A DNA stretch of 48,102 bases from positions 1-48,102 of the forward strand of contig NJEG01000010.1 in NCBI GenBank assembly GCA_002254565.1. The letters are read 5' to 3'. Below the pieces are notes generated by a model. The model ran no database searches and was not told the origin of the DNA. It was given only the letters and a program-made list of their open reading frames with translations. The stretch comes from Candidatus Altarchaeales archaeon ex4484_2. GTDB lineage: Archaea; Altiarchaeota; Altiarchaeia; IMC4; QMZM01. The translations under genes were made by a program, and so were the position numbers. The stretch's first letter is position 1, and each line of letters begins with the position of its first letter. Below, piece by piece: positions 1 to 48,102 of the stretch.

Positions 1-45
1 GTTCTCCTTATGGACATCCAGTCCAATGAAAAACTTTGTTTTCAT
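1..45 (-). mobile_element. IS110-family transposase, N-terminal fragment at window edge
   Basis: The reverse strand encodes a start followed by MKTKFFIGLDVHKEN, which runs off the left edge. The GLDVHK motif is the hallmark N-terminus of IS110-family (DEDD/RuvC-like) transposases, where the Asp is the first catalytic carboxylate. A GAGGTGAT Shine-Dalgarno site lies just upstream of the ATG. Only 15 residues are visible, so it cannot be said whether the element is intact. IS110 elements lack long terminal inverted repeats, and their transposase is guided by an RNA from the noncoding end; in IS110 proper that end lies upstream of the transposase, which would place it inside 46-331. Confidence 0.8.
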
Positions 46-331
46 GTTGCATCACCTCGTTAAAGTATGCAACACAGTCACTCAAGAATTATCATACCAT
101 CTAATAATTAAATGAATACCTGCTTTCCCAGTTAATAGCATCGTATACGGGGACGCCACATCTGACCTTGTTTTTATAGGTTTGTTCGCTATATTAATAG
201 TTCGTTTCTGGTTTTAGGTCAAGAGACTGATAAAACAAGAACCCAGCGAGCGGGTGTGGATGCCGCGAGAGGAGTTGGTTTACTCTATCTATACGGTATC
301 CATAGATTATGATACCACATGCCAAAAAAAA
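46..331. other. Intergenic: IS110 noncoding end plus leader of the ribosomal operon
   Basis: On the reverse strand a 7-bp inverted repeat (GTTGCAT at 67-73 and ATGCAAC at 46-52, read on that strand) brackets the transposase ribosome binding site, so the site would sit in a hairpin loop. Any IS110 guide RNA would be encoded in this stretch, but the element boundary cannot be seen. On the forward strand TATA-like stretches at about 170-178 and 188-199 could start the ribosomal operon with a leader of roughly 100-130 nt. The leader is locally GC-rich at 240-285 and has a small hairpin (GGTATC at 295-300, GATACC at 311-316). I see no tRNA or protein gene here. Confidence 0.45.
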
Positions 332-835
332 ATGGTGAAAGAATCCAAGAAGAAAGAAGAGAAACCCAAGGGATCCAAAAAGAAAGAGGGAGAGGATTTC
401 AAGTACAGGCTCAGGCTGGCAGGATTTATACTAGACGGAAACCAAAATCTTACAGTAGCGCTAACCGGAATCAAAGGAGTGGGCAGGCAGATATCATACG
501 CAGTAATCAAATCCCTCAACATGAAACCAGAAAGAAAACTGGGGACGTTAAGCGACAAAGAAGTGAGCACAATAGAAGAGACACTAGAGAAGATAGATAA
601 GAAACTGCCAACTTGGATGGTTAACCGGCGGAAAGACCCATACAGCGGAGAAGACAGACACGTCATAGGATCAGACCTTGAGATGGCACTGAGAGATGAT
701 ATTCTAAGGCTGAGGAAAATCAAAGCCTACAGAGGAGTCAGGCACTCCATCGGTTTACCTGTCAGGGGGCAGAGAACAAGGACCTCATTCAGGAAAGGAG
801 CTACGCTCGGCGTAAGCAGGAGGAAGGCCAGATAA
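332..835 (+). CDS. rps13: Small ribosomal subunit protein uS13 (S13P)
   Basis: This 30S head protein contacts 16S rRNA and the 50S subunit. The conserved core begins near residue 24 ([13 protein letters not shown]), with the helix-two-turn-helix GIKGVG motif and a basic C-terminus ending [14 protein letters not shown] chose the ATG at 332, giving 167 residues. An upstream in-frame start at 254 would add 26 residues with no resemblance to S13. The first 23 residues are a Lys/Glu-rich disordered tail ([16 protein letters not shown]) beyond the usual archaeal length. It is the first gene of the operon; uS4 follows after 2 nt. Confidence 0.95.
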
Positions 836-837
836 AA

Positions 838-1455
838 ATGGGGGACCCAAAAAAACAAAGAAGGAAATACGAGAGACCACGACACCCCTGGAAAGCAGAG
901 AGAATAACCCAGGAAACCGCAATAGCGGAAAAATACGGCCTAGTCAACAGGAAAGAGATATGGAAGGCTAAATCGAAGACAGACCGCTTTAGGAAAGGGG
1001 CGAGAAAGTTCATGGGCTCCCTGGATGATGAATCAGAGAAAAAGAAAACCCAACTGCTTGCCCGGTTAAACAAGATAGGGCTTATAGATTCACACTCTCT
1101 GGAGGATGTTCTAAGACTAAAAACCGAAGACCTGCTGGAGAGAAGACTTCAGACGGTCATATACAGGAAAGGCCTAGCGAACACAATCAAACAAGCAAGA
1201 CAGTTTATTGTACACGGACACGTACAAGTAGGTGATAGGGTGGTGAACGTTCCCAGCTACATAATAGAAAAAGACTCTGAAGATTCTATTAAACTGAGAA
1301 AAGAGATGAACATAACCAAGCCCGCTGAAAAAAAGAAGGAAGGGAAAAAAGACTCCGAGGAATCCGTTAAACTCAAAAAAGAGATGGACAAAAAAAAGCC
1401 TTCTGAAAAAAAGAAGGAAGAGAAGGTGGAAGACAGTAAGGAGGAAAATGGCTGA
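838..1455 (+). CDS. rps4: Small ribosomal subunit protein uS4 (S4P)
   Basis: This is a primary 16S rRNA-binding protein of the 30S body. The N-terminus ([18 protein letters not shown]) and the S4 RNA-binding domain near residues 105-140 ([16 protein letters not shown]) are typical of archaeal S4. The normal protein ends close to residue 145. Here a tail of about 60 residues follows, made almost entirely of Lys, Glu, Asp and Ser and containing two copies of a 26-residue unit. The 3' end overlaps the start of uS11 by 8 nt, which suggests coupled translation. Confidence 0.95.
1273..1428 (+). repeat. Two tandem 78-nt units in the 3' end of rps4
   Basis: Unit 1 (1273-1350) and unit 2 (1351-1428) encode related 26-residue segments, [12 protein letters not shown]... 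and [12 protein letters not shown]..., each running into KPxEKKKE. The units differ at many third positions, so the duplication is not very recent, but length and frame are kept. The repeat extends the uS4 tail. Confidence 0.85.
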
Positions 1456-1936
1456 AGATAAAAAAGAGGATGCAGTAAAAGAGGGTGAGGGGGGAAAGAG
1501 TAAAGAAGCAGTAGAAAAAAAGAAACCCCAGCCGAAAAAAAAAGGGGGAAAGGATATGTGGGGTATACTGCACATATATTCCTCGAAAAACAACACAATA
1601 CTTCATGTAACAGACATAACCGGTTCAGAGACCATAAGCCTTAAATCAGGCGGACAAATTGTAAGATCACAAAGGGAGGAGTCATCCCCCTACGCTGCCA
1701 TGAAGGCCGCTACCCTGATAGCCAACGATGTCGTTGATAAGGGGTTTACAGGATTGCATATAAAAGTAAGAGGGCCAGGAGGACACAATGGTCCAAGGTA
1801 CCCTGGGAAAGGAGCTCAGGCAGCTATAAGAGCCATATCCAGAACGCCCCTGACCATAGGAAAAATAGAGAACGTCACCCCCATGTCCAGGGGAGGGTGC
1901 AGACCCAAGGGGGGTAGGAGAGGTAGAAGAGTATAA
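1448..1936 (+). CDS. rps11: Small ribosomal subunit protein uS11 (S11P)
   Basis: This is a 30S platform protein. The core starts near residue 38 ([19 protein letters not shown]) and ends with the conserved signature [19 protein letters not shown], a full C-terminus. The first 36 residues are a Lys/Glu-rich extension ([12 protein letters not shown]..., [11 protein letters not shown]). Archaeal S11 is normally about 130 residues; this one is 162 because of that tail. The ATG at 1448 follows a GGAGG-like site inside the end of rps4 and overlaps it by 8 nt. Confidence 0.95.
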
Positions 1937-1939
1937 AAA

Positions 1940-2524
1940 ATGATGCTTAAGATAACAAAAAAAACAGGAGATAGAATAGAATTCAACATAGAGGGGATTG
2001 ATTCCTCAATGGCCAATGCTCTAAGGAGAATAATAATATCAGAGGTCCCTATTATGGCCATAGATGAAGTCAGTTTCTATGATAACTCGTCAGTCATACA
2101 CGACGAACTACTAGCCCACCGGCTGGGGCTTGTTCCACTGAAAACAGATCCAGCAGGCCCGGATACCATCAAGTTAAGCCTTGAGGTTAAAGGCCCTGGT
2201 GCGGTGCACGCCAAAGACCTTAAGTTAGCCCAGACAAAAGTCAAGGGTAAGAAAAAGAAGATAGAGGATATCGCAGTATACGATGAAATGCTTCTGGTGA
2301 AGATTACAGAAAACCAGAGTATAAAACTTGAGGCAACCGCAATACTTGGTAGAGGAAAGGATCACATGAAATGGCAGGGAGGTCTAGCATCATATGAATT
2401 AAGGGATGATGGCTCGTTTGATTTTTTCGTTGAAAGCTATGGTCAGATGAGCGTTGAAAACCTGGTTACAAGATCCCTTGACCTGTTCAAGGATAGACTA
2501 GAAGACCTTAAATCAAGCCTATAA
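1940..2524 (+). CDS. rpoD: DNA-directed RNA polymerase subunit D (Rpo3)
   Basis: This is the archaeal counterpart of bacterial alpha and eukaryotic Rpb3; it pairs with subunit L to seed polymerase assembly. It begins with the dimerization domain, including SSMANALRRIIISEVP and DNSSVIHDELLAHRLGLVPL. At 194 residues it is the short form. It has no cysteine at all, so the [4Fe-4S] cluster domain present in many archaeal D subunits is absent. It lies 3 nt after uS11 and directly before the tRNA gene, as in other euryarchaea. Confidence 0.95.
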   Translation: MMLKITKKTGDRIEFNIEGIDSSMANALRRIIISEVPIMAIDEVSFYDNSSVIHDELLAHRLGLVPLKTDPAGPDTIKLSLEVKGPGAVHAKDLKLAQTKVKGKKKKIEDIAVYDEMLLVKITENQSIKLEATAILGRGKDHMKWQGGLASYELRDDGSFDFFVESYGQMSVENLVTRSLDLFKDRLEDLKSSL

Positions 2525-2526
2525 TT

Positions 2527-2655
2527 GCGGGGGTGCCCGAGCTGGTCAAACAATGATGCCTTACATTCATTAAAGAGGGGACATCTTGGGCTAAAGGGGC
2601 ACGGTTGAGGGCCGTGTGGTGTAGGCCTACGCGAGTTCAAACCTCGTCCCCCGCA
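2527..2655 (+). tRNA. tRNA-Leu (anticodon GAG) with an intron in the D-arm
   Basis: The acceptor stem GCGGGGG (2527-2533) pairs with CCCCCGC (2648-2654); the discriminator is A2655 and no CCA is encoded. The anticodon arm is CACGG-UUGAGGG-CCGUG (about 2600-2616), giving GAG. A long variable arm (class II) precedes the T-arm with UUCAAAC. Removing 45 nt restores an 84-nt tRNA whose D-stem is CCC/GGG and whose D-loop is GAGCUGGUCAAA. Because AAA occurs at both ends, the intron is 2548-2592 up to 2551-2595. The anticodon loop itself is uninterrupted. Its place between rpoD and rpl18e matches haloarchaeal and other euryarchaeal operons. Confidence 0.9.
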
Positions 2656-2680
2656 TCAAGACTCAATAACTAATAAAAAG

Positions 2681-3043
2681 ATGAGAACGCACTATGCTGA
2701 GGATGTGAACAGGCTGCAGCTCATAGAAGAGCTAAAGAAGACAGCGAAAGAGAAAAACGCTGCCGTATGGGGTAAGATAGCTGATGAACTATCGCGCACG
2801 AGGAAAAAAAGACGCTGCGTTAACGTGTGGAAAATCAACAAATTCACGCAGAAAGGGGATGTTGTATTGATCCCGGGGAAGGTTCTGGGTGATGGCATAC
2901 TAGACCACAAGGTGGAGGTAGCTGCCTTTAAGTTCACAGAGAACGCTAAGGAAAAAATCAAAGATTATGGGGGAGAGATAATATCCATTCCCGAACTCCT
3001 GAAGAAAAACCCGGAAGGCTCCAACATCAAAATAATATCCTAG
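2681..3043 (+). CDS. rpl18e: Large ribosomal subunit protein eL18 (L18e)
   Basis: This is a 50S protein found in archaea and eukaryotes and distantly related to bacterial L15. The sequence matches throughout: AAVWGKIADELSRTRKKRR, then VNVWKINKFTQKGDVVLIPGKVLGDG, then a C-terminal ending typical of the family. At 120 residues it is the usual length. It starts 25 nt after the tRNA, so it is either cotranscribed with the tRNA or released by tRNA processing. It is the first gene of the L18e-L13-S9-RpoN-RpoK-S2 series. Confidence 0.95.
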   Translation: MRTHYAEDVNRLQLIEELKKTAKEKNAAVWGKIADELSRTRKKRRCVNVWKINKFTQKGDVVLIPGKVLGDGILDHKVEVAAFKFTENAKEKIKDYGGEIISIPELLKKNPEGSNIKIIS

Positions 3044-3051
3044 GGGGGAAA

Positions 3052-3495
3052 ATGATTGTAGACGCAGAAGGAAGTATTGTAGGAAGGCTGGCATCGCATG
3101 TGGCCAAGAAAGCCCTCTCAGGGGAGGAGATTATAGTAGTTAACGCCGAGAAAGCCATTATTTCAGGTAAAAAAGAGATGATATTATCCGAGGAGAGAGA
3201 TAAACAAGATATAAGGAATCTAGGAAACCCCAGGAGAGGGCCATTCCACCAGAAAAGACCTGATAAGTACCTGCGGAAGACAATCAGGGGAATGCTTCCA
3301 TACAAGAAAACCAGGGGTAGAGAAGCCTACAAGAGGGTGATGGTCTACATGGGAGTGCCTAAAGAAGAAATCAACAAAAGATATGGATTGAAGGTTAAAG
3401 ACTCGGATATAATAGGATTAGATGGTTCCAAGAAAAGAGTCAGAAATCAGATGACCCTCGGAGAGGTCTGTAAAGCCGTTGGAGGTAGATGGTGA
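3052..3495 (+). CDS. rpl13: Large ribosomal subunit protein uL13 (L13P)
   Basis: This is a 50S assembly protein. The archaeal L13 pattern is clear: IVDAEGSIVGRLASHVAKKAL at the N-terminus, NAEKAIISG, the KRPDKYLRKTIRGMLPYKKTRGREA central motif (positions about 65-95) and YMGVP. Length is 147 residues, normal for archaea. A GGGGG purine run precedes the ATG. The stop overlaps the first base of the rps9 start (TGATG), indicating translational coupling. Confidence 0.95.
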   Translation: MIVDAEGSIVGRLASHVAKKALSGEEIIVVNAEKAIISGKKEMILSEERDKQDIRNLGNPRRGPFHQKRPDKYLRKTIRGMLPYKKTRGREAYKRVMVYMGVPKEEINKRYGLKVKDSDIIGLDGSKKRVRNQMTLGEVCKAVGGRW

Positions 3496-3908
3496 TGACC
3501 AACATAGTTAACACATCAGGGAAAAGGAAAACAGCTATTGCAAGAGCATCAATCAGTAAAGGAAAGGGTAAGATTAAAATAAACTCTGTTCCAGTAGAAA
3601 CCTATGGAACAAGACTGGTGAGGATGAAAATCAAAGAGGTGCTTGTTATAGCATCAGGCTACGTTAACATGGATAAGATAGACATCAAGGTAAAAGTCAA
3701 GGGTGGTGGATTCATGGGACAGATGGATGCCATAATGTCATCTATAGCCAGGGGCCTGGTGGAGTGGAGTAAAGACGAGAAACTTCATAACGCTTACCTG
3801 GAATATGACAGAACTATTATTGCAGGAGATCACAGACAAACAGAGCCGCATAAGCCCTCACAGAGCAGGAAAGGCCCAAGACATAAAAGACAGAAATCAT
3901 ACAGATAA
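3495..3908 (+). CDS. rps9: Small ribosomal subunit protein uS9 (S9P)
   Basis: This 30S head protein has a C-terminal tail that reaches the P-site tRNA. The family signature is present: [19 protein letters not shown], the [19 protein letters not shown] block and the basic C-terminus ending [12 protein letters not shown] prefer the ATG at 3495 (137 residues). The GGAGGT site at 3481-3486 is well spaced from it, whereas the in-frame ATG at 3489 is too close. The start shares one base with the rpl13 stop codon. Confidence 0.93.
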
Positions 3909-3919
3909 AGGTTGATAAA

Positions 3920-4117
3920 ATGATTATACCAATCAGGTGCTTTAGCTGTGGTAAACCCATAGCACAGGACTGGGAGGAATACTCTAAGAGAGTAGAGAAG
4001 GGTGAGAACCCCAAGGACGTCCTTGATTCGCTGGGGTATATGAGATACTGCTGTCGGAGAATGTTCATATCCCATTCAGAGTCTATTGATGAGATAATGA
4101 AATACAAAAAATTTTGA
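3920..4117 (+). CDS. rpoN: DNA-directed RNA polymerase subunit N (Rpo10)
   Basis: This small zinc-binding polymerase subunit is homologous to eukaryotic Rpb10 and helps join subunits D and L to the large subunits. The zinc ligands are visible as CFSCGKP near the start and the CCRRMF pair near residues 44-45. At 65 residues it has the standard length. It lies 11 nt after rps9 and is followed directly by rpoK. Confidence 0.95.
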
Positions 4118-4119
4118 AA

Positions 4120-4299
4120 ATGACTGAGATTGAATACACCAGATACGAGAAAGCAAGGCTTATTGGGGCGAGAGCGCTTCAAATAAAAATGGGCGCGCCC
4201 ATATTAATGAAACTTCCAAAGGACATGAAGAGACCCATAGACATCGCTAAATTAGAGCTTGAGAGGAAAATTCTGCCAATAACAGTTAAAAGAAAATGA
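4120..4299 (+). CDS. rpoK: DNA-directed RNA polymerase subunit K (Rpo6)
   Basis: This is the archaeal counterpart of Rpb6/bacterial omega, which supports folding of the largest subunit. The family pattern is obvious: [23 protein letters not shown] followed by the conserved [10 protein letters not shown] segment. I use the ATG at 4120 (59 residues) because the only upstream in-frame codon is a TTG overlapping the rpoN stop. The gene ends in an ATGA overlap with rps2. Confidence 0.94.
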
Positions 4300-4979
4300 G
4301 CGAGGAAGCAACACAGAACGGAGAAGATGAACTGCTGGTTCCATTAGACGATTACCTGTCTAATGGAGTGCACGTTGGTTTGAAATACAAGATGGCTGAC
4401 ATGGAGGAATTCGTGTACAAGACCAGACAAAACAAGCTATCAGTATTTGATGTGAGAAAGATAGATGAGAGGATCAGGATTGCATCAGACTTTATCTCCA
4501 GATACAATCCAGAGGATGTGTTGGTTGTCTCCAACCGCGTTTATGGAAGGAAGTCTATAAAGAAGTTTTCACAGTACACAGGAGTCAAGGCAGTAACCTC
4601 AAGATTTGTTTCAGGAACGCTCACTAACCCAAACATACAATCATACATGGAGCCAAAACTTTTGGTTGTAACAGATCCCTCAAGCGACCAGCAGGCGATA
4701 AAGGAGGCCGCCGCTATGGGAATACCTGTGGTAGCTATATGCGACACAAACACCAGAATCAGGAACATAGACTACATCATACCATCAAACAATAAGGGAA
4801 AGAACTCTCTCGCCCTGATCTACTGGATTCTCACCAGAGAGGTTTTGAAGAAACAGGGTATAAAGAAATTTGATGCAGAACTTGAGGAATTTATATCACA
4901 GGCTGAACCCCAACCATACCTCATAAAGATGCAGGAGATACATAGAAAACAGAGGATGAAGAGGAAGAGAAAGAAATAG
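4296..4979 (+). CDS. rps2: Small ribosomal subunit protein uS2 (S2P)
   Basis: This 30S protein is the last gene of the operon. Archaeal S2 features are visible: [25 protein letters not shown] near residue 21, [22 protein letters not shown], then [11 protein letters not shown] and [25 protein letters not shown]. It has 227 residues with a basic C-terminus ([10 protein letters not shown]). It begins within an ATGA overlap with rpoK and ends one base before the convergent enolase gene. Confidence 0.95.
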
Positions 4980-4980
4980 T

Positions 4981-6246
4981 TCATATCCTGCCATAATATC
5001 CTGCTTTTGCCCCAAGGTCTTCCTCTATTCTTATAAGCTGGTTGTATTTAGCGTTTCTCTCAGACCTACATGGTGCGCCTGATTTTATCTGGCCAGTACC
5101 CAAAGCAACCACAAGGTCTGCTATAAAGGAATCCTCTGTTTCCCCGCTCCTGTGAGATACCATGGTATTCCAGCCATTTCCTGAGGCAAGCCTCTGGGCC
5201 CTGATACTCTCAGTTATGGACCCAATCTGGTTAATTTTTAACAAGAGAGCATTACATGCCCCTTCATCTATGGCTTTTTTTATGCGGTCCACGTTGGTCA
5301 CCAACAGATCATCCCCAACAATCTGGACTCTGTCACCGGAATAGGATGTGAAGTGACTCCATGAATGCCAGTCATCCTCCGCGAAGGGATCCTCCAGTGA
5401 AACAATAGGGTATTTTTTAATCATTTCCTCGTAGAGGGTTCCAAGCTCCAAGCCGTTTATTTCCTTCCCCCCTATATGGTATTTGCCGTTCTGGTAGAAC
5501 TCTGACGCTGCGGCATCCAAAGCCAGCTCGACCTTTTTGGAGTAACCTAACTCGTTCGTAGCCTGAAGTATCAACTCCAGTGGCTCCTCCGGTCTCATAA
5601 GAGGTGGTGCAAACCCTCCCTCATCCCCTACATTAATGGCGTTTTTCCCGTATTCATTCCTGAGTATGGATTTCAGCTCGATGTAGGTTTCAGAGCATAT
5701 TCTAACAGCATCCATGAAGTTCACAGCTCCTGTGGGCATTATCATATATTCCTGTATGTCAAGTTTGTTTCCAGCATGCTCGCCCCCGTTTATCACGTTC
5801 ATGGAGGGAGTAGGCAGTATGAATTTTTTATTTGAAGCTAGCTGCCCTATACGCTCATATAGGGGTATTCCCATCTCCATAGCAGAAGCCCTGGGAAGGC
5901 ACATGCTAACTCCCAGGATTGCGTTAGCCCCAAGCTTTGATTTATTCTCTGTGCCGTCTAGTTCAATCATCAGGTTATCTATTTCCTCCTGCTCTCGGGT
6001 GTCCATGCCCTTTATCTCTTTAGCTATTTTGTTGTTCACGTTTTCTACTGCTTTCCTGACGCCCCTGCCGTGGAATCTGCTGTTTCCGTCTCTTAACTCC
6101 AGGGCTTCATGGATTCCTGTACTGGCTCCGGAGGGGATTGTTGCTCTAACCGTTGACTTATCCGTTGAGAGTTCCACCTCCACGGTTGGATTACCTCTTG
6201 AGTCCAGAACCTCTCTTGCCTTGGTGTTTTTTATTTCGAAGCTCAT
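4981..6246 (-). CDS. eno: Enolase (phosphopyruvate hydratase)
   Basis: Enolase interconverts 2-phosphoglycerate and phosphoenolpyruvate in glycolysis and gluconeogenesis. The N-terminal motif ([17 protein letters not shown]), the substrate loop residues ([10 protein letters not shown]), the metal-binding region ([12 protein letters not shown]) and the [11 protein letters not shown] signature near the C-terminus are all present. I start at the ATG at 6246 (421 residues); an in-frame TTG three codons upstream is less likely. A TTTAAATA box on this strand, about 30 nt upstream, suggests a short leader. It is divergent from the ferredoxin gene and convergent with rps2. Confidence 0.96.
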
Positions 6247-6285
6247 TGTTATCAAGTATTTTTGAGGGAATATTTAAAGAACAAA

Positions 6286-6307
6286 TTATAATGATTAATC
6301 ATTATAA
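6286..6307. promoter_or_regulatory. 22-bp perfect palindrome between eno and ferredoxin
   Basis: The sequence is symmetric about 6296/6297 with core ATGATTAATCAT and TTATA/TATAA arms. It lies in the 76-bp divergent intergenic region between eno and the ferredoxin gene, close enough to both starts to act as an operator. The half-motif TTAATCATTA recurs upstream of the OFA transporter at 11308-11377. Function is inferred only from symmetry, position and recurrence. Confidence 0.6.
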
Positions 6308-6322
6308 ACAGGGGTATATAAA

Positions 6323-6505
6323 ATGGTCGATATAGGAATAAACAAGGAAGCATGCATAGGCTGCGGTGTATGCGTGAACAGCTGCCCGGTAGGAGTATTC
6401 GAGATGGAAGATGACAAAGCCGTTACCAACGGCAACATAGAAGACTGCACCCTCTGCAAGACATGTGAAAGCTCATGTCCAGCTGGAGCAATCACAGTCA
6501 ACTAA
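6323..6505 (+). CDS. 2[4Fe-4S] ferredoxin
   Basis: This is a small soluble electron carrier. It has two classic cluster motifs, CIGCGVCVNSCP (about residues 11-22) and CTLCKTCESSCP (about residues 43-54), each with the CX2CX2CX3CP spacing. At 60 residues it is a clostridial-type dicluster ferredoxin. A GGGG purine run lies 8 nt before the ATG. The palindrome at 6286-6307 sits just upstream and may control it. The redox partner cannot be told from context. Confidence 0.9.
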   Translation: MVDIGINKEACIGCGVCVNSCPVGVFEMEDDKAVTNGNIEDCTLCKTCESSCPAGAITVN

Positions 6506-6544
6506 GTGATTCCTCTCATATCAGGAATAGAGCAACAAACTGTA

Positions 6545-7834
6545 TTATTTCGTTTTCTCCCATCTTTTTATTTCCAAGACCCTTGAGAGTGTGGAACCCC
6601 TTTTTATCTCCTCCCTCACCCTGTTTTCCTTCTCGTAAACGTCTAATGCCCTGTTAGCTACCTCAACCGCCCTATTTGCTGGAACAACAACAACGCCATC
6701 AGAGTCCCCTATGATCCAGTCACCTGGTTTAACCGATAAACCCCCGCAAGACACAGGGATGTTGATTTCACCCATACCCTTCGGTTCTCCCGCAGCAGGT
6801 TTCACCTCCCTGGCACACACAGGAAACCCAAGCTCCCTGATCGCCCCTATATCCCTCACAGCCCCGTCAATGACCACCGCAGCAATCTTTTTTTGGACAC
6901 AGCTTTCAGAGGCAAGCTCCCCCCACACAGCCTTGGTAGTGGCTCCGGCATCAACGACAATAACATCACCTTCATCTGCCTCATCTATTGCCTCAACGGG
7001 TTTAGCCCAGTCTCCTGGATAGGTTCTCACCGTAACAGCAGTGCCCATAAACACGGATCCGGAGAATAACCTGATACCCTGCATGTATCCCCCCCTATGC
7101 AAAGCATCACTTATGTTCGCCGTGGAAACCATCCCAAAAATCTTCCCCGGTTCAGTGTATTTCTTGTACAACTCACTTCTAACCCGTTTCTTTCCCCCCA
7201 TCGCCCTCTTTATATCCCGTGTTGCTTTTCTAGCGTCTCCTGCCTTGGTTATGGCGCCGCCCACTATGACAACAGAGGCTCCGTTCTTCACGGCCTCGGC
7301 AGCCGTCTCCGAGTTTATCCCGCCCGCTATAGCCAGAGGCGCCTTTGTTTTACCAGCTATCTTTGAGAGCTCCGCTATGGGATTTATTCCAGACATCTGC
7401 TGGTCTATGCTAACATGCACACAGATGTAATCAACCCCCATAGAATCCAGCTCCAATGCCCGCTCCTCCAAGTCAGGAGCATTCATCAAGTCAGCCATAA
7501 TCTCGCAGCCATAGTTCCTGCCGGCTTCCACAGCCTCCCTTACCGTTGAGTCATCCGTAACACCCAAGACTACCACAACATCAGCTCCCGCCTTCGAGGC
7601 AGCCTCCACCTCAAACCTGCCGGTATCCATGACCTTCATATCGGCTATAATCTTCTTATCAGGGAATCTCTTCCTTAACTCCCTGACTGAATCAAGCCCT
7701 TCACTTTTTATCAGAGGAGTGCCTGCCTCAATCCAGTTAACTCCACCTTCAACAGACTCCTCAGCTGCCTTAACCGCCCTCTTCAGGTTGATGAAATCAA
7801 GTGCAACCTGCAACACAGGAAACTTTGAGGTCAT
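6545..7834 (-). CDS. Bifunctional 3-hexulose-6-phosphate synthase / RraA-like protein
   Basis: Residues 1 to about 210 form a hexulose-phosphate synthase of the OMP-decarboxylase-like barrel family (LQVALDFINL, IEAGTPLIKSEG, IIADMKVMDTG, AIAGGIN). It condenses ribulose 5-phosphate and formaldehyde, or runs in reverse to make pentoses. Residues about 225-410 are an RraA/HMG-aldolase-like domain (GDVIVVDAGATTKAVWGEL, AAVVIDGAVRDI, PGDWIIGDSDGVVVVP). This fusion is known from several archaea lacking a complete oxidative pentose pathway. The role of the RraA part is unclear. The partner 6-phospho-3-hexuloisomerase is not in the window. Confidence 0.92.
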   Translation of the reverse strand: MTSKFPVLQVALDFINLKRAVKAAEESVEGGVNWIEAGTPLIKSEGLDSVRELRKRFPDKKIIADMKVMDTGRFEVEAASKAGADVVVVLGVTDDSTVREAVEAGRNYGCEIMADLMNAPDLEERALELDSMGVDYICVHVSIDQQMSGINPIAELSKIAGKTKAPLAIAGGINSETAAEAVKNGASVVIVGGAITKAGDARKATRDIKRAMGGKKRVRSELYKKYTEPGKIFGMVSTANISDALHRGGYMQGIRLFSGSVFMGTAVTVRTYPGDWAKPVEAIDEADEGDVIVVDAGATTKAVWGELASESCVQKKIAAVVIDGAVRDIGAIRELGFPVCAREVKPAAGEPKGMGEINIPVSCGGLSVKPGDWIIGDSDGVVVVPANRAVEVANRALDVYEKENRVREEIKRGSTLSRVLEIKRWEKTK

Positions 7835-7837
7835 ATC

Positions 7838-7894
7838 TATGATCTATAGAAACAAAACAAAAAAAAGAAAAGAAAAAGAAAAAAGTAGGGGGTA
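7838..7894 (-). terminator. Pyrimidine-rich terminator after acs
   Basis: Immediately past the acs stop the reverse strand reads GGGGTA-TTAAC-TACCCC, a short hairpin overlapping the stop, followed by a long T-rich tract (runs of T broken by single C or G). Archaeal transcription commonly ends on such oligo-T stretches. It separates acs from the hps-rraA gene downstream. Confidence 0.6.
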
Positions 7895-7895
7895 G

Positions 7896-9938
7896 TTAAT
7901 ACCCCTTTTCCATCTCCTGGATCTCTTTCACTATCTCAGGGTTGCTGAGGGTTGTCACATCACCTGTGTCTTTATGGTTTGAGATAGCTGCAAGCACCCG
8001 TCTCATGATTTTGCCTGACCTGGTCTTTGGCATGTCAGGCACAATCCAGACATTCTTCGGTCTTGCGATTTTACCAATCCCATCACAGATCGCATCTGAA
8101 ACCTTAACGGAGATCTCTTCACTAGCTTCAATACCCGGTTTCAGAGAGACGTACACATCAGGTAACATCCCTTTTATCTCGTCTTTTACCGGTACAACAG
8201 CCGCCTCAGCTATCTCCTCAACAGTGAGAGACGCGGATTCAAGCTCCTTGGTTCCCAGACGGTGACCTGCTACATTAATCACGTCATCAAGTCGGCCCAG
8301 GATCCTAAAATAACCATCCTCTGCCAGCAGGGCAGCATCACCAGCCAGATAAGGCCAGTCACGCCAGTCCTTGCTGTTCTTGTCCTTACAGTATCTCTTG
8401 AAGTATGTGTCAACATATCTGTCCCTGTCACCCCATATCGTCTGAAATTGTCCCGGCCACGGGTTTTGGATGCAGATGTTGCCTGCTTTTCCCTCCCCCG
8501 CCTTGATTTCATCACCGTCGTCGTCATAGATTATGGGATGTATGCCGGGCACTCCAGGACCTGCACTTCCCGCCTTCATTGGATCTATTGCGGGCAGGGT
8601 GCTGCAGAGGAATCCACCGTTCTCGGTCTGCCACCATGTGTCAACTATCACTGCCTTGCCTTTTCCAACAACATTATAGTACCATCTCCAGACGGCTGGC
8701 TCGATTGGTTCCCCCACAGTAGTCATATGCTTGAACTGGTAGTTGTATTTAGGTGGTTCATCGGGACCAACCTTCCTCAAAGCCCTGATAGCGGTCGGGG
8801 ATGTGTGGAATATGTTCACACCAAGCTCTTCAGCAACCCTCCAAGGCCGTCCAGCGTCTGGATAGGTTGGTGCACCCTCGTATATAACTGTCGACGCACC
8901 TAATGCCAGAGGGCCGTAAACTATATACGAGTGCCCTGTAATCCAGCCAATGTCAGCCATACACCAGTAAACATCCTCTGGATGAATATCCTGTATATAC
9001 TTCGATGTGCCGGTTACATAAGAGAGATATCCTCCCGTGCTGTGCTGGCATCCCTTGGGTTTACCTGTTGTTCCGCTGGTATACATCAGGAAAAGCGGGT
9101 CTTCAGCAGGCATCTTCACCGGATCAACTCTGGCTCCGCGGTATTTTTCTAGCAGGTCGTTCACAAACTCATCTCTGCCATCAACCATGGGAGTTTTAGC
9201 CGAGTATTTTCCAGGATAACGCTGCCACACCAGAACCTTCTTGACTTCATGACCGTCTTCTTTGGCATGGTCAACAGCTTCGTCAGCTTTTTTCTTGTGG
9301 TCCAGCAGAGTTCCAGCCCGATAATACGAATCCATTGTTATAAGGATGTCGCTTTTCGAATCCTCTATTCTTTCACCGGCTGCTTTACCGCTGAATCCCC
9401 CGAACACCACTGAATGGATGATTCCCAGTCTAGCGCACGCCAGCATGGTTATCGGAAGCTCAGGAACCATTGGTAGATGCACTGTTACCCGATCTCCCTT
9501 CTTTAGTCCCAGATCCTGTAGTAACGCAGCGAATTCGTTAACCCTTACATATAGTTCCTGGTAGGTTATGTGCTCGATTCGCTCATCCTCGTTTTCCGAG
9601 ACGAAATGGATCGCCGTCTTGTTTTTGTTTTTCTCAAGATGTCTGTCAACGCAATTGTAGCAGACGTTTATTTTCCCGCCAACAAACCATTTCCAGCACG
9701 GTGCATCGCTTGTGTCAAGTGTCTTATCCCAGCACTCATACCAGTCCAAGAGATCTGCATATTCCTTAAAGCACTCAGGGAAGTTGTCCAGACTAAAACG
9801 GTCTCGTATGCCTTTATCAGTCATGTTTGCCTGAGCAATAAATTCCATGGGAGGGTGGACATAGTCCTCCTCCTGCCAGTGGACAGCTATCTCTGCCTCA
9901 GATGTCTCTGTTCCTTCATCTATTTCCGTTTTTGCCAT
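7896..9938 (-). CDS. acs: Acetyl-CoA synthetase, AMP-forming
   Basis: The enzyme activates acetate to acetyl-CoA with ATP, giving AMP and PPi. The adenylation P-loop YTSGTTGKPKG lies near residues 285-295. DTWWQTENGG, the hinge region LGRLDDVINVAGHRLGT and the acetylatable lysine motif PKTRSGKIMRR (near residue 640) are all present. At 680 residues it is full length. The start follows GAGGTGAT with good spacing. It lies 42 nt downstream of an OFA-family transporter on the same strand, so the pair probably works in monocarboxylate, most simply acetate, uptake and activation. Confidence 0.95.
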   Translation of the reverse strand: MAKTEIDEGTETSEAEIAVHWQEEDYVHPPMEFIAQANMTDKGIRDRFSLDNFPECFKEYADLLDWYECWDKTLDTSDAPCWKWFVGGKINVCYNCVDRHLEKNKNKTAIHFVSENEDERIEHITYQELYVRVNEFAALLQDLGLKKGDRVTVHLPMVPELPITMLACARLGIIHSVVFGGFSGKAAGERIEDSKSDILITMDSYYRAGTLLDHKKKADEAVDHAKEDGHEVKKVLVWQRYPGKYSAKTPMVDGRDEFVNDLLEKYRGARVDPVKMPAEDPLFLMYTSGTTGKPKGCQHSTGGYLSYVTGTSKYIQDIHPEDVYWCMADIGWITGHSYIVYGPLALGASTVIYEGAPTYPDAGRPWRVAEELGVNIFHTSPTAIRALRKVGPDEPPKYNYQFKHMTTVGEPIEPAVWRWYYNVVGKGKAVIVDTWWQTENGGFLCSTLPAIDPMKAGSAGPGVPGIHPIIYDDDGDEIKAGEGKAGNICIQNPWPGQFQTIWGDRDRYVDTYFKRYCKDKNSKDWRDWPYLAGDAALLAEDGYFRILGRLDDVINVAGHRLGTKELESASLTVEEIAEAAVVPVKDEIKGMLPDVYVSLKPGIEASEEISVKVSDAICDGIGKIARPKNVWIVPDMPKTRSGKIMRRVLAAISNHKDTGDVTTLSNPEIVKEIQEMEKGY

Positions 9939-9980
9939 TTCAAATCACCTCAAATTTTTTTTCTCGTCACTTACTCCAGA

Positions 9981-11258
9981 TTATATCCTGCTGTGGTGTG
10001 GTGCTTTTGTAATGAACGCCAGCACTGCTGCAAGTACACACATTACTCCACAGATGATAAATGCCCAATCATAGCTTCCAAGGAAGTCCTTCATCTGTCC
10101 AGCTAATAGTGGACCGACGATCCCTGCTACACCATAACCTAGGAATACCATTGCGTAGTTTCCTCCATAGTTCTTTATCCCAAAGAAATCCCTGGTTGCT
10201 GCCGGGAATAACGCGAAGTTCCCTCCGAACATGAAACCAATCCATGCTGCAGCTATTGCAAGCCCTGTTGTGGTTGTACCAAGTTTCAGGAATATTACGG
10301 CGAGCATCATACAAGCCTGTAGGAAAAACATTAAAGCCATAGCCATTGTCCTTCCAAGCTTATCAGATGACCAGCCCCAGACTATTCTTCCAGCACCATT
10401 AAATATTGCGAGTATGCCGACTGCTGTTCCAGCAGCCGCAGCATCCAGCCCGGAATCGATTCCATAAACCTTTAGTATACCTATGGTCATTAAACCGGCT
10501 GATGCCGCGAATACGAACATAGCAAGCAGCATCCAGAACTGTGGTGTTTTTATCATATCCCCTCTCTCCCAGTTCTCTGTTGTCGGCATTTTGGCGGATG
10601 GCTCCGGTGGAGTCCAACCCTCTGGTTTCCATCCAGTCGGGGGATTACTTAAGAGAAATGCACCCAGTCCTCCAAGCACAAGGAATACTATACCCCATAT
10701 TAGGAGGGTTGTTCCAAGCCCGTAGTTCGCCAGTAGTTGTATAAGGTCCATCTGTAGTCCTGGCATGTTTATTCCTTTACCAGTGAGAACGGCTATGAAA
10801 AGAGCTCCGCCCCCGAAACCAGCTACTGCAAGCCCTGTTGCCAGACCCAGTTTATCCGGGAACCATTTTCCTATGGCCGCGATTGGACAGACGTATGCTA
10901 ATCCTATTCCTGCACCAGCCCCTATTCCTAGCGTTAATACAAGCCAGATAAATTCTCCGGGCATAAAACTCGATAGTATATAGGAGATCCCAAGTAATCC
11001 TGCACCCATAAGTGCCACATTCCTGGGACCCATCCTGTCCTGCCATTTACCGGCCCATACCATAACTACTGCGAACGTAGCGAGCGCCACAGAAAATACT
11101 ATCTGTGTTTCCGTTACAGTCCATCCGAAACCACCATCGATTACGCTTTTTTTAAGTTCAGCAGCGAAAACGCTCCATGCATAAACTGCTCCAAGACACA
11201 ATTGAAGCATAAGCGCTCCAATCAGTACCACCCATCTGTTACCTTCTTTTTCAGCCAT
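9981..11258 (-). CDS. MFS transporter, oxalate/formate antiporter (OFA) family
   Basis: This 425-residue protein has about 12 hydrophobic segments and the OFA-type opening LCLGAVYAWSVFAAELKK. The loop after helix 2 carries the MFS-like GKWQDRMGPR motif, and the mid-protein helix region has RIVWGWSSDKLGR. OFA members move small carboxylates such as oxalate, formate, lactate or acetate. The neighbouring acs suggests acetate or a similar monocarboxylate, but the substrate is inferred. A GAGGTAT site precedes the ATG, and two copies of a repeated motif lie upstream. Confidence 0.88.
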   Translation of the reverse strand: MAEKEGNRWVVLIGALMLQLCLGAVYAWSVFAAELKKSVIDGGFGWTVTETQIVFSVALATFAVVMVWAGKWQDRMGPRNVALMGAGLLGISYILSSFMPGEFIWLVLTLGIGAGAGIGLAYVCPIAAIGKWFPDKLGLATGLAVAGFGGGALFIAVLTGKGINMPGLQMDLIQLLANYGLGTTLLIWGIVFLVLGGLGAFLLSNPPTGWKPEGWTPPEPSAKMPTTENWERGDMIKTPQFWMLLAMFVFAASAGLMTIGILKVYGIDSGLDAAAAGTAVGILAIFNGAGRIVWGWSSDKLGRTMAMALMFFLQACMMLAVIFLKLGTTTTGLAIAAAWIGFMFGGNFALFPAATRDFFGIKNYGGNYAMVFLGYGVAGIVGPLLAGQMKDFLGSYDWAFIICGVMCVLAAVLAFITKAPHHSRI

Positions 11259-11456
11259 TTAGATACCTCATTTGTTTTTTATTATTTTTCAAAAACTGAT
11301 AATATAATTTATCATTATTAATCATTAACATTTGTCTTTTAAAAATGGAAGATAAGTTTATCATTATTAATCATTAATAATAGGGTTATATAAAAAGAAA
11401 AAAAATAATATTCGACTAAGGACGAACTTTTCTTTTCCCAATAAAACCATATAAAC
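11259..11456 (-). promoter_or_regulatory. AT-rich promoter region of the transporter-acs operon with two direct repeats
   Basis: This gap holds two identical 21-bp copies, at 11308-11328 and 11357-11377, each containing ATCATTATTAATCATTAA and spaced 49 bp start to start. The TTAATCATTA part matches the palindrome upstream of the ferredoxin gene (6286-6307). TATA-like sequences on the reverse strand lie near 11300-11310 and 11386-11394. Two helical-phase repeats next to a promoter suggest cooperative binding of a regulator. The regulator is unknown. Confidence 0.6.
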
Positions 11457-12377
11457 CTATTCACTCCAGTAAGGCTTTCTTATATAATTGAAGGCGGAGA
11501 CCGCTGCTATAGCGCCCTCCCCTACTGCAGTGGTTACCTGCATAAGCCCTCCGGTAACATCTCCCGCAGCGTAAACACCCTGAATGTTTGTTTTCTGGCT
11601 TCGGTCCACAACAACATATCCTCTCCCATCCACCTCTATGCCAGCCTCCCTGGCAACCAATGTGGAGGGGGTATAACCTATTGCTATAAAGACACCATCA
11701 ACCTCCAGCTCCCTCACCTGGTTTGTCTTATTGTCTTTTAGGGTTATGGATTCCACCATAGAGCCGCCTTTAATCTCCCTGACCTCTGTATTGTATAAGA
11801 TCTCCACACCCTTCTCCACAAGCTGCTCCTGCCTGATATGCTCAGCCCTCAAAGCATCTCTCCGGTGTATAAGATAGGTATTGGAAGATATCTCAGCCAG
11901 AGTTAATGCCTCATCAACAGCAGAGTTCCCGCCACCCACAACAGCCACCTTCCTGTTCTTATAGAATGGAGCGTCACAGGTAGCACAGAAGCTGACTCCC
12001 CTGCCGATGAAAACATCCTCGCCCTTGATGTCAAGCCTCCTGTGCTCCGTACCAGAGGCTATGATAAGCGTCTTCGTATCATATTCCTTTTTCAGGGTGA
12101 ACACCCTCTTCAGGATGCCCTCAATTTCAAGACCCAAGACCTCATCCTGGAGAATCTCGACCTCAAGACCCTCAAGCTGCTCCCTTAGTTTCTCACCGAA
12201 ATCCATGCCAGATATTGACTTAAACCCGGGATAGTTCTCCAGGTGCCTGGTGTTAGCTATGTACCCCCCGATAACACCCTTCTCAATCAACAAAGTATCC
12301 AGACCGCTTCTTTTGGCATAAATCGCCGCCGTAACACCAGCAGGCCCCCCACCAACAATCACCACATCATAAACCAT
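11457..12377 (-). CDS. trxB: Thioredoxin reductase (FAD/NAD(P)H disulfide oxidoreductase)
   Basis: This flavoprotein reduces thioredoxin-like partners. The FAD-binding motif GGGPAGVTAAIYAKRSG is at residues 9-25. The redox-active CATCDA motif is near residue 135, the NAD(P)-binding GGGNSAVDEAL follows, and the second FAD motif GVYAAGDVTGG is near residue 267. At 306 residues it is normal length. No thioredoxin gene is adjacent. A TATATAAT-like box on this strand, about 35 nt upstream, suggests its own promoter rather than readthrough from the glycogen genes. Confidence 0.93.
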   Translation of the reverse strand: MVYDVVIVGGGPAGVTAAIYAKRSGLDTLLIEKGVIGGYIANTRHLENYPGFKSISGMDFGEKLREQLEGLEVEILQDEVLGLEIEGILKRVFTLKKEYDTKTLIIASGTEHRRLDIKGEDVFIGRGVSFCATCDAPFYKNRKVAVVGGGNSAVDEALTLAEISSNTYLIHRRDALRAEHIRQEQLVEKGVEILYNTEVREIKGGSMVESITLKDNKTNQVRELEVDGVFIAIGYTPSTLVAREAGIEVDGRGYVVVDRSQKTNIQGVYAAGDVTGGLMQVTTAVGEGAIAAVSAFNYIRKPYWSE

Positions 12378-12416
12378 CCTAGATAAAATAGTACTATTAG
12401 TTGATTATATATGATA

Positions 12417-14216
12417 TTATTTCCTGTATATCTCATCTATCAACTCCAGATACATGGCGCTGCTCCAGGCCTGCATACCGCAGCCACAGGATTCCCTTCT
12501 ACTAGCAGAACTTAACTCTGAATGATGGCCTAACATCCCATCCCAAAGGATATCCTCAGTGGAGGCCTCTATTATCTCCTCAATATATTTCCTGAATTTT
12601 TTTCTGTCTGTCTGGTATAAAACAAGAGCTGCCATATTATTCAGGAAAAACCATGAATCCCCCCTGTGGTAGCTGTCAGGGCTCTCACCCGTATGATTCC
12701 CAATAAACAGTTCACTGGATTTGTCGATTGATGAAAGGCCACCCCAGCTAAGCCACAACCTGGGAAGTGTATTCCGGAAACACTCAACCCACTCCCTCCT
12801 GGACAGGAATTCAGGGTAAACATAGGCTGCGATAAAGATATTGGGTCTGACTGTTGAATCACCCAAGCCATCCCATAACATACCCTTCCCCCAGAGGTAT
12901 TCCCTCACCTTCCTGGATAAATCCTCCTCCAGCAGAGAGAAGAGATTCGATGACTTCTCCCGCTTCTTTAACCTGGTTAACCTATAGCCTAGAGCATACA
13001 TACACAACAACATAGACTGAATCTCTATCCGGTAACCTGACCTACCCTCATCCCCGCATACAGTGTCCATCCACGTCTCCCCCGGCCCGTTCATCAAGAA
13101 CAGGTCTCTAATGTAGTTTTCCTTTAGCCTAGAGATGCTTTCCATGAACCTGTCCAGCACATGATCTCTCTCATCTAGAGTGAACTCACCGAAACATTCA
13201 TCTATCCGCTTAAACAACCAGCCAACGGAGTCGGCGTTCGTGGTTGAATCATCCCCAACGATGTTAGGGACCCTGCCGTCCTCCTGCAGCCTATCCAAGT
13301 AGCTATAAATAATCCTTTTCCTGTTAACAGGGGAAAGGTTTTTCATAGACAAAAGCTCATCCCGGCTCCATATCTGGAAAAACCATGGCAGACCAGCGTG
13401 TATCCGACCATCCACCGTCAACTGATCCAGGGAAAGCTTACAGGCGTTGAAGGCGAAAAACAGCTCACCCTCAAGTTTCCTGTCACCGCTCGTTTCCTTC
13501 ACATACCTCCTTTGCTTATTCTCCAGCTTCCTGAGGTTGCTGTAGACGTAATCCGCCTCATTTAAGGCCTTCTTCTTGTTTGGAGAGAACGAAAACACCA
13601 GCTTCTTAGCCCTTATCCTAGCAAGATCATATACGTTCATGTCCACAGGAGGGGAATTCCTCTCCCCGTCCAGTTCATAACTCACAGGCTTCCACCGGGA
13701 TATCTTCTCATAATCCAGCTTCCCTGTTTTGATTGCGATATAAAGCCGATATTCCAGCTCCCCCGACTCCGGGTTCTTTTTGGTATACTCCACCAGGAGT
13801 TTACCGTCCCTTTCAGATAATTTATAGAATCTGCCGAAGGCATGTGTCTCGTAGGAAGGCCTCACGTCAAGACACAACCTCACCGGCTCCCTTCTCCTGA
13901 GCCTGTAGACAAGGGAGTTAAGGTTGGAGGGCATGAAAAAAACCTCCCTGTTTCCTGTTAAGTCCCTCTCCACCCTGTAGAATTTGTTGACAACCCTCCT
14001 CACCTGGAAATCCCTGTCAGGTCTCAGTTCAGCCAAAACCCTAAAAAGTGAATTATTGATTGGAGAAAAAAAACCCATATACCGGCTTTGCCCACCCAGC
14101 GAGGGTTGGTTGGAGAAGTAAGTATATCCCAGCCGATGGTTTGTCAAAAGGAAAAATGTTTCTTTATCGGTTTCCCTGGATATTGTTTTTTCCCCTATTC
14201 TGTAAACAAGCTGCAT
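12417..14216 (-). CDS. Glycogen debranching enzyme (archaeal-type amylo-alpha-1,6-glucosidase)
   Basis: The protein should hydrolyse alpha-1,6 branches of glycogen. The N-terminal part (to about residue 250) looks like the beta-rich GDE N-terminal domain. The C-terminal part is an (alpha/alpha)6 catalytic domain with WFFQIWSRDELLSMKNL (near 280-297), MNGPGETWMDT (near 380) and SCGCGMQAWSSAMYLELI at the end. In the family, acidic residues in the WxRDE and GETWMD motifs take part in catalysis. At 599 residues it is typical. It starts 17 nt after the glycogen synthase stop, in the same operon. Confidence 0.88.
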   Translation of the reverse strand: MQLVYRIGEKTISRETDKETFFLLTNHRLGYTYFSNQPSLGGQSRYMGFFSPINNSLFRVLAELRPDRDFQVRRVVNKFYRVERDLTGNREVFFMPSNLNSLVYRLRRREPVRLCLDVRPSYETHAFGRFYKLSERDGKLLVEYTKKNPESGELEYRLYIAIKTGKLDYEKISRWKPVSYELDGERNSPPVDMNVYDLARIRAKKLVFSFSPNKKKALNEADYVYSNLRKLENKQRRYVKETSGDRKLEGELFFAFNACKLSLDQLTVDGRIHAGLPWFFQIWSRDELLSMKNLSPVNRKRIIYSYLDRLQEDGRVPNIVGDDSTTNADSVGWLFKRIDECFGEFTLDERDHVLDRFMESISRLKENYIRDLFLMNGPGETWMDTVCGDEGRSGYRIEIQSMLLCMYALGYRLTRLKKREKSSNLFSLLEEDLSRKVREYLWGKGMLWDGLGDSTVRPNIFIAAYVYPEFLSRREWVECFRNTLPRLWLSWGGLSSIDKSSELFIGNHTGESPDSYHRGDSWFFLNNMAALVLYQTDRKKFRKYIEEIIEASTEDILWDGMLGHHSELSSASRRESCGCGMQAWSSAMYLELIDEIYRK

Positions 14217-14233
14217 TGTTATGCATTCTTTAA

Positions 14234-16036
14234 TTAATGTTTTAGAAATATTCTATCAACTGCCATGTTGTGGGCCAGGATATAGTTACCTATAAGTGCA
14301 TCCCACCCCACCAGGGAGGCATCGTTATGGGCCTTCACCTTATCCTTCACCCTATCATCCACATTAAATGTTGAAAATTCATGGAGGCAGTTAAATAGAT
14401 TATTTATTTTAGTGTCATGTTTCTTATTAAACATTTCTATGATAAAGATCCCCCTGTTCAACCTGCCCTTATCCTGCAGCAGATATCTTCCGAACCCCGC
14501 ATAATCTGTCGTGATAGAGGCAACCCCCAAGGCTGCTGTTTCCACGGGCGTATAACCCCAGGGTTCATAGTATGAAGGGAAAACCCCCAGATGCGAACCC
14601 AGTATCGCCTCATTATAGTTTAAATCAAGCAAGCCGTCTGCCCCGGTTAGATAGATCGGATAGAATATGGTCTTGACCCGGTCCTCCTTCCGGTTCAACA
14701 AATCGTATTTTTTGAAATATGAGAGCATCGGGTCCCTATCCTCATCGGGGAGGTCGTGGGTGCATAGCGGTGGAGTTCCTTCTTTGAGGAACCTTCGCAC
14801 CTTCTTTTTTATTTCAAAAATCAGTTTATCGCTGAATATGTTACCTGTTGAAATAGATTTCCCGGATATCAGGTTCCGTATAATCCTTCTCTCAATATCA
14901 TCCAGACTATCCTCTACAGATTCTTCTACATCCTCAAAATAGGCCCTATTATGCGTGATTTCGGGTTTTATCCGCATAGTAGTCCTCGGAACCCAGAAGA
15001 ATGCGACAATAGTTTTTTTTGATTTCTTCTTCTTCAACTCCTTATTTAGTTTAGATAACGCCTCAATGAAAACATCAAACCCTTTGTTATGGAATTCATA
15101 TCTCCCCGTGGTGAAATAAATCAATGTGTTATCCAAGTCAAAGGAATAATAAGGGAAGAAATAGCACTCCAAAAATTTTTTTATCTTCTCTCTATAGAGG
15201 ATATGATCCACCGAAATCTGCTCAAATGAGGGATAATCATTTATATTAAGTCCGTTATAAAGTAACAGATCCGGCTTCTTTTTAAGGAAGTTTTCCACCT
15301 GCATAGAGGTTATCTCGCTTACTGTGGTGAATACGTCACAGATGTGGGCTGATACCCTCTCCACCTGATGTTTTGAATGGAGTTTGAAGTTATATGCCTC
15401 CGTTTCCGGATCAATCTTATCTATTCCTTTGTATAGTTCTACGTTATTTCCCGCCATAGCCCTCCCAAGCATGGTCCCATGGGTTGTGAATACGGTGCCT
15501 ATATCCACGTTCTTCCTTTTTAGATGCAGCAGGGCACCGCATGCAAGCCATTCATGGAAATGGGCTACAATCTTCTTACCTTTAAAGACCCTGGATTTAG
15601 CGAGTTCCTCCAGAAACCTTCCTGCGGCAACCCCCCAGAGCATGGGTTCATCGAAATCAGAGAACACAGTGCCCAAGGAATCAATTTTATAGCTCTCCCA
15701 GAACTCACCCTTGATATCATAATTCTGGTATATGAAACCCTGATAATCAAGGAGCACTACACTAGGTTCCCCGGGAATCAGCCATTTCCCAAAGTGACAG
15801 ACTATCCCCTCCTTTCTGAGTTTCTTACATATGTTATGAAGCCCGTTAGGAGGTATCCTCTCCTGGAACTCCGTAACAGCCTTATCCGGGAAATACGGGC
15901 CAACCAAGAAATACTTGTCCTGGTATATTCTTATTGTTTCAGGGGTCTTGGATTTTATAACCGTATGTATGCCCCCTACCTTGTTGCAAACCTCCCAGCT
16001 GAGCTCGAATAAATAGTCTGCCCTTTTTTTCACCAT
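14234..16036 (-). CDS. Glycogen synthase, GT3 (eukaryal-like) family
   Basis: It should extend alpha-1,4-glucan from a nucleotide-sugar donor. The opening FELSWEVCNKVGGIHTV (residues 10-26) and the later YYEPWGYTPVETAALGVASI block, with the E-X7-E nucleotide-sugar motif near residue 500, are hallmarks of the GT3/animal-fungal glycogen synthase family rather than bacterial GlgA (GT5). HFHEWLACGALLH and TTHGTMLGRAMAG match the active-site region. The 600-residue length fits. It lies between the DUF5752-like gene and the debranching enzyme, all on one strand with gaps under 20 nt. Confidence 0.9.
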   Translation of the reverse strand: MVKKRADYLFELSWEVCNKVGGIHTVIKSKTPETIRIYQDKYFLVGPYFPDKAVTEFQERIPPNGLHNICKKLRKEGIVCHFGKWLIPGEPSVVLLDYQGFIYQNYDIKGEFWESYKIDSLGTVFSDFDEPMLWGVAAGRFLEELAKSRVFKGKKIVAHFHEWLACGALLHLKRKNVDIGTVFTTHGTMLGRAMAGNNVELYKGIDKIDPETEAYNFKLHSKHQVERVSAHICDVFTTVSEITSMQVENFLKKKPDLLLYNGLNINDYPSFEQISVDHILYREKIKKFLECYFFPYYSFDLDNTLIYFTTGRYEFHNKGFDVFIEALSKLNKELKKKKSKKTIVAFFWVPRTTMRIKPEITHNRAYFEDVEESVEDSLDDIERRIIRNLISGKSISTGNIFSDKLIFEIKKKVRRFLKEGTPPLCTHDLPDEDRDPMLSYFKKYDLLNRKEDRVKTIFYPIYLTGADGLLDLNYNEAILGSHLGVFPSYYEPWGYTPVETAALGVASITTDYAGFGRYLLQDKGRLNRGIFIIEMFNKKHDTKINNLFNCLHEFSTFNVDDRVKDKVKAHNDASLVGWDALIGNYILAHNMAVDRIFLKH

Positions 16037-16047
16037 CCTTTTCTTGA

Positions 16048-16404
16048 TTATTTCGTTAGTTGTTTAATCCTGCTTTTCACATAGCGGGCCATGCTCTTCC
16101 TGGTCTTCAGTTTGCGGAGTTCTTTAGCTAGTGCCGGGTCGCCTAATATGTCGTTCACCCAGTTAGCGAAGTCGTTTTTGTAGGGGTTCACGTGGTAGTG
16201 GAATGTCTCGAAACTCATCGACATCAGTTCCTTCTCCAGATCCGCCAGATTCTTCAGTATTACCCCCCCATTCACCCAGAACACCTTGTCTTCAGGGGCG
16301 TTAGTAAGCATCTTCTTGTTTTTTCCGGAGCTCTTTTTTTTCTTGACCGAGTTCTTCTTTTTAGCAACCATTTTTTTTACCCTCTTTAAATCGATGTCAT
16401 CCAT
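16048..16404 (-). CDS. DUF5752-like small basic protein of the glycogen operon
   Basis: Function unknown. Residues 11-35 are very lysine-rich and probably disordered. The C-terminal 80 residues contain FWVNGGVILKNLADLEKEL and HVNPYKNDFANWVNDILGD, a pattern I associate with DUF5752 proteins found near glycan-metabolism genes; that assignment is from memory and moderate. It is the first gene of the apparent glycogen operon, 11 nt before glycogen synthase. An alternative start 11 codons downstream (MVAKKKN) has a GAGGG site in front of it and may be the real one. It could be a regulator or scaffold. Confidence 0.65.
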   Translation of the reverse strand: MDDIDLKRVKKMVAKKKNSVKKKKSSGKNKKMLTNAPEDKVFWVNGGVILKNLADLEKELMSMSFETFHYHVNPYKNDFANWVNDILGDPALAKELRKLKTRKSMARYVKSRIKQLTK

Positions 16405-16652
16405 TTTTTATGGAATATGAAATATTGCATAATATTGTATATTGTGCTTTTTGTATAAAAGATAAGGGTTTGCATGATGTGTGTTTTGGTCTTTTATTAG
16501 AGAAATTTCTTGGTTTATGGATAGGAAAAACTCCTGAAAAATGCACAATGAACTATAATATAATAGATAAGGCAATTTTTGTATCATATCAGCCCATAAA
16601 ATATATATGGGCAAGGTATTTATACATCTTATCACCATAAATTTACGAAAAA
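16405..16652. promoter_or_regulatory. AT-rich divergent promoter region
   Basis: The gap separates the glycogen operon (-) from the response regulator (+). The forward strand has a TATA-like TTTATA at about 16618-16624, some 30 nt before the response regulator ATG. Slightly upstream is an inverted repeat CCCATA/TATGGG around 16595-16613. The reverse strand has several TATA-like runs near 16410-16445. Short overlapping open frames exist on both strands, but neither looks coding. Confidence 0.45.
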
Positions 16653-17021
16653 ATGGTTAAAGTAATGATAATCGAAGACTCTATATTCGAGAGGAAAGCA
16701 ATCTCAAGATACCTGAAAAAGGCAGGATACAACGACGTTATAGAAGCAGGTAACGGGGAGGAAGGGCTTAAACTCGCAAACCTGGAGAAACCGGATATCG
16801 TACTACTGGACCTGAGAATGCCTGGTATGGACGGGATGGACGTTATAGGGGAGTTGAAAAAAAACCACAGAGATGTAAAAATACTCGTGGTTAGCATTAT
16901 AAGAAATAAGAAGGTGGTGGACAAATGCCTTGAGCTGGGTGCTGATGGATACCTTAGCAAACCAGTCACGCAAGAGAATCTCGTGGAAAAAATAAAGGAG
17001 ATACTAGCTTCTAGCTCCTAA
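16653..17021 (+). CDS. Single-domain response regulator (CheY-like receiver)
   Basis: This is a stand-alone receiver domain. The acidic pair is at IIEDS, the phosphoacceptor aspartate lies in IVLLDLRMPGMDG (near residue 52), and the conserved lysine is in LSKPV (near residue 103). There is no output domain in the 122 residues, so it probably acts by protein interaction. No histidine kinase is nearby in the window. The next gene starts 31 nt downstream on the same strand. Confidence 0.92.
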   Translation: MVKVMIIEDSIFERKAISRYLKKAGYNDVIEAGNGEEGLKLANLEKPDIVLLDLRMPGMDGMDVIGELKKNHRDVKILVVSIIRNKKVVDKCLELGADGYLSKPVTQENLVEKIKEILASSS

Positions 17022-17052
17022 TTTAAACCCTTCCCCTTAAATAGATAATAAG

Positions 17053-18993
17053 ATGAAAAAAACAGTTCTGTTCCTATTAATTTTTCTATTCGCTGTTAGC
17101 TCAACAACAGCAACTGAGATAATCATTATCAACGAAACAGAAGAGAGGATATACACCCTCGACAAAGTCACCCTATCAGGAGACCTTGCAGATGACCTGC
17201 TAACCATCCAAGGCTCTGGTGAAGTAATCCAGGGAGAGAATGTAAAGGTTTATCTCTTTGGACCAGCAACAGATGTGCTGGTAACCGACTTAGAGGTTAA
17301 CGGCCAAGAAACAACCGTGTCCTTCGACGACAAAGGCTATTTTTTCATGGCAGATGAGGGCTTAATCAACCTCCAAGGTAAACTAGAGATCAGAACCATC
17401 GGGCAGATTATGTTGTACGTCAACGGCCCGATAAACGAGCTCAACTTTGATTTAGAGCACGGTTACGCTATAGAGGGAGACCGCTTCGGAGTATACAATG
17501 AGAGAATAGTCCTACAGCGGAGTGAGAAGGTTGCTATGCTGGTGGACGGGAACTTCAGATACAGTTACGCTGAGAGAGACAGGTTCCAGTACATGATAAA
17601 GTTCAAGGCCTTCGGCCGCTCCCTTGGAAGATACACCCTTGACTTACCCAACAACGAGATAGTCTCCTCTGTCACTGGAGTCATGAAATGGGAGCAGTCA
17701 GGCAACAGACTATTGCTGGATCTAGAATCCTCTGAGGCATCAGTATCTGTAACAGGATTATTTAACAGCAGAGACATCAGAATACCCTTGAGGGAGGATA
17801 AACACCACGTCCTGATTGAATCAGACCCTGAGAAGAAAACCAGCATATCCACGGGTGCCAGAGAAATAGACCTCTCCGAGTCGCCTATGAGCGCAACATA
17901 CCCTAACGCCAGAGCATTCATCGCATCAAGAGATGACATCATTCACATAACAATAAAGCAGCTGGATCTGATGCCCTCGCTTTCCGCCTCAGTCAGCAGG
18001 GCAACCCACAGGGTAGCGATTACAGAGAAAGGCAGTATCGTTGGGGAGATGAACTATGAGTATGCGAACACTGGAGTGGATTATGTAGAGATTGATGCCC
18101 CAGGCACTCCACTATATGCGTCAACAGCAAGAGCGGCTGTGAAACTAACGAAGGACGAGAAACTCCTCCTGTCTCTCCCAAAAACCGAGCACGGAAACCT
18201 TGACCTGGTGTATTTCACCACCACCCGGCCTCTGGCACCTGTAGCATTAATAGAGATCCCACTCGCTAAAACAGACCTGCCCATCACCACATCAGATACA
18301 TACATATACCTGCCAGAAGACTATATAGTATTGGATACGTTGGGTGCTAAGGGGGGAAGCGAGCTACCGGCTCTTGACTCAACCATCCTGTTCCTCATAA
18401 TACTCCTCCTTCTGGCTGCTGCAGTCAGATACAACAAGAGATTTATCACAGGATATATTGTTTTTTCCGCCGGCTTATTCTACTTCAACCTGGGTTTGTT
18501 CATATTACTGGTTGCCTTGACCCTGGCTGCTATAGCAAGGAAACACCTGCCGGAGGGGTTCAACATTAAATGGGTTCTTGCCGGAGCAGCGTTGCTGGTG
18601 GCAGTGTTTATGTTTCTGCTCGTTCCCCTGCTCGTATGGCAGATGGGAGTATTCAGGATGGGCTCCTCAGGGGTCACCAGAATGGGAGGCGACTACGCTA
18701 TGGTGCAGGAGGCAGCCGCTCCAGCAGCGTTCAAGGGCCTGAATGTGATAGGAGAAGATAAGGAGGGAGCTATAACAGTACCAACCAGAACAGGCGTCTA
18801 CCCCGTGAAGCTGGAGCTGCCCAGACTGGGTAAAACCATAACAGTGAAAAATCACCTGGTGACCAAAGAGAAACAGTTGAATCTTAAGGTTTTGCTGGTA
18901 GCGGGCTGGTTTAAATACCTATTTTATTTAATCTCTTTAATAGCTGGATACATGGCTTACATGGAATACAGGATGGAGGTAGGGGATGACTAA
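17053..18993 (+). CDS. Large exported membrane protein of unknown function
   Basis: I do not recognise a named family. A signal peptide (KKTVLFLLIFLFAVSSTTA) is followed by about 420 residues of mostly beta-strand character that should lie outside the membrane. Four hydrophobic segments follow near residues 443-460, 467-500, 515-545 and 617-640. The stretch at about 400-425 (PITTSDTYIYLPEDYIVLD) resembles a motif I have seen in large bacterial periplasmic proteins of unknown role. Its 3' end overlaps the nadM start by 8 nt, so the two are probably translated together. A link to the upstream response regulator is possible but unproven. Confidence 0.75.
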   Translation: MKKTVLFLLIFLFAVSSTTATEIIIINETEERIYTLDKVTLSGDLADDLLTIQGSGEVIQGENVKVYLFGPATDVLVTDLEVNGQETTVSFDDKGYFFMADEGLINLQGKLEIRTIGQIMLYVNGPINELNFDLEHGYAIEGDRFGVYNERIVLQRSEKVAMLVDGNFRYSYAERDRFQYMIKFKAFGRSLGRYTLDLPNNEIVSSVTGVMKWEQSGNRLLLDLESSEASVSVTGLFNSRDIRIPLREDKHHVLIESDPEKKTSISTGAREIDLSESPMSATYPNARAFIASRDDIIHITIKQLDLMPSLSASVSRATHRVAITEKGSIVGEMNYEYANTGVDYVEIDAPGTPLYASTARAAVKLTKDEKLLLSLPKTEHGNLDLVYFTTTRPLAPVALIEIPLAKTDLPITTSDTYIYLPEDYIVLDTLGAKGGSELPALDSTILFLIILLLLAAAVRYNKRFITGYIVFSAGLFYFNLGLFILLVALTLAAIARKHLPEGFNIKWVLAGAALLVAVFMFLLVPLLVWQMGVFRMGSSGVTRMGGDYAMVQEAAAPAAFKGLNVIGEDKEGAITVPTRTGVYPVKLELPRLGKTITVKNHLVTKEKQLNLKVLLVAGWFKYLFYLISLIAGYMAYMEYRMEVGDD

Positions 18994-19504
18994 GAGGGGT
19001 TTGGTTGTTGGCAGGTTCCAGCCGTTTCATTTCGGGCACATGAAGTTCATCGAGTGGGTGGCAAACGACATCAACTACCTTATCATAGGAATAGGAAGCT
19101 CACAGGAAAGCCATACCCTCAATAACCCATTCAGCGCCTCAGAAAGAAGGGACATGATAAAGAAATCCCTGGGAACGAAAATAAGGTACGAAATCGTGGA
19201 AATACCTGACGTGAACGACGACAGCCGCTGGATTTCTCACGTAGAGGATATCTGCCCTGCTTTTGATTTAGTGTACACCAACGGGGAGAAAGAGAAGAGG
19301 CTGTTCAGCAATAGGGGGTATAGTGTTAAGTCCACGCCCTTCTTCAACAAGAAACAGTACTCTGGAACAGAGATAAGGAACAGGATGATAGACAACAGGC
19401 ACTGGATGGATTTGGTTCCGCAGGGGACTATTGATGTTCTGGAATCCATAGACGGCGCAGGCAGAGTAAGGCGTTTATATGAGAGTTATACCTATAGAGA
19501 CTAG
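18986..19504 (+). CDS. nadM: Nicotinamide-nucleotide adenylyltransferase (archaeal NadM type)
   Basis: It joins NMN and ATP to make NAD. The nucleotidyltransferase motif GRFQPFHFGHMKFIEW (residues 9-24, HFGH as the HxGH signature), the GSSQESHTLNNPFSASER block and the YSGTEIRNRM ISTxxR-like motif near the C-terminus match archaeal NMN adenylyltransferases. At 172 residues it is standard. The ATG lies within the end of the membrane-protein gene, after GGAGG. Its 3' end overlaps the convergent small membrane gene by 30 nt. Confidence 0.93.
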   Translation: MTKRGLVVGRFQPFHFGHMKFIEWVANDINYLIIGIGSSQESHTLNNPFSASERRDMIKKSLGTKIRYEIVEIPDVNDDSRWISHVEDICPAFDLVYTNGEKEKRLFSNRGYSVKSTPFFNKKQYSGTEIRNRMIDNRHWMDLVPQGTIDVLESIDGAGRVRRLYESYTYRD

Positions 19505-19744
19505 GACAAGAACCCATCCAACAAGCACGATAAACTTCAGAAACCTCCGGAAGCCTTCCACAAACTCCAGGACAAGCCATAAGGCTGTTACCGGAATCAG
19601 CATGGATATAGCATCCGCGTACTTCTCCGCATACACGGGATTAGCCTGATATAATGTAATGCTCAGGAGATATTCTATGCCCTGCCTTATCAGATCATAT
19701 ACGAAATAAAACACATTAACCATAAAAGCAATCTCTTCAACCAT
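19475..19744 (-). CDS. Small two-helix membrane protein, unknown
   Basis: This 89-residue protein has a hydrophobic N-terminal region (IAFMVNVFYFVYDL), a central segment (ISMLIPVTALWLVLEFV) and a strongly hydrophobic C-terminal helix (FLKFIVLVGWVLVLVSIGITLI). No known family is recognised. The composition is typical of a real membrane protein and not of an antisense shadow, except for the 30-nt overlap with the nadM 3' end. It lies 33 nt downstream of carA on the same strand and may be cotranscribed. Confidence 0.6.
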   Translation of the reverse strand: MVEEIAFMVNVFYFVYDLIRQGIEYLLSITLYQANPVYAEKYADAISMLIPVTALWLVLEFVEGFRRFLKFIVLVGWVLVLVSIGITLI

Positions 19745-19777
19745 TTTGTTTAATTATCTGTTTAATAGGATAATAAA

Positions 19778-20860
19778 TCATTTCAGGGAAGCAACGAATT
19801 CGTCGAAGAGGTAGTAGTTGTACCAGGGACCTGGATGCCCCTCAGGGTGGTACTGTACAGCACTGACCGGCAGCTCCCTATGTTTTATGCCCTCCACGGA
19901 TCTGTCGTTTAAGCTGATGTGTGACACCCCCAGGTCTTCTGGCAGGGTATCTGAGTCAACTGCGAAGCCGTGGTTTTGTGAGGTGATATGTACTCTTCCC
20001 GTCTTCAAGTCCTTGACCGGGTGGTTGCTGCCCCTGTGCCCGAATTTCAGTTTATAGGTTCCGGCCCCGTAGGCTATTGAAATCAGCTGCAGTCCAAGGC
20101 AGATGCCGAACATTGGAAGCTCCTCCTGCACCAGCTTCTTTATGGATTCCACCACATAAGAGGACTTCTGCGGGTCTCCCGGGCCGTTAGACACCAGTAT
20201 CCCGTCCGGCTCCAGATCCATGATTTCCCCAGCTGATGTTTTAGCCGGCACCTGGATTACGTTAACTTTTCTCTCCATAAGCAGGCGCATGATGCTATGC
20301 TTAACCCCACAGTCTATTAATACAACACTCTTTCCCCCGCCAGCATCGTGTCTAACAATCTTTTTAGTGGATACCAGATCCACCAAATCCATCTCCGATA
20401 TATTTTTTAGTCTAGATGCCTTCTCCTTCAGATCCCCCAGCTCCTTCTTCTCGTATGGATACTTTAGTATCCCATTCAGGACGCCGTGGAGCCTGATTTT
20501 TCTGGTCAGGAACCTGGTGTCTATCCCCTGTATGCCAGGAACACCGTATTGCTTAAGGAAACCGTCCAGGTTGTTCCCCACCCGGGAGTCTCTGGCGTTA
20601 GAGTTCAGTTCCCGTATAATGAAACCCTCAGCCTGTATCCTGGGGGACTCGAAGTCCTGCTCCCTTATGCCGTAGTTGCCCATCAGGGGGTAGGTCATCA
20701 ACAGTATCTGGTACTTGTAGGAGGGGTCCGTTAATGCCTCCTGGTAGCCAGTCATGGAGGTGTTGAATACTACCTCTCCCTCAGCTGTCTCCTGGGAGCC
20801 GAATCCTTCACCCTCTAATACGGTGCCGTCCGCTAAAACAAGAACCGCGTTATTCTCCAT
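19778..20860 (-). CDS. carA: Carbamoyl-phosphate synthase small (glutaminase) subunit
   Basis: It hydrolyses glutamine to feed ammonia to CarB for carbamoyl phosphate, used in pyrimidine and arginine synthesis. The N-terminal CarA domain (VVFNTSMTGYQEALTDPSY) is followed by a class I amidotransferase domain with the nucleophile Cys in GICLGLQ (near residue 254) and the His-Glu of HPEGHPGP near the C-terminus. At 360 residues it is full length. carB is not adjacent within the window. It sits in a cluster with glnA and glnK, consistent with glutamine use. Confidence 0.95.
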   Translation of the reverse strand: MENNAVLVLADGTVLEGEGFGSQETAEGEVVFNTSMTGYQEALTDPSYKYQILLMTYPLMGNYGIREQDFESPRIQAEGFIIRELNSNARDSRVGNNLDGFLKQYGVPGIQGIDTRFLTRKIRLHGVLNGILKYPYEKKELGDLKEKASRLKNISEMDLVDLVSTKKIVRHDAGGGKSVVLIDCGVKHSIMRLLMERKVNVIQVPAKTSAGEIMDLEPDGILVSNGPGDPQKSSYVVESIKKLVQEELPMFGICLGLQLISIAYGAGTYKLKFGHRGSNHPVKDLKTGRVHITSQNHGFAVDSDTLPEDLGVSHISLNDRSVEGIKHRELPVSAVQYHPEGHPGPWYNYYLFDEFVASLK

Positions 20861-20886
20861 CCCTTAAGTATAAGGATTATGGATAG

Positions 20887-20920
20887 ATATTTCCCGAAAA
20901 AAAGGAAAAAGAAAAAGAAA
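20887..20920 (-). terminator. T-rich terminator after glnA
   Basis: Directly after the glnA stop the reverse strand has a run of T with scattered C (TTTCTTTTTCTTTTTCC then T7), the usual archaeal intrinsic termination signal. It separates glnA from carA. Confidence 0.6.
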
Positions 20921-20922
20921 GT

Positions 20923-22251
20923 TTATAGTATGGGCAGATACTTGTCCAGCTCGTACTGGCTTACATGCTGTCTGTAGCCGTCCCACTCCAGCTTCTTGTT
21001 GTCTATGAATTTCTCGAAGATGTGGTCTCCCAGTGCTTTCTTTACCAGCTCGCTTCCCTCAGTCAGCTCAGTGGCCTCAAACAGGTTGCTTGGTAGGGTC
21101 GTTATACCCCTCTTCTTCCTCTCGGATCCGGTCATCTCGTAGATGTCTGCCTCTATCGGATCACGGAGCTCTAATTTCTGTTCTATACCCTCCAATCCCG
21201 CTGCCAGCATCACAGAAAAAGCCAGATACGGGTTACATGCAGGGTCAGGAGACCTTACCTCAATCCTCGTTGACTTCTCCTTCCCTGGCTTGTATTCAGG
21301 CACTCTCACAAGAGCCGACCTGTTCTTTTTGGCCCACGAGATATATACCGGAGCCTCATAGCCTGGAACCAGCCTCTTGTAGGAGTTAACCCACTGGTTC
21401 AGTACAGAGGTCATCTCCGGGATATACCTGAGTATTCCAGCAGTATAGTGTTTCGCTGTGTCGGAGAGGTAATACTCGTCATCTGCATCGAAGAAGGCGT
21501 TTTTGTTTCCTTTAAAGAGAGACTGGTGGACGTGCATCCCACTTCCGTTTTCGCCGTAGATTGGTTTCGGCATAAATGATGCGTAGAGTTCATGTTTCAT
21601 AGCAATCTCCTTAACGATCAGGCGGTAGCTCATGGCGTTGTCAGCCATCGCCAACGCATTAGTATACCTTAAATCTATTTCATGCTGGGATGGTGCTACT
21701 TCATGGTGGCTGTATTCAACCTTTATCCCCATGTCTTCAAGCATTAAGACCGTCTCTCTTCTTAGGTCGCTTGCCACATCTAGGGGTGTGAGGTCGAAGT
21801 ATCCTCCCATGTCAAGGCCTTCAGGGTTGTATGAATCCTTGAAGTAGAAGAACTCTAGTTCAGGTCCCACGTAGAAGTCGTATCCCTTCTTTTTTGCTTT
21901 CTCTATATTTCTCTTCAATGCCCAACGAGGGCATCCATCGTATGGTTTCCCGTTCGGTTCAAGAACGTCACAGAACATGCGTGCAACACCATGCTCCTCC
22001 GGCCTCCAGGGGATTATCTGGAAGGTGGTTGTATCAGGCATTGCTATCATGTCGCTCTCATGTATCCTCGCAAATCCCTCTATTGAGGACCCGTCGAATC
22101 CCATCCCATCATCTAATGCGGTCTCCAGTTCCTCCACAGTTATTGCAAAGCTCTTCAGGAACCCAAGAATGTCCGTAAACCATAACCTGATAAATTTAAC
22201 GTCGTTCTCCTCCACTTCCTTTAATACGTATTCCTTGTCTTTTTTGTCCAT
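20923..22251 (-). CDS. glnA: Glutamine synthetase type I
   Basis: It makes glutamine from glutamate, ammonia and ATP. Catalytic motifs are visible: FDGSSIEGFARIHESDM, GPELEFFYF, HHEVAPSQHEIDLRY, NGSGMHVHQS and RIEVRSPDPACNPYLAF. I start at the ATG at 22251 (442 residues), preceded by GAGGG; an upstream in-frame start would add 28 hydrophobic residues encoded by promoter DNA. The length and the lack of an adenylylation tyrosine in the SNLFEATE region fit the GSI-alpha form, which is not controlled by adenylylation. A TATA-like AAATATTTA lies about 45 nt upstream. Confidence 0.95.
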   Translation of the reverse strand: MDKKDKEYVLKEVEENDVKFIRLWFTDILGFLKSFAITVEELETALDDGMGFDGSSIEGFARIHESDMIAMPDTTTFQIIPWRPEEHGVARMFCDVLEPNGKPYDGCPRWALKRNIEKAKKKGYDFYVGPELEFFYFKDSYNPEGLDMGGYFDLTPLDVASDLRRETVLMLEDMGIKVEYSHHEVAPSQHEIDLRYTNALAMADNAMSYRLIVKEIAMKHELYASFMPKPIYGENGSGMHVHQSLFKGNKNAFFDADDEYYLSDTAKHYTAGILRYIPEMTSVLNQWVNSYKRLVPGYEAPVYISWAKKNRSALVRVPEYKPGKEKSTRIEVRSPDPACNPYLAFSVMLAAGLEGIEQKLELRDPIEADIYEMTGSERKKRGITTLPSNLFEATELTEGSELVKKALGDHIFEKFIDNKKLEWDGYRQHVSQYELDKYLPIL

Positions 22252-22332
22252 TTTAAGATCCCTCTTTTTTTCATGGATTATCAAGATATTGGATAAATAT
22301 TTAATTTTATTAAATAAAAATAAAGAATCCAT

Positions 22333-22345
22333 CAAAAAAAAAGAA
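22333..22345 (-). terminator. Oligo-T terminator after glnK
   Basis: A run of nine T on the reverse strand lies 14 nt after the glnK stop and before the probable glnA promoter, so glnK and glnA are likely separate transcripts. Confidence 0.5.
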
Positions 22346-22358
22346 TAGGAGGAAATAA

Positions 22359-22697
<339 letters not shown>

Positions 22698-23867
22698 TTA
22701 GCTCACCTCCCTTCCTGAAACAGATTTTGCATGCACGAAGTCCGGGTACGCCACTATCCCGTGTTCTCCGATGTCCAGACCTTCCAGCTCCTCCTTTTCA
22801 GATACCCTTATTCCAGTAGTGTGTTTGAGTACATAAAACAGGATGAAGCCTGTTCCAAATGCCCACAGGAAGCTCACAACTACACTTATGAGTTGGCATG
22901 CGAAGAACCCCGCATTTCCGTAGAGCAACCCTGTAATGAAAGGTGCTTCTGTTGCGTAGTTGCCGTAGGTCCCGTCCGCAAACAGCCCGAGTGCGAGAAG
23001 ACCCCAGCTTCCGTTGAAGCCGTGCACCGGTATTGCGCCGACGACATCATCCACGCCGTGTCGCTCGATGAACCAGTAGCCGTAGCAGACGATAAATCCT
23101 GCCACAATTCCTATCACCACCGATGCCCATGGAGCAATCCATGCACAGGGCGCTGTTATCGCAACCAAGCCCGCAATTGCACCGTTAGCGGTCATTACTA
23201 CATCCGGCTTGCCGAACTTTATCCAGGTTATGAACATTGCAGCCAGTGCGGCTGCAGCAGCCAGGTTTGTGTTCACCGCTATCACTGATATCCTCAGCTC
23301 GTGGGCTGAGAGCGTGCTCCCCGGGTTGAAACCGAACCAGCCGAACCAGAGGATGAATGCCCCAAGCATTATTAATGAAACACTGTGTCCTGGCATGGGC
23401 CTGGGTTTCCCACTATTGCTATACCTGCCGATTCTCGGACCGAGCAACAAAACGGCGGCGAGTGCGACATATCCTCCTACGGCGTGAACAACACCGGATC
23501 CTGCAAAGTCAAGTGCACCGTAACCTCCTCCGAGCTCCGTCATGAAATCCGCTGAGGAAAGCCAGCCACCACCCCAAAGCCAGTGCCCGTATATCGGGAA
23601 TATTATTGCACTGATAACCAGACTGCATATAACGTAAGTGCTGAATTTTGGTCTCTCCGCTACTGCACCACTGACTATTGTTGCGGCGGTTGCACAGAAC
23701 ACCATCATGAAGAACCATGTCAAGGCAGTGCCGACATCGTATGATTCACCGAGTAAGAAGAAGCCATCTGTTCCGACGAGCATACCGGCTGTGGTGCCCA
23801 TCATCAGCGCAAATCCAACCGCAAAGAAAGCGATTCCTCCTACACTGTAGTCCATCAGGTTTTTCAT
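22698..23867 (-). CDS. amt: Ammonium transporter Amt, 5'-truncated (first transmembrane helix lost)
   Basis: The protein matches Amt from the second membrane helix on: NLMDYSVGGIAFFAVGFAL, GAVAERPKFSTYV, GHWLWGGGWL, LDFAGSGVVHAVGG, WFGFNPGSTL, AINTNLAAAAALAAM-like segments and GAIPVHGFNGSWG with the paired pore histidines. Amt homology continues upstream of this ATG for nine codons (RAKNVANVL, to about 23894). It then breaks off into unrelated sequence with an in-frame stop. The periplasmic N-terminus and helix 1 (about 40 mature residues) are missing, and no ribosome binding site precedes the first ATG. The remaining frame of 389 residues is intact, so the loss may be recent. Confidence 0.85.
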   Translation of the reverse strand: MKNLMDYSVGGIAFFAVGFALMMGTTAGMLVGTDGFFLLGESYDVGTALTWFFMMVFCATAATIVSGAVAERPKFSTYVICSLVISAIIFPIYGHWLWGGGWLSSADFMTELGGGYGALDFAGSGVVHAVGGYVALAAVLLLGPRIGRYSNSGKPRPMPGHSVSLIMLGAFILWFGWFGFNPGSTLSAHELRISVIAVNTNLAAAAALAAMFITWIKFGKPDVVMTANGAIAGLVAITAPCAWIAPWASVVIGIVAGFIVCYGYWFIERHGVDDVVGAIPVHGFNGSWGLLALGLFADGTYGNYATEAPFITGLLYGNAGFFACQLISVVVSFLWAFGTGFILFYVLKHTTGIRVSEKEELEGLDIGEHGIVAYPDFVHAKSVSGREVS

Positions 23868-23894
23868 CAGAACGTTTGCGACGTTTTTGGCTCT

Positions 23895-23997
23895 TGAACA
23901 GCCTGAGGATTACGAGGCAGAAGAGCAGGTAAGCTGGTTCGGGATTAAATGCAGGGTAAGGTTTACGTCCCTGTGGAAGTGGCTGACAGAGAACTGA
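23895..23997 (+). pseudogene. Tail of an unidentified ORF abutting the amt breakpoint
   Basis: Immediately beyond the point where Amt homology stops, the forward strand carries a coding-like frame (PEDYEAEEQVSWFGIKC... ending SLWKWLTEN, stop at 23995-23997). It has no start of its own because its 5' part would lie where amt begins. It looks like the C-terminal end of a foreign gene, perhaps a mobile-element protein, brought in by the event that removed the amt 5' end. The family is not recognised. Confidence 0.4.
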
Positions 23998-24064
23998 GGA
24001 TGTTTGGGTATATTTGATTACATATAACTCCAGAATCTGTTTCGAGGATTTACAAAGAGGAAGG

Positions 24065-24106
24065 CTTTATATACCTGTATGTTATATATATCTAACATAT
24101 AGTTAG
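24065..24106 (+). promoter_or_regulatory. Promoter with overlapping inverted repeats upstream of the DUF2178/HTH pair
   Basis: A TATA box (CTTTATATAC, 24065-24074) is followed by TGTTA-N8-TAACA (24080-24097) and the perfect 15-bp CTAAC-ATATA-GTTAG (24092-24106). The arms overlap, giving three half-sites. The position over the expected transcription start, next to a gene for an HTH protein, suggests autorepression. A similar CTAAC/GTTAG repeat occurs at 26084-26103. Confidence 0.6.
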
Positions 24107-24133
24107 AAATAAACAACAAAAGAGGTGTTATTG

Positions 24134-24529
24134 ATGGAAACAACAAAAACAGATAAAATAATAGGGGTGTTAGGTATATTTTTTTGTGTCGGCGCCGTAG
24201 CTTTATTAATGACAACAGAGACAATAGATATTACAATTATTTTAGCACTGCTTGTGGCTGGAGTGATATGTATTGTAACAGGATTTTCTCGGTGTCTTGG
24301 ATACAGGAAGGGTCCGAGAACGGATGAGAGAACAAGAAAATTAAGCGCATTCGCGGCCACATACTCGTGGTTCATAACATTCATGCTTGTAAATATCTTA
24401 TTCCTACTGGATTACTTTGGTCGATTAACAATAACCGTTTCACAGACCCTTGGAGTGATATTCTTTATCATGCTTGTGACAATGTTCGGCATGAGTGCAT
24501 ATCTCAAGCAGAAAGGCTACGTAGAATGA
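24134..24529 (+). CDS. DUF2178-like membrane protein
   Basis: Four hydrophobic segments (about residues 9-27, 35-55, 75-95 and 105-122) flank a cytoplasmic loop containing [19 protein letters not shown]; the DERTRK motif is typical of DUF2178 proteins. These small membrane proteins are usually encoded with a small Xre-type regulator, as here. I start at the ATG at 24134 (131 residues), 6 nt after GAGGTG. It overlaps the HTH gene by ATGA. A membrane sensor or partner that modulates the HTH protein is a reasonable guess but unproven. Confidence 0.8.
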
Positions 24530-24723
24530 AAACCAGGATAAAGGAACTTCGAGCCAGATACGATTTAACGCAGGAGGAACTCGCAAAAAAAGTCGGGGTC
24601 AGGAGAGAAACAATTGTATTTCTTGAAAAAGGAAGATACAATCCTTCATTGAAATTGGCTTATGATGTGGCCAAAGTCCTGAAATCAGATATAGAAGAGG
24701 TGTTTATTTTTGAAGAGGATTGA
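24526..24723 (+). CDS. Small Xre-family helix-turn-helix regulator
   Basis: This 65-residue DNA-binding protein has the five-helix Xre/Cro fold: [39 protein letters not shown] with the recognition helix around residues 27-38. Such proteins are usually dimeric repressors of their own operon. The start overlaps the DUF2178 stop (ATGA), so the two are translationally coupled. The inverted repeats at 24080-24106 are the likely target. Confidence 0.88.
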
Positions 24724-24796
24724 ATCCATCGAGGGGATTGAAATTAACGGTTCCAGTATGAACGAAGGTTAGACATTAGATCATCAATCAGCATTA

Positions 24797-25362
24797 TTAT
24801 CCCTTCTTTACTCCTTTCAAGATTCTTCCAGCTCCAAGCAATACTGGAAGTTCATCCTTTATCTCGATCCCTGATTTTCTGAGTAATAATTCAATATCAG
24901 ATTTTATAAACTCTGGATAATATCTGCTTTCATAGGATTTAACAGAAGGATAAATCAAAAATCTGCTAATCCTGTGTTTCTTTCAACACTGTTTCCCTAA
25001 TAGTTAAAGGCATATCATGTAAGGCGAAGGAAATACATGAGACATCGAAATAATCATTTTAAATGGTATATCTGTTGCGTCCGCGACCTTGAATCTCACA
25101 TTACATACCTGGCCTTCCTCATGGCAACATTCAACATATCCGTAGATAAATCAATACCAACAACATCATAACCCTTTCTCGCAAATGCAAACGCCTGTTT
25201 CCCTGTCCCGGTAGCAACATCCAGTACTCTTGAGCCGTTTCCTGCATCAGTAAACTCCACAACCTTATTCATTAGCCCTGAAATAAATATATCCAGAATA
25301 TCATAAACAGAAGCCCACCTTCTGAAGAACTTTTTTATGTACGAGTAATATTCATCCTCCAT
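24797..25362 (-). pseudogene. Class I SAM-dependent methyltransferase pseudogene (UbiE/MenG-like)
   Basis: The 5' piece (25362-25096) encodes YYSYIKKFFRRWASVYDIL and the SAM-binding motif VLDVATGTGKQAFAFARKGYDVVGIDLS. After a frameshift near 25100 the homology continues in another frame (NVRFKVADATDIPF). It shifts again and reads YFDVSCISFALHDMPLTIRETVLKE. After a further shift or deletion near 24985 it ends with RISRFLIYPSVKSYESRYYPEF... through LLGAGRILKGVKKG (stop 24797-24799). At least three lesions make this a dead gene. The substrate of the original enzyme is unknown. Confidence 0.8.
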
Positions 25363-25968
25363 TGCTTCCCTCCAGACTCCTTAAGAGTAAGAACAATTAG
25401 CCTGTTGTCTTTAAAGAACTCAATGATTTTATTTCTAATATCCTCAGGCATTTCATCAAAAAAGAGCCTTCTTCTGTCCCTCAGTCGGATATTACCTGTG
25501 AGTTTAACAAGGGATTTAGGATTAGTCTCACCTGTGAAAAGCTTTAACCAGCAGGCTATTCCATCATCAAAACGCACATTCCTTGATATGCATCAACCCA
25601 TCGTTTATCTGTCTGATTATCTGATTATAGTCTGCATCAGAATTAGCCTTCTTTAATGACAGGTTCTCTATCCTCAGTAAATTGCCGACAGTAATGACAA
25701 TCCTTAGTTGAGCATCGGCTTTCTTAAATCGCATCAAATCCTCAAAATCTTCCTCGCTTATCCCAAATTTTTCTATTTCACCCTTCTTTATTCTATCAGG
25801 GATATGAATCGCTTTTACGGAATCAATCTTCTGAGTAGTATAGCCCATTATTTTAAGCCATTCCTATGCCTCGCTGTCTATTCTCCATGAATTAAACTTT
25901 CTACAAATTGCCTTCTCATTTGAAAACCCTCCTCTTGCAGTTTTTGAGCCAAGTTCTATTTTATCCAT
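25335..25968 (-). pseudogene. Degraded type II restriction-endonuclease-like gene
   Basis: The reading starts at 25968 with MDKIELGSKTARGGFSNE and reaches an in-frame TAG near residue 35. It continues EWLKIMGYTTQKIDSVKAI and on to NDGLMHIKE. After a one-base frameshift at about 25570 it resumes with FDDGIACWLKLFTGET and RLRDRRRLFFDEM. The arrangement of SKTARGGF, EWLxIMGY, LKxFTGE and RDxRRxFxDE segments is one I associate from memory with a family of type II restriction enzymes. The middle and C-terminus are shortened. No cognate DNA methyltransferase is in the window. Its end overlaps the start of the methyltransferase pseudogene. Confidence 0.6.
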
Positions 25969-26083
25969 GTTTTTATTCAAGATAATATTAGATACTAAGA
26001 AAATATAAAAAAAGGTTACAGATACCATCCCTGTTTTATCGAGATCTTACCTCTTTAAGCAAAATTTCCGGTAACTATTTATA

Positions 26084-26103
26084 CCCTAACCTTTATGTTA
26101 GGG
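26084..26103. promoter_or_regulatory. Inverted repeat CCCTAAC-N6-GTTAGGG beside a TATA box
   Basis: A 7-bp perfect inverted repeat lies directly next to TATTTATA (about 26077-26084), which also reads as TATAAATA on the reverse strand. It could be the promoter/operator of the restriction-like pseudogene on the reverse strand. The CTAAC/GTTAG core matches the repeat upstream of the DUF2178/HTH operon. The rest of 25969-26235 holds no gene. Confidence 0.5.
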
Positions 26104-26235
26104 CACCGTTAACTTATTCAGTCTCTAATCTAATTAAGCAGGGAATAGTTGCAGCAAATTTCCTTTAGATTATTTTCAGAAAATCTATGACGGAGGTTTT
26201 TCATTCTACAGAAGATCTAATATCCCTTCAAGGGA

Positions 26236-26637
26236 TTAATCAACATAGAGGGGATAGTGTTGCCATTCACACACCTCCCTCTTGACTCTGTTATTATACC
26301 ATACCTCAAACCTCAATGGTTCTGTTGTATTCCTCAATAACCTGAACCTGCAGACATCCTCGTCGTTCAGTGACAGATCCCCTAAAACAATCTCCGGACT
26401 ATCGAAGAACCCTTCATCAAGGGCGACGCATTTAACACCCCTGAGATCCTCGTTCGCGCCGATGAAAACATACGCTGAATCATTCCCACACACTGCCCTG
26501 GTATTGATCGATGCCCCTCCAGAACCCATAAGCAAAAAAATCTTTGAAAAAAACACAACCCCCAGAACCACAAACACCACACATAACAGGGCCACTGAAT
26601 AATCCCTTATCCTCGCACTTCGGTTACTGGATTCCAT
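26236..26637 (-). CDS. Membrane-anchored extracytoplasmic protein, unknown
   Basis: A short basic N-terminus is followed by one transmembrane helix (YSVALLCVVFVVLGVVFFSKIFLL, about residues 13-36) and an outside domain of roughly 95 residues with cysteines at C49, C70, C95 and C122 or nearby, which could form disulfides. No family recognised. I prefer the ATG at 26637 (133 residues): TATATA lies about 20-25 nt upstream, giving an almost leaderless transcript. A short palindrome ATCCCTTCAAGGGAT touches the stop codon and may act in 3'-end formation. Confidence 0.6.
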   Translation of the reverse strand: MESSNRSARIRDYSVALLCVVFVVLGVVFFSKIFLLMGSGGASINTRAVCGNDSAYVFIGANEDLRGVKCVALDEGFFDSPEIVLGDLSLNDEDVCRFRLLRNTTEPLRFEVWYNNRVKREVCEWQHYPLYVD

Positions 26638-26793
26638 TCTACCGTAGTGTATATAGGCCTGAATTTTTAAAAGACAACCCAACGATTAGATAATACCCTA
26701 GATATGACCCTGATTTATTGTGGATTGAATAAAAATCCATCATTTATCTGCCGGTTTACTGATTTATATATCCTAGATTCTAAAGAAAGTATT

Positions 26794-27246
26794 ATGTCAC
26801 CCAAGATTGATGACCTGGACCTGAACATACTGCGGGAACTGAAGAGGGATGCACGGAAAAGCTACAGGGAGATAGCAGAGAAACTCAATGTTGCAGAAGG
26901 CACAATCTACAACAGAGTGAACAAGCTCCAGGAAACAGGCGTAATCAAGGGGTTCATCTCAGACATAGACTTCTCCAAACTAGGCTACGACCTGATTACA
27001 GTAATAGGCATAACAGTCGAAGGCGGGCATCTCCCAGAACTAGAGAAAAAAATCGCGGAAAAACCAAACGTATCTGCCCTCTACGACGTCACCGGAGACT
27101 ATGATGCATTAATCGTTGCTAAATTCAAGGACCGCTGCTCTCTCAACAAATTCATCAAAGAGATTCTTGCAATGCCGGACGTGAAAAGAACATACACCAT
27201 GGTCGTCCTGAACGTGATGAAAGAAGCGCACGGCATTGAAATCTAA
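26794..27246 (+). CDS. Lrp/AsnC-family transcriptional regulator
   Basis: The N-terminal HTH (DDLDLNILRELKRDARKSYREIAEKLNVAEGTIYNRVNKL) precedes an RAM ligand-binding domain (VIGITVEGGHLPELEKKIAEKPNVSALYDVTGDYDALI). Such proteins are octameric or dimeric regulators often sensing amino acids. I use the ATG at 26794 (150 residues). A TTTATATA box at 26763-26770 sits about 25 nt before the start, indicating a leaderless transcript. Genes for a lipoprotein and a glutamate-synthase-like protein follow, and a second Lrp-type gene is 2.5 kb downstream. Confidence 0.92.
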   Translation: MSPKIDDLDLNILRELKRDARKSYREIAEKLNVAEGTIYNRVNKLQETGVIKGFISDIDFSKLGYDLITVIGITVEGGHLPELEKKIAEKPNVSALYDVTGDYDALIVAKFKDRCSLNKFIKEILAMPDVKRTYTMVVLNVMKEAHGIEI

Positions 27247-27299
27247 AAACAAACCAGTTATTTAAAACTAAAACCAAGATACTTAAAAAGGTGTTTCTC

Positions 27300-28097
27300 A
27301 TGGAAAAAAGATATCTTAAAGCAACGGGACTGTTTTTTCTAACCATCGGGTTGATACTAGCAAGCGGCTGCACAGGAGGAGGAGATAAAACAACCACCAC
27401 AGCCGCGAAAACAACCACCTCAGAGGGTGGAGTGACAACTACACAAGCAGAGTCTGCGACAACAACCCAAGCTCCTGCGACCACAACACCCTCCGGAGTT
27501 GAAGGAATGTACACCGGCTTCATGGAGGTAAGCGAGGGGCAGTGGGTTGAGTACGTGATGGACTCCGAGGGAATGGAAACAAAACAGAGAATAGAGAATA
27601 TAGGAACAGATATTGTAAACGGCGTGAAGAGCACCGGAGTAGAGATGGAGATAGAGGCTGGAGGACAGACCAGCATAACGCAGATGTGGGTTGACTCATC
27701 TACACAAGAGCTTGTGAAATACGCGATGAAAACCCAGGATATGGTGATGTGCATGGACGTAAGCAACATGGAAGAAGAACCACCGGCTTTAGGCGGAGAA
27801 GAGGGTACGCCAGAGGATTACCTGCCCAACATGCCAGACATCTCCTATGGAACATACACCACACCAACAGGGAAAACCGTGAACGTGGCTAAATATAGTT
27901 CAGGAGAGTTAGGAGAGGGTGAATACTGGGTCAGCAGTGAGATACCGTTCGGAATGGTGAAAACAGTTGACCCAGAAGGGGAAACAATAATGTATCTCTA
28001 CGATTATGGTCTAAGTGGAGCAATGAGAAGCATAACCAAATCTGAGATGGAAAACTGCATGGACCTCTCAGAAGGAATGCCGGACATCCCGATGTGA
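27300..28097 (+). CDS. Secreted lipoprotein with Thr-rich linker, unknown
   Basis: The signal peptide ends in a lipobox (LILASGCTGGG), so the cysteine near residue 25 is probably lipid-modified. A Thr/Ala-rich low-complexity linker of about 40 residues (KTTTTAAKTTTSEGG and similar) likely serves as a glycosylated stalk. The outer domain (about residues 65-265) is acidic, with many Met residues, and contains SEGQWVEYVMDSEGMETKQRIENI and EYWVSSEIPFGMVKTVDPEG. I know no function. The ATG at 27300 follows AAGGTG. Its last 30 nt overlap the convergent glutamate-synthase-like gene. Confidence 0.75.
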   Translation: MEKRYLKATGLFFLTIGLILASGCTGGGDKTTTTAAKTTTSEGGVTTTQAESATTTQAPATTTPSGVEGMYTGFMEVSEGQWVEYVMDSEGMETKQRIENIGTDIVNGVKSTGVEMEIEAGGQTSITQMWVDSSTQELVKYAMKTQDMVMCMDVSNMEEEPPALGGEEGTPEDYLPNMPDISYGTYTTPTGKTVNVAKYSSGELGEGEYWVSSEIPFGMVKTVDPEGETIMYLYDYGLSGAMRSITKSEMENCMDLSEGMPDIPM

Positions 28098-29657
28098 GGT
28101 GAGATACACCCACCCCCCCGGGATGCCAGAAACCCCTGCCGCCTCCTCTGTCAGAGCCATAAGATCCCTGCGGGAGATTGTTGAAATCCTGAAATTCCTG
28201 CTACCCGCCATCAACTGCTGCAGGCCTACACGCATCTTCTGAGAGAAGGTATAGATGCCTATCGCCCCCAAAGGAATATCTTTTATTTCACTGCCGTATT
28301 TCTCCCTAAGCTCTTCATAGGTGATGAATATCTCCTCCACACTGCTCCCGTATTTCGAAACAGTCTTAGGTAGTTCACCCTTCTTAAGCCACTTCCCAAT
28401 GTTCTTACCAACCATACCGGGTATCATCAAAGCCCTCCCCATGCACACAGCCTTCACATAAGGATCCCCCATAGCAATCGCCTTAAATACACCATCCTCA
28501 GTCGAGAACCCACCAGCAATAGCGATGTCAGGAACCTTCATCCCGTTTTCTCTGAGCCTCTCACAGAAGTTATATGTCAGAGACTGTAGATAGAACGTTG
28601 GGATACCCCACTCATTCATCATCGGCCAAGGACTCATCCCCGTCCCGCCGGGTGCGCCGTCTATTGTCAATAGATCCAGTTTCGCCTCAGACCCATAACG
28701 CAAAGCCATAGCAAGCTCTGCCTGAGAGTATGCACCTGTCTTGAGTGTGATCCTCCTGAATCCAAGATCTCTGAGCCGGTCAACCTCCTCAAGGAATGAC
28801 TCCTTCTCCACAAAACCCAGGCGGGAGTGTCTCTCAAACTCCTTAATCTCTCCCTCCCTGTATGCTCTCTGAACATCAGGGTGAGTCGGGTCAGGCGTTA
28901 CAAGATAACCCCGTTTTTTAAGCTCAACCGCCCTTTCAATCTTCCAAACCTTTATTTCGCCGCCTATACACTTGGCTCCCTGACCCCACTTTAACTCAAT
29001 CGTATCAAGATTATGTTTAGATGACACATACTCTGCAACACCCAACCGCGTGTCCTCTACATTCATCTGGATAAGGATCTCACCGTATCCCTCATGAAAT
29101 CTTTTATAAATCTCCATTCGACGATCCATCTCCGGCGACTTCTTAACCTTTCCTTCACCGTCTAATTCAAGTCCAGGGTCTATTCCACAGACGTTTTCAC
29201 CGCATACTATTGTAATGCCTGAAATAGCTGCTCCTACCGCAAAGTGCTCCCAGTTCGTTCTGGCTATTTCTGTTGAACCCAGTGCTCCTGTGAATATGGG
29301 CACCTTCAACTTGATTTTCTTGTCCCATCCGTACTCTGTTTCGGTATCAACGTTGGGGAAAATCGCCGTATCAGGATCTGGTTTAACATCACTAGGCAAG
29401 CCTTTTGCCCCGACAGCATAACCCTGGATATTGATGTGGGAGTAATCAATCGGGTAATCCTTGTCCGCACCCGCGGTTATCTCCCCGAACGGTCCAGGGT
29501 AGAGTATTTCACGACCCCTGAATGAAGACAACCAGACCTCACAGCCCCCCTTACATCCGTCAACACATCTTGTGCAGATACCAGACATTGGAACAACATC
29601 CCTTGAACGATTAAATGTTCCCGTTGCATCATTAGCATTTGGTCTTCTTAGATTCAT
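28068..29657 (-). CDS. FMN-binding glutamate synthase-like protein (GltB central domain)
   Basis: This 529-residue protein has the alpha/beta barrel of the glutamate synthase FMN domain: PIFTGALGSTEIARTNWEHFA, IELKWGQGAKCIGGEI, DLLTIDGAPGGTGMSPWPMM, DIAIAGGFSTEDGVFKAIAMG and VKAVCMGRALMIPG. The N-terminus has CX2CX3CX3C (C28, C31, C35, C39), a potential Fe-S site. It has no glutamine amidotransferase domain, so it resembles the archaeal stand-alone type. Whether it makes glutamate is not certain; related proteins have other roles. GAGGTGA precedes the start. It is divergent from an Lrp-type regulator. Confidence 0.85.
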   Translation of the reverse strand: MNLRRPNANDATGTFNRSRDVVPMSGICTRCVDGCKGGCEVWLSSFRGREILYPGPFGEITAGADKDYPIDYSHINIQGYAVGAKGLPSDVKPDPDTAIFPNVDTETEYGWDKKIKLKVPIFTGALGSTEIARTNWEHFAVGAAISGITIVCGENVCGIDPGLELDGEGKVKKSPEMDRRMEIYKRFHEGYGEILIQMNVEDTRLGVAEYVSSKHNLDTIELKWGQGAKCIGGEIKVWKIERAVELKKRGYLVTPDPTHPDVQRAYREGEIKEFERHSRLGFVEKESFLEEVDRLRDLGFRRITLKTGAYSQAELAMALRYGSEAKLDLLTIDGAPGGTGMSPWPMMNEWGIPTFYLQSLTYNFCERLRENGMKVPDIAIAGGFSTEDGVFKAIAMGDPYVKAVCMGRALMIPGMVGKNIGKWLKKGELPKTVSKYGSSVEEIFITYEELREKYGSEIKDIPLGAIGIYTFSQKMRVGLQQLMAGSRNFRISTISRRDLMALTEEAAGVSGIPGGWVYLTSHRDVRHSF

Positions 29658-29760
29658 AGTGATTCACCTCATTTAGCATATGGTTTTTTTATTATTGAGT
29701 ATCCTGCTTTAAATGCGGTTGGTTTTATTTTTAAACTTTTAAGTATAAATAAGTTATGAT
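29658..29760. promoter_or_regulatory. Divergent promoter region between gltB-like and Lrp-like genes
   Basis: The 103-bp gap holds a TATA-like AGTATAAATA at about 29742-29751 for the leaderless Lrp-type gene, overlapped by an imperfect repeat (AACTT...AAGTT, about 29735-29756). The reverse-strand gene has TTTAAA-like elements and a GAGGTGA site. A regulator and its divergent target sharing one operator is a common arrangement. Confidence 0.45.
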
Positions 29761-30351
29761 ATGAAACTAACACGCAATGATAAATACGTCCTTAAGTATC
29801 TTATAAAAAATGGAAGATCCCAGGACTCAGATATAGCCAAGAAACTAAAAATAACCCCCCAAGCAGTCGGTAAGATAAGGAAAAAACTTGAGTCAATGGG
29901 AGTGATAACTGGGTACTCCACAATAGTTGATTATGAAAAACTCGGCGTTAATGTCATTGCAATCGTGCTTTTTAAATTCACGCCGGAGGCAAGAAGGACA
30001 CTGTTTACTGAAGAAGACATCAACGAAAGAATAAAGGGAGCTAATATCATAAACTTTTATCGTGTTCCGGAAGGAGATGTCACACACATAGTCACCTACG
30101 GCTTCCGTAGTCTGGAGGAACTAGATAACTACTTCCATATCCTGCAGACTGAGAGAGGGTATATATCAGAAATCAAGAAGCTGTACATATTATCATCTAA
30201 GAGCCTGAGGAAAAACTCTGACAAGGAATTGCTCATCAAGGTAATTGATGAGATAGGGAAAGAGAAACTTGCAAGACCACTGCCGCTGAAAACAAAGAAG
30301 GAGGGTGCACCACCCATACGAAAAAAAGGGTTGGTAGACATAGGATACTAA
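29761..30351 (+). CDS. Lrp/AsnC-type HTH regulator with C-terminal extension
   Basis: Residues 1-55 form a winged helix (LTRNDKYVLKYLIKNGRSQDSDIAKKLKITPQAVGKIRKKLESMG). The following segment GVITGYSTIVDYEKLGVNVIAIVLFKF is the usual Lrp transition to a ligand-binding domain. The remainder (to residue 196) is longer and less typical, ending in a basic KKEGAPPIRKKG tail. It is divergent from the glutamate-synthase-like gene and is probably its regulator. A TATA box about 15-20 nt before the ATG suggests a leaderless message. Confidence 0.82.
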   Translation: MKLTRNDKYVLKYLIKNGRSQDSDIAKKLKITPQAVGKIRKKLESMGVITGYSTIVDYEKLGVNVIAIVLFKFTPEARRTLFTEEDINERIKGANIINFYRVPEGDVTHIVTYGFRSLEELDNYFHILQTERGYISEIKKLYILSSKSLRKNSDKELLIKVIDEIGKEKLARPLPLKTKKEGAPPIRKKGLVDIGY

Positions 30352-30352
30352 C

Positions 30353-31894
30353 TCATTCCCACTCAATTGTTCCAGGAGGCTTATGTGTGAGATCATACAC
30401 CACCCGGTTAACCTCAGGTATTTTGTTAGTGATCCGGGTCGATATCTTTTCAAGGACACTGTAGGGTATCTCCGCGAAATTAGCGGTCATCCCATCCACG
30501 CTCTCCACAATCCTTAAGGCAACAGAATTCTGGTAGGTCCTCACATCACCCTGCACGCCAACAGACTTAATTGACAGGAGCACGGCGAAAAACTGCCAGA
30601 GACTCTCATCCAAGCCAGCCTTCTTGATTTCCTCCTTCACTATGGCATCAGCTTCCTTCACTATAGCAACAGACTCAGGGGTTACCTCACCAATAATCCT
30701 TATAGCAAGCCCCGGCCCAGGGAAGGGATGCCGTTCAGCGATTTCTTCAGGCAAACCAAGTTTCCTTGCGACAACCCTCACCTCATCCTTGTATAAATCC
30801 TTCAGGGGCTCAATAATCTCAAGTCCAAGGACCTCAGGAAGCCCTCCAACATTATGGTGGCTCTTTATGGTCGCAGCATCATCTGTACCGCTCTCAATCC
30901 GGTCAGGATAGATGGTGCCCTGTATCAAGTAATCAGCTCCAACCCCCTCAGCCACCTCCTCAAAGACCCTTATGAACGTCTCCCCGATAACCTTCCTCTT
31001 CTCCTCCGGATCAACCACACCCTCCAAGGCCTTAAAGAACCTGTCTCGGGCGTCAACGAACCTGAAATTGAAGTGGAAATCTTGCGTAAACGTTTTCTTT
31101 ATTGATTCGGGCTCGTTTTTCCTCATAAGACCCGTGTCTATGAACACGGAGGTTAGCTTCTTGCCTATGGCCTTGTGCGCCAAAACCGCTGCCGTGCTCG
31201 AATCCACGCCACCGCTCAAGGCGATAATAGCCTTCTTTTCTCCGATGGATGCATTGATTTTTTCGATTGATTCCTTGATGAAATCAGCCATCTCCCAGTT
31301 GCCCTTGCATTCGCAGACATCAAAGAGGAAGTTTCTGAAGACCCGCACACCCTTCACTGTGTGCGCTACCTCGGGGTGGAACTGGACGCCGTAGACCTGC
31401 TTTCCCCTGTGCCTGAAGGCAACAACGGGAGAGTTTCTGGTATGCGCCAGTATCTCGTACCCTGAGGGCATCCCCGTAACAGTGTCGGAGTGGCTCATCC
31501 AGACCTTTTCTTTCCTGGAGAGACCCTTTAGGATGCTGACTGGTTTATCCACCACCATATCTGTAATGCCGTATTCCTTCATACCAATTGACCCGACCTC
31601 CCCGCCCTCATAGAAGGCAATCGCCTGATGTCCGTAGCAGATGCCCAGGACAGGTATGTTTTTATCCTTGATGTGCTTCATGAACCCATCTGTCAGCTTC
31701 TGGCTGTCTTTCTCGTAGACGCTCTGCGGCCCCCCTGAGAGTATGAAACCCTTGATTTCGTATTTATCCCCATAATCTCCCAGCTTTGCTGTGGGGGAAA
31801 TAATCTCAGAGTAGACGCCCAACTCCCTGATACGTCTAGCTATCAGGTGACAGTACTGCCCGCCGAAATCCATAACAAGAACACATTCAAGCAT
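30353..31894 (-). CDS. guaA: GMP synthetase, glutamine-hydrolysing (single polypeptide)
   Basis: It converts XMP to GMP using glutamine and ATP. The N-terminal class I amidotransferase has the catalytic Cys in GICYGHQ and His-Glu in FHPEVAHT. The ATP-pyrophosphatase domain has [18 protein letters not shown], and the C-terminal dimer domain ends with the [17 protein letters not shown] signature. At 513 residues it is the fused bacterial-type arrangement, whereas several euryarchaea encode the two activities as separate subunits. It converges with the Lrp-like gene, 1 nt apart. Confidence 0.95.
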
Positions 31895-31973
31895 TTTTAT
31901 GTACGTTAATATATAGGGGATTAAAGATATAGTGCCATGAAAAATCTAACAAAAATTCTAGAATAACATGGGG

Positions 31974-32001
31974 GGCGGTTCCCCGGAAAAAAAAAACCGC
32001 C
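31974..32001 (-). terminator. Hairpin with oligo-T downstream of the phasin-like gene
   Basis: GGCGGTT (31974-31980) and AACCGCC (31995-32001) form a 7-bp stem. On the reverse strand a run of ten T lies on one side of the loop. The element is about 40-65 nt after the stop of the small coiled-coil gene and upstream of guaA, so it probably ends the ubiB-phasin transcript. Confidence 0.55.
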
Positions 32002-32038
32002 ATGCCCTGCTTTATTTGCTATGCTGTAACCTCTGCAC

Positions 32039-32335
32039 CTAATCCTTAACAGCCTTCTCCAGCTTATCTATCTTCCTCTCCAGATGCAGTATATCCCTCT
32101 TTGAAGCCACATCCAGCCTCTCCAACGCCTTACTGACCTCCCTGTCGATCCTGTTTTTAAGCTCTTTACTGTTTTCCTCGGATTTCTTCATAAGGTCTTC
32201 CACAAGAGCCTTACCCTCCTCCTGGCTTAACTCACCCTTCGTTATTAATTCATCCACTAAGGCATCGGCTTTTTCCTTTGTGAGGGCAGCAACCCCGATC
32301 CCCAGCAAACCAATTTTCCGTATGTATTCATGCAT
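32039..32335 (-). CDS. Phasin-like small coiled-coil protein
   Basis: This 98-residue protein has a short hydrophobic N-terminus (IRKIGLLGIGVAALT), a segment KADALVDELITKGELSQEEGKALVEDLMKK and a charged coiled coil ending LERKIDKLEKAVKD. The pattern resembles polyhydroxyalkanoate-granule-associated (phasin-like) proteins that are often annotated beside ubiB-type kinase genes. There is no PHA synthase here, so a lipid- or membrane-associated role together with UbiB is more likely. A GAGGTGAT site precedes the ATG; ubiB is 43 nt upstream on the same strand. Confidence 0.75.
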   Translation of the reverse strand: MHEYIRKIGLLGIGVAALTKEKADALVDELITKGELSQEEGKALVEDLMKKSEENSKELKNRIDREVSKALERLDVASKRDILHLERKIDKLEKAVKD

Positions 32336-32378
32336 AATATCACCTCATAGAGTATATCTGGGATTCAAAATAAAAGAG

Positions 32379-34046
32379 TCAGAATCTCCCGGACCGCAGG
32401 ATCGATATAACCAACCCCATCCCCAGGATTCCCGCAACCACGAAACCCAGGACGCCTAAGGTAGGGAATCCAAACAGCATATGACCTTCACCGGTTAACA
32501 TAATCACAGACGACGCAACAATAATTGCAGAGATTATAAGACTTACGGAAATCCTATTGCTTACCGTATCCAACTCCGACATAAGTTTGCCAAGACCCCT
32601 GTGCTCCAGATCCACCGTGAATTTGCTCTCCTGCAGCCTGAACAATATCCGATCCAGTCTTCTTGGGAGTTTGATTATAAGTTCATTGAATTCAGATACG
32701 TTGTCGATAAATCTCCTGATTATTCTCTTCGGCTGCAGTCTCTCTGCAACCAGGGACTCTACAAAGGGCTTGGATATCTCGGTTAGATTAAAATCAGGAT
32801 CCAGTTCCCTGCATATCCCCTCTATAGTTACGAGGGTCTTAATCAATAAAACAAAATTTGCAGGAATCCTGATCCTGTGCTTCAACGCGATTTCCATTAC
32901 CTCATTCATCATCGAGGAGATCTCGATCTGCCTTAACGAGGTGCCGTAGTATCTATCTATAAGGTCTCCGATATCGTTTCTGAATTCAAAGATAACGGTT
33001 TCGTCACCCACCACCCCTATGTCCAGAAACTCATCCACAAGCTTCCTGGTGTCCTTCTGGATTACTCCAATGAAAAGACTCGCTAATTTCTCCTTCATGT
33101 AGTCATCTACCCTGCCCACAATCCCGAAATCCACGAAGGCAATAACTTCATCATCCATCACGAAGATGTTCCCCGGGTGAGGGTCTGCATGAAAGAAACC
33201 GTCTGCAAGTATCTGCTTCATGTATGCTTTAGCTATGTTCTCAGACAGGTTCTTTCTGACCTGCTCTTCCACCCCCCCGCCTAAGTCACTCACCTTAGTC
33301 CCTACAACAGTCTCCATGGTCAGTATCCCTTTACTTGTATACTCCCAGTAGACCTCGGGTATATGGATTGATGGATCATCCAGAAAGTTTCTCCTGAATC
33401 TCTCCGCATTCCGTGCCTCTAAATTAAAATCCAGCTCCTTCCTTATTGTTTTAGCGAATTCCTCCACAATACCTGTAGGGTCATATAGCCTGCTCTCAGG
33501 TATATGTTTAGTGACAAGCCTTGCAAGGTTGAAGAGGATATCTAAGTCAGCCTCAATTACCTCCTCTATCATAGGTCTCCGTATCTTTACAACCACATCC
33601 ACCCCATCCAGCACGGCATTATGTACCTGGGCAATGGAGGCTGCAGCAACTGGTTCCTTATCTAACGAATCAAATAGCTCTTTTACCGGGGCTCCTAACC
33701 CCTCCCTGATCTGTTTCTCGGCATCTTCATAAGCGAATCCCGGGACCGTATCCTGGAGCTTTTCAAATTCCTTAGTGAACTCTGTCGGGATCAAGTCAGG
33801 TCTCATAGACATGGTTTGACCGAATTTGATGAATGTGGGGCCCAGTTCCTCAAGAACGAGACGGGCTCTGACCGGACCAGGTATCTTAATTATTTCATGC
33901 CCTACCTTCTTACCTCTGGGTAGTTCCAGCCCCAGTTGCTCTGTCAGATAACCGAATCCGTGTTTAATTAAAACATTGACTATCTCTCTGCTTCTACGCA
34001 CATGCCTGATTTCCCTGCGGATTTTTCCGAACATATTCATGGCCAT
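32379..34046 (-). CDS. ABC1/UbiB-family atypical kinase
   Basis: UbiB/COQ8-like proteins are ATP-binding membrane-associated kinase-like proteins acting in isoprenoid-lipid metabolism. The family-specific KxGQ motif is present as FIKFGQTMSMRPDLIP (near residue 70), followed by AAASIAQVHNAVLDG, the conserved lysine in VVVKIRRP, GFFHADPHPGNIFV (catalytic loop) and IAFVDFGIVG (DFG). The C-terminus has two hydrophobic helices (ISVSLIISAIIVASSVIML and the last 25 residues). At 555 residues it is full length. Its neighbour is the phasin-like gene. Confidence 0.93.
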   Translation of the reverse strand: MAMNMFGKIRREIRHVRRSREIVNVLIKHGFGYLTEQLGLELPRGKKVGHEIIKIPGPVRARLVLEELGPTFIKFGQTMSMRPDLIPTEFTKEFEKLQDTVPGFAYEDAEKQIREGLGAPVKELFDSLDKEPVAAASIAQVHNAVLDGVDVVVKIRRPMIEEVIEADLDILFNLARLVTKHIPESRLYDPTGIVEEFAKTIRKELDFNLEARNAERFRRNFLDDPSIHIPEVYWEYTSKGILTMETVVGTKVSDLGGGVEEQVRKNLSENIAKAYMKQILADGFFHADPHPGNIFVMDDEVIAFVDFGIVGRVDDYMKEKLASLFIGVIQKDTRKLVDEFLDIGVVGDETVIFEFRNDIGDLIDRYYGTSLRQIEISSMMNEVMEIALKHRIRIPANFVLLIKTLVTIEGICRELDPDFNLTEISKPFVESLVAERLQPKRIIRRFIDNVSEFNELIIKLPRRLDRILFRLQESKFTVDLEHRGLGKLMSELDTVSNRISVSLIISAIIVASSVIMLTGEGHMLFGFPTLGVLGFVVAGILGMGLVISILRSGRF

Positions 34047-34069
34047 GATGCTCTGATTAGATTATTATA

Positions 34070-34945
34070 TTGAGGGAGTTATTAATCGACAAAGACATAG
34101 ATATCATCGAAAGAACCAATGGAGTTGATATGACAGGGGGGGGCGTTAATGAGAACTGCGAAAGCAGAATTCAGGAGAGGAACCCAAGAACCTCTTTGTA
34201 TTTGCCATGCCCCCAGGTGAACTATATGACATGCTGCTTGAGAGCCGGCAGTTTGATCTGGAGGCCGGCAGAAATCTCGAGGAAAGAAACAGGTACGAGA
34301 TCGTCATAGGACGTGGCATAGCTCACAGTGATGTCTTTGATGAGGACATTGAAATCGGAGACAATATCATGATTAACGGGGGAGAAATTGCCAGACCAAA
34401 AATGGCTTTACTCCAGGTGAGGTTGCAGAGGGAATAAATAAGAAGCTAAGAAAGAGTAAGCATGAGAAAGAGGGAAAAGATAGTTTCCATGTTCAGACAT
34501 TTGAGCAGATACTGGAGCGAGCAAACACCATCCTAGATATTGTTAAGTGGGTGATCGTAGCAATCGCTGCAATTTCTCTATTTGTTGGTGGAATCAGAAT
34601 AATAAATACAGTGTATATGTCGGTTATGGAGAAAACTAAACAGATTGGCGTGATGAAGGCAGTCGGCGCCGGGAACCGCGACATAATGTCGATATTTTTA
34701 ATCGAATCCGGCGTGCTTGGACTGGTTAGGAGGGTAATAGGATGCATAATATGTCTTTCAATAAGCAAGTCATTTGAATTAATTATTGCACGGGAATGGG
34801 ATCGGATTTATTGAAGGCGTATATGGCTCCAGAGTTAGTGCTTGGTACGCTGGCGTTTTCGTTTATCATCGGGTGTATCTCTGGTGTGATGCCTGCGAGA
34901 CGGGCAGCTGGTCTTAAACCGGTTGATGCATTAAGGTATGAATAA
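34070..34945 (+). pseudogene. MacB/FtsX-type ABC transporter permease pseudogene
   Basis: Fragments of one permease appear in order on the forward strand. They are KDIDIIERTNGVDM, then after a shift in a run of G at about 34137-34144 LMRTAKAEFRRGTQEPLFVFAMPPGELYD, then ESRQFDLEAGRNLEE and GDNIMINGG. After a deletion comes VKWVIVAIAAISLFVGGIRI and TKQIGVMKAVGAGNRDIMSIFLIESG, and after another shift at about 34800 the ending FIIGCISGVMPARRAAGLKPVDALRYE. The N-terminal membrane helix is missing. These are the MacB periplasmic-core and FtsX domains. No matching LolD-type ATPase is present. Confidence 0.85.
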
Positions 34946-34975
34946 ATACAGAAAAAACAGATATATAAACAAGAA

Positions 34976-35137
34976 ATGATGGAAATCAAGGATTGCTACG
35001 GATGCGGTGGCTGCGTGGCGGTATGCCCGCATGGAGCGTTAACTATAGATGATGTGGTGGAGAGGATGGATGAGAAATGCATTAAATGCCGGATCTGTGA
35101 ACATGTCTGCCCCAACGGCCTAATCAAGATAGAATAA
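34976..35137 (+). CDS. Short dicluster ferredoxin, probable donor to geranylgeranyl reductase
   Basis: This 53-codon gene encodes MMEIKDCYGCGGCVAVCP (Cys at 7, 10, 13, 17) and a second motif CIKCRICEHVCP, giving two [4Fe-4S] sites. The start may be either of two adjacent ATGs (34976 or 34979). A TATA-like ATATATAAA is just upstream. It lies 6 nt before the geranylgeranyl reductase gene. In Methanosarcina acetivorans a neighbouring ferredoxin is required for full reduction of lipids by this reductase, so the same job is inferred here. Confidence 0.9.
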   Translation: MMEIKDCYGCGGCVAVCPHGALTIDDVVERMDEKCIKCRICEHVCPNGLIKIE

Positions 35138-35143
35138 AGGACA

Positions 35144-36310
35144 ATGGATGAATACGACGTAGTTGTTGTCGGCGCCGGACCCGCTGGATCAACAGCCGCA
35201 AGATTCGCAGCAGAAAAAGCAAGAGTGCTGCTCGTAGACAAACACAGAGAGATAGGTTCCCCAAAGAGATGTGGTGAGGGACTCACACTCGACGCCTTCA
35301 GGGACCTGGATATTCCATTGGACAAAAGATTCATAAACAAAAAGATATATGGCTCAGTGGTATACGCCCCCGGTGGCGGCAAAATAGAGATAAGATATGA
35401 TGAACCAGCAGGCTACATAATAGAGAGAAAAATCTTCGATAAATTTCTGGCAGCCGAAGCCTCACGTAAAGGAGTACGGGTTTTAGCCGACGCATACGCC
35501 ACATTAAATACCGTAAACGGACGCATTATGGGAGTTAGGATACGGCACCAGGGAGAGGAAAGAGAGATTAAAGCAAAGGTAGTTATCGCCGCAGACGGTG
35601 TTGAATCCCAGATAGCTAGGCAGGCAGGCATTAATACAGCCTTAAACCCCCGGGATATAGACTCATGCTTCGAGTATGAGATGTCGGATATAAAGATTGA
35701 AGACCCGAACATGATTCATGCTTATCTGGGAAACAAGATAGCTCCTGGGGGGTATATATGGATTTTCCCGAAAGATGATGATAGGGCAAACGTTGGCGTC
35801 GGAGTCTGTGGAGGTGAGAGAGAAACAGCTAAATATTACCTTGACAGATTCATTAAATCAAGACCTGATTTAAGGGGGGGGAGCATACTTGAGGTTAATG
35901 TTGGTTGCATCCCCGTGGGAGCTTCCCTTAAGGAATTAGTCAGGGATAATCTGATGGTGGTCGGCGATGCAGCGAGACAGGTGAATCCAGTTCATGCGGG
36001 AGGAGTGCATAACGCTATGTTAGCCGGGAAACTGGCAGGCACTACTGCCGCAGAGACCATAGACTCCCAAGACCTGGGCATACTCAAGAGATATGAGCTG
36101 GGATGGAACTCATCCAAAGGCAAGCAGCTGGAGAGGATCCTGAGGATCAGGTATTTCATGAGGAAACTCGGGGACGGGGATATGGATTACCTCACCCGGG
36201 TCTGGGACGGCGGCGACCTGATCAGGGTGAGTGAGGGGGATTGGGGTGTTGCATTGAAGAAGATGGCTGAGCATCCCAGGCTCCTGAAGCTGCTTAAAAA
36301 GTTTGTATAA
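35144..36310 (+). CDS. Geranylgeranyl reductase (archaeal lipid saturation)
   Basis: This FAD enzyme reduces the double bonds of geranylgeranyl chains of archaeal ether lipids. Visible are the dinucleotide motif VVVVGAGPAGSTAARFAA (about residues 6-23), the RCGEGL segment, the PxxYxWxFP-like GGYIWIFPKDD (near residue 201), VGDAARQVNPVHAGGVHNAM (second FAD motif) and a helical C-terminus. At 388 residues it is typical. It is coupled to the ferredoxin gene upstream and begins the lipid-associated gene block. Confidence 0.93.
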   Translation: MDEYDVVVVGAGPAGSTAARFAAEKARVLLVDKHREIGSPKRCGEGLTLDAFRDLDIPLDKRFINKKIYGSVVYAPGGGKIEIRYDEPAGYIIERKIFDKFLAAEASRKGVRVLADAYATLNTVNGRIMGVRIRHQGEEREIKAKVVIAADGVESQIARQAGINTALNPRDIDSCFEYEMSDIKIEDPNMIHAYLGNKIAPGGYIWIFPKDDDRANVGVGVCGGERETAKYYLDRFIKSRPDLRGGSILEVNVGCIPVGASLKELVRDNLMVVGDAARQVNPVHAGGVHNAMLAGKLAGTTAAETIDSQDLGILKRYELGWNSSKGKQLERILRIRYFMRKLGDGDMDYLTRVWDGGDLIRVSEGDWGVALKKMAEHPRLLKLLKKFV

Positions 36311-36331
36311 CGATATAAGCAGGGGGTGATA

Positions 36332-36409
36332 ATGAGAGGGGGATACGATGTAATCATCATCGGAGCAGGATTAGCGGTTTTACTTCTATTTATTCCTCAT
36401 ATCATTTAG
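36332..36409 (+). pseudogene. Truncated start of an FAD/NAD-binding oxidoreductase
   Basis: A GGGGGTGAT site and ATG are followed by RGGYDVIIIGAGLA, the beta-alpha Rossmann opening of an FAD-dependent oxidoreductase such as phytoene desaturase. The similarity then stops abruptly and the frame closes after 25 codons. The 3' end overlaps the end of the convergent membrane-protein gene. It appears to be the left-over 5' end of a gene that once followed the geranylgeranyl reductase, cut by a deletion or insertion. Confidence 0.6.
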
Positions 36410-36821
36410 TAATAGTTCCGATTACTCCACCGCATGCACCGAGGATTATCGCTAGGAACATATAGGTCATAAACACAATCGAGAATGCTACAACAATAAT
36501 GGGTTCTCCAAGACCGATAGGTTTAACCCCAACCAACTGCCAGATTGTACCATAAGGCAATTCTATATGAAACCAGAGCAGGGAAAGATTCAGAGCAGCA
36601 GATACTGCAAGAGATATTACTCCAGTAAACGCTCCGGCGAATGTGCCATCGACTAACCCTATTTTTCCACTTTTCTTTAGAAGATATGCAGATAATGCCC
36701 CTCCAGCAATGATCCATACACAACAAATATTAAGATACTGCAGGTAGGGGAGTCCAGACAGGATACCTACCAGGATACCCATAACACCCGCAGATAGTAT
36801 CACCTTCCATGCCGCCACCAT
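36402..36821 (-). CDS. Four-helix membrane protein, unknown
   Basis: This 139-residue, glycine-rich integral membrane protein has helices near residues 6-25, 28-47, 58-80 and 108-136. No motif of a named family is recognised. I start at the ATG at 36821, preceded by AGGGTGAT; an in-frame GTG three codons upstream overlaps that site. It lies on the opposite strand inside the lipid block, divergent from a 54-residue membrane protein. Confidence 0.65.
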   Translation of the reverse strand: MVAAWKVILSAGVMGILVGILSGLPYLQYLNICCVWIIAGGALSAYLLKKSGKIGLVDGTFAGAFTGVISLAVSAALNLSLLWFHIELPYGTIWQLVGVKPIGLGEPIIVVAFSIVFMTYMFLAIILGACGGVIGTITK

Positions 36822-36912
36822 GAATATCACCCTATCAAAGATATATCTCTATTTTAGATATATATCTGATTTCTAATATATTAGCATTCCAAGAAAAATA
36901 AGGGGCGACAGA
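36822..36912. promoter_or_regulatory. Divergent AT-rich promoter with GATATAT repeats
   Basis: The gap contains repeated AGATATAT elements (about 36837-36869) arranged as AGATATATCT and TAGATATATATCT, each nearly self-complementary, plus TATA-like boxes facing both the four-helix protein and the small membrane protein. Possible operator; the regulator is unknown. Confidence 0.4.
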
Positions 36913-37077
36913 ATGGATAGATATCTGGAAATCTTGTTGGGTTTGATCTTAACCGGATTGGGCATATATGGAACATGGTTCTTCAGGGACCAAGTAGTGA
37001 CCGTGATCGAGGGATGCATTGGAATACTTTTAGTATTGACGGGTATAGCCATCATTGGGTGGGCATCATTGGAGTAA
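36913..37077 (+). CDS. Small two-helix membrane protein (54 residues), unknown
   Basis: The frame encodes MDRYLEILLGLILTGLGIYG, a short charged loop (FFRDQ), and a second helix (IEGCIGILLVLTGIAIIGWAS). The two-helix hairpin composition and a GGGGCG purine run before the ATG support a real gene. It starts the forward-strand series leading into the UbiA and Tes-like genes, 22 nt upstream of UbiA. No family recognised. Confidence 0.55.
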   Translation: MDRYLEILLGLILTGLGIYGTWFFRDQVVTVIEGCIGILLVLTGIAIIGWASLE

Positions 37078-37099
37078 TAGTTGATAGGTTGGAATAACA

Positions 37100-37954
37100 A
37101 TGTTGGAGAAATATTTAAAACTAATTAGGGTAAAGAACGGCATACTATTCATCGTAGCTATTATACTGGGGGGGTATGTATACGAAATCGAACTGATGAA
37201 GATTTCGATAATCTCATTACTATATTTTTGTGCTTTATCTCAAGTAAATGTTTTCAACGACGTCTTTGATATCCAAACTGACAGAATAAACAGGTCAAAT
37301 AGACCTCTATCCTCAGGGAAAGTTTCATTAATAAATGCAAAAAGATTGGGTATGCTCCTCACCATCGGGTTTGTTTTATTCAGCTCGTTCTTGGGGATGG
37401 AGTATATGATACTAGCAATATTGGTAACAATACTGAACCGCCTATATACCTCGATAATGAAACCAAGGGTATTTATGGGGAATATATATGTTTCACTCAT
37501 GTTAGCATCACTCTTTGTTCTATATGCAATCCTCTCTGTTGAAAAACCAATCGTCGGATATTATCTTTGCGTTGGGACCTTTCTGTTGATGATTGCAAGA
37601 GAGATATTAAAAGATGTTGAGGATATTGATGGCGATAAGATGGTGGGGATGAAGACATTGCCAATTGTTTTCGGAAAAGATAATGCTATTTTTGTTTCCA
37701 TCATACCCCTAGTAAATTTGGGGATGGTGACAGCATTTTTCACGTATCTTGCATATCCAGGTGGCGTTAATACTACATCCCTATCCCAGTTTATCTTATT
37801 TGGTCTGTTTTGTTTACTCTGCGTTTCCTTTACATATCTCAGATATTACACGGAGAGAAGACAGAGGCATATATCAATGCTCTCACTCTCCATGAAGATT
37901 CTCGCTATACCCCTGATGGTCATTACACCACTATTCAAGATTTTTAGTTTTTGA
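37100..37954 (+). CDS. UbiA-family prenyltransferase (DGGGP-synthase-like)
   Basis: UbiA enzymes are integral membrane prenyltransferases. The first Asp-rich motif NVFNDVFDIQTDRINRSNRP (near residues 51-70) and the second DVEDIDGDKMVGMKTLP (near residues 173-189) are present, with about eight hydrophobic helices in 284 residues. The DRINRxxRPLSSG pattern is like digeranylgeranylglyceryl-phosphate synthase, which adds the second prenyl chain to archaeal ether lipids, though other acceptors are possible. Its position next to geranylgeranyl reductase and a Tes-like enzyme supports a lipid role. Confidence 0.85.
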   Translation: MLEKYLKLIRVKNGILFIVAIILGGYVYEIELMKISIISLLYFCALSQVNVFNDVFDIQTDRINRSNRPLSSGKVSLINAKRLGMLLTIGFVLFSSFLGMEYMILAILVTILNRLYTSIMKPRVFMGNIYVSLMLASLFVLYAILSVEKPIVGYYLCVGTFLLMIAREILKDVEDIDGDKMVGMKTLPIVFGKDNAIFVSIIPLVNLGMVTAFFTYLAYPGGVNTTSLSQFILFGLFCLLCVSFTYLRYYTERRQRHISMLSLSMKILAIPLMVITPLFKIFSF

Positions 37955-37966
37955 GGTTAGACAGAG

Positions 37967-39463
37967 ATGACAAAAATAGTCCATGAAACAAAAAGCATCT
38001 GTCCGGAATGCCTGAAGGTTATTGATGCAGAATTACTTGAAGAAGATGGACAGATAAAGATTAGGAAAACATGTGAAGAGCACGGCGAATTTGAGGAGAT
38101 TTACTGGAGCAACATAGAGCACTATAAATGGGTAATGAAGTTTCAGGACGATGGTGAAGGAATAAGCAATCCAGGAACTAAAAAGACGGAAAAGGGATGT
38201 CCATATGATTGTGGTTTATGTGAGGAACATAAAAGTCACACAGTTCTGGGTCTCGTGGATGTGACCAATCGCTGTAATCTGCGATGCCCGGTATGCTTCG
38301 CAAATGCTGCTTCTGTCGGCTATGTCTACGAACCGACGAAAGAGCAGATAAAAGAGATGCTACAGAATTTAAGAAATAATAAACCGGTTCCCTGTTACTC
38401 ATTTCAGTTCGCCGGTGGTGAGCCAACAATGAGGGATGATCTTCCGGAGTTGGTGAAAATAGGCAAGGAACTCGGTTTTCTATTCATCATGGTGGATACA
38501 AATGGAATTAGAATTGCTGAGGATGGAAAATATCTAAAGGCATTAAAAGATGCCGGCTTAGACTCCTTTTATCTGCAGTTTGATGGTTTGGATGACGAAA
38601 TTTATAAAAAATTACGCGGAAGAAAACTCCTGGAAACAAAGATCGAGGCGATAGAGAACTGCCGCGAGATCGGTCTAAAAAATGTTGTATTGGTTGTTAC
38701 ATTGGTTAAGGGGGTAAATGATGATCAGCTGGGGGATATAATAAAATTTGCCGTGGAGAATTCTGACATAATAACGTCTGTGAATGTTCAACCGATTTCA
38801 TTCAGCGGTAGAGTAAGTGATGTGGAGAGGAAAAAGGGCAGGATAACAACCTATGACTTCATCGACCTCTTGGAAAAACAAACCAACGGAAAGATAAAGG
38901 CAAAATACTTCTATCCAATACCCGCCACGGTTCCGATTTCCAGATTTATTGAGGCGGAGACCCGCGAACCAAGCACTAAACTTAGCACCCACCCCTGTTG
39001 TGGTGTCGCTACTTATATAATTACTGATGACGATGGCAGCTATACTCCGATAAATGAACTCGTGGATGTTGATAAATTTCTGAGCATACTTCAGAAGGGT
39101 TACTCCAAAACTACAAAGCTTGAGATCACTGCCCACATACTTAGAGATGCAATAAAGAATATTCATGATTCAGGGCGTAGAAAATTGATACAACAGTTCC
39201 TTAGGGAGGGAACATTCGATGCTGCAGCCGCTTTCCATAAAAATGCAATAATGATTGGATGCATGCACTTCCAGGATCCATGGAATTTTGATTTAGAAAG
39301 GGTGCAGAGGTGTGTGATTCATTATTCATTGCCCGATGGCAGATTGCTCCCATTCTGTCCCTACAATAACCTGCATAGAGGGGCATTGGAGAATAAATTC
39401 TCGGTTCCGTTGAGGGAATGGGGGAGCAATCATGGGGGTCTGCCCATCTCGGCATATTGTTAG
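37967..39463 (+). CDS. tes: Radical SAM protein of the tetraether synthase (Tes / MJ0619-like) family
   Basis: Tes joins two archaeol-type lipid tails carbon to carbon to give membrane-spanning tetraethers. The family's domain order is visible: an N-terminal zinc/Fe-S-like region with C12, C15 and C36; a KGCPYDCGLC motif (C78, C82, C85); the radical SAM CNLRCPVC (C103, C107, C110); a GGEPT SAM-binding segment; then C-terminal cysteines in HPCCGVATY, IGCMHFQDPWNFDLERVQRC and LPFCPYNNL. At 498 residues it fits the family. It follows UbiA by 12 nt. The reaction product is inferred from family membership. Confidence 0.88.
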   Translation: MTKIVHETKSICPECLKVIDAELLEEDGQIKIRKTCEEHGEFEEIYWSNIEHYKWVMKFQDDGEGISNPGTKKTEKGCPYDCGLCEEHKSHTVLGLVDVTNRCNLRCPVCFANAASVGYVYEPTKEQIKEMLQNLRNNKPVPCYSFQFAGGEPTMRDDLPELVKIGKELGFLFIMVDTNGIRIAEDGKYLKALKDAGLDSFYLQFDGLDDEIYKKLRGRKLLETKIEAIENCREIGLKNVVLVVTLVKGVNDDQLGDIIKFAVENSDIITSVNVQPISFSGRVSDVERKKGRITTYDFIDLLEKQTNGKIKAKYFYPIPATVPISRFIEAETREPSTKLSTHPCCGVATYIITDDDGSYTPINELVDVDKFLSILQKGYSKTTKLEITAHILRDAIKNIHDSGRRKLIQQFLREGTFDAAAAFHKNAIMIGCMHFQDPWNFDLERVQRCVIHYSLPDGRLLPFCPYNNLHRGALENKFSVPLREWGSNHGGLPISAYC

Positions 39464-39479
39464 ATGCAATAGAGAGATA

Positions 39480-40514
39480 ATGAGCACAATAACAAAACGC
39501 AAGGCCGGATCCTTCAGTATCTTCCTAGGTTTTGCCATGGTCTTTTACATCATCCGGCAGGCTGGATTTGGTAACATACACCAGATATTAACACACCTCA
39601 CTCCAGGCTATATCCTTATGGCTTTGGTTATAGATCAACTCATAATTGGATTGGGCGCAGTTAGATGGATGAACTTCATTAACTCTGCCAATGTCAAGGT
39701 TAAATTTAGAGACATCTATCTGATTCACTTGATTGGTTTGGCTGTGAATAATGTCACCCCCGTCGCCCGGTTGGGTGGAGAGCCAGTTAAATTATACCTC
39801 CTGAACAAATATACAAAAATCAGAAAATCCATCGGATCTGCAACCATAATTGCAAGTGGCTTTTTTGATCTGGGGAGCTTCCTTCTCCTCAACATTATCG
39901 CAATCTTGCTTCTTTATTTTAATTTACAACTGCCTTTAGACTTTGCTTATCCCCTGCTCTTCTTTGTCGTCGTTTTCTCTACTTTATTCCTGTCATTAGT
40001 ACATATCTCAATCAAAGAGAATGAATCATTGTTCATCACTCACTGGCTCATATCCAGACTTAAAAAAATCAAGCTGCTGCATGAAGGATTGGAAAAATGG
40101 AGGGAGAGGATAGATGAGGGAGTTAAGCGATACGTCACTACCGTAAGGATGAGTCTTGGCTCTACATTACTCCTAAATTTATTTATTACTGTCACAGTTA
40201 GGGTTTTAGAGGTGTTACGGGTTTATATGATTGTTCTAGCAGTTAATGAATACATAGACATTATGTGGATCATAGTAGCACTAGCATTTTTAATTGCGGC
40301 GGGTTTAATACCCTCACCACCAGGAGGTTTCGGTGTGGTGGAGCCAACAATGACCGCAGTATTTCTATTGGGGGGATTAGCATTGAGTTCAGCCATAACT
40401 ATTGTTTTGATCGATAGATTACTTACTATAGGGGTCACTTCACTCATGGGCTTTGGTTGTGTTCATTTTCTGGGTGTGCAATCAGAGATAACAAAATATC
40501 AGGTTGGTCAATAG
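39480..40514 (+). CDS. Flippase-like integral membrane protein (UPF0104/AglD-C-terminal type)
   Basis: This 344-residue protein has about eight membrane helices and the lysylphosphatidylglycerol-synthase-TM-like pattern GYILMALVIDQLIIGLGAVRW, NNVTPVARLGGEPVKLYLL and IPSPPGGFGVVEPTMTAVFLLGG. Members are thought to flip or help transfer lipid-linked molecules. I start at the ATG at 39480, after GAGAGAT; the upstream in-frame start lies inside tes. It is 16 nt after tes. A lipid-linked glycan or modified lipid may be its cargo, given the GT2 gene downstream. Confidence 0.82.
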   Translation: MSTITKRKAGSFSIFLGFAMVFYIIRQAGFGNIHQILTHLTPGYILMALVIDQLIIGLGAVRWMNFINSANVKVKFRDIYLIHLIGLAVNNVTPVARLGGEPVKLYLLNKYTKIRKSIGSATIIASGFFDLGSFLLLNIIAILLLYFNLQLPLDFAYPLLFFVVVFSTLFLSLVHISIKENESLFITHWLISRLKKIKLLHEGLEKWRERIDEGVKRYVTTVRMSLGSTLLLNLFITVTVRVLEVLRVYMIVLAVNEYIDIMWIIVALAFLIAAGLIPSPPGGFGVVEPTMTAVFLLGGLALSSAITIVLIDRLLTIGVTSLMGFGCVHFLGVQSEITKYQVGQ

Positions 40515-40522
40515 GTGTTAAA

Positions 40523-41844
40523 ATGAGGGATTATGACGTCATTGTGATAGGCGCGGGAATCAGCGGTTTATTATCTGCTTTAACACTGTCAAAGGAGGGG
40601 AAAAGAGTCTTGATTCTAGAAAAAGAGGGTTATGTTGGTGCTGTCTGCAGATCCTATGAGGTTAACGGTTACAGGGTAGATACCGGGCCACACGCAATAA
40701 CGAGACTTGAAAGTGGACCACTACGGGAGTTAATGAAAAAATACTTTGATGTTGTTCCAAAGTTTATTCCCTTTGGAACATATTATGTGCGAGTTGACAA
40801 CAGAGTGAAGGCATTTCTATGGAACATCAAGGATTGGTTAATGTTCGATCTAATCCCTATGAAGGATAGATTACTGTTAATGAAATCGCTATTTGATACC
40901 CCGTATATGCTGAATACGGGTAAGGATCTATCGACTGTTTCGATAAACGATATACTTCCATGTGATGTCTCAATTACAACCAGGAGGTTTTTAGACTGGC
41001 TCTCTTACTTTATGGTCGGCACGTCTATGGAAAATGCCCCAATATCAAGATTCATAGATAATAAAGATCATAGACCAAGTTCAATACACTATGTGGGAAG
41101 ATTATACAATCCACTTATCACAGAGGGTGCTAGAGACCAAGGATACCCTAAAGGCGGGCTTCAATCCATAGTTGATTCCATCATGAATTCCTTTCCCAAG
41201 AACATGATTGAAATCAAAACAAATGAGGAGGTATTAAAGATCCAATGCAACGAGAGAATATATGGGGTAGTTACCAGAGAGGACAGTTATGATTGCAATA
41301 CAATAATTTACTCTGGATTTGCCTCGAATCTGCCTAATCTGATTGATAATCTACCGAGAGAATACGTTAAAAATCTAAAATCCATCAGGAAGGTTAATTC
41401 CCTAACCATCTGGCTCGGTTTAACTAAAAGGATTTTTAAGAATCACGGCTCTGAGATGTGGATCAACTCAGAGCCCTATGCCTGGGTTGTTCCAACATCC
41501 AACTACGATCCAAGATTGGTTCCTAAGGGGAAAACAGTTGGTGGGTTTCGCGTTCATATTACCTGAAAAATACGATTTGGGGGGAAATGAAGAAAAAGGC
41601 TTTGATTGCAATCTTTGACACAGTCTCCGAGATTGAAAAATACATCGATATGATCCACTATCATGAGCTGATTCCGGAAAAGGCATCATGGAGTATTAAC
41701 CCTGGCTTCGGGGATGTGAAAACTCCGATAAAAAATCTATACTGTGTTGGAACGGATGCAGAGAATAGAAGTGCCGGTGTGATCAGGGCAGCATATTCTG
41801 TTCTAAGGTGTCTGGAAATTATGAAATCCGATAGATTTTTATAA
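40523..41844 (+). pseudogene. CrtI/phytoene-desaturase-like oxidoreductase broken by two frameshifts
   Basis: The ATG at 40523 opens with the FAD motif YDVIVIGAGISGLLSALTLSK, and the frame runs to about 41535. One base later the homology continues in the next frame (QLVGFAFILPEKYDLGGN), and about 60 nt on it shifts again to EKALIAIFDTVSEIEKYIDM through NLYCVGTDAENRSAGVIRAAYSVLR, the C-terminal FAD motif, ending at 41844. Both shifts are in purine runs, so sequencing error cannot be excluded. Repaired length is about 440 residues. CrtI-like enzymes desaturate or saturate isoprenoid chains. Confidence 0.8.
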
Positions 41845-41846
41845 AA

Positions 41847-41966
41847 ATGCAAGTTTCGATTCAAACAAAAAATCTCGTAAAGAGGTTTGGGGACTTTACT
41901 ACGGTAGACCACATTAATCTAAAGATAAATTTTGCTGATACTTTTGATTATTTTACTGTTATTTAA
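41847..41966 (+). pseudogene. Truncated ABC transporter ATPase (N-terminal 39 residues only)
   Basis: MQVSIQTKNLVKRFGDFTT, followed by VDHINLKI, is the standard beginning of a DrrA/CcmA-type ABC ATPase just before the Walker A motif. The frame then loses similarity and stops at 41966. The rest of the ATPase and its partner permease are missing. The PadR gene that follows is the kind usually found with such transporters, so it may be an orphan of a deleted operon. Confidence 0.75.
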
Positions 41967-42008
41967 TAAACGAAACAGGATTTTAAGATTAATTAAGAGG
42001 TGATCAAA

Positions 42009-42344
42009 TTGAGAAAAAAGAAAACAGATAAAGGTGATGAATTAAAGATATCGAAGAAGTGGATTAAAAGTTTTACGGAGCTTTATGTTCTATTATTTTT
42101 TAAGGCGAATCCGGATTCATCAGGGTATGATATCTGCAAATTTGTTGAGTTGGAGTATGGATTCAAGATTTCCTACTCCAAGATATATCCTTTGCTGAGT
42201 GAACTTGAAAAGAAGGAGGTTATATCTGTAAAAGAAGACGCCAGCAAATATCCTCCAAAGAATATCTATAGATTAACATCTGAGGGAGAGAGAAGGATAG
42301 GGGAATACAAAGAAGTGTTCATGAAATTCCTGGAGGGGTTTTAG
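42009..42344 (+). CDS. PadR-family transcriptional regulator
   Basis: The winged helix reads FTELYVLLFFKANPDSSGYDICKFVELEYGFKISYSKIYPLLSELEKKEVISV, with the PadR-type YPLLSELE motif, and RLTSEGERR near the end. PadR proteins are dimeric repressors often linked to membrane or efflux genes. The likely start is a TTG at 42009 (111 residues), 6 nt after GAGGTG; a GTG at 42000 overlaps that site. It lies one base upstream of the GT2 gene and may control the lipid block. Confidence 0.82.
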   Translation: MRKKKTDKGDELKISKKWIKSFTELYVLLFFKANPDSSGYDICKFVELEYGFKISYSKIYPLLSELEKKEVISVKEDASKYPPKNIYRLTSEGERRIGEYKEVFMKFLEGF

Positions 42345-42345
42345 A

Positions 42346-43305
42346 ATGGATATCTCAGTGATCATCCCGACACTAAATGAGGGAAAAAACATTGAGGACT
42401 GCCTTAAAGCGATTCGTTCACAGGATACCCTGGCAGAATATGAGATTATTGTCTGTGATGCGAGAAGCGGGGATAATACAGTAGCTATAGCTGAAAAGTA
42501 CGCAGACGAAATTGTTTTATCTGACACGAGAAGCATAGGCATCCAGAGAAATCTTGGCGCAGAACATGCGAAAGGAAATTATCTCGTCTTTGTAGATGCC
42601 GATACAATCCTCCCAAAAAATTATCTGGGGAAGGTCATGGAGAAATTCAGAGATGACCCTGAATTAATCGGTTTCAGCACACAATTCAGGTTCCTGAAGA
42701 GAGAGGAAAAATTAGTTTTCGCTGAAAGGATCACAAATTCATATCTTGAGTTCAGGAGCAGGATGGGATACGCGATTTTATTGGGTTTCAGCACATGCGT
42801 GAGAAAAAAAGTCTTTAAGTCCCTCAAGGGGTTCAGGGATGTTCCCTTGGAGGATGGAGAATTCGGTTTTCGCATGAGGAAAACAGGGAAGACATCATTT
42901 TTCACGGATTTCTATGTTATCACATCCTCAAGGAGGCTGGAGGAGATGGGTTTACTGGGGACGTTGAGATACTATCTCGAAATGGATCTTACAACCAGGA
43001 ATGCGAGAATAGGGAAACTATTAATCTATAATGAATATGTTCCCTGCAGGGTAGACAACAAAATGCTGCAAAAGGAGTTCGCAAGAATCTTTAGCCCGAA
43101 CCGGCCTGCGATGGATATATCCATCAGGGATTACATCAAAAGCAAGGGCGGTGAGTTGTTGGGGTTGTATAAGGCGACACATGAGCAATTTACAGACAGA
43201 ATCACGGAGCTTTCGGAATCGATAGCTGAACTAAAGCTGATTCCCAAGGTTGATAGGATAGATGTTGACAGAGCTATTAAGATGATTAAAGAGAGGGGGA
43301 AGTAG
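42346..43305 (+). CDS. Family 2 glycosyltransferase
   Basis: The GT-A fold is clear: ISVIIPTLNEGKNIEDCLKAIRSQ at the start, CDARSGDNT, the DxD-like VFVDADTILP (near residue 85) and LEDGEFGFRMRKTGK as the acceptor-side acidic motif. After about residue 225 there is a C-terminal extension that is mostly helical and charged, with no membrane helix. GT2 enzymes use nucleotide or polyprenyl sugars. Being two bases after PadR and in line with the lipid genes, it could glycosylate a lipid head group; that is inference. Confidence 0.85.
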   Translation: MDISVIIPTLNEGKNIEDCLKAIRSQDTLAEYEIIVCDARSGDNTVAIAEKYADEIVLSDTRSIGIQRNLGAEHAKGNYLVFVDADTILPKNYLGKVMEKFRDDPELIGFSTQFRFLKREEKLVFAERITNSYLEFRSRMGYAILLGFSTCVRKKVFKSLKGFRDVPLEDGEFGFRMRKTGKTSFFTDFYVITSSRRLEEMGLLGTLRYYLEMDLTTRNARIGKLLIYNEYVPCRVDNKMLQKEFARIFSPNRPAMDISIRDYIKSKGGELLGLYKATHEQFTDRITELSESIAELKLIPKVDRIDVDRAIKMIKERGK

Positions 43306-43316
43306 GGTCTCCTGCA

Positions 43317-44411
43317 TTATTCCTTGATAAAATCCTTGAGTCTTTTTATTGCATGAATCCTTTCTCTCCTGTCGAGTCTGGCCTGCTCCAATGCATCCCT
43401 CAGGGTCTCTATGGATGTGTCATAGACTCCTCTGTTTACTGGATACGGGAACCCGTCTTTCCCTCCATGAGTGAACGAGTACTTCACAGGATCTTTCCAG
43501 GAAGGCTCTGAGCCATAAACCAGATCGGAAATCAATGCAAGAGCCCTGATCTTCTTCGGACCCATCCCCCTCAGAGAAACAAGCTCCTCATAGTTCTCCG
43601 GCTGCAGCTCATATGCTTTCTGAAGCACCCTCAACCCATCCCGACCCAAGTCCATGTCCAAGACCGGATGATGAGAGGGCATAGTGAACTGGCTTAGTTT
43701 CCTCTGCCCCCCCTTGCCCATGAAGTATTTCCCAAGATGCTGTGGACCATCATTCACCAGATCCACCGAGATACTCCGCGCCTCATCGCTTTCCTTTGAT
43801 GCCATGTCCAATACCCCCTCTTTCATGTGGTCGCAGCAGATTCCAGTATGCGGCTCCTCAAAGAAGCACCGTGTTTCAGCAGAAAGCCAGTGATATCTAC
43901 GCGCGTATCTATCACCCATCCCCTGCTGCACCACCGCCCAATCACCCTCCTCGGTCAGGAAAAAGACGTGATGGTATAATTGATAAGAGTCCTGGATGCA
44001 TGAGTTATCTACCTTCGCCGTTATCTTGCTACTATAGACCATATCGTCTACTTCATCAGTCTTCAGGTTAAAGAGGTCGCCCGCCTCCACTATCTCTTCA
44101 GGGGTCTTCCTTGAAGTCGCGCCTTTGCCTCCCGCAACATAGATGCCTGTTTCCTGTGGATCTAAAGCAACCTTAAGAGCCCCGCATGTGGTCGTCGTAG
44201 TCCCACTTGAGTGCCAGTCGAAACCTAATACGCAGCTAAAGGCCTGGAACCAGCAGGGGTTGCTGATTCTCCTCAGGAACTCCTCGCTACCGTATTCCTC
44301 AACCACAGCATCTGTTACTGCTTTAGCAAGCCGAACCATCCTCGCAAAAAGCCATCTTGGAGCATGGCCCCCATGCAACGGTAGATTAGCTACTCCAGTC
44401 TTATGCATCAT
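43317..44411 (-). CDS. DUF763-family protein with a helix-hairpin-helix
   Basis: Function unknown; the family is conserved in archaea and some thermophilic bacteria. Characteristic are GVANLPLHGGHAPRWLFARMVRLA at the start, NPCWFQAFSCVLGFDWHSSGTTTT, GDRYARRYHWLS and the MPSHHPV motif. Near residue 280 the segment LVSLRGMGPKKIRALALI is a helix-hairpin-helix, suggesting DNA or RNA binding. At 364 residues it is full length. It is convergent with the GT2 gene. Confidence 0.9.
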   Translation of the reverse strand: MMHKTGVANLPLHGGHAPRWLFARMVRLAKAVTDAVVEEYGSEEFLRRISNPCWFQAFSCVLGFDWHSSGTTTTTCGALKVALDPQETGIYVAGGKGATSRKTPEEIVEAGDLFNLKTDEVDDMVYSSKITAKVDNSCIQDSYQLYHHVFFLTEEGDWAVVQQGMGDRYARRYHWLSAETRCFFEEPHTGICCDHMKEGVLDMASKESDEARSISVDLVNDGPQHLGKYFMGKGGQRKLSQFTMPSHHPVLDMDLGRDGLRVLQKAYELQPENYEELVSLRGMGPKKIRALALISDLVYGSEPSWKDPVKYSFTHGGKDGFPYPVNRGVYDTSIETLRDALEQARLDRRERIHAIKRLKDFIKE

Positions 44412-44470
44412 AAATAGAATGTATGGGAGTTAATAAAGAATACGCTAAGAGAGCAAGAGAAAAATAATAT

Positions 44471-45130
44471 CTAGTCCAGGAAGCCTAGGGCCTCGTCTAT
44501 TCTACCTATTTCTATCCCCGTGGTTTTCGAGCCAACCAGGTAGCCGTTGCTGTTGGCTACAATACCTGACTTAATGAAGGGAAACCCGAAGTTCACGCTC
44601 CCCACATAACCGGAAACCCCAAAAAAGTCTGAGAGGTCATGTAGTTCATCCACAGCATCAGGATGGGTGAGAAACCCTCTGTTGGTCACAACACAACAGG
44701 CGCCAACCTCATCATGACCTGCTATGTCCGACTGTCTGACCTCAACGCCTAAGATGTCAGCTATCTCATCTGATGAATCAATCCTCGGACTCACCAAGGC
44801 AGCATTATCGTTGCAGGCAATCAGGTTGCCTATAGCAGTATACTTCCCCCTCAGAATACCCACCTGCACATCAAGACCTTTCCCAGAGAAAAACTCCCGT
44901 ATGAAAGAAACCCGCTCTTTGCTTATAAAATAAGGGAGCAGCAGACCGTTACTGTTGCCGGCGCAAAACAAGCCCACAAGATTCGTGCCATAAAGCTTTG
45001 TCTTAACAGCAGGCACACCCAATACATCCACATCCACCATACCAGGGGATGTTATCGCATAATTATCTGTTGAAACACCCAACAACCCAATAAAGTCCTC
45101 GCCATTAATCGAAACCTGCCTTAAATGCAT
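44471..45130 (-). CDS. eif6: Translation initiation factor aIF6
   Basis: aIF6 binds the 50S subunit and prevents premature joining with the 30S. The pentein-repeat structure is visible with recurring NGLLLP, NDNAALVSP and NSNGYLVGSKTTGIEIGRI elements, and the N-terminus has NYAITSPG in place of the usual N-ALV-P. At 219 residues it is standard. It lies 14 nt after the eL31 gene, the conserved archaeal order. Confidence 0.95.
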   Translation of the reverse strand: MHLRQVSINGEDFIGLLGVSTDNYAITSPGMVDVDVLGVPAVKTKLYGTNLVGLFCAGNSNGLLLPYFISKERVSFIREFFSGKGLDVQVGILRGKYTAIGNLIACNDNAALVSPRIDSSDEIADILGVEVRQSDIAGHDEVGACCVVTNRGFLTHPDAVDELHDLSDFFGVSGYVGSVNFGFPFIKSGIVANSNGYLVGSKTTGIEIGRIDEALGFLD

Positions 45131-45144
45131 TTTACCAGAACAAG

Positions 45145-45396
45145 CTACTCCACCAAATACGCAACCATCATCCCATCCTCTTCAACCACCCTGACCTTAA
45201 CCCTGCGGGGGGGTTTTCTGATACCCTTCTCCCACAAAAACTCATTGAGGGATGTATCTATTTTAACGTCATCAACCTTCGTGTGTTTCTTAAGATAATT
45301 CCTCACCACATTAACCGCCTTCTTCGTCCTCTTGGTTCTGGGCGAACTGAAGGCATCTCTGAGTGGGATAGTATACAATTTCTCATCCATTTTCAT
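45145..45396 (-). CDS. rpl31e: Large ribosomal subunit protein eL31 (L31e)
   Basis: This 50S protein lies near the exit tunnel. The family pattern is present: YTIPLRDAFSSPRTKRTKKAVNVVRNYLKKHTK, then NEFLWEKGIRKPPRRVKVRV. At 83 residues it is typical for archaea. The ATG at 45396 overlaps the upstream stop (ATGA); an alternative ATG is two codons in. In many archaea eL39 directly precedes eL31, but here a SecB-like gene takes that place. Confidence 0.94.
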   Translation of the reverse strand: MKMDEKLYTIPLRDAFSSPRTKRTKKAVNVVRNYLKKHTKVDDVKIDTSLNEFLWEKGIRKPPRRVKVRVVEEDGMMVAYLVE

Positions 45397-45845
45397 CTAA
45401 TATAATCTTGTGTGTCCCTGTAACGTTTATCAACCGGCTCTTTATCCACACTATTTTCATCAGGTGCCTTAACCCTTGGTGTCGGAGTCGGAGGCGGTAG
45501 AAGAATCTCCCTGGAAAGTAGAGTCGCCTCCACTATACAGTTGGATATTATGGTATTATGCACCTTCCTAGCTAACTCAGAGGGAATGGTTTTCCCATCA
45601 CCTTCCTCCCACTCCCTGACATCCTGCTCCACGTTCTCATCAACATCCGATAACATTATGTTACCGTCGATTTTTATCTCACCAACAGAGGGGTTGTAGG
45701 TTGATGTGAACGTGAAGGATATGGTAATCACCTCATCTGATCTTGAGATATGGGAGATGTTTGAGTTATTGTGGACGTTCACTTTGCCTGATGGCTTAGT
45801 GAACCGGCTTGCCTCCAAGTGAGTGTACTCCATGTTAACGCGCAT
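45393..45845 (-). CDS. Archaeal SecB-like conserved protein
   Basis: Residues 1-125 contain HNNSNISHISRSDEVITISFTF, YNPSVGEIKIDGNIMLSD, then a helix with NTIISNCIVEATLLSREILLPPPTPTPRV. This beta-rich core followed by a long helix and a Pro-rich stretch resembles the SecB-like proteins of archaea (chaperone-like fold, function not established). The last 25 residues are charged. I start at the ATG at 45845 (150 residues), preceded by GGTAGGT. Its stop overlaps the eL31 start, so they are coupled. It is divergent from ribL. Confidence 0.6.
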   Translation of the reverse strand: MRVNMEYTHLEASRFTKPSGKVNVHNNSNISHISRSDEVITISFTFTSTYNPSVGEIKIDGNIMLSDVDENVEQDVREWEEGDGKTIPSELARKVHNTIISNCIVEATLLSREILLPPPTPTPRVKAPDENSVDKEPVDKRYRDTQDYIR

Positions 45846-45890
45846 TTTACCTACCGAGTACATATATTATGTGATTTAATATTAATAAAG

Positions 45891-46313
45891 ATGGTCAGAG
45901 TTGTAGCAACCGGAGTTTTCAGCATAATACACCCGGGACACATAATCTTTCTGGAAGAAGCCAGAAAGCTTGGGGATGAGCTGGTGGTTATAGTAGCCAG
46001 AGACAAGACAGTTGGTTTAAAGAAGGGAAGCCAGCACATTCCAGAAGAGCAAAGACTGCATGTGGTCTCAGCATTAGAACTGGTGGATAAGGCAGTATTA
46101 GGAGATGAAAGGGATATATACAAGCCCATAGAGAAACTTAAACCAGACATCATCGCATTAGGCAGCGACCAGGACTTTGATGAAGAGGAAATACAGTCAG
46201 AGTTGAGAGACCGGGGTTTGAAGGCGAAGCTAGTACGGATAACAAGATACTATGAGGGGGAACTCTACAGCACCAGACGGATTATTGAGCGCATAAAGAA
46301 CAGTAAAGACTAA
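45891..46313 (+). CDS. ribL: FAD synthetase (RibL-type cytidylyltransferase-fold)
   Basis: It should transfer AMP from ATP to FMN to make FAD. The nucleotidyltransferase signature ATGVFSIIHPGHIIFLEEARKLGD (HPGH at residues 14-17) is followed by VARDKTVGLKKG, GDERDIYKPIEKLKPDIIALGSDQDF and YSTRRIIERI. At 140 residues it matches archaeal RibL, though related members act on glycerol 3-phosphate. I start at the ATG at 45891, with TATA-like AT-rich DNA just upstream. Confidence 0.87.
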   Translation: MVRVVATGVFSIIHPGHIIFLEEARKLGDELVVIVARDKTVGLKKGSQHIPEEQRLHVVSALELVDKAVLGDERDIYKPIEKLKPDIIALGSDQDFDEEEIQSELRDRGLKAKLVRITRYYEGELYSTRRIIERIKNSKD

Positions 46314-46314
46314 A

Positions 46315-46674
46315 TCAACTCCTATGCACTATCTTCATGCCTGAGGGGACTACCAGAATCTTTTCATCAGAAATCCGGCCCAAGTCACCGCCGACATCGG
46401 TTGACGTCTTCTTTAGTTTATCCACCATCTCCCTCAGAAGGAGTTTATCAGAGAGTATGGTTTTAATGTTCGCTACCACTATGTTGTTTTTATCAAGCTC
46501 GGCCTTAACCTCCTCTACACTCTCATCCCCTTTGATGTCAACTGGTTTAATGTAGATAACATCCTCTCTTTCTATAATCTTGCCTTCCCTTATATCCAGT
46601 TCACTGAGATAGGCCTCTATGTCTATATCCTTTTCCACCACTTCAGGCTTTCTAAGAAATTTTTTAAACACCAT
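46315..46674 (-). CDS. sepF: Archaeal SepF (FtsZ membrane anchor)
   Basis: SepF tethers FtsZ to the membrane in archaea that divide with FtsZ. The short amphipathic N-terminus (MVFKKFLRK), a linker, and the SepF core (VIYIKPVDIKGDESVEEVKAELDKNNIVVANIKTIL ... DVGGDLGRISDEKILVVPSGMKIV) are present. I use the ATG at 46674 (119 residues); a GTG four codons upstream overlaps the GGTG ribosome binding site. It is convergent with ribL and divergent from orc1/cdc6. Confidence 0.9.
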   Translation of the reverse strand: MVFKKFLRKPEVVEKDIDIEAYLSELDIREGKIIEREDVIYIKPVDIKGDESVEEVKAELDKNNIVVANIKTILSDKLLLREMVDKLKKTSTDVGGDLGRISDEKILVVPSGMKIVHRS

Positions 46675-46775
46675 TTTGGAAAACACCGGTGAAGTTGTTT
46701 TTTATTGATTTTATACTAATATTTGGATACCATCCAATATAAAGTGTTTAATAATTTAAATTAACTGAATAAAAA
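46675..46775. promoter_or_regulatory. AT-rich divergent region between sepF and orc1/cdc6
   Basis: This 101-bp gap includes the inverted repeat TTGGA-N5-TCCAA (46723-46737) and AT-rich runs with a TATA-like TAATTTAAATTA at about 46751-46762, about 15-25 nt before the orc1 start. Origins in archaea often lie next to orc1/cdc6, but I see no clear pair of ORB elements, so this is only a candidate promoter/operator. Confidence 0.4.
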
Positions 46776-48062
46776 ATGATGGACGATATATTCGAGGAGG
46801 AGATAAACAGGAGGCGAATATTCAAGGACACCCTCATTTTATCACCGCATTACGTGCCTGAGGAGTTACCTCACAGGGAGATGGAAATCAGAGACATCAC
46901 ACGGAGTGTTGCACCAGCCTTGAGGAACGAAAAACCAAGCAACACCTTCATCTACGGGAAGACGGGAACAGGAAAAACCTGTGTTGTAAGATATGTGATA
47001 AGAAAGCTTGAGGAGTTCGCAAACAATCCAGAGAAGAACCCCCACGGCATTATCGTAAAAACAGTCTACATGAACTGCAAGGTCAGGGACACCAAATACA
47101 AGGTTCTGTTGAAAATCCTGGAAGACAAGAAACTCAACCACCCGGATCTGAAGAACACACCACTATCAGACAGACCACAAAAAAGCCTGAAGGGTATGGA
47201 TCCGGGGGATTTATACGATAGACTCTATAACGTGGTTAACAGCAACGAAATAAACCTTATGCTGGTGTTGGACGAGATAGACATGGTCAAGAAGGGCTTC
47301 GATGATTTGATGTACATACTGACCAGAATCAACGATGAACTGGAATACGGGAACGTCTCCATACTGGGATTAACTAATGATATGAAAACCCTGAGAAGGA
47401 TGGACCCCAGAAGCAGGAGCACTCTATGCCAGGAGGAGAGGGTGTTTAAGCCATACAACGCCGTGCAACTTAAAACAATACTAAAACAAAGAATAGATAA
47501 TGGATTCCAGGAGGGTGTAGTGGATACGGGTGTTGTTTCCCTGATTGCTGCATTCGCCGCACAGGATGGGGATGCGAGATACGCCCTTAAACTCCTGAGG
47601 AAGGCTGGTGAGATAACCAGGGATGTGGGAGATGAAAAGATATTAAAAAAACACGTGGATGAAGCAAAGGATGCGGTGGAAAACGATATCATAGCCGAAG
47701 CCATAAGCACCCTGCCCGAGCACCAGCAGCTGGTCATATACTCTATCGCCGCACTCACATCCAGGGGAGGGATGTACAAAAGATTGTCCGGGCTGGGTGG
47801 AGGCGACCTCTTCACCGGGGAAGTCTACGAAACCTACGAGAAATACTGTAAGCTGCTGAACCGGAAGGCGAGAACCATCAGACAGTTCAGCGAGTACCTT
47901 AATGAGCTGGAGATGCTGGGTCTTATAACAATGAGGATGTCAGGTAAAGGCACCAGAGGCACTACCAGATTCATCAGGCTAGGATATTCCCCTGATGAGA
48001 TTAAATCCATCCTCCGGAAAAGCCTTGGACTAGAGGACCTAGAGATGAAGACCCCATCCTAG
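46776..48062 (+). CDS. cdc6: Orc1/Cdc6 family replication initiator
   Basis: This AAA+ protein binds origins and loads MCM. Walker A is YGKTGTGKTCVVRYVI (residues 60-75) and Walker B is VLDEIDMVKKG (near residue 165). Sensor 1 is ILGLTNDMKTLRRMDPRSRS and sensor 2 is DARYALKLLRKAGE. A C-terminal winged helix (about 340-415) should contact DNA. At 428 residues it is full length. The start may be either of two consecutive ATGs. It is the last gene; 48063-48102 shows nothing. Confidence 0.95.
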   Translation: MMDDIFEEEINRRRIFKDTLILSPHYVPEELPHREMEIRDITRSVAPALRNEKPSNTFIYGKTGTGKTCVVRYVIRKLEEFANNPEKNPHGIIVKTVYMNCKVRDTKYKVLLKILEDKKLNHPDLKNTPLSDRPQKSLKGMDPGDLYDRLYNVVNSNEINLMLVLDEIDMVKKGFDDLMYILTRINDELEYGNVSILGLTNDMKTLRRMDPRSRSTLCQEERVFKPYNAVQLKTILKQRIDNGFQEGVVDTGVVSLIAAFAAQDGDARYALKLLRKAGEITRDVGDEKILKKHVDEAKDAVENDIIAEAISTLPEHQQLVIYSIAALTSRGGMYKRLSGLGGGDLFTGEVYETYEKYCKLLNRKARTIRQFSEYLNELEMLGLITMRMSGKGTRGTTRFIRLGYSPDEIKSILRKSLGLEDLEMKTPS

Positions 48063-48102
48063 CATACTTACTTAACTTCGCCACTTGACCTAGTTCTCAC
48101 TG

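Follow-up and report, generated by a model that had tools for sequence, protein, structure and literature searches.

The tRNA-Leu(GAG) gene described here is interrupted within its D-arm, which raises the questions of whether the insert is an intron that is spliced out and, if so, which kind of endonuclease would remove it. The gene lies in a 48,102-nt stretch of DNA (the window) from a Candidatus Altiarchaeota MAG of 1.40 Mb in 53 contigs, which is 83% complete and is referred to below as the genome under study. A preliminary description of the sequence had discussed the intron in a euryarchaeal frame; the host belongs to the Ca. Altiarchaeota lineage and is no textbook euryarchaeon. The closest relatives of the RpoD neighbourhood were Candidatus Altiarchaeales/Altiarchaeota, with a best identity of 73%.

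The interrupted gene and its splice motif

The operon order, with protein names read off the translations, was rpoD, tRNA-Leu(GAG), L18e, L13, and S9, and the location of the tRNA within an rpoD/ribosomal-protein operon was as claimed in the preliminary description (Table 1). When 45 nt were taken out, the 84-nt product was called tRNA-Leu(gag) by ARAGORN, with a cloverleaf carrying a long variable arm and with the uninterrupted anticodon loop that had been described. For the unspliced window, ARAGORN placed tRNA-Leu(gag) at 2575-2655, with a wrong 5' end, and Rfam at gathering scores reported no tRNA in the window. A search for another intact tRNA-Leu(GAG), raised earlier as part of a possible refutation, found none in the assembly, an absence that is not proof at this completeness. 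A second locus matching the search (contig C19) was tRNA-Leu(TAG).

Table 1. Features of the interrupted tRNA genes and of the operon (window positions unless a locus is named)
Feature	Position	Strand	Remark
rpoD (RNA polymerase subunit D)	1940..2524	+	stop codon 2 nt upstream of tRNA
tRNA-Leu(GAG) gene with D-loop intron	2527-2655	+	sequence as in the preliminary description
5' exon of tRNA-Leu(GAG)	2527..2549	+	acceptor strand, D-stem 5' strand, D-loop up to A21
GGTC, 5' strand of 4-bp central BHB helix	2544..2547	+	G18 G19 and next two D-loop bases
5' bulge AAA	2548..2550	+	predicted cut 2549/2550
Intron, 45 nt	2550..2594	+	between A21 and A22 (numbering of this analysis)
CAA, first strand of intron stem h'	2551..2553	+	pairs with 2586-2588 (UUG); stem goes on beyond bulged U
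GGCT, 3' strand of central helix	2589..2592	+	
3' bulge (or loop) AAA	2593..2595	+	predicted cut 2594/2595
3' exon	2595..2655	+	D-stem 3' strand, anticodon arm (GAG), variable arm, T-arm, acceptor
Ribosomal protein L18e	2681..3043	+	next operon gene
Initiator tRNA-Met with two introns	L056:1444-1587 (contig C8 of the genome under study)		34 nt at 30/31 non-canonical, 35 nt at 37/38 canonical

The intron boundaries were fixed by the cut rule for a bulge-helix-bulge (BHB), in which cleavage falls between the second and third bulge nucleotides, and they lie inside the range that had been allowed for a 45-nt D-arm intron. As the 5' bulge is AAT in two related loci (L004 and L022), a junction further to the right is excluded. 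The BHB fold that had been suggested as a check around 2548-2596 can form, and its central helix and both bulges were retained in all 13 sequences with the D-loop insert: the D-loop GGYC pairs with GGCY over four of four pairs, and each of the two bulges (AAN and ARA) measures exactly 3 nt. The intron stem comprised 3-14 contiguous pairs across the 13 sequences. With one defect allowed, 11 of these stems exceeded base-shuffled sequences at p ≤ 0.015; p did not fall below 0.05 in L002 (p = 0.057) and L014 (p = 0.088). In the 13-row alignment (A2) on which the pairing and covariation figures are based, 96.2% of the cells in the aligned helices paired, compared with 21-47% with slid partners, and the covariation score was 0.303 versus 0.158 when shuffled, with none of 500 shuffles as high. 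Changes on both sides were observed in seven cells of this alignment, and the count of pairs changed on both sides was not above shuffles (270 of 500).

The central helix was part of the MFE structure from RNAfold for 11 of the 13 precursors and was absent for L005 and L007 (P 0.19 and 0.12, respectively). As modelled, the 5' site conforms to the strict motif, whereas the 3' site may be of the strict or of the relaxed (HBh') form. The sequence TTGGGC, noted earlier in the intron at 2587-2592, is present, and its correct position is 2586-2591. Its proposed pairing with GCCCGA of the D-stem as an alternative precursor fold is possible but did not hold up energetically: with four of these pairs forced, the energy was -48.3 kcal/mol, versus -52.9 kcal/mol when the forced elements were the intron stem and the central helix. 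The forced GCCC/GGGC fold was likewise worse than the form combining the D-stem with HBh' in all 12 precursors able to form it, and the L017 precursor cannot form it.

Two further features of the intron were noted. At least four consecutive C occur in the intron loop of seven of the 13 sequences (L003, L005, L006, L007, L014, L022, and L023), and in the unspliced precursor they could base-pair with the G-rich strand of the acceptor or of the D-stem; the window's own intron has no such run. A short run in the latter intron, which we take to resemble a C box by the box C/D consensus, raised the candidate of a box C/D guide RNA, and this was dropped, as no D box was seen in that intron and no conservation was apparent by eye.

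Distribution and history in Altiarchaeota

Two pattern searches with different spacer lengths were each run on 394 archaeal genomes, of which one gave G005 and the other gave twelve more. The D-loop insert was found at the same junction in 13 of the 29 genomes of the phylum, which belong to families f1 (10 genomes), f3 (1), and f5 (2). Eight genomes (G013, G015, G016, G017, G019, G020, G021, and G024) carry the gene without a D-loop insert, with the expected junction GGTCAAAGGGG in the intronless relatives; in G019 and G020, an anticodon-loop intron is present in place of the D-loop one, and in three of the 13 (G008, G009, and G010) it is present besides it. The gene was not recognised in the remaining eight phylum genomes. 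Pattern matches in G056 and G389 were discarded, L162 being an ordinary tRNA-Leu and L163 being judged from the matched string alone.

The insert might be retained, either in a tRNA that works with an expanded D-arm or in a decaying pseudogene. Such a locus would fit the failure of standard finders, which miss or mis-bound it (ARAGORN reports two of the 13 D-intron loci, both with a wrong 5' end), but all 13 genomes preserve an intact acceptor, anticodon arm, and T-arm, the insert itself has covariation and BHB geometry, and ARAGORN finds all five intronless relatives checked. We therefore consider retention or decay highly improbable. A chance insert is also disfavoured because the junction is the same in 13 of 29 genomes, the four helix pairs are complete, and the intron stem is above shuffles in 11 of the 13. 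The sequence evidence argues strongly for a functional tRNA-Leu(GAG) whose D-loop intron would very probably be cut out at the BHB by the archaeal splicing endonuclease. In the transcript, the D-loop GGYC and the GGCY at the 3' end of the intron would form the 4-bp helix, AAN and ARA would each stand out as a 3-nt bulge, and the helix would be lengthened by the stem within the intron; the endonuclease would then cut out the 45-nt intron at the BHB, and RtcB, the gene of which is present in the genome, would join A21 to A22. The annotation of tRNAs can fail in such genomes, as these genes are overlooked or given wrong ends by ARAGORN and Rfam.

In a tree of RpoD, L18e, and L13 (23 rows), in which few branches are well supported, the intron label changes at least five times, and at least two of these changes are forced by the starred branches. 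The interiors of the introns from the two f5 genomes showed similarity above shuffles to several f1 introns (e.g., L005-L023, p = 0.001). When the two f5 introns and the f3 intron were compared with the ten f1 introns, 10 of the 30 pairs were similar at p < 0.02, and 20 did not reach this threshold. The resemblance between f5 and f1 favours common descent over independent insertion. As part of the best explanation taken as a whole, the D-loop intron is probably old in this Altiarchaeota order, inherited in part of it, while other lineages lost it or lack it.

The insert is a real, conserved D-loop tRNA intron. D-arm introns are known as a kind in archaeal tRNAs, with positions 20/21, 22/23, and 25/26 listed in the available text of PMC4090602, and non-canonical introns with a BHB are described there and in the available parts of PMC3218864 and PMC8450103 for Crenarchaeota, Nanoarchaeota, Thaumarchaeota, and ARMAN. 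In those accounts, such introns are, like the present one, short, structure-defined, and located outside 37/38; the present case differs in its Altiarchaeota host, in one homologous intron that is conserved across three families, and in an EndA without CSL/ASL (see below). The lineage-conserved Altiarchaeota case appears to be new: a literature search, whose coverage mostly leaves out subscription papers and so allows for an earlier report, found no report on Altiarchaeota tRNA introns.

Splicing endonuclease and a second interrupted tRNA

The intron had been taken to imply a splicing endonuclease with relaxed specificity, and a check of the endA subunit type had been recommended. A single PF01974 match was obtained in 20 of the 24 genomes of the order (no match in G001, G005, G014, and G019), and EndA is in hand for 11 of the 13 D-intron genomes. 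In the genome under study, one PF01974 match only was obtained with E up to 10, corresponding to a 173-aa open frame. Its best PDB match was 1a79, the homotetrameric (alpha4) EndA of M. jannaschii, which is of the same size (E 3.2e-36, residues 6-172, a single one-residue gap). In control searches, Vulcanisaeta, a Thermoprotei MAG, and a Thaumarchaeota MAG each yielded two genes with the same profile, the second one beta-like, and Micrarchaeota yielded multi-unit EndA proteins; thus, a comparable second subunit would probably have been picked up. Judged by its sequence, the EndA is alpha4-like, with a single short catalytic gene and no beta or fused unit found in this genome, and its size and likeness to 1a79 suggest a tetramer. 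The CSL/ASL, a loop that is tied to broad specificity and is inserted, with its Lys, ahead of the LSLVEA helix, was absent from all 20 EndA sequences of the order in the alignment, where this place is filled in the Thermoprotei, Thaumarchaeota, G280, Micrarchaeota, and G289b rows. The gene thus lends no support to the relaxed specificity that had been expected, the only EndA found being alpha4-sized and lacking this insertion, though the enzyme itself may still act loosely. In the same alignment, the EndA of the Altarchaeum-like f7 genomes (L188-L191) carries a long additional segment ahead of the catalytic domain's HS motif, and this segment is absent from the other EndA sequences of the Altiarchaeota order.

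The partner enzyme is the unusual point, as a conserved D-loop intron occurs alongside an alpha4-like EndA. In the available parts of the reviews, alpha4 and alpha2 EndA are described as limited to the canonical BHB (PMC4033280), and the efficient removal of relaxed motifs is ascribed to (alpha beta)2 and epsilon2 only (PMC6379350), which weakens the splice reading. A concentration of non-canonical introns in Crenarchaeota and a few others and a trend towards more of them in loop-bearing species are stated in the accessible text among PMC4033280, PMC4090602, PMC6379350, PMC12397907, PMC8707768, PMC8450103, and PMC3218864. In published reviews, tRNA introns located elsewhere than in the anticodon loop are connected with EndA types that bear special loops, and the present Altiarchaeota are a natural test of this. 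Compared with M. jannaschii, the genome under study combines such an enzyme with introns in the D-loop and at 30/31.

The latter intron is one of two in the initiator tRNA-Met gene, the 3' part of which gave the weakest Rfam tRNA match (17.1 bits). Removal of both introns yields a tRNA-Met that is identical, from GGGTT on, to its intronless counterpart in G001 (L227), a genome of the same genus, and agrees over its full length, save one D-loop base, with the genes of G004 and G011 (L228 and L229). In L227, the expected first acceptor bases are missing upstream of GGGTTGAGC, which may reflect an assembly error, divergence, or another interruption. Of 17 initiator loci found in the phylum, 15 were read, and the 30/31 intron was present in the genome under study alone and in none of the other 14; it is apparently recent. 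It can form a 4-bp helix (CGUC/GGCG) and a stem (CGCA/UGCG), and the cuts in its bulges, GGA and AAG, are in register, with no outer pair adjoining the central helix, for which RNAfold gave a probability of just 0.15. In the MFE structure, the 3' part of the second intron can pair with the D-loop region, and thus the order of splicing may matter. More than one intron per tRNA outside Crenarchaeota is shared with Methanopyrus kandleri and Methanothermobacter thermautotrophicus, for which multiple-intron tRNAs are tabulated in PMC4033280; unlike here, a conserved tRNA-Leu D-loop intron is not described for them in the available part of that source.

Within the splice reading, the form of the 3' site was weighed in two ways. 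The EndA may act on relaxed motifs without the known loops, the D-stem staying paired and the 3' site lying in an internal loop (HBh'), a reading to which we give somewhat less than an even chance. The D-stem and a contiguous outer helix beside the 3' bulge are mutually exclusive because the G23-G25 strand is used by both, and the forced D-stem form was favoured over the contiguous outer pairing in all 13 precursors, by 1.7-6.3 kcal/mol (RNAfold, energies of secondary structure only); in the unconstrained MFE of most precursors, the D-stem was shifted by one register, with the exact D-stem in two of 13. The initiator 30/31 intron, with its helix and cut sites in register and no adjoining outer pair, also points to relaxed cutting, but the low probability of its central helix tells against this, as does the contiguous outer helix of one to three pairs that can form in all 13 D-loop precursors (two to three pairs in 12).

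These same outer pairs, together with the 3-nt bulges on both sides in all 13, are consistent with a strict hBHBh' motif, in which the pre-tRNA would give up its D-stem, bases 16-17 would pair with G23-G24 beside the central helix, and an alpha4 enzyme would need no new ability. The energetic cost relative to the D-stem form stands against the strict motif, as does the initiator 30/31 intron, which has no comparable outer pair, and we rate this possibility only slightly below relaxed cutting. Returning to the latter, it is quite possible, though less likely than not, that an alpha4 EndA without CSL or ASL serves the order to splice HBh' introns both in the D-loop and at 30/31 and that the D-loop intron came early in the lineage. 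If true, CSL/ASL would not be required for broad substrate use.

The same junction outside the phylum

The D-loop junction was interrupted, as judged by eye, in G032, G248, G315, G348, G280, G289, and G344, several of which have more introns; thus, the site seems to have been in repeated use and not to be confined to Altiarchaeota. The EndA of G280 is a two-unit protein with a CSL-like loop, G289 has a multi-unit EndA with an ASL-like loop as well as a short EndA, and the EndAs of G248 and G348 are short and without CSL. No PF01974 EndA was obtained at E ≤ 10 in G032 (f11) or G394, despite apparent tRNA introns. The Aenigmatarchaeota record of the latter genome (L108) contains a tRNA-Leu(TAA) in which a short intron interrupts this D-loop junction (L108:1435-1486 and following), and further introns apparently follow downstream, including one near the T-arm.

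What the first reader, a model, noticed from the sequence alone, without database searches (positions are those of the whole stretch)
34976..43305. Compact archaeal membrane-lipid module: ferredoxin, GGR, UbiA, Tes-type radical SAM, flippase-like, CrtI-like, PadR, GT2
Enzymes for saturating isoprenoid chains (GGR with its ferredoxin), attaching them (UbiA), fusing two tails into tetraethers (Tes family) and possibly flipping (UPF0104-like) and glycosylating (GT2) lipids lie within about 8 kb, mostly on one strand with short gaps from UbiA to GT2. GGR with ferredoxin is known from Methanosarcina, and Tes from Methanocaldococcus and Sulfolobus. The association with a dedicated flippase-like protein, a CrtI-like oxidoreductase and two small unknown membrane proteins could define a lipid-remodelling operon under PadR control.
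Basis: partly seen in the sequence, partly recalled or inferred. Interest (0 to 1): 0.72.

Follow-up and report, generated by a model that had tools for sequence, protein, structure and literature searches.

The report
Recently exchanged archaeal tetraether-lipid gene block
An uncultured archaeon carries a real tetraether-lipid synthase gene packed together with spare copies of other lipid genes, and most of this gene block was swapped recently between two related species as one piece; every enzyme is of a known kind, so the news is the packing and the exchange, not a new chemistry.

Summary
The radical SAM protein (37967-39463) is a true tetraether synthase (NCBIfam NF045702, 635 bits against a cut-off of 450; 50% identical to crystallised M. 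jannaschii Tes, with every ligand I could map conserved). It lies in a tight same-strand run: 54-aa membrane protein, UbiA, Tes, flippase-like protein, CrtI-like protein. Fd-GGR lies upstream and a PadR-GT2 pair downstream.

Three corrections. (1) CrtI is frameshifted, so it is probably dead. (2) UbiA, GGR, the flippase-like protein, CrtI and GT2 are all second copies; only Tes is single. UbiA2 and Flip2 have no close relative outside the genus in the genomes searched. (3) The unit is not Fd-to-GT2. From 36393 to about 43500 two congeneric genomes are 92-100% identical (dS 0.005-0.14), while Fd-GGR and the other flank differ by dS 0.4-0.8: a recently exchanged block that excludes Fd-GGR. At family level, Fd-GGR2, GT2 and Tes do share a looser neighbourhood, with Tes decaying or lost in two genomes.

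Best reading: a tetraether-lipid neighbourhood with a divergent second DGGGP-synthase-like UbiA in the tes operon. This is a new variant of a known kind. PadR control of the whole cluster is unsupported.

The parts
34976..35137 (+). Ferredoxin, 53 aa, two [4Fe-4S] motifs, directly upstream of GGR2
   Evidence: translation; PF00037 45.4 bits; Fd next to GGR2 also in G001, G003, G004, G011
35144..36310 (+). GGR2, second geranylgeranyl reductase of the genome, outside the exchanged block
   Evidence: TIGR02032 255 bits (cut-off 158.8); TaGGR 3oz2 236 bits; another GGR at G000:C48 46% identical; dS 0.40-0.42 to G001
36332..36409 (+). Remnant: first 25 codons of a FAD/NAD-binding protein (MRGGYDVIIIGAG...), then stop; the identity step to G001 falls at about 36393
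   Evidence: Sequence read; same remnant in G001; no Pfam match because too short
36402..36830 (-). DUF5518-like 4-TM membrane protein, about 142 aa
   Evidence: PF17647 23.0 bits (below cut-off 27); hydropathy; only in this genus among fetched loci
36913..37077 (+). 54-aa hydrophobic small membrane protein, first ORF of the tes run
   Evidence: intact in G000 and G001; weak YgaP-like_TM 18.5 bits, below cut-off
37100..37954 (+). UbiA2, DGGGP-synthase-like prenyltransferase, divergent second copy
   Evidence: PF01040 104 bits; MjDGGGPS 6m31 100 bits with NDxFDxxxDRIN and REIxKDxEDxxGDK conserved; other UbiA at G000:C31 30% identical
37967..39463 (+). Tes, tetraether lipid synthase (radical SAM), only copy in the genome assembly
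   Evidence: NF045702 635 bits (cut-off 450); 7tol 519 bits; all mapped metal ligands and Q/S/R loop conserved
39480..40514 (+). Flip2, LPG_synthase_TM/UPF0104-like membrane protein, divergent second copy
   Evidence: PF03706 146 bits; TIGR00374 152 bits (cut-off 43.2); other copy at G000:C48 22% identical
40523..41844 (+). CrtI2, CrtI-like FAD oxidoreductase, broken by +1 shifts near 41543 and 41575
   Evidence: alignment to intact G014 orthologue (74%); first lesion shared with G001
41847..41966 (+). Remnant of an ABC-transporter ATPase start (39 codons, stop)
   Evidence: Sequence read; also in G001; no Pfam match
42000..42344 (+). PadR-family regulator
   Evidence: PF03551 45.2 bits (cut-off 27); PadR directly before GT2 also in G008
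42346..43305 (+). GT2 family glycosyltransferase, 1 nt after PadR
   Evidence: PF00535 93.7 bits; orthologues 57-72% in G008, G010, G003, G005; next to the Tes site in G010 and G003
36393..43500 (.). Recently exchanged block: 92-100% identical to G001 while flanks are mostly 67-91% identical; right edge lies inside the DUF763 gene, approximate
   Evidence: sliding identity; dS block 0.005-0.14 against flanks 0.40-0.79

Best explanation
This is a tetraether-lipid gene neighbourhood. Its core is an operon-like run (54-aa membrane protein, UbiA2, Tes, Flip2, former CrtI2), lying between a resident Fd-GGR2 pair and a PadR-GT2 pair. Proposed working: ferredoxin passes electrons to GGR2, which saturates geranylgeranyl chains. 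Tes then joins the terminal carbons of two saturated phytanyl chains into a biphytanyl chain. UbiA2, with the catalytic motifs of DGGGP synthase, adds a prenyl chain to a glycerol-phosphate-type acceptor, as a second enzyme beside the ordinary one. Flip2 and GT2 would move and glycosylate a lipid or lipid carrier. Shown: gene identities, intactness, Tes ligands, tight spacing, extra copies elsewhere, and recent exchange of the UbiA2-to-GT2 block between two congeneric genomes. Inferred from characterised relatives: Tes and GGR chemistry. Guessed: substrates of UbiA2, Flip2 and GT2, and that they serve the same lipid as Tes. CrtI2 is probably no longer functional.
For: Tes passes its curated equivalog model and matches crystallised MjTes over its length, 50% identity. 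The rubredoxin C12/C15/C36/H39, N-cluster C78/C82/C85, radical SAM C103/C107/C110 and C-cluster cysteines plus M433 are conserved, against the ligands of PMC9433317. That paper shows Tes acts on saturated lipid, so GGR next to Tes makes metabolic sense. Spacing is 22, 12, 16 and 8 nt from the small ORF to CrtI2. The whole order recurs in G001, and block dS is 0.005-0.14 against 0.40-0.79 in flanks. Other genera of the family keep Fd-GGR2 about 5 kb from Tes (G004, L025) or from a Tes remnant (G003, L173), and GT2 near Tes (G010, L023).
Against: UbiA2, Flip2 and DUF5518 were not found near Tes outside the genus, and CrtI homologues are rare in Bathyarchaeia although Tes is common there. In the same family Tes also sits between an AI-2E permease and ProS, with no lipid gene adjacent (G005, L024). 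GGR2 carries an 8-bp deletion in G001 and CrtI2 is frameshifted, so not all parts are under strong selection. The genome holds ordinary copies of UbiA and GGR that could supply Tes alone.
Confidence: 0.62

Rival explanations
1. Mosaic neighbourhood without functional coupling: a decaying, recombination-prone stretch in which a genuine tes gene happens to lie beside mobile or leftover lipid genes, each with its own role.
For: Three gene remnants lie within 8 kb. CrtI2 is frameshifted, and GGR2 is broken in G001. A 156-bp repeat with about 20 full or partial copies in G001 sits exactly at the left junction there. Tes neighbours vary among genera, and Tes is a remnant or missing at the site in G003 and G011.
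Against: UbiA2, Tes and Flip2 are intact, spaced 12-16 nt apart, and were exchanged together; Flip2 dN/dS is 0.12 and Tes 0.24, though from few changes. Fd-GGR2 with Tes recurs in another genus.
Confidence: 0.25
2. UbiA2, Flip2, CrtI2 and GT2 belong to a polyprenol or dolichol sugar-carrier pathway (synthesis, saturation, flipping and charging of a glycan carrier), and Tes is the odd gene in the run.
For: The other CrtI-family copy directly follows a GT4 sugar-phosphate transferase gene in 10 of 12 genomes of the family. The other Flip copy is divergently paired with a GT2 gene (G000:C48). GT2 shows weak similarity to dolichol-phosphate mannose synthase (5mlz).
Against: UbiA2 carries the DGGGP-synthase motif set, not expected for a carrier pathway; Tes lies in the middle of the run.
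Confidence: 0.2
3. The sharp identity step to G001 is an assembly chimera from mixed strains, not a genetic exchange.
For: G001 is a fragmented MAG (260 contigs); the title of the matching contig gives coverage 4.9, and the contig breaks inside the block.
Against: Both edges lie inside contigs that also carry diverged flanks (C249 and C52). The block is not identical to G000 but a graded mosaic of 92-100%, and the order is the same in both.
Confidence: 0.12

Closest known systems
Tetraether synthase Tes / GDGT-MAS (M. jannaschii MJ0619, PDB 7tol; S. acidocaldarius Tes; PMC9433317, PMC8941075)
   Same: Full-length match, 50% identity, all mapped ligands and the Q/S/R loop conserved
   Different: Gene sits in an operon-like run with a second UbiA and a flippase-like gene; closest relatives are in its own family, then Bathyarchaeia
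GGR-ferredoxin pair of Methanosarcina acetivorans and other Euryarchaeota (reviewed in PMC9385802, PMC10821996)
   Same: Ferredoxin gene adjacent to GGR; GGR has the RCGEG and PxxYxWxFP motifs and matches TaGGR
   Different: Ferredoxin is upstream rather than downstream; this is the second GGR of the genome, the first also having a ferredoxin gene
DGGGP synthase (UbiA superfamily; M. jannaschii 6m31)
   Same: Both aspartate-rich motifs and flanking residues conserved in UbiA2
   Different: UbiA2 is equally distant (about 30-36%) from all archaeal DGGGP synthases sampled, while the genome's other UbiA groups with its phylum
LPG_synthase_TM / UPF0104 flippase-like family (PF03706, TIGR00374)
   Same: Passes both curated cut-offs
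   Different: No close relative outside the genus (best about 31%); substrate unknown
Altiarchaeota tetraether work (PMC13003381), as a possible biological setting
   Same: That paper reports tes of TACK affinity in the Alti-2 clade and extended tetraethers in the phylum; the Tes here has Bathyarchaeia as nearest outsiders
   Different: The phylum of this window could not be named with the tools, so the link is only a lead

Membership tests
Tes (NF045702) | Score above curated equivalog cut-off | tested here: met
   635.2 bits against 450
Tes (NF045702) | Radical SAM CX3CX2C, rubredoxin CxxC...CxxH, N-terminal and C-terminal [4Fe-4S] ligands | tested here: met
   C103/107/110; C12/15/36 and H39; C78/82/85; C345, C432, M433, C449, C464 aligned to 7tol
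Tes (NF045702) | Places with confirmed Tes enzymes in a phylogeny | tested here: inconclusive
   Tree programs were closed; pairwise scores place it with full-length Tes of its family and Bathyarchaeia
Tes (NF045702) | Forms biphytanyl chains from saturated archaeal lipids | not testable with these tools
   Needs biochemistry
Geranylgeranyl reductase | TIGR02032 cut-off and active-site motifs RCGEG, PxxYxWxFP | tested here: met
   255.5 bits against 158.8; motifs seen in the alignment
DGGGP synthase | NDxxD and second aspartate-rich motif | tested here: met
   NDVFDIQTDRIN and REILKDVEDIDGDK align to 6m31
DGGGP synthase | Groups with the phylum's DGGGP synthases or passes a curated equivalog model | tested here: not met
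   About 30-36% to all; best model NF009523 154.5 bits against cut-off 269
LPG_synthase_TM flippase-like | PF03706 and TIGR00374 cut-offs | tested here: met
   145.9 against 33.4 and 152 against 43.2
LPG_synthase_TM flippase-like | Flips a lipid | not testable with these tools
   Needs assay
CrtI-like oxidoreductase | Intact reading frame over the family length | tested here: not met
   Two +1 shifts relative to G014
PadR-controlled lipid operon | PadR linked to the lipid genes across genomes | tested here: inconclusive
   PadR precedes GT2 in G008 and follows CrtI2 in G014; not seen with UbiA or Tes outside the genus
PadR-controlled lipid operon | PadR operator upstream of the lipid genes | not tested
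   No operator search was made

The most novel reading that the evidence does not exclude
UbiA2 is a second, specialised DGGGP-synthase-type enzyme that makes a different diether (another chain length or head acceptor) as a dedicated Tes substrate, so that the exchanged block lets a species gain a distinct tetraether class in one step; if the organism belongs to Altiarchaeota this could bear on the unexplained extended tetraethers of that phylum.
Probability: 0.13. Interest if true: 0.7.

Novelty: new variant of a known kind. Interest (0 to 1): 0.42.

Why it matters
The passages read in the papers found here describe no tes operon. A tes gene in an operon-like run with a second UbiA and a flippase-like protein, exchanged as a block between species, shows a route by which membrane-spanning lipid capacity could spread, and it gives two uncharacterised proteins testable as tetraether-pathway partners. 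Decay and loss of tes in sister genera suggests that the trait is in flux in this lineage, which matters for reading GDGTs as markers.

Tried and rejected
Wide searches for UbiA2 and Flip2 relatives failed: no match at E <= 1e-30 for UbiA2 in 398 genomes of the phylum holding the Bathyarchaeota genome (the tool warns that an empty answer lacks a positive control), and at best about 31% for Flip2 in 152 genomes of another phylum. CrtI as a general Tes partner was rejected: CrtI homologues occur in 5 of 257 Bathyarchaeia genomes and Tes in 216; adjacency was seen only in G041. Viral origin: no relative of UbiA2, Flip2 or Tes in viral contigs. RNA families: none in the window or the G001 loci. 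Naming the phylum failed: the only close named record is 'archaeon isolate GMC4', and a paper search gave nothing. The idea that the FAD remnant at 36332 is the old CrtI2 start was considered; it is too short to decide. Structure prediction of the membrane proteins was not run, because their sequence neighbours are too few for a useful alignment. Erratum: my third notebook entry says the GT4-CrtI pair is in 11 of 12 genomes; the count is 10 of 12.
Full report
What is there. Searches give ferredoxin 34976-35137, GGR 35144-36310, a DUF5518-like membrane protein on the minus strand at 36402-36830, UbiA 37100-37954, Tes 37967-39463, a PF03706 flippase-like protein (best start 39480, because the longer ORF overlaps Tes) to 40514, a CrtI-like protein from 40523, PadR 42000-42344 and GT2 42346-43305. 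The second small membrane protein is a 54-aa ORF at 36913-37077, intact also in G001. From that ORF to CrtI the gaps are 22, 12, 16 and 8 nt, all on one strand; PadR and GT2 are 1 nt apart. UbiA to GT2 is therefore two tight groups separated by a remnant.

Corrections. CrtI2 is not intact: compared with its 74% identical orthologue in G014 it has a +1 insertion near 41543, shared with G001, and a second +1 near 41575 that G001 lacks. G001 has an earlier -1 that restores its frame after about 35 altered codons. The lesions lie in short base runs, so sequencing error cannot be excluded, but one is shared by two assemblies. Three remnants lie among the genes: an FtsX permease fragment before the ferredoxin (PF02687), a 25-codon FAD-protein start after GGR, and a 39-codon ABC-ATPase-like start before PadR.

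Tes. NCBIfam NF045702 gives 635 bits against a cut-off of 450. The M. jannaschii enzyme (7tol) aligns over residues 7-489 with 50% identity. PMC9433317 names the ligands; allowing for the 20-residue offset of the crystal chain, the rubredoxin site, N-cluster cysteines, radical SAM cysteines and the labile methionine are conserved, as are Q268, S271 and R275. It is the only Tes in the genome assembly. Its nearest relatives are in its own family (about 58-68%, 97% in G001), then Bathyarchaeia (52-54%), then others. No tree could be made.

Second copies. The same genome has another UbiA (C31, 30% identical), another PF03706 protein (C48, 22%), another CrtI (C6, 52%), another GGR with ferredoxin (C48, 46%) and another GT2 (C48, 37%). 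The other UbiA groups with the UbiA proteins of its phylum at about 43-74%, whereas UbiA2 is about equally far (30-36%) from every archaeal UbiA sampled; Flip2 behaves alike. UbiA2 nevertheless keeps both catalytic aspartate motifs of DGGGP synthase. So ordinary lipid synthesis does not depend on this cluster, and UbiA2 and Flip2 look like late arrivals or fast-diverging copies.

Exchange. G001 (same genus) carries the same order on two contigs that meet inside CrtI. Identity is mostly 82-91% in the outer flanks and 78-90% over Fd-GGR, rises to 92-100% from 36393 to about 43500, then falls to 67-82% within the DUF763 gene. Synonymous divergence is 0.40-0.42 in GGR2 and 0.44-0.79 right of the block, but 0.14 in DUF5518, 0.061 in UbiA2, 0.048 in Tes, 0.020 in Flip2, 0.031 in PadR and 0.005 in GT2. 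A common history cannot give both values, so the block was exchanged recently between these lineages or came to both from a third. The right edge inside a shared gene suggests homologous recombination; at the left edge G001 has a 156-bp repeat with about 20 full or partial matches in its genome, whose inverted-repeat core is absent from the window.

Family-level neighbourhood. In G004 the order is FtsX, cation exchanger, Fd, GGR2, small gene, ABC1 kinase (minus), MFS, AI-2E permease, Tes, ProS; in G003 it is the same with GT2 in place of MFS, and Tes reduced to a 62-aa remnant; in G011 AI-2E and ProS are adjacent with no Tes; in G010 GT2, MFS, AI-2E, Tes; in G005 FtsX genes, AI-2E, Tes, ProS; in G009 FtsX genes, Tes, then a CDP-alcohol phosphatidyltransferase. 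Thus Fd-GGR2, GT2 and Tes share a broad ancestral neighbourhood with transporters between them, and Tes is being lost in places. G014, of another family, has GGR2, CrtI2 and a broken PadR in a row, which suggests that UbiA2-Tes-Flip2 came to lie between GGR2 and CrtI2 in this genus. This step is inference.

How it likely works. From PMC9433317 Tes joins saturated chains, so GGR acts before Tes. Ferredoxin adjacent to GGR is a known arrangement (PMC9385802, PMC10821996). UbiA2 most likely prenylates a glycerol-phosphate-type acceptor; its product is unknown. Flip2 and GT2 are assigned by family only. PadR most likely controls its own pair with GT2; nothing ties it to UbiA2-Tes-Flip2.

Verdict. 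Real, mostly as described, with a genuine Tes. Every enzyme type is known; the arrangement and the exchange are the new points. The phylum could not be named; Bathyarchaeia as nearest outsiders for Tes is compatible with what PMC13003381 reports for Alti-2 Altiarchaeota, but that is a lead only.

Noticed in passing
L021:6150-6305 (G001:C249): 156-bp repeat with an inverted-repeat end (CTCCACCCTTTAGGGTGGAG), 7 copies of 89-100% identity (six full length) and more partial ones in G001, few in G000: a MITE-like element, sitting exactly at the left edge of the exchanged block.
   Followed up: partly
G000:C6:2364-4680 (L161) and L046-L055: The ordinary CrtI-like gene directly follows a GT4 sugar-phosphate transferase gene in 10 of 12 genomes of the family; a CrtI-like enzyme may act on the polyprenol sugar carrier.
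   Followed up: partly
L173:15225-15410 and L165:3943-3981: Tes is a 62-aa remnant between AI-2E permease and ProS genes in G003 and absent at the same site in G011: loss of tes within the family.
   Followed up: yes
L043:150-3185 (Bathyarchaeota CALGBN010000126.1): Tes directly followed by a CrtI-like gene (about 12 nt between open frames), the only such adjacency seen among Bathyarchaeia.
   Followed up: partly
L022:5422-6015 (G009): A CDP-alcohol phosphatidyltransferase gene lies directly beside Tes in one genus, another lipid-head-group gene linked to tes.
   Followed up: no
window 46773-48059: Cdc6/Orc1 gene near the window end; a replication origin may be close.
   Followed up: no
window 6548-7843: Fusion of an OMPdecase/HUMPS-type (hexulose-phosphate synthase-like) domain with an RraA-like domain, next to an acetyl-CoA synthetase-like gene.
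   Followed up: no
G000:C48:60313-61952 (L164): Divergent pair of a GT2 and a PF03706 flippase-like gene, recurring in several genomes of the family.
   Followed up: no
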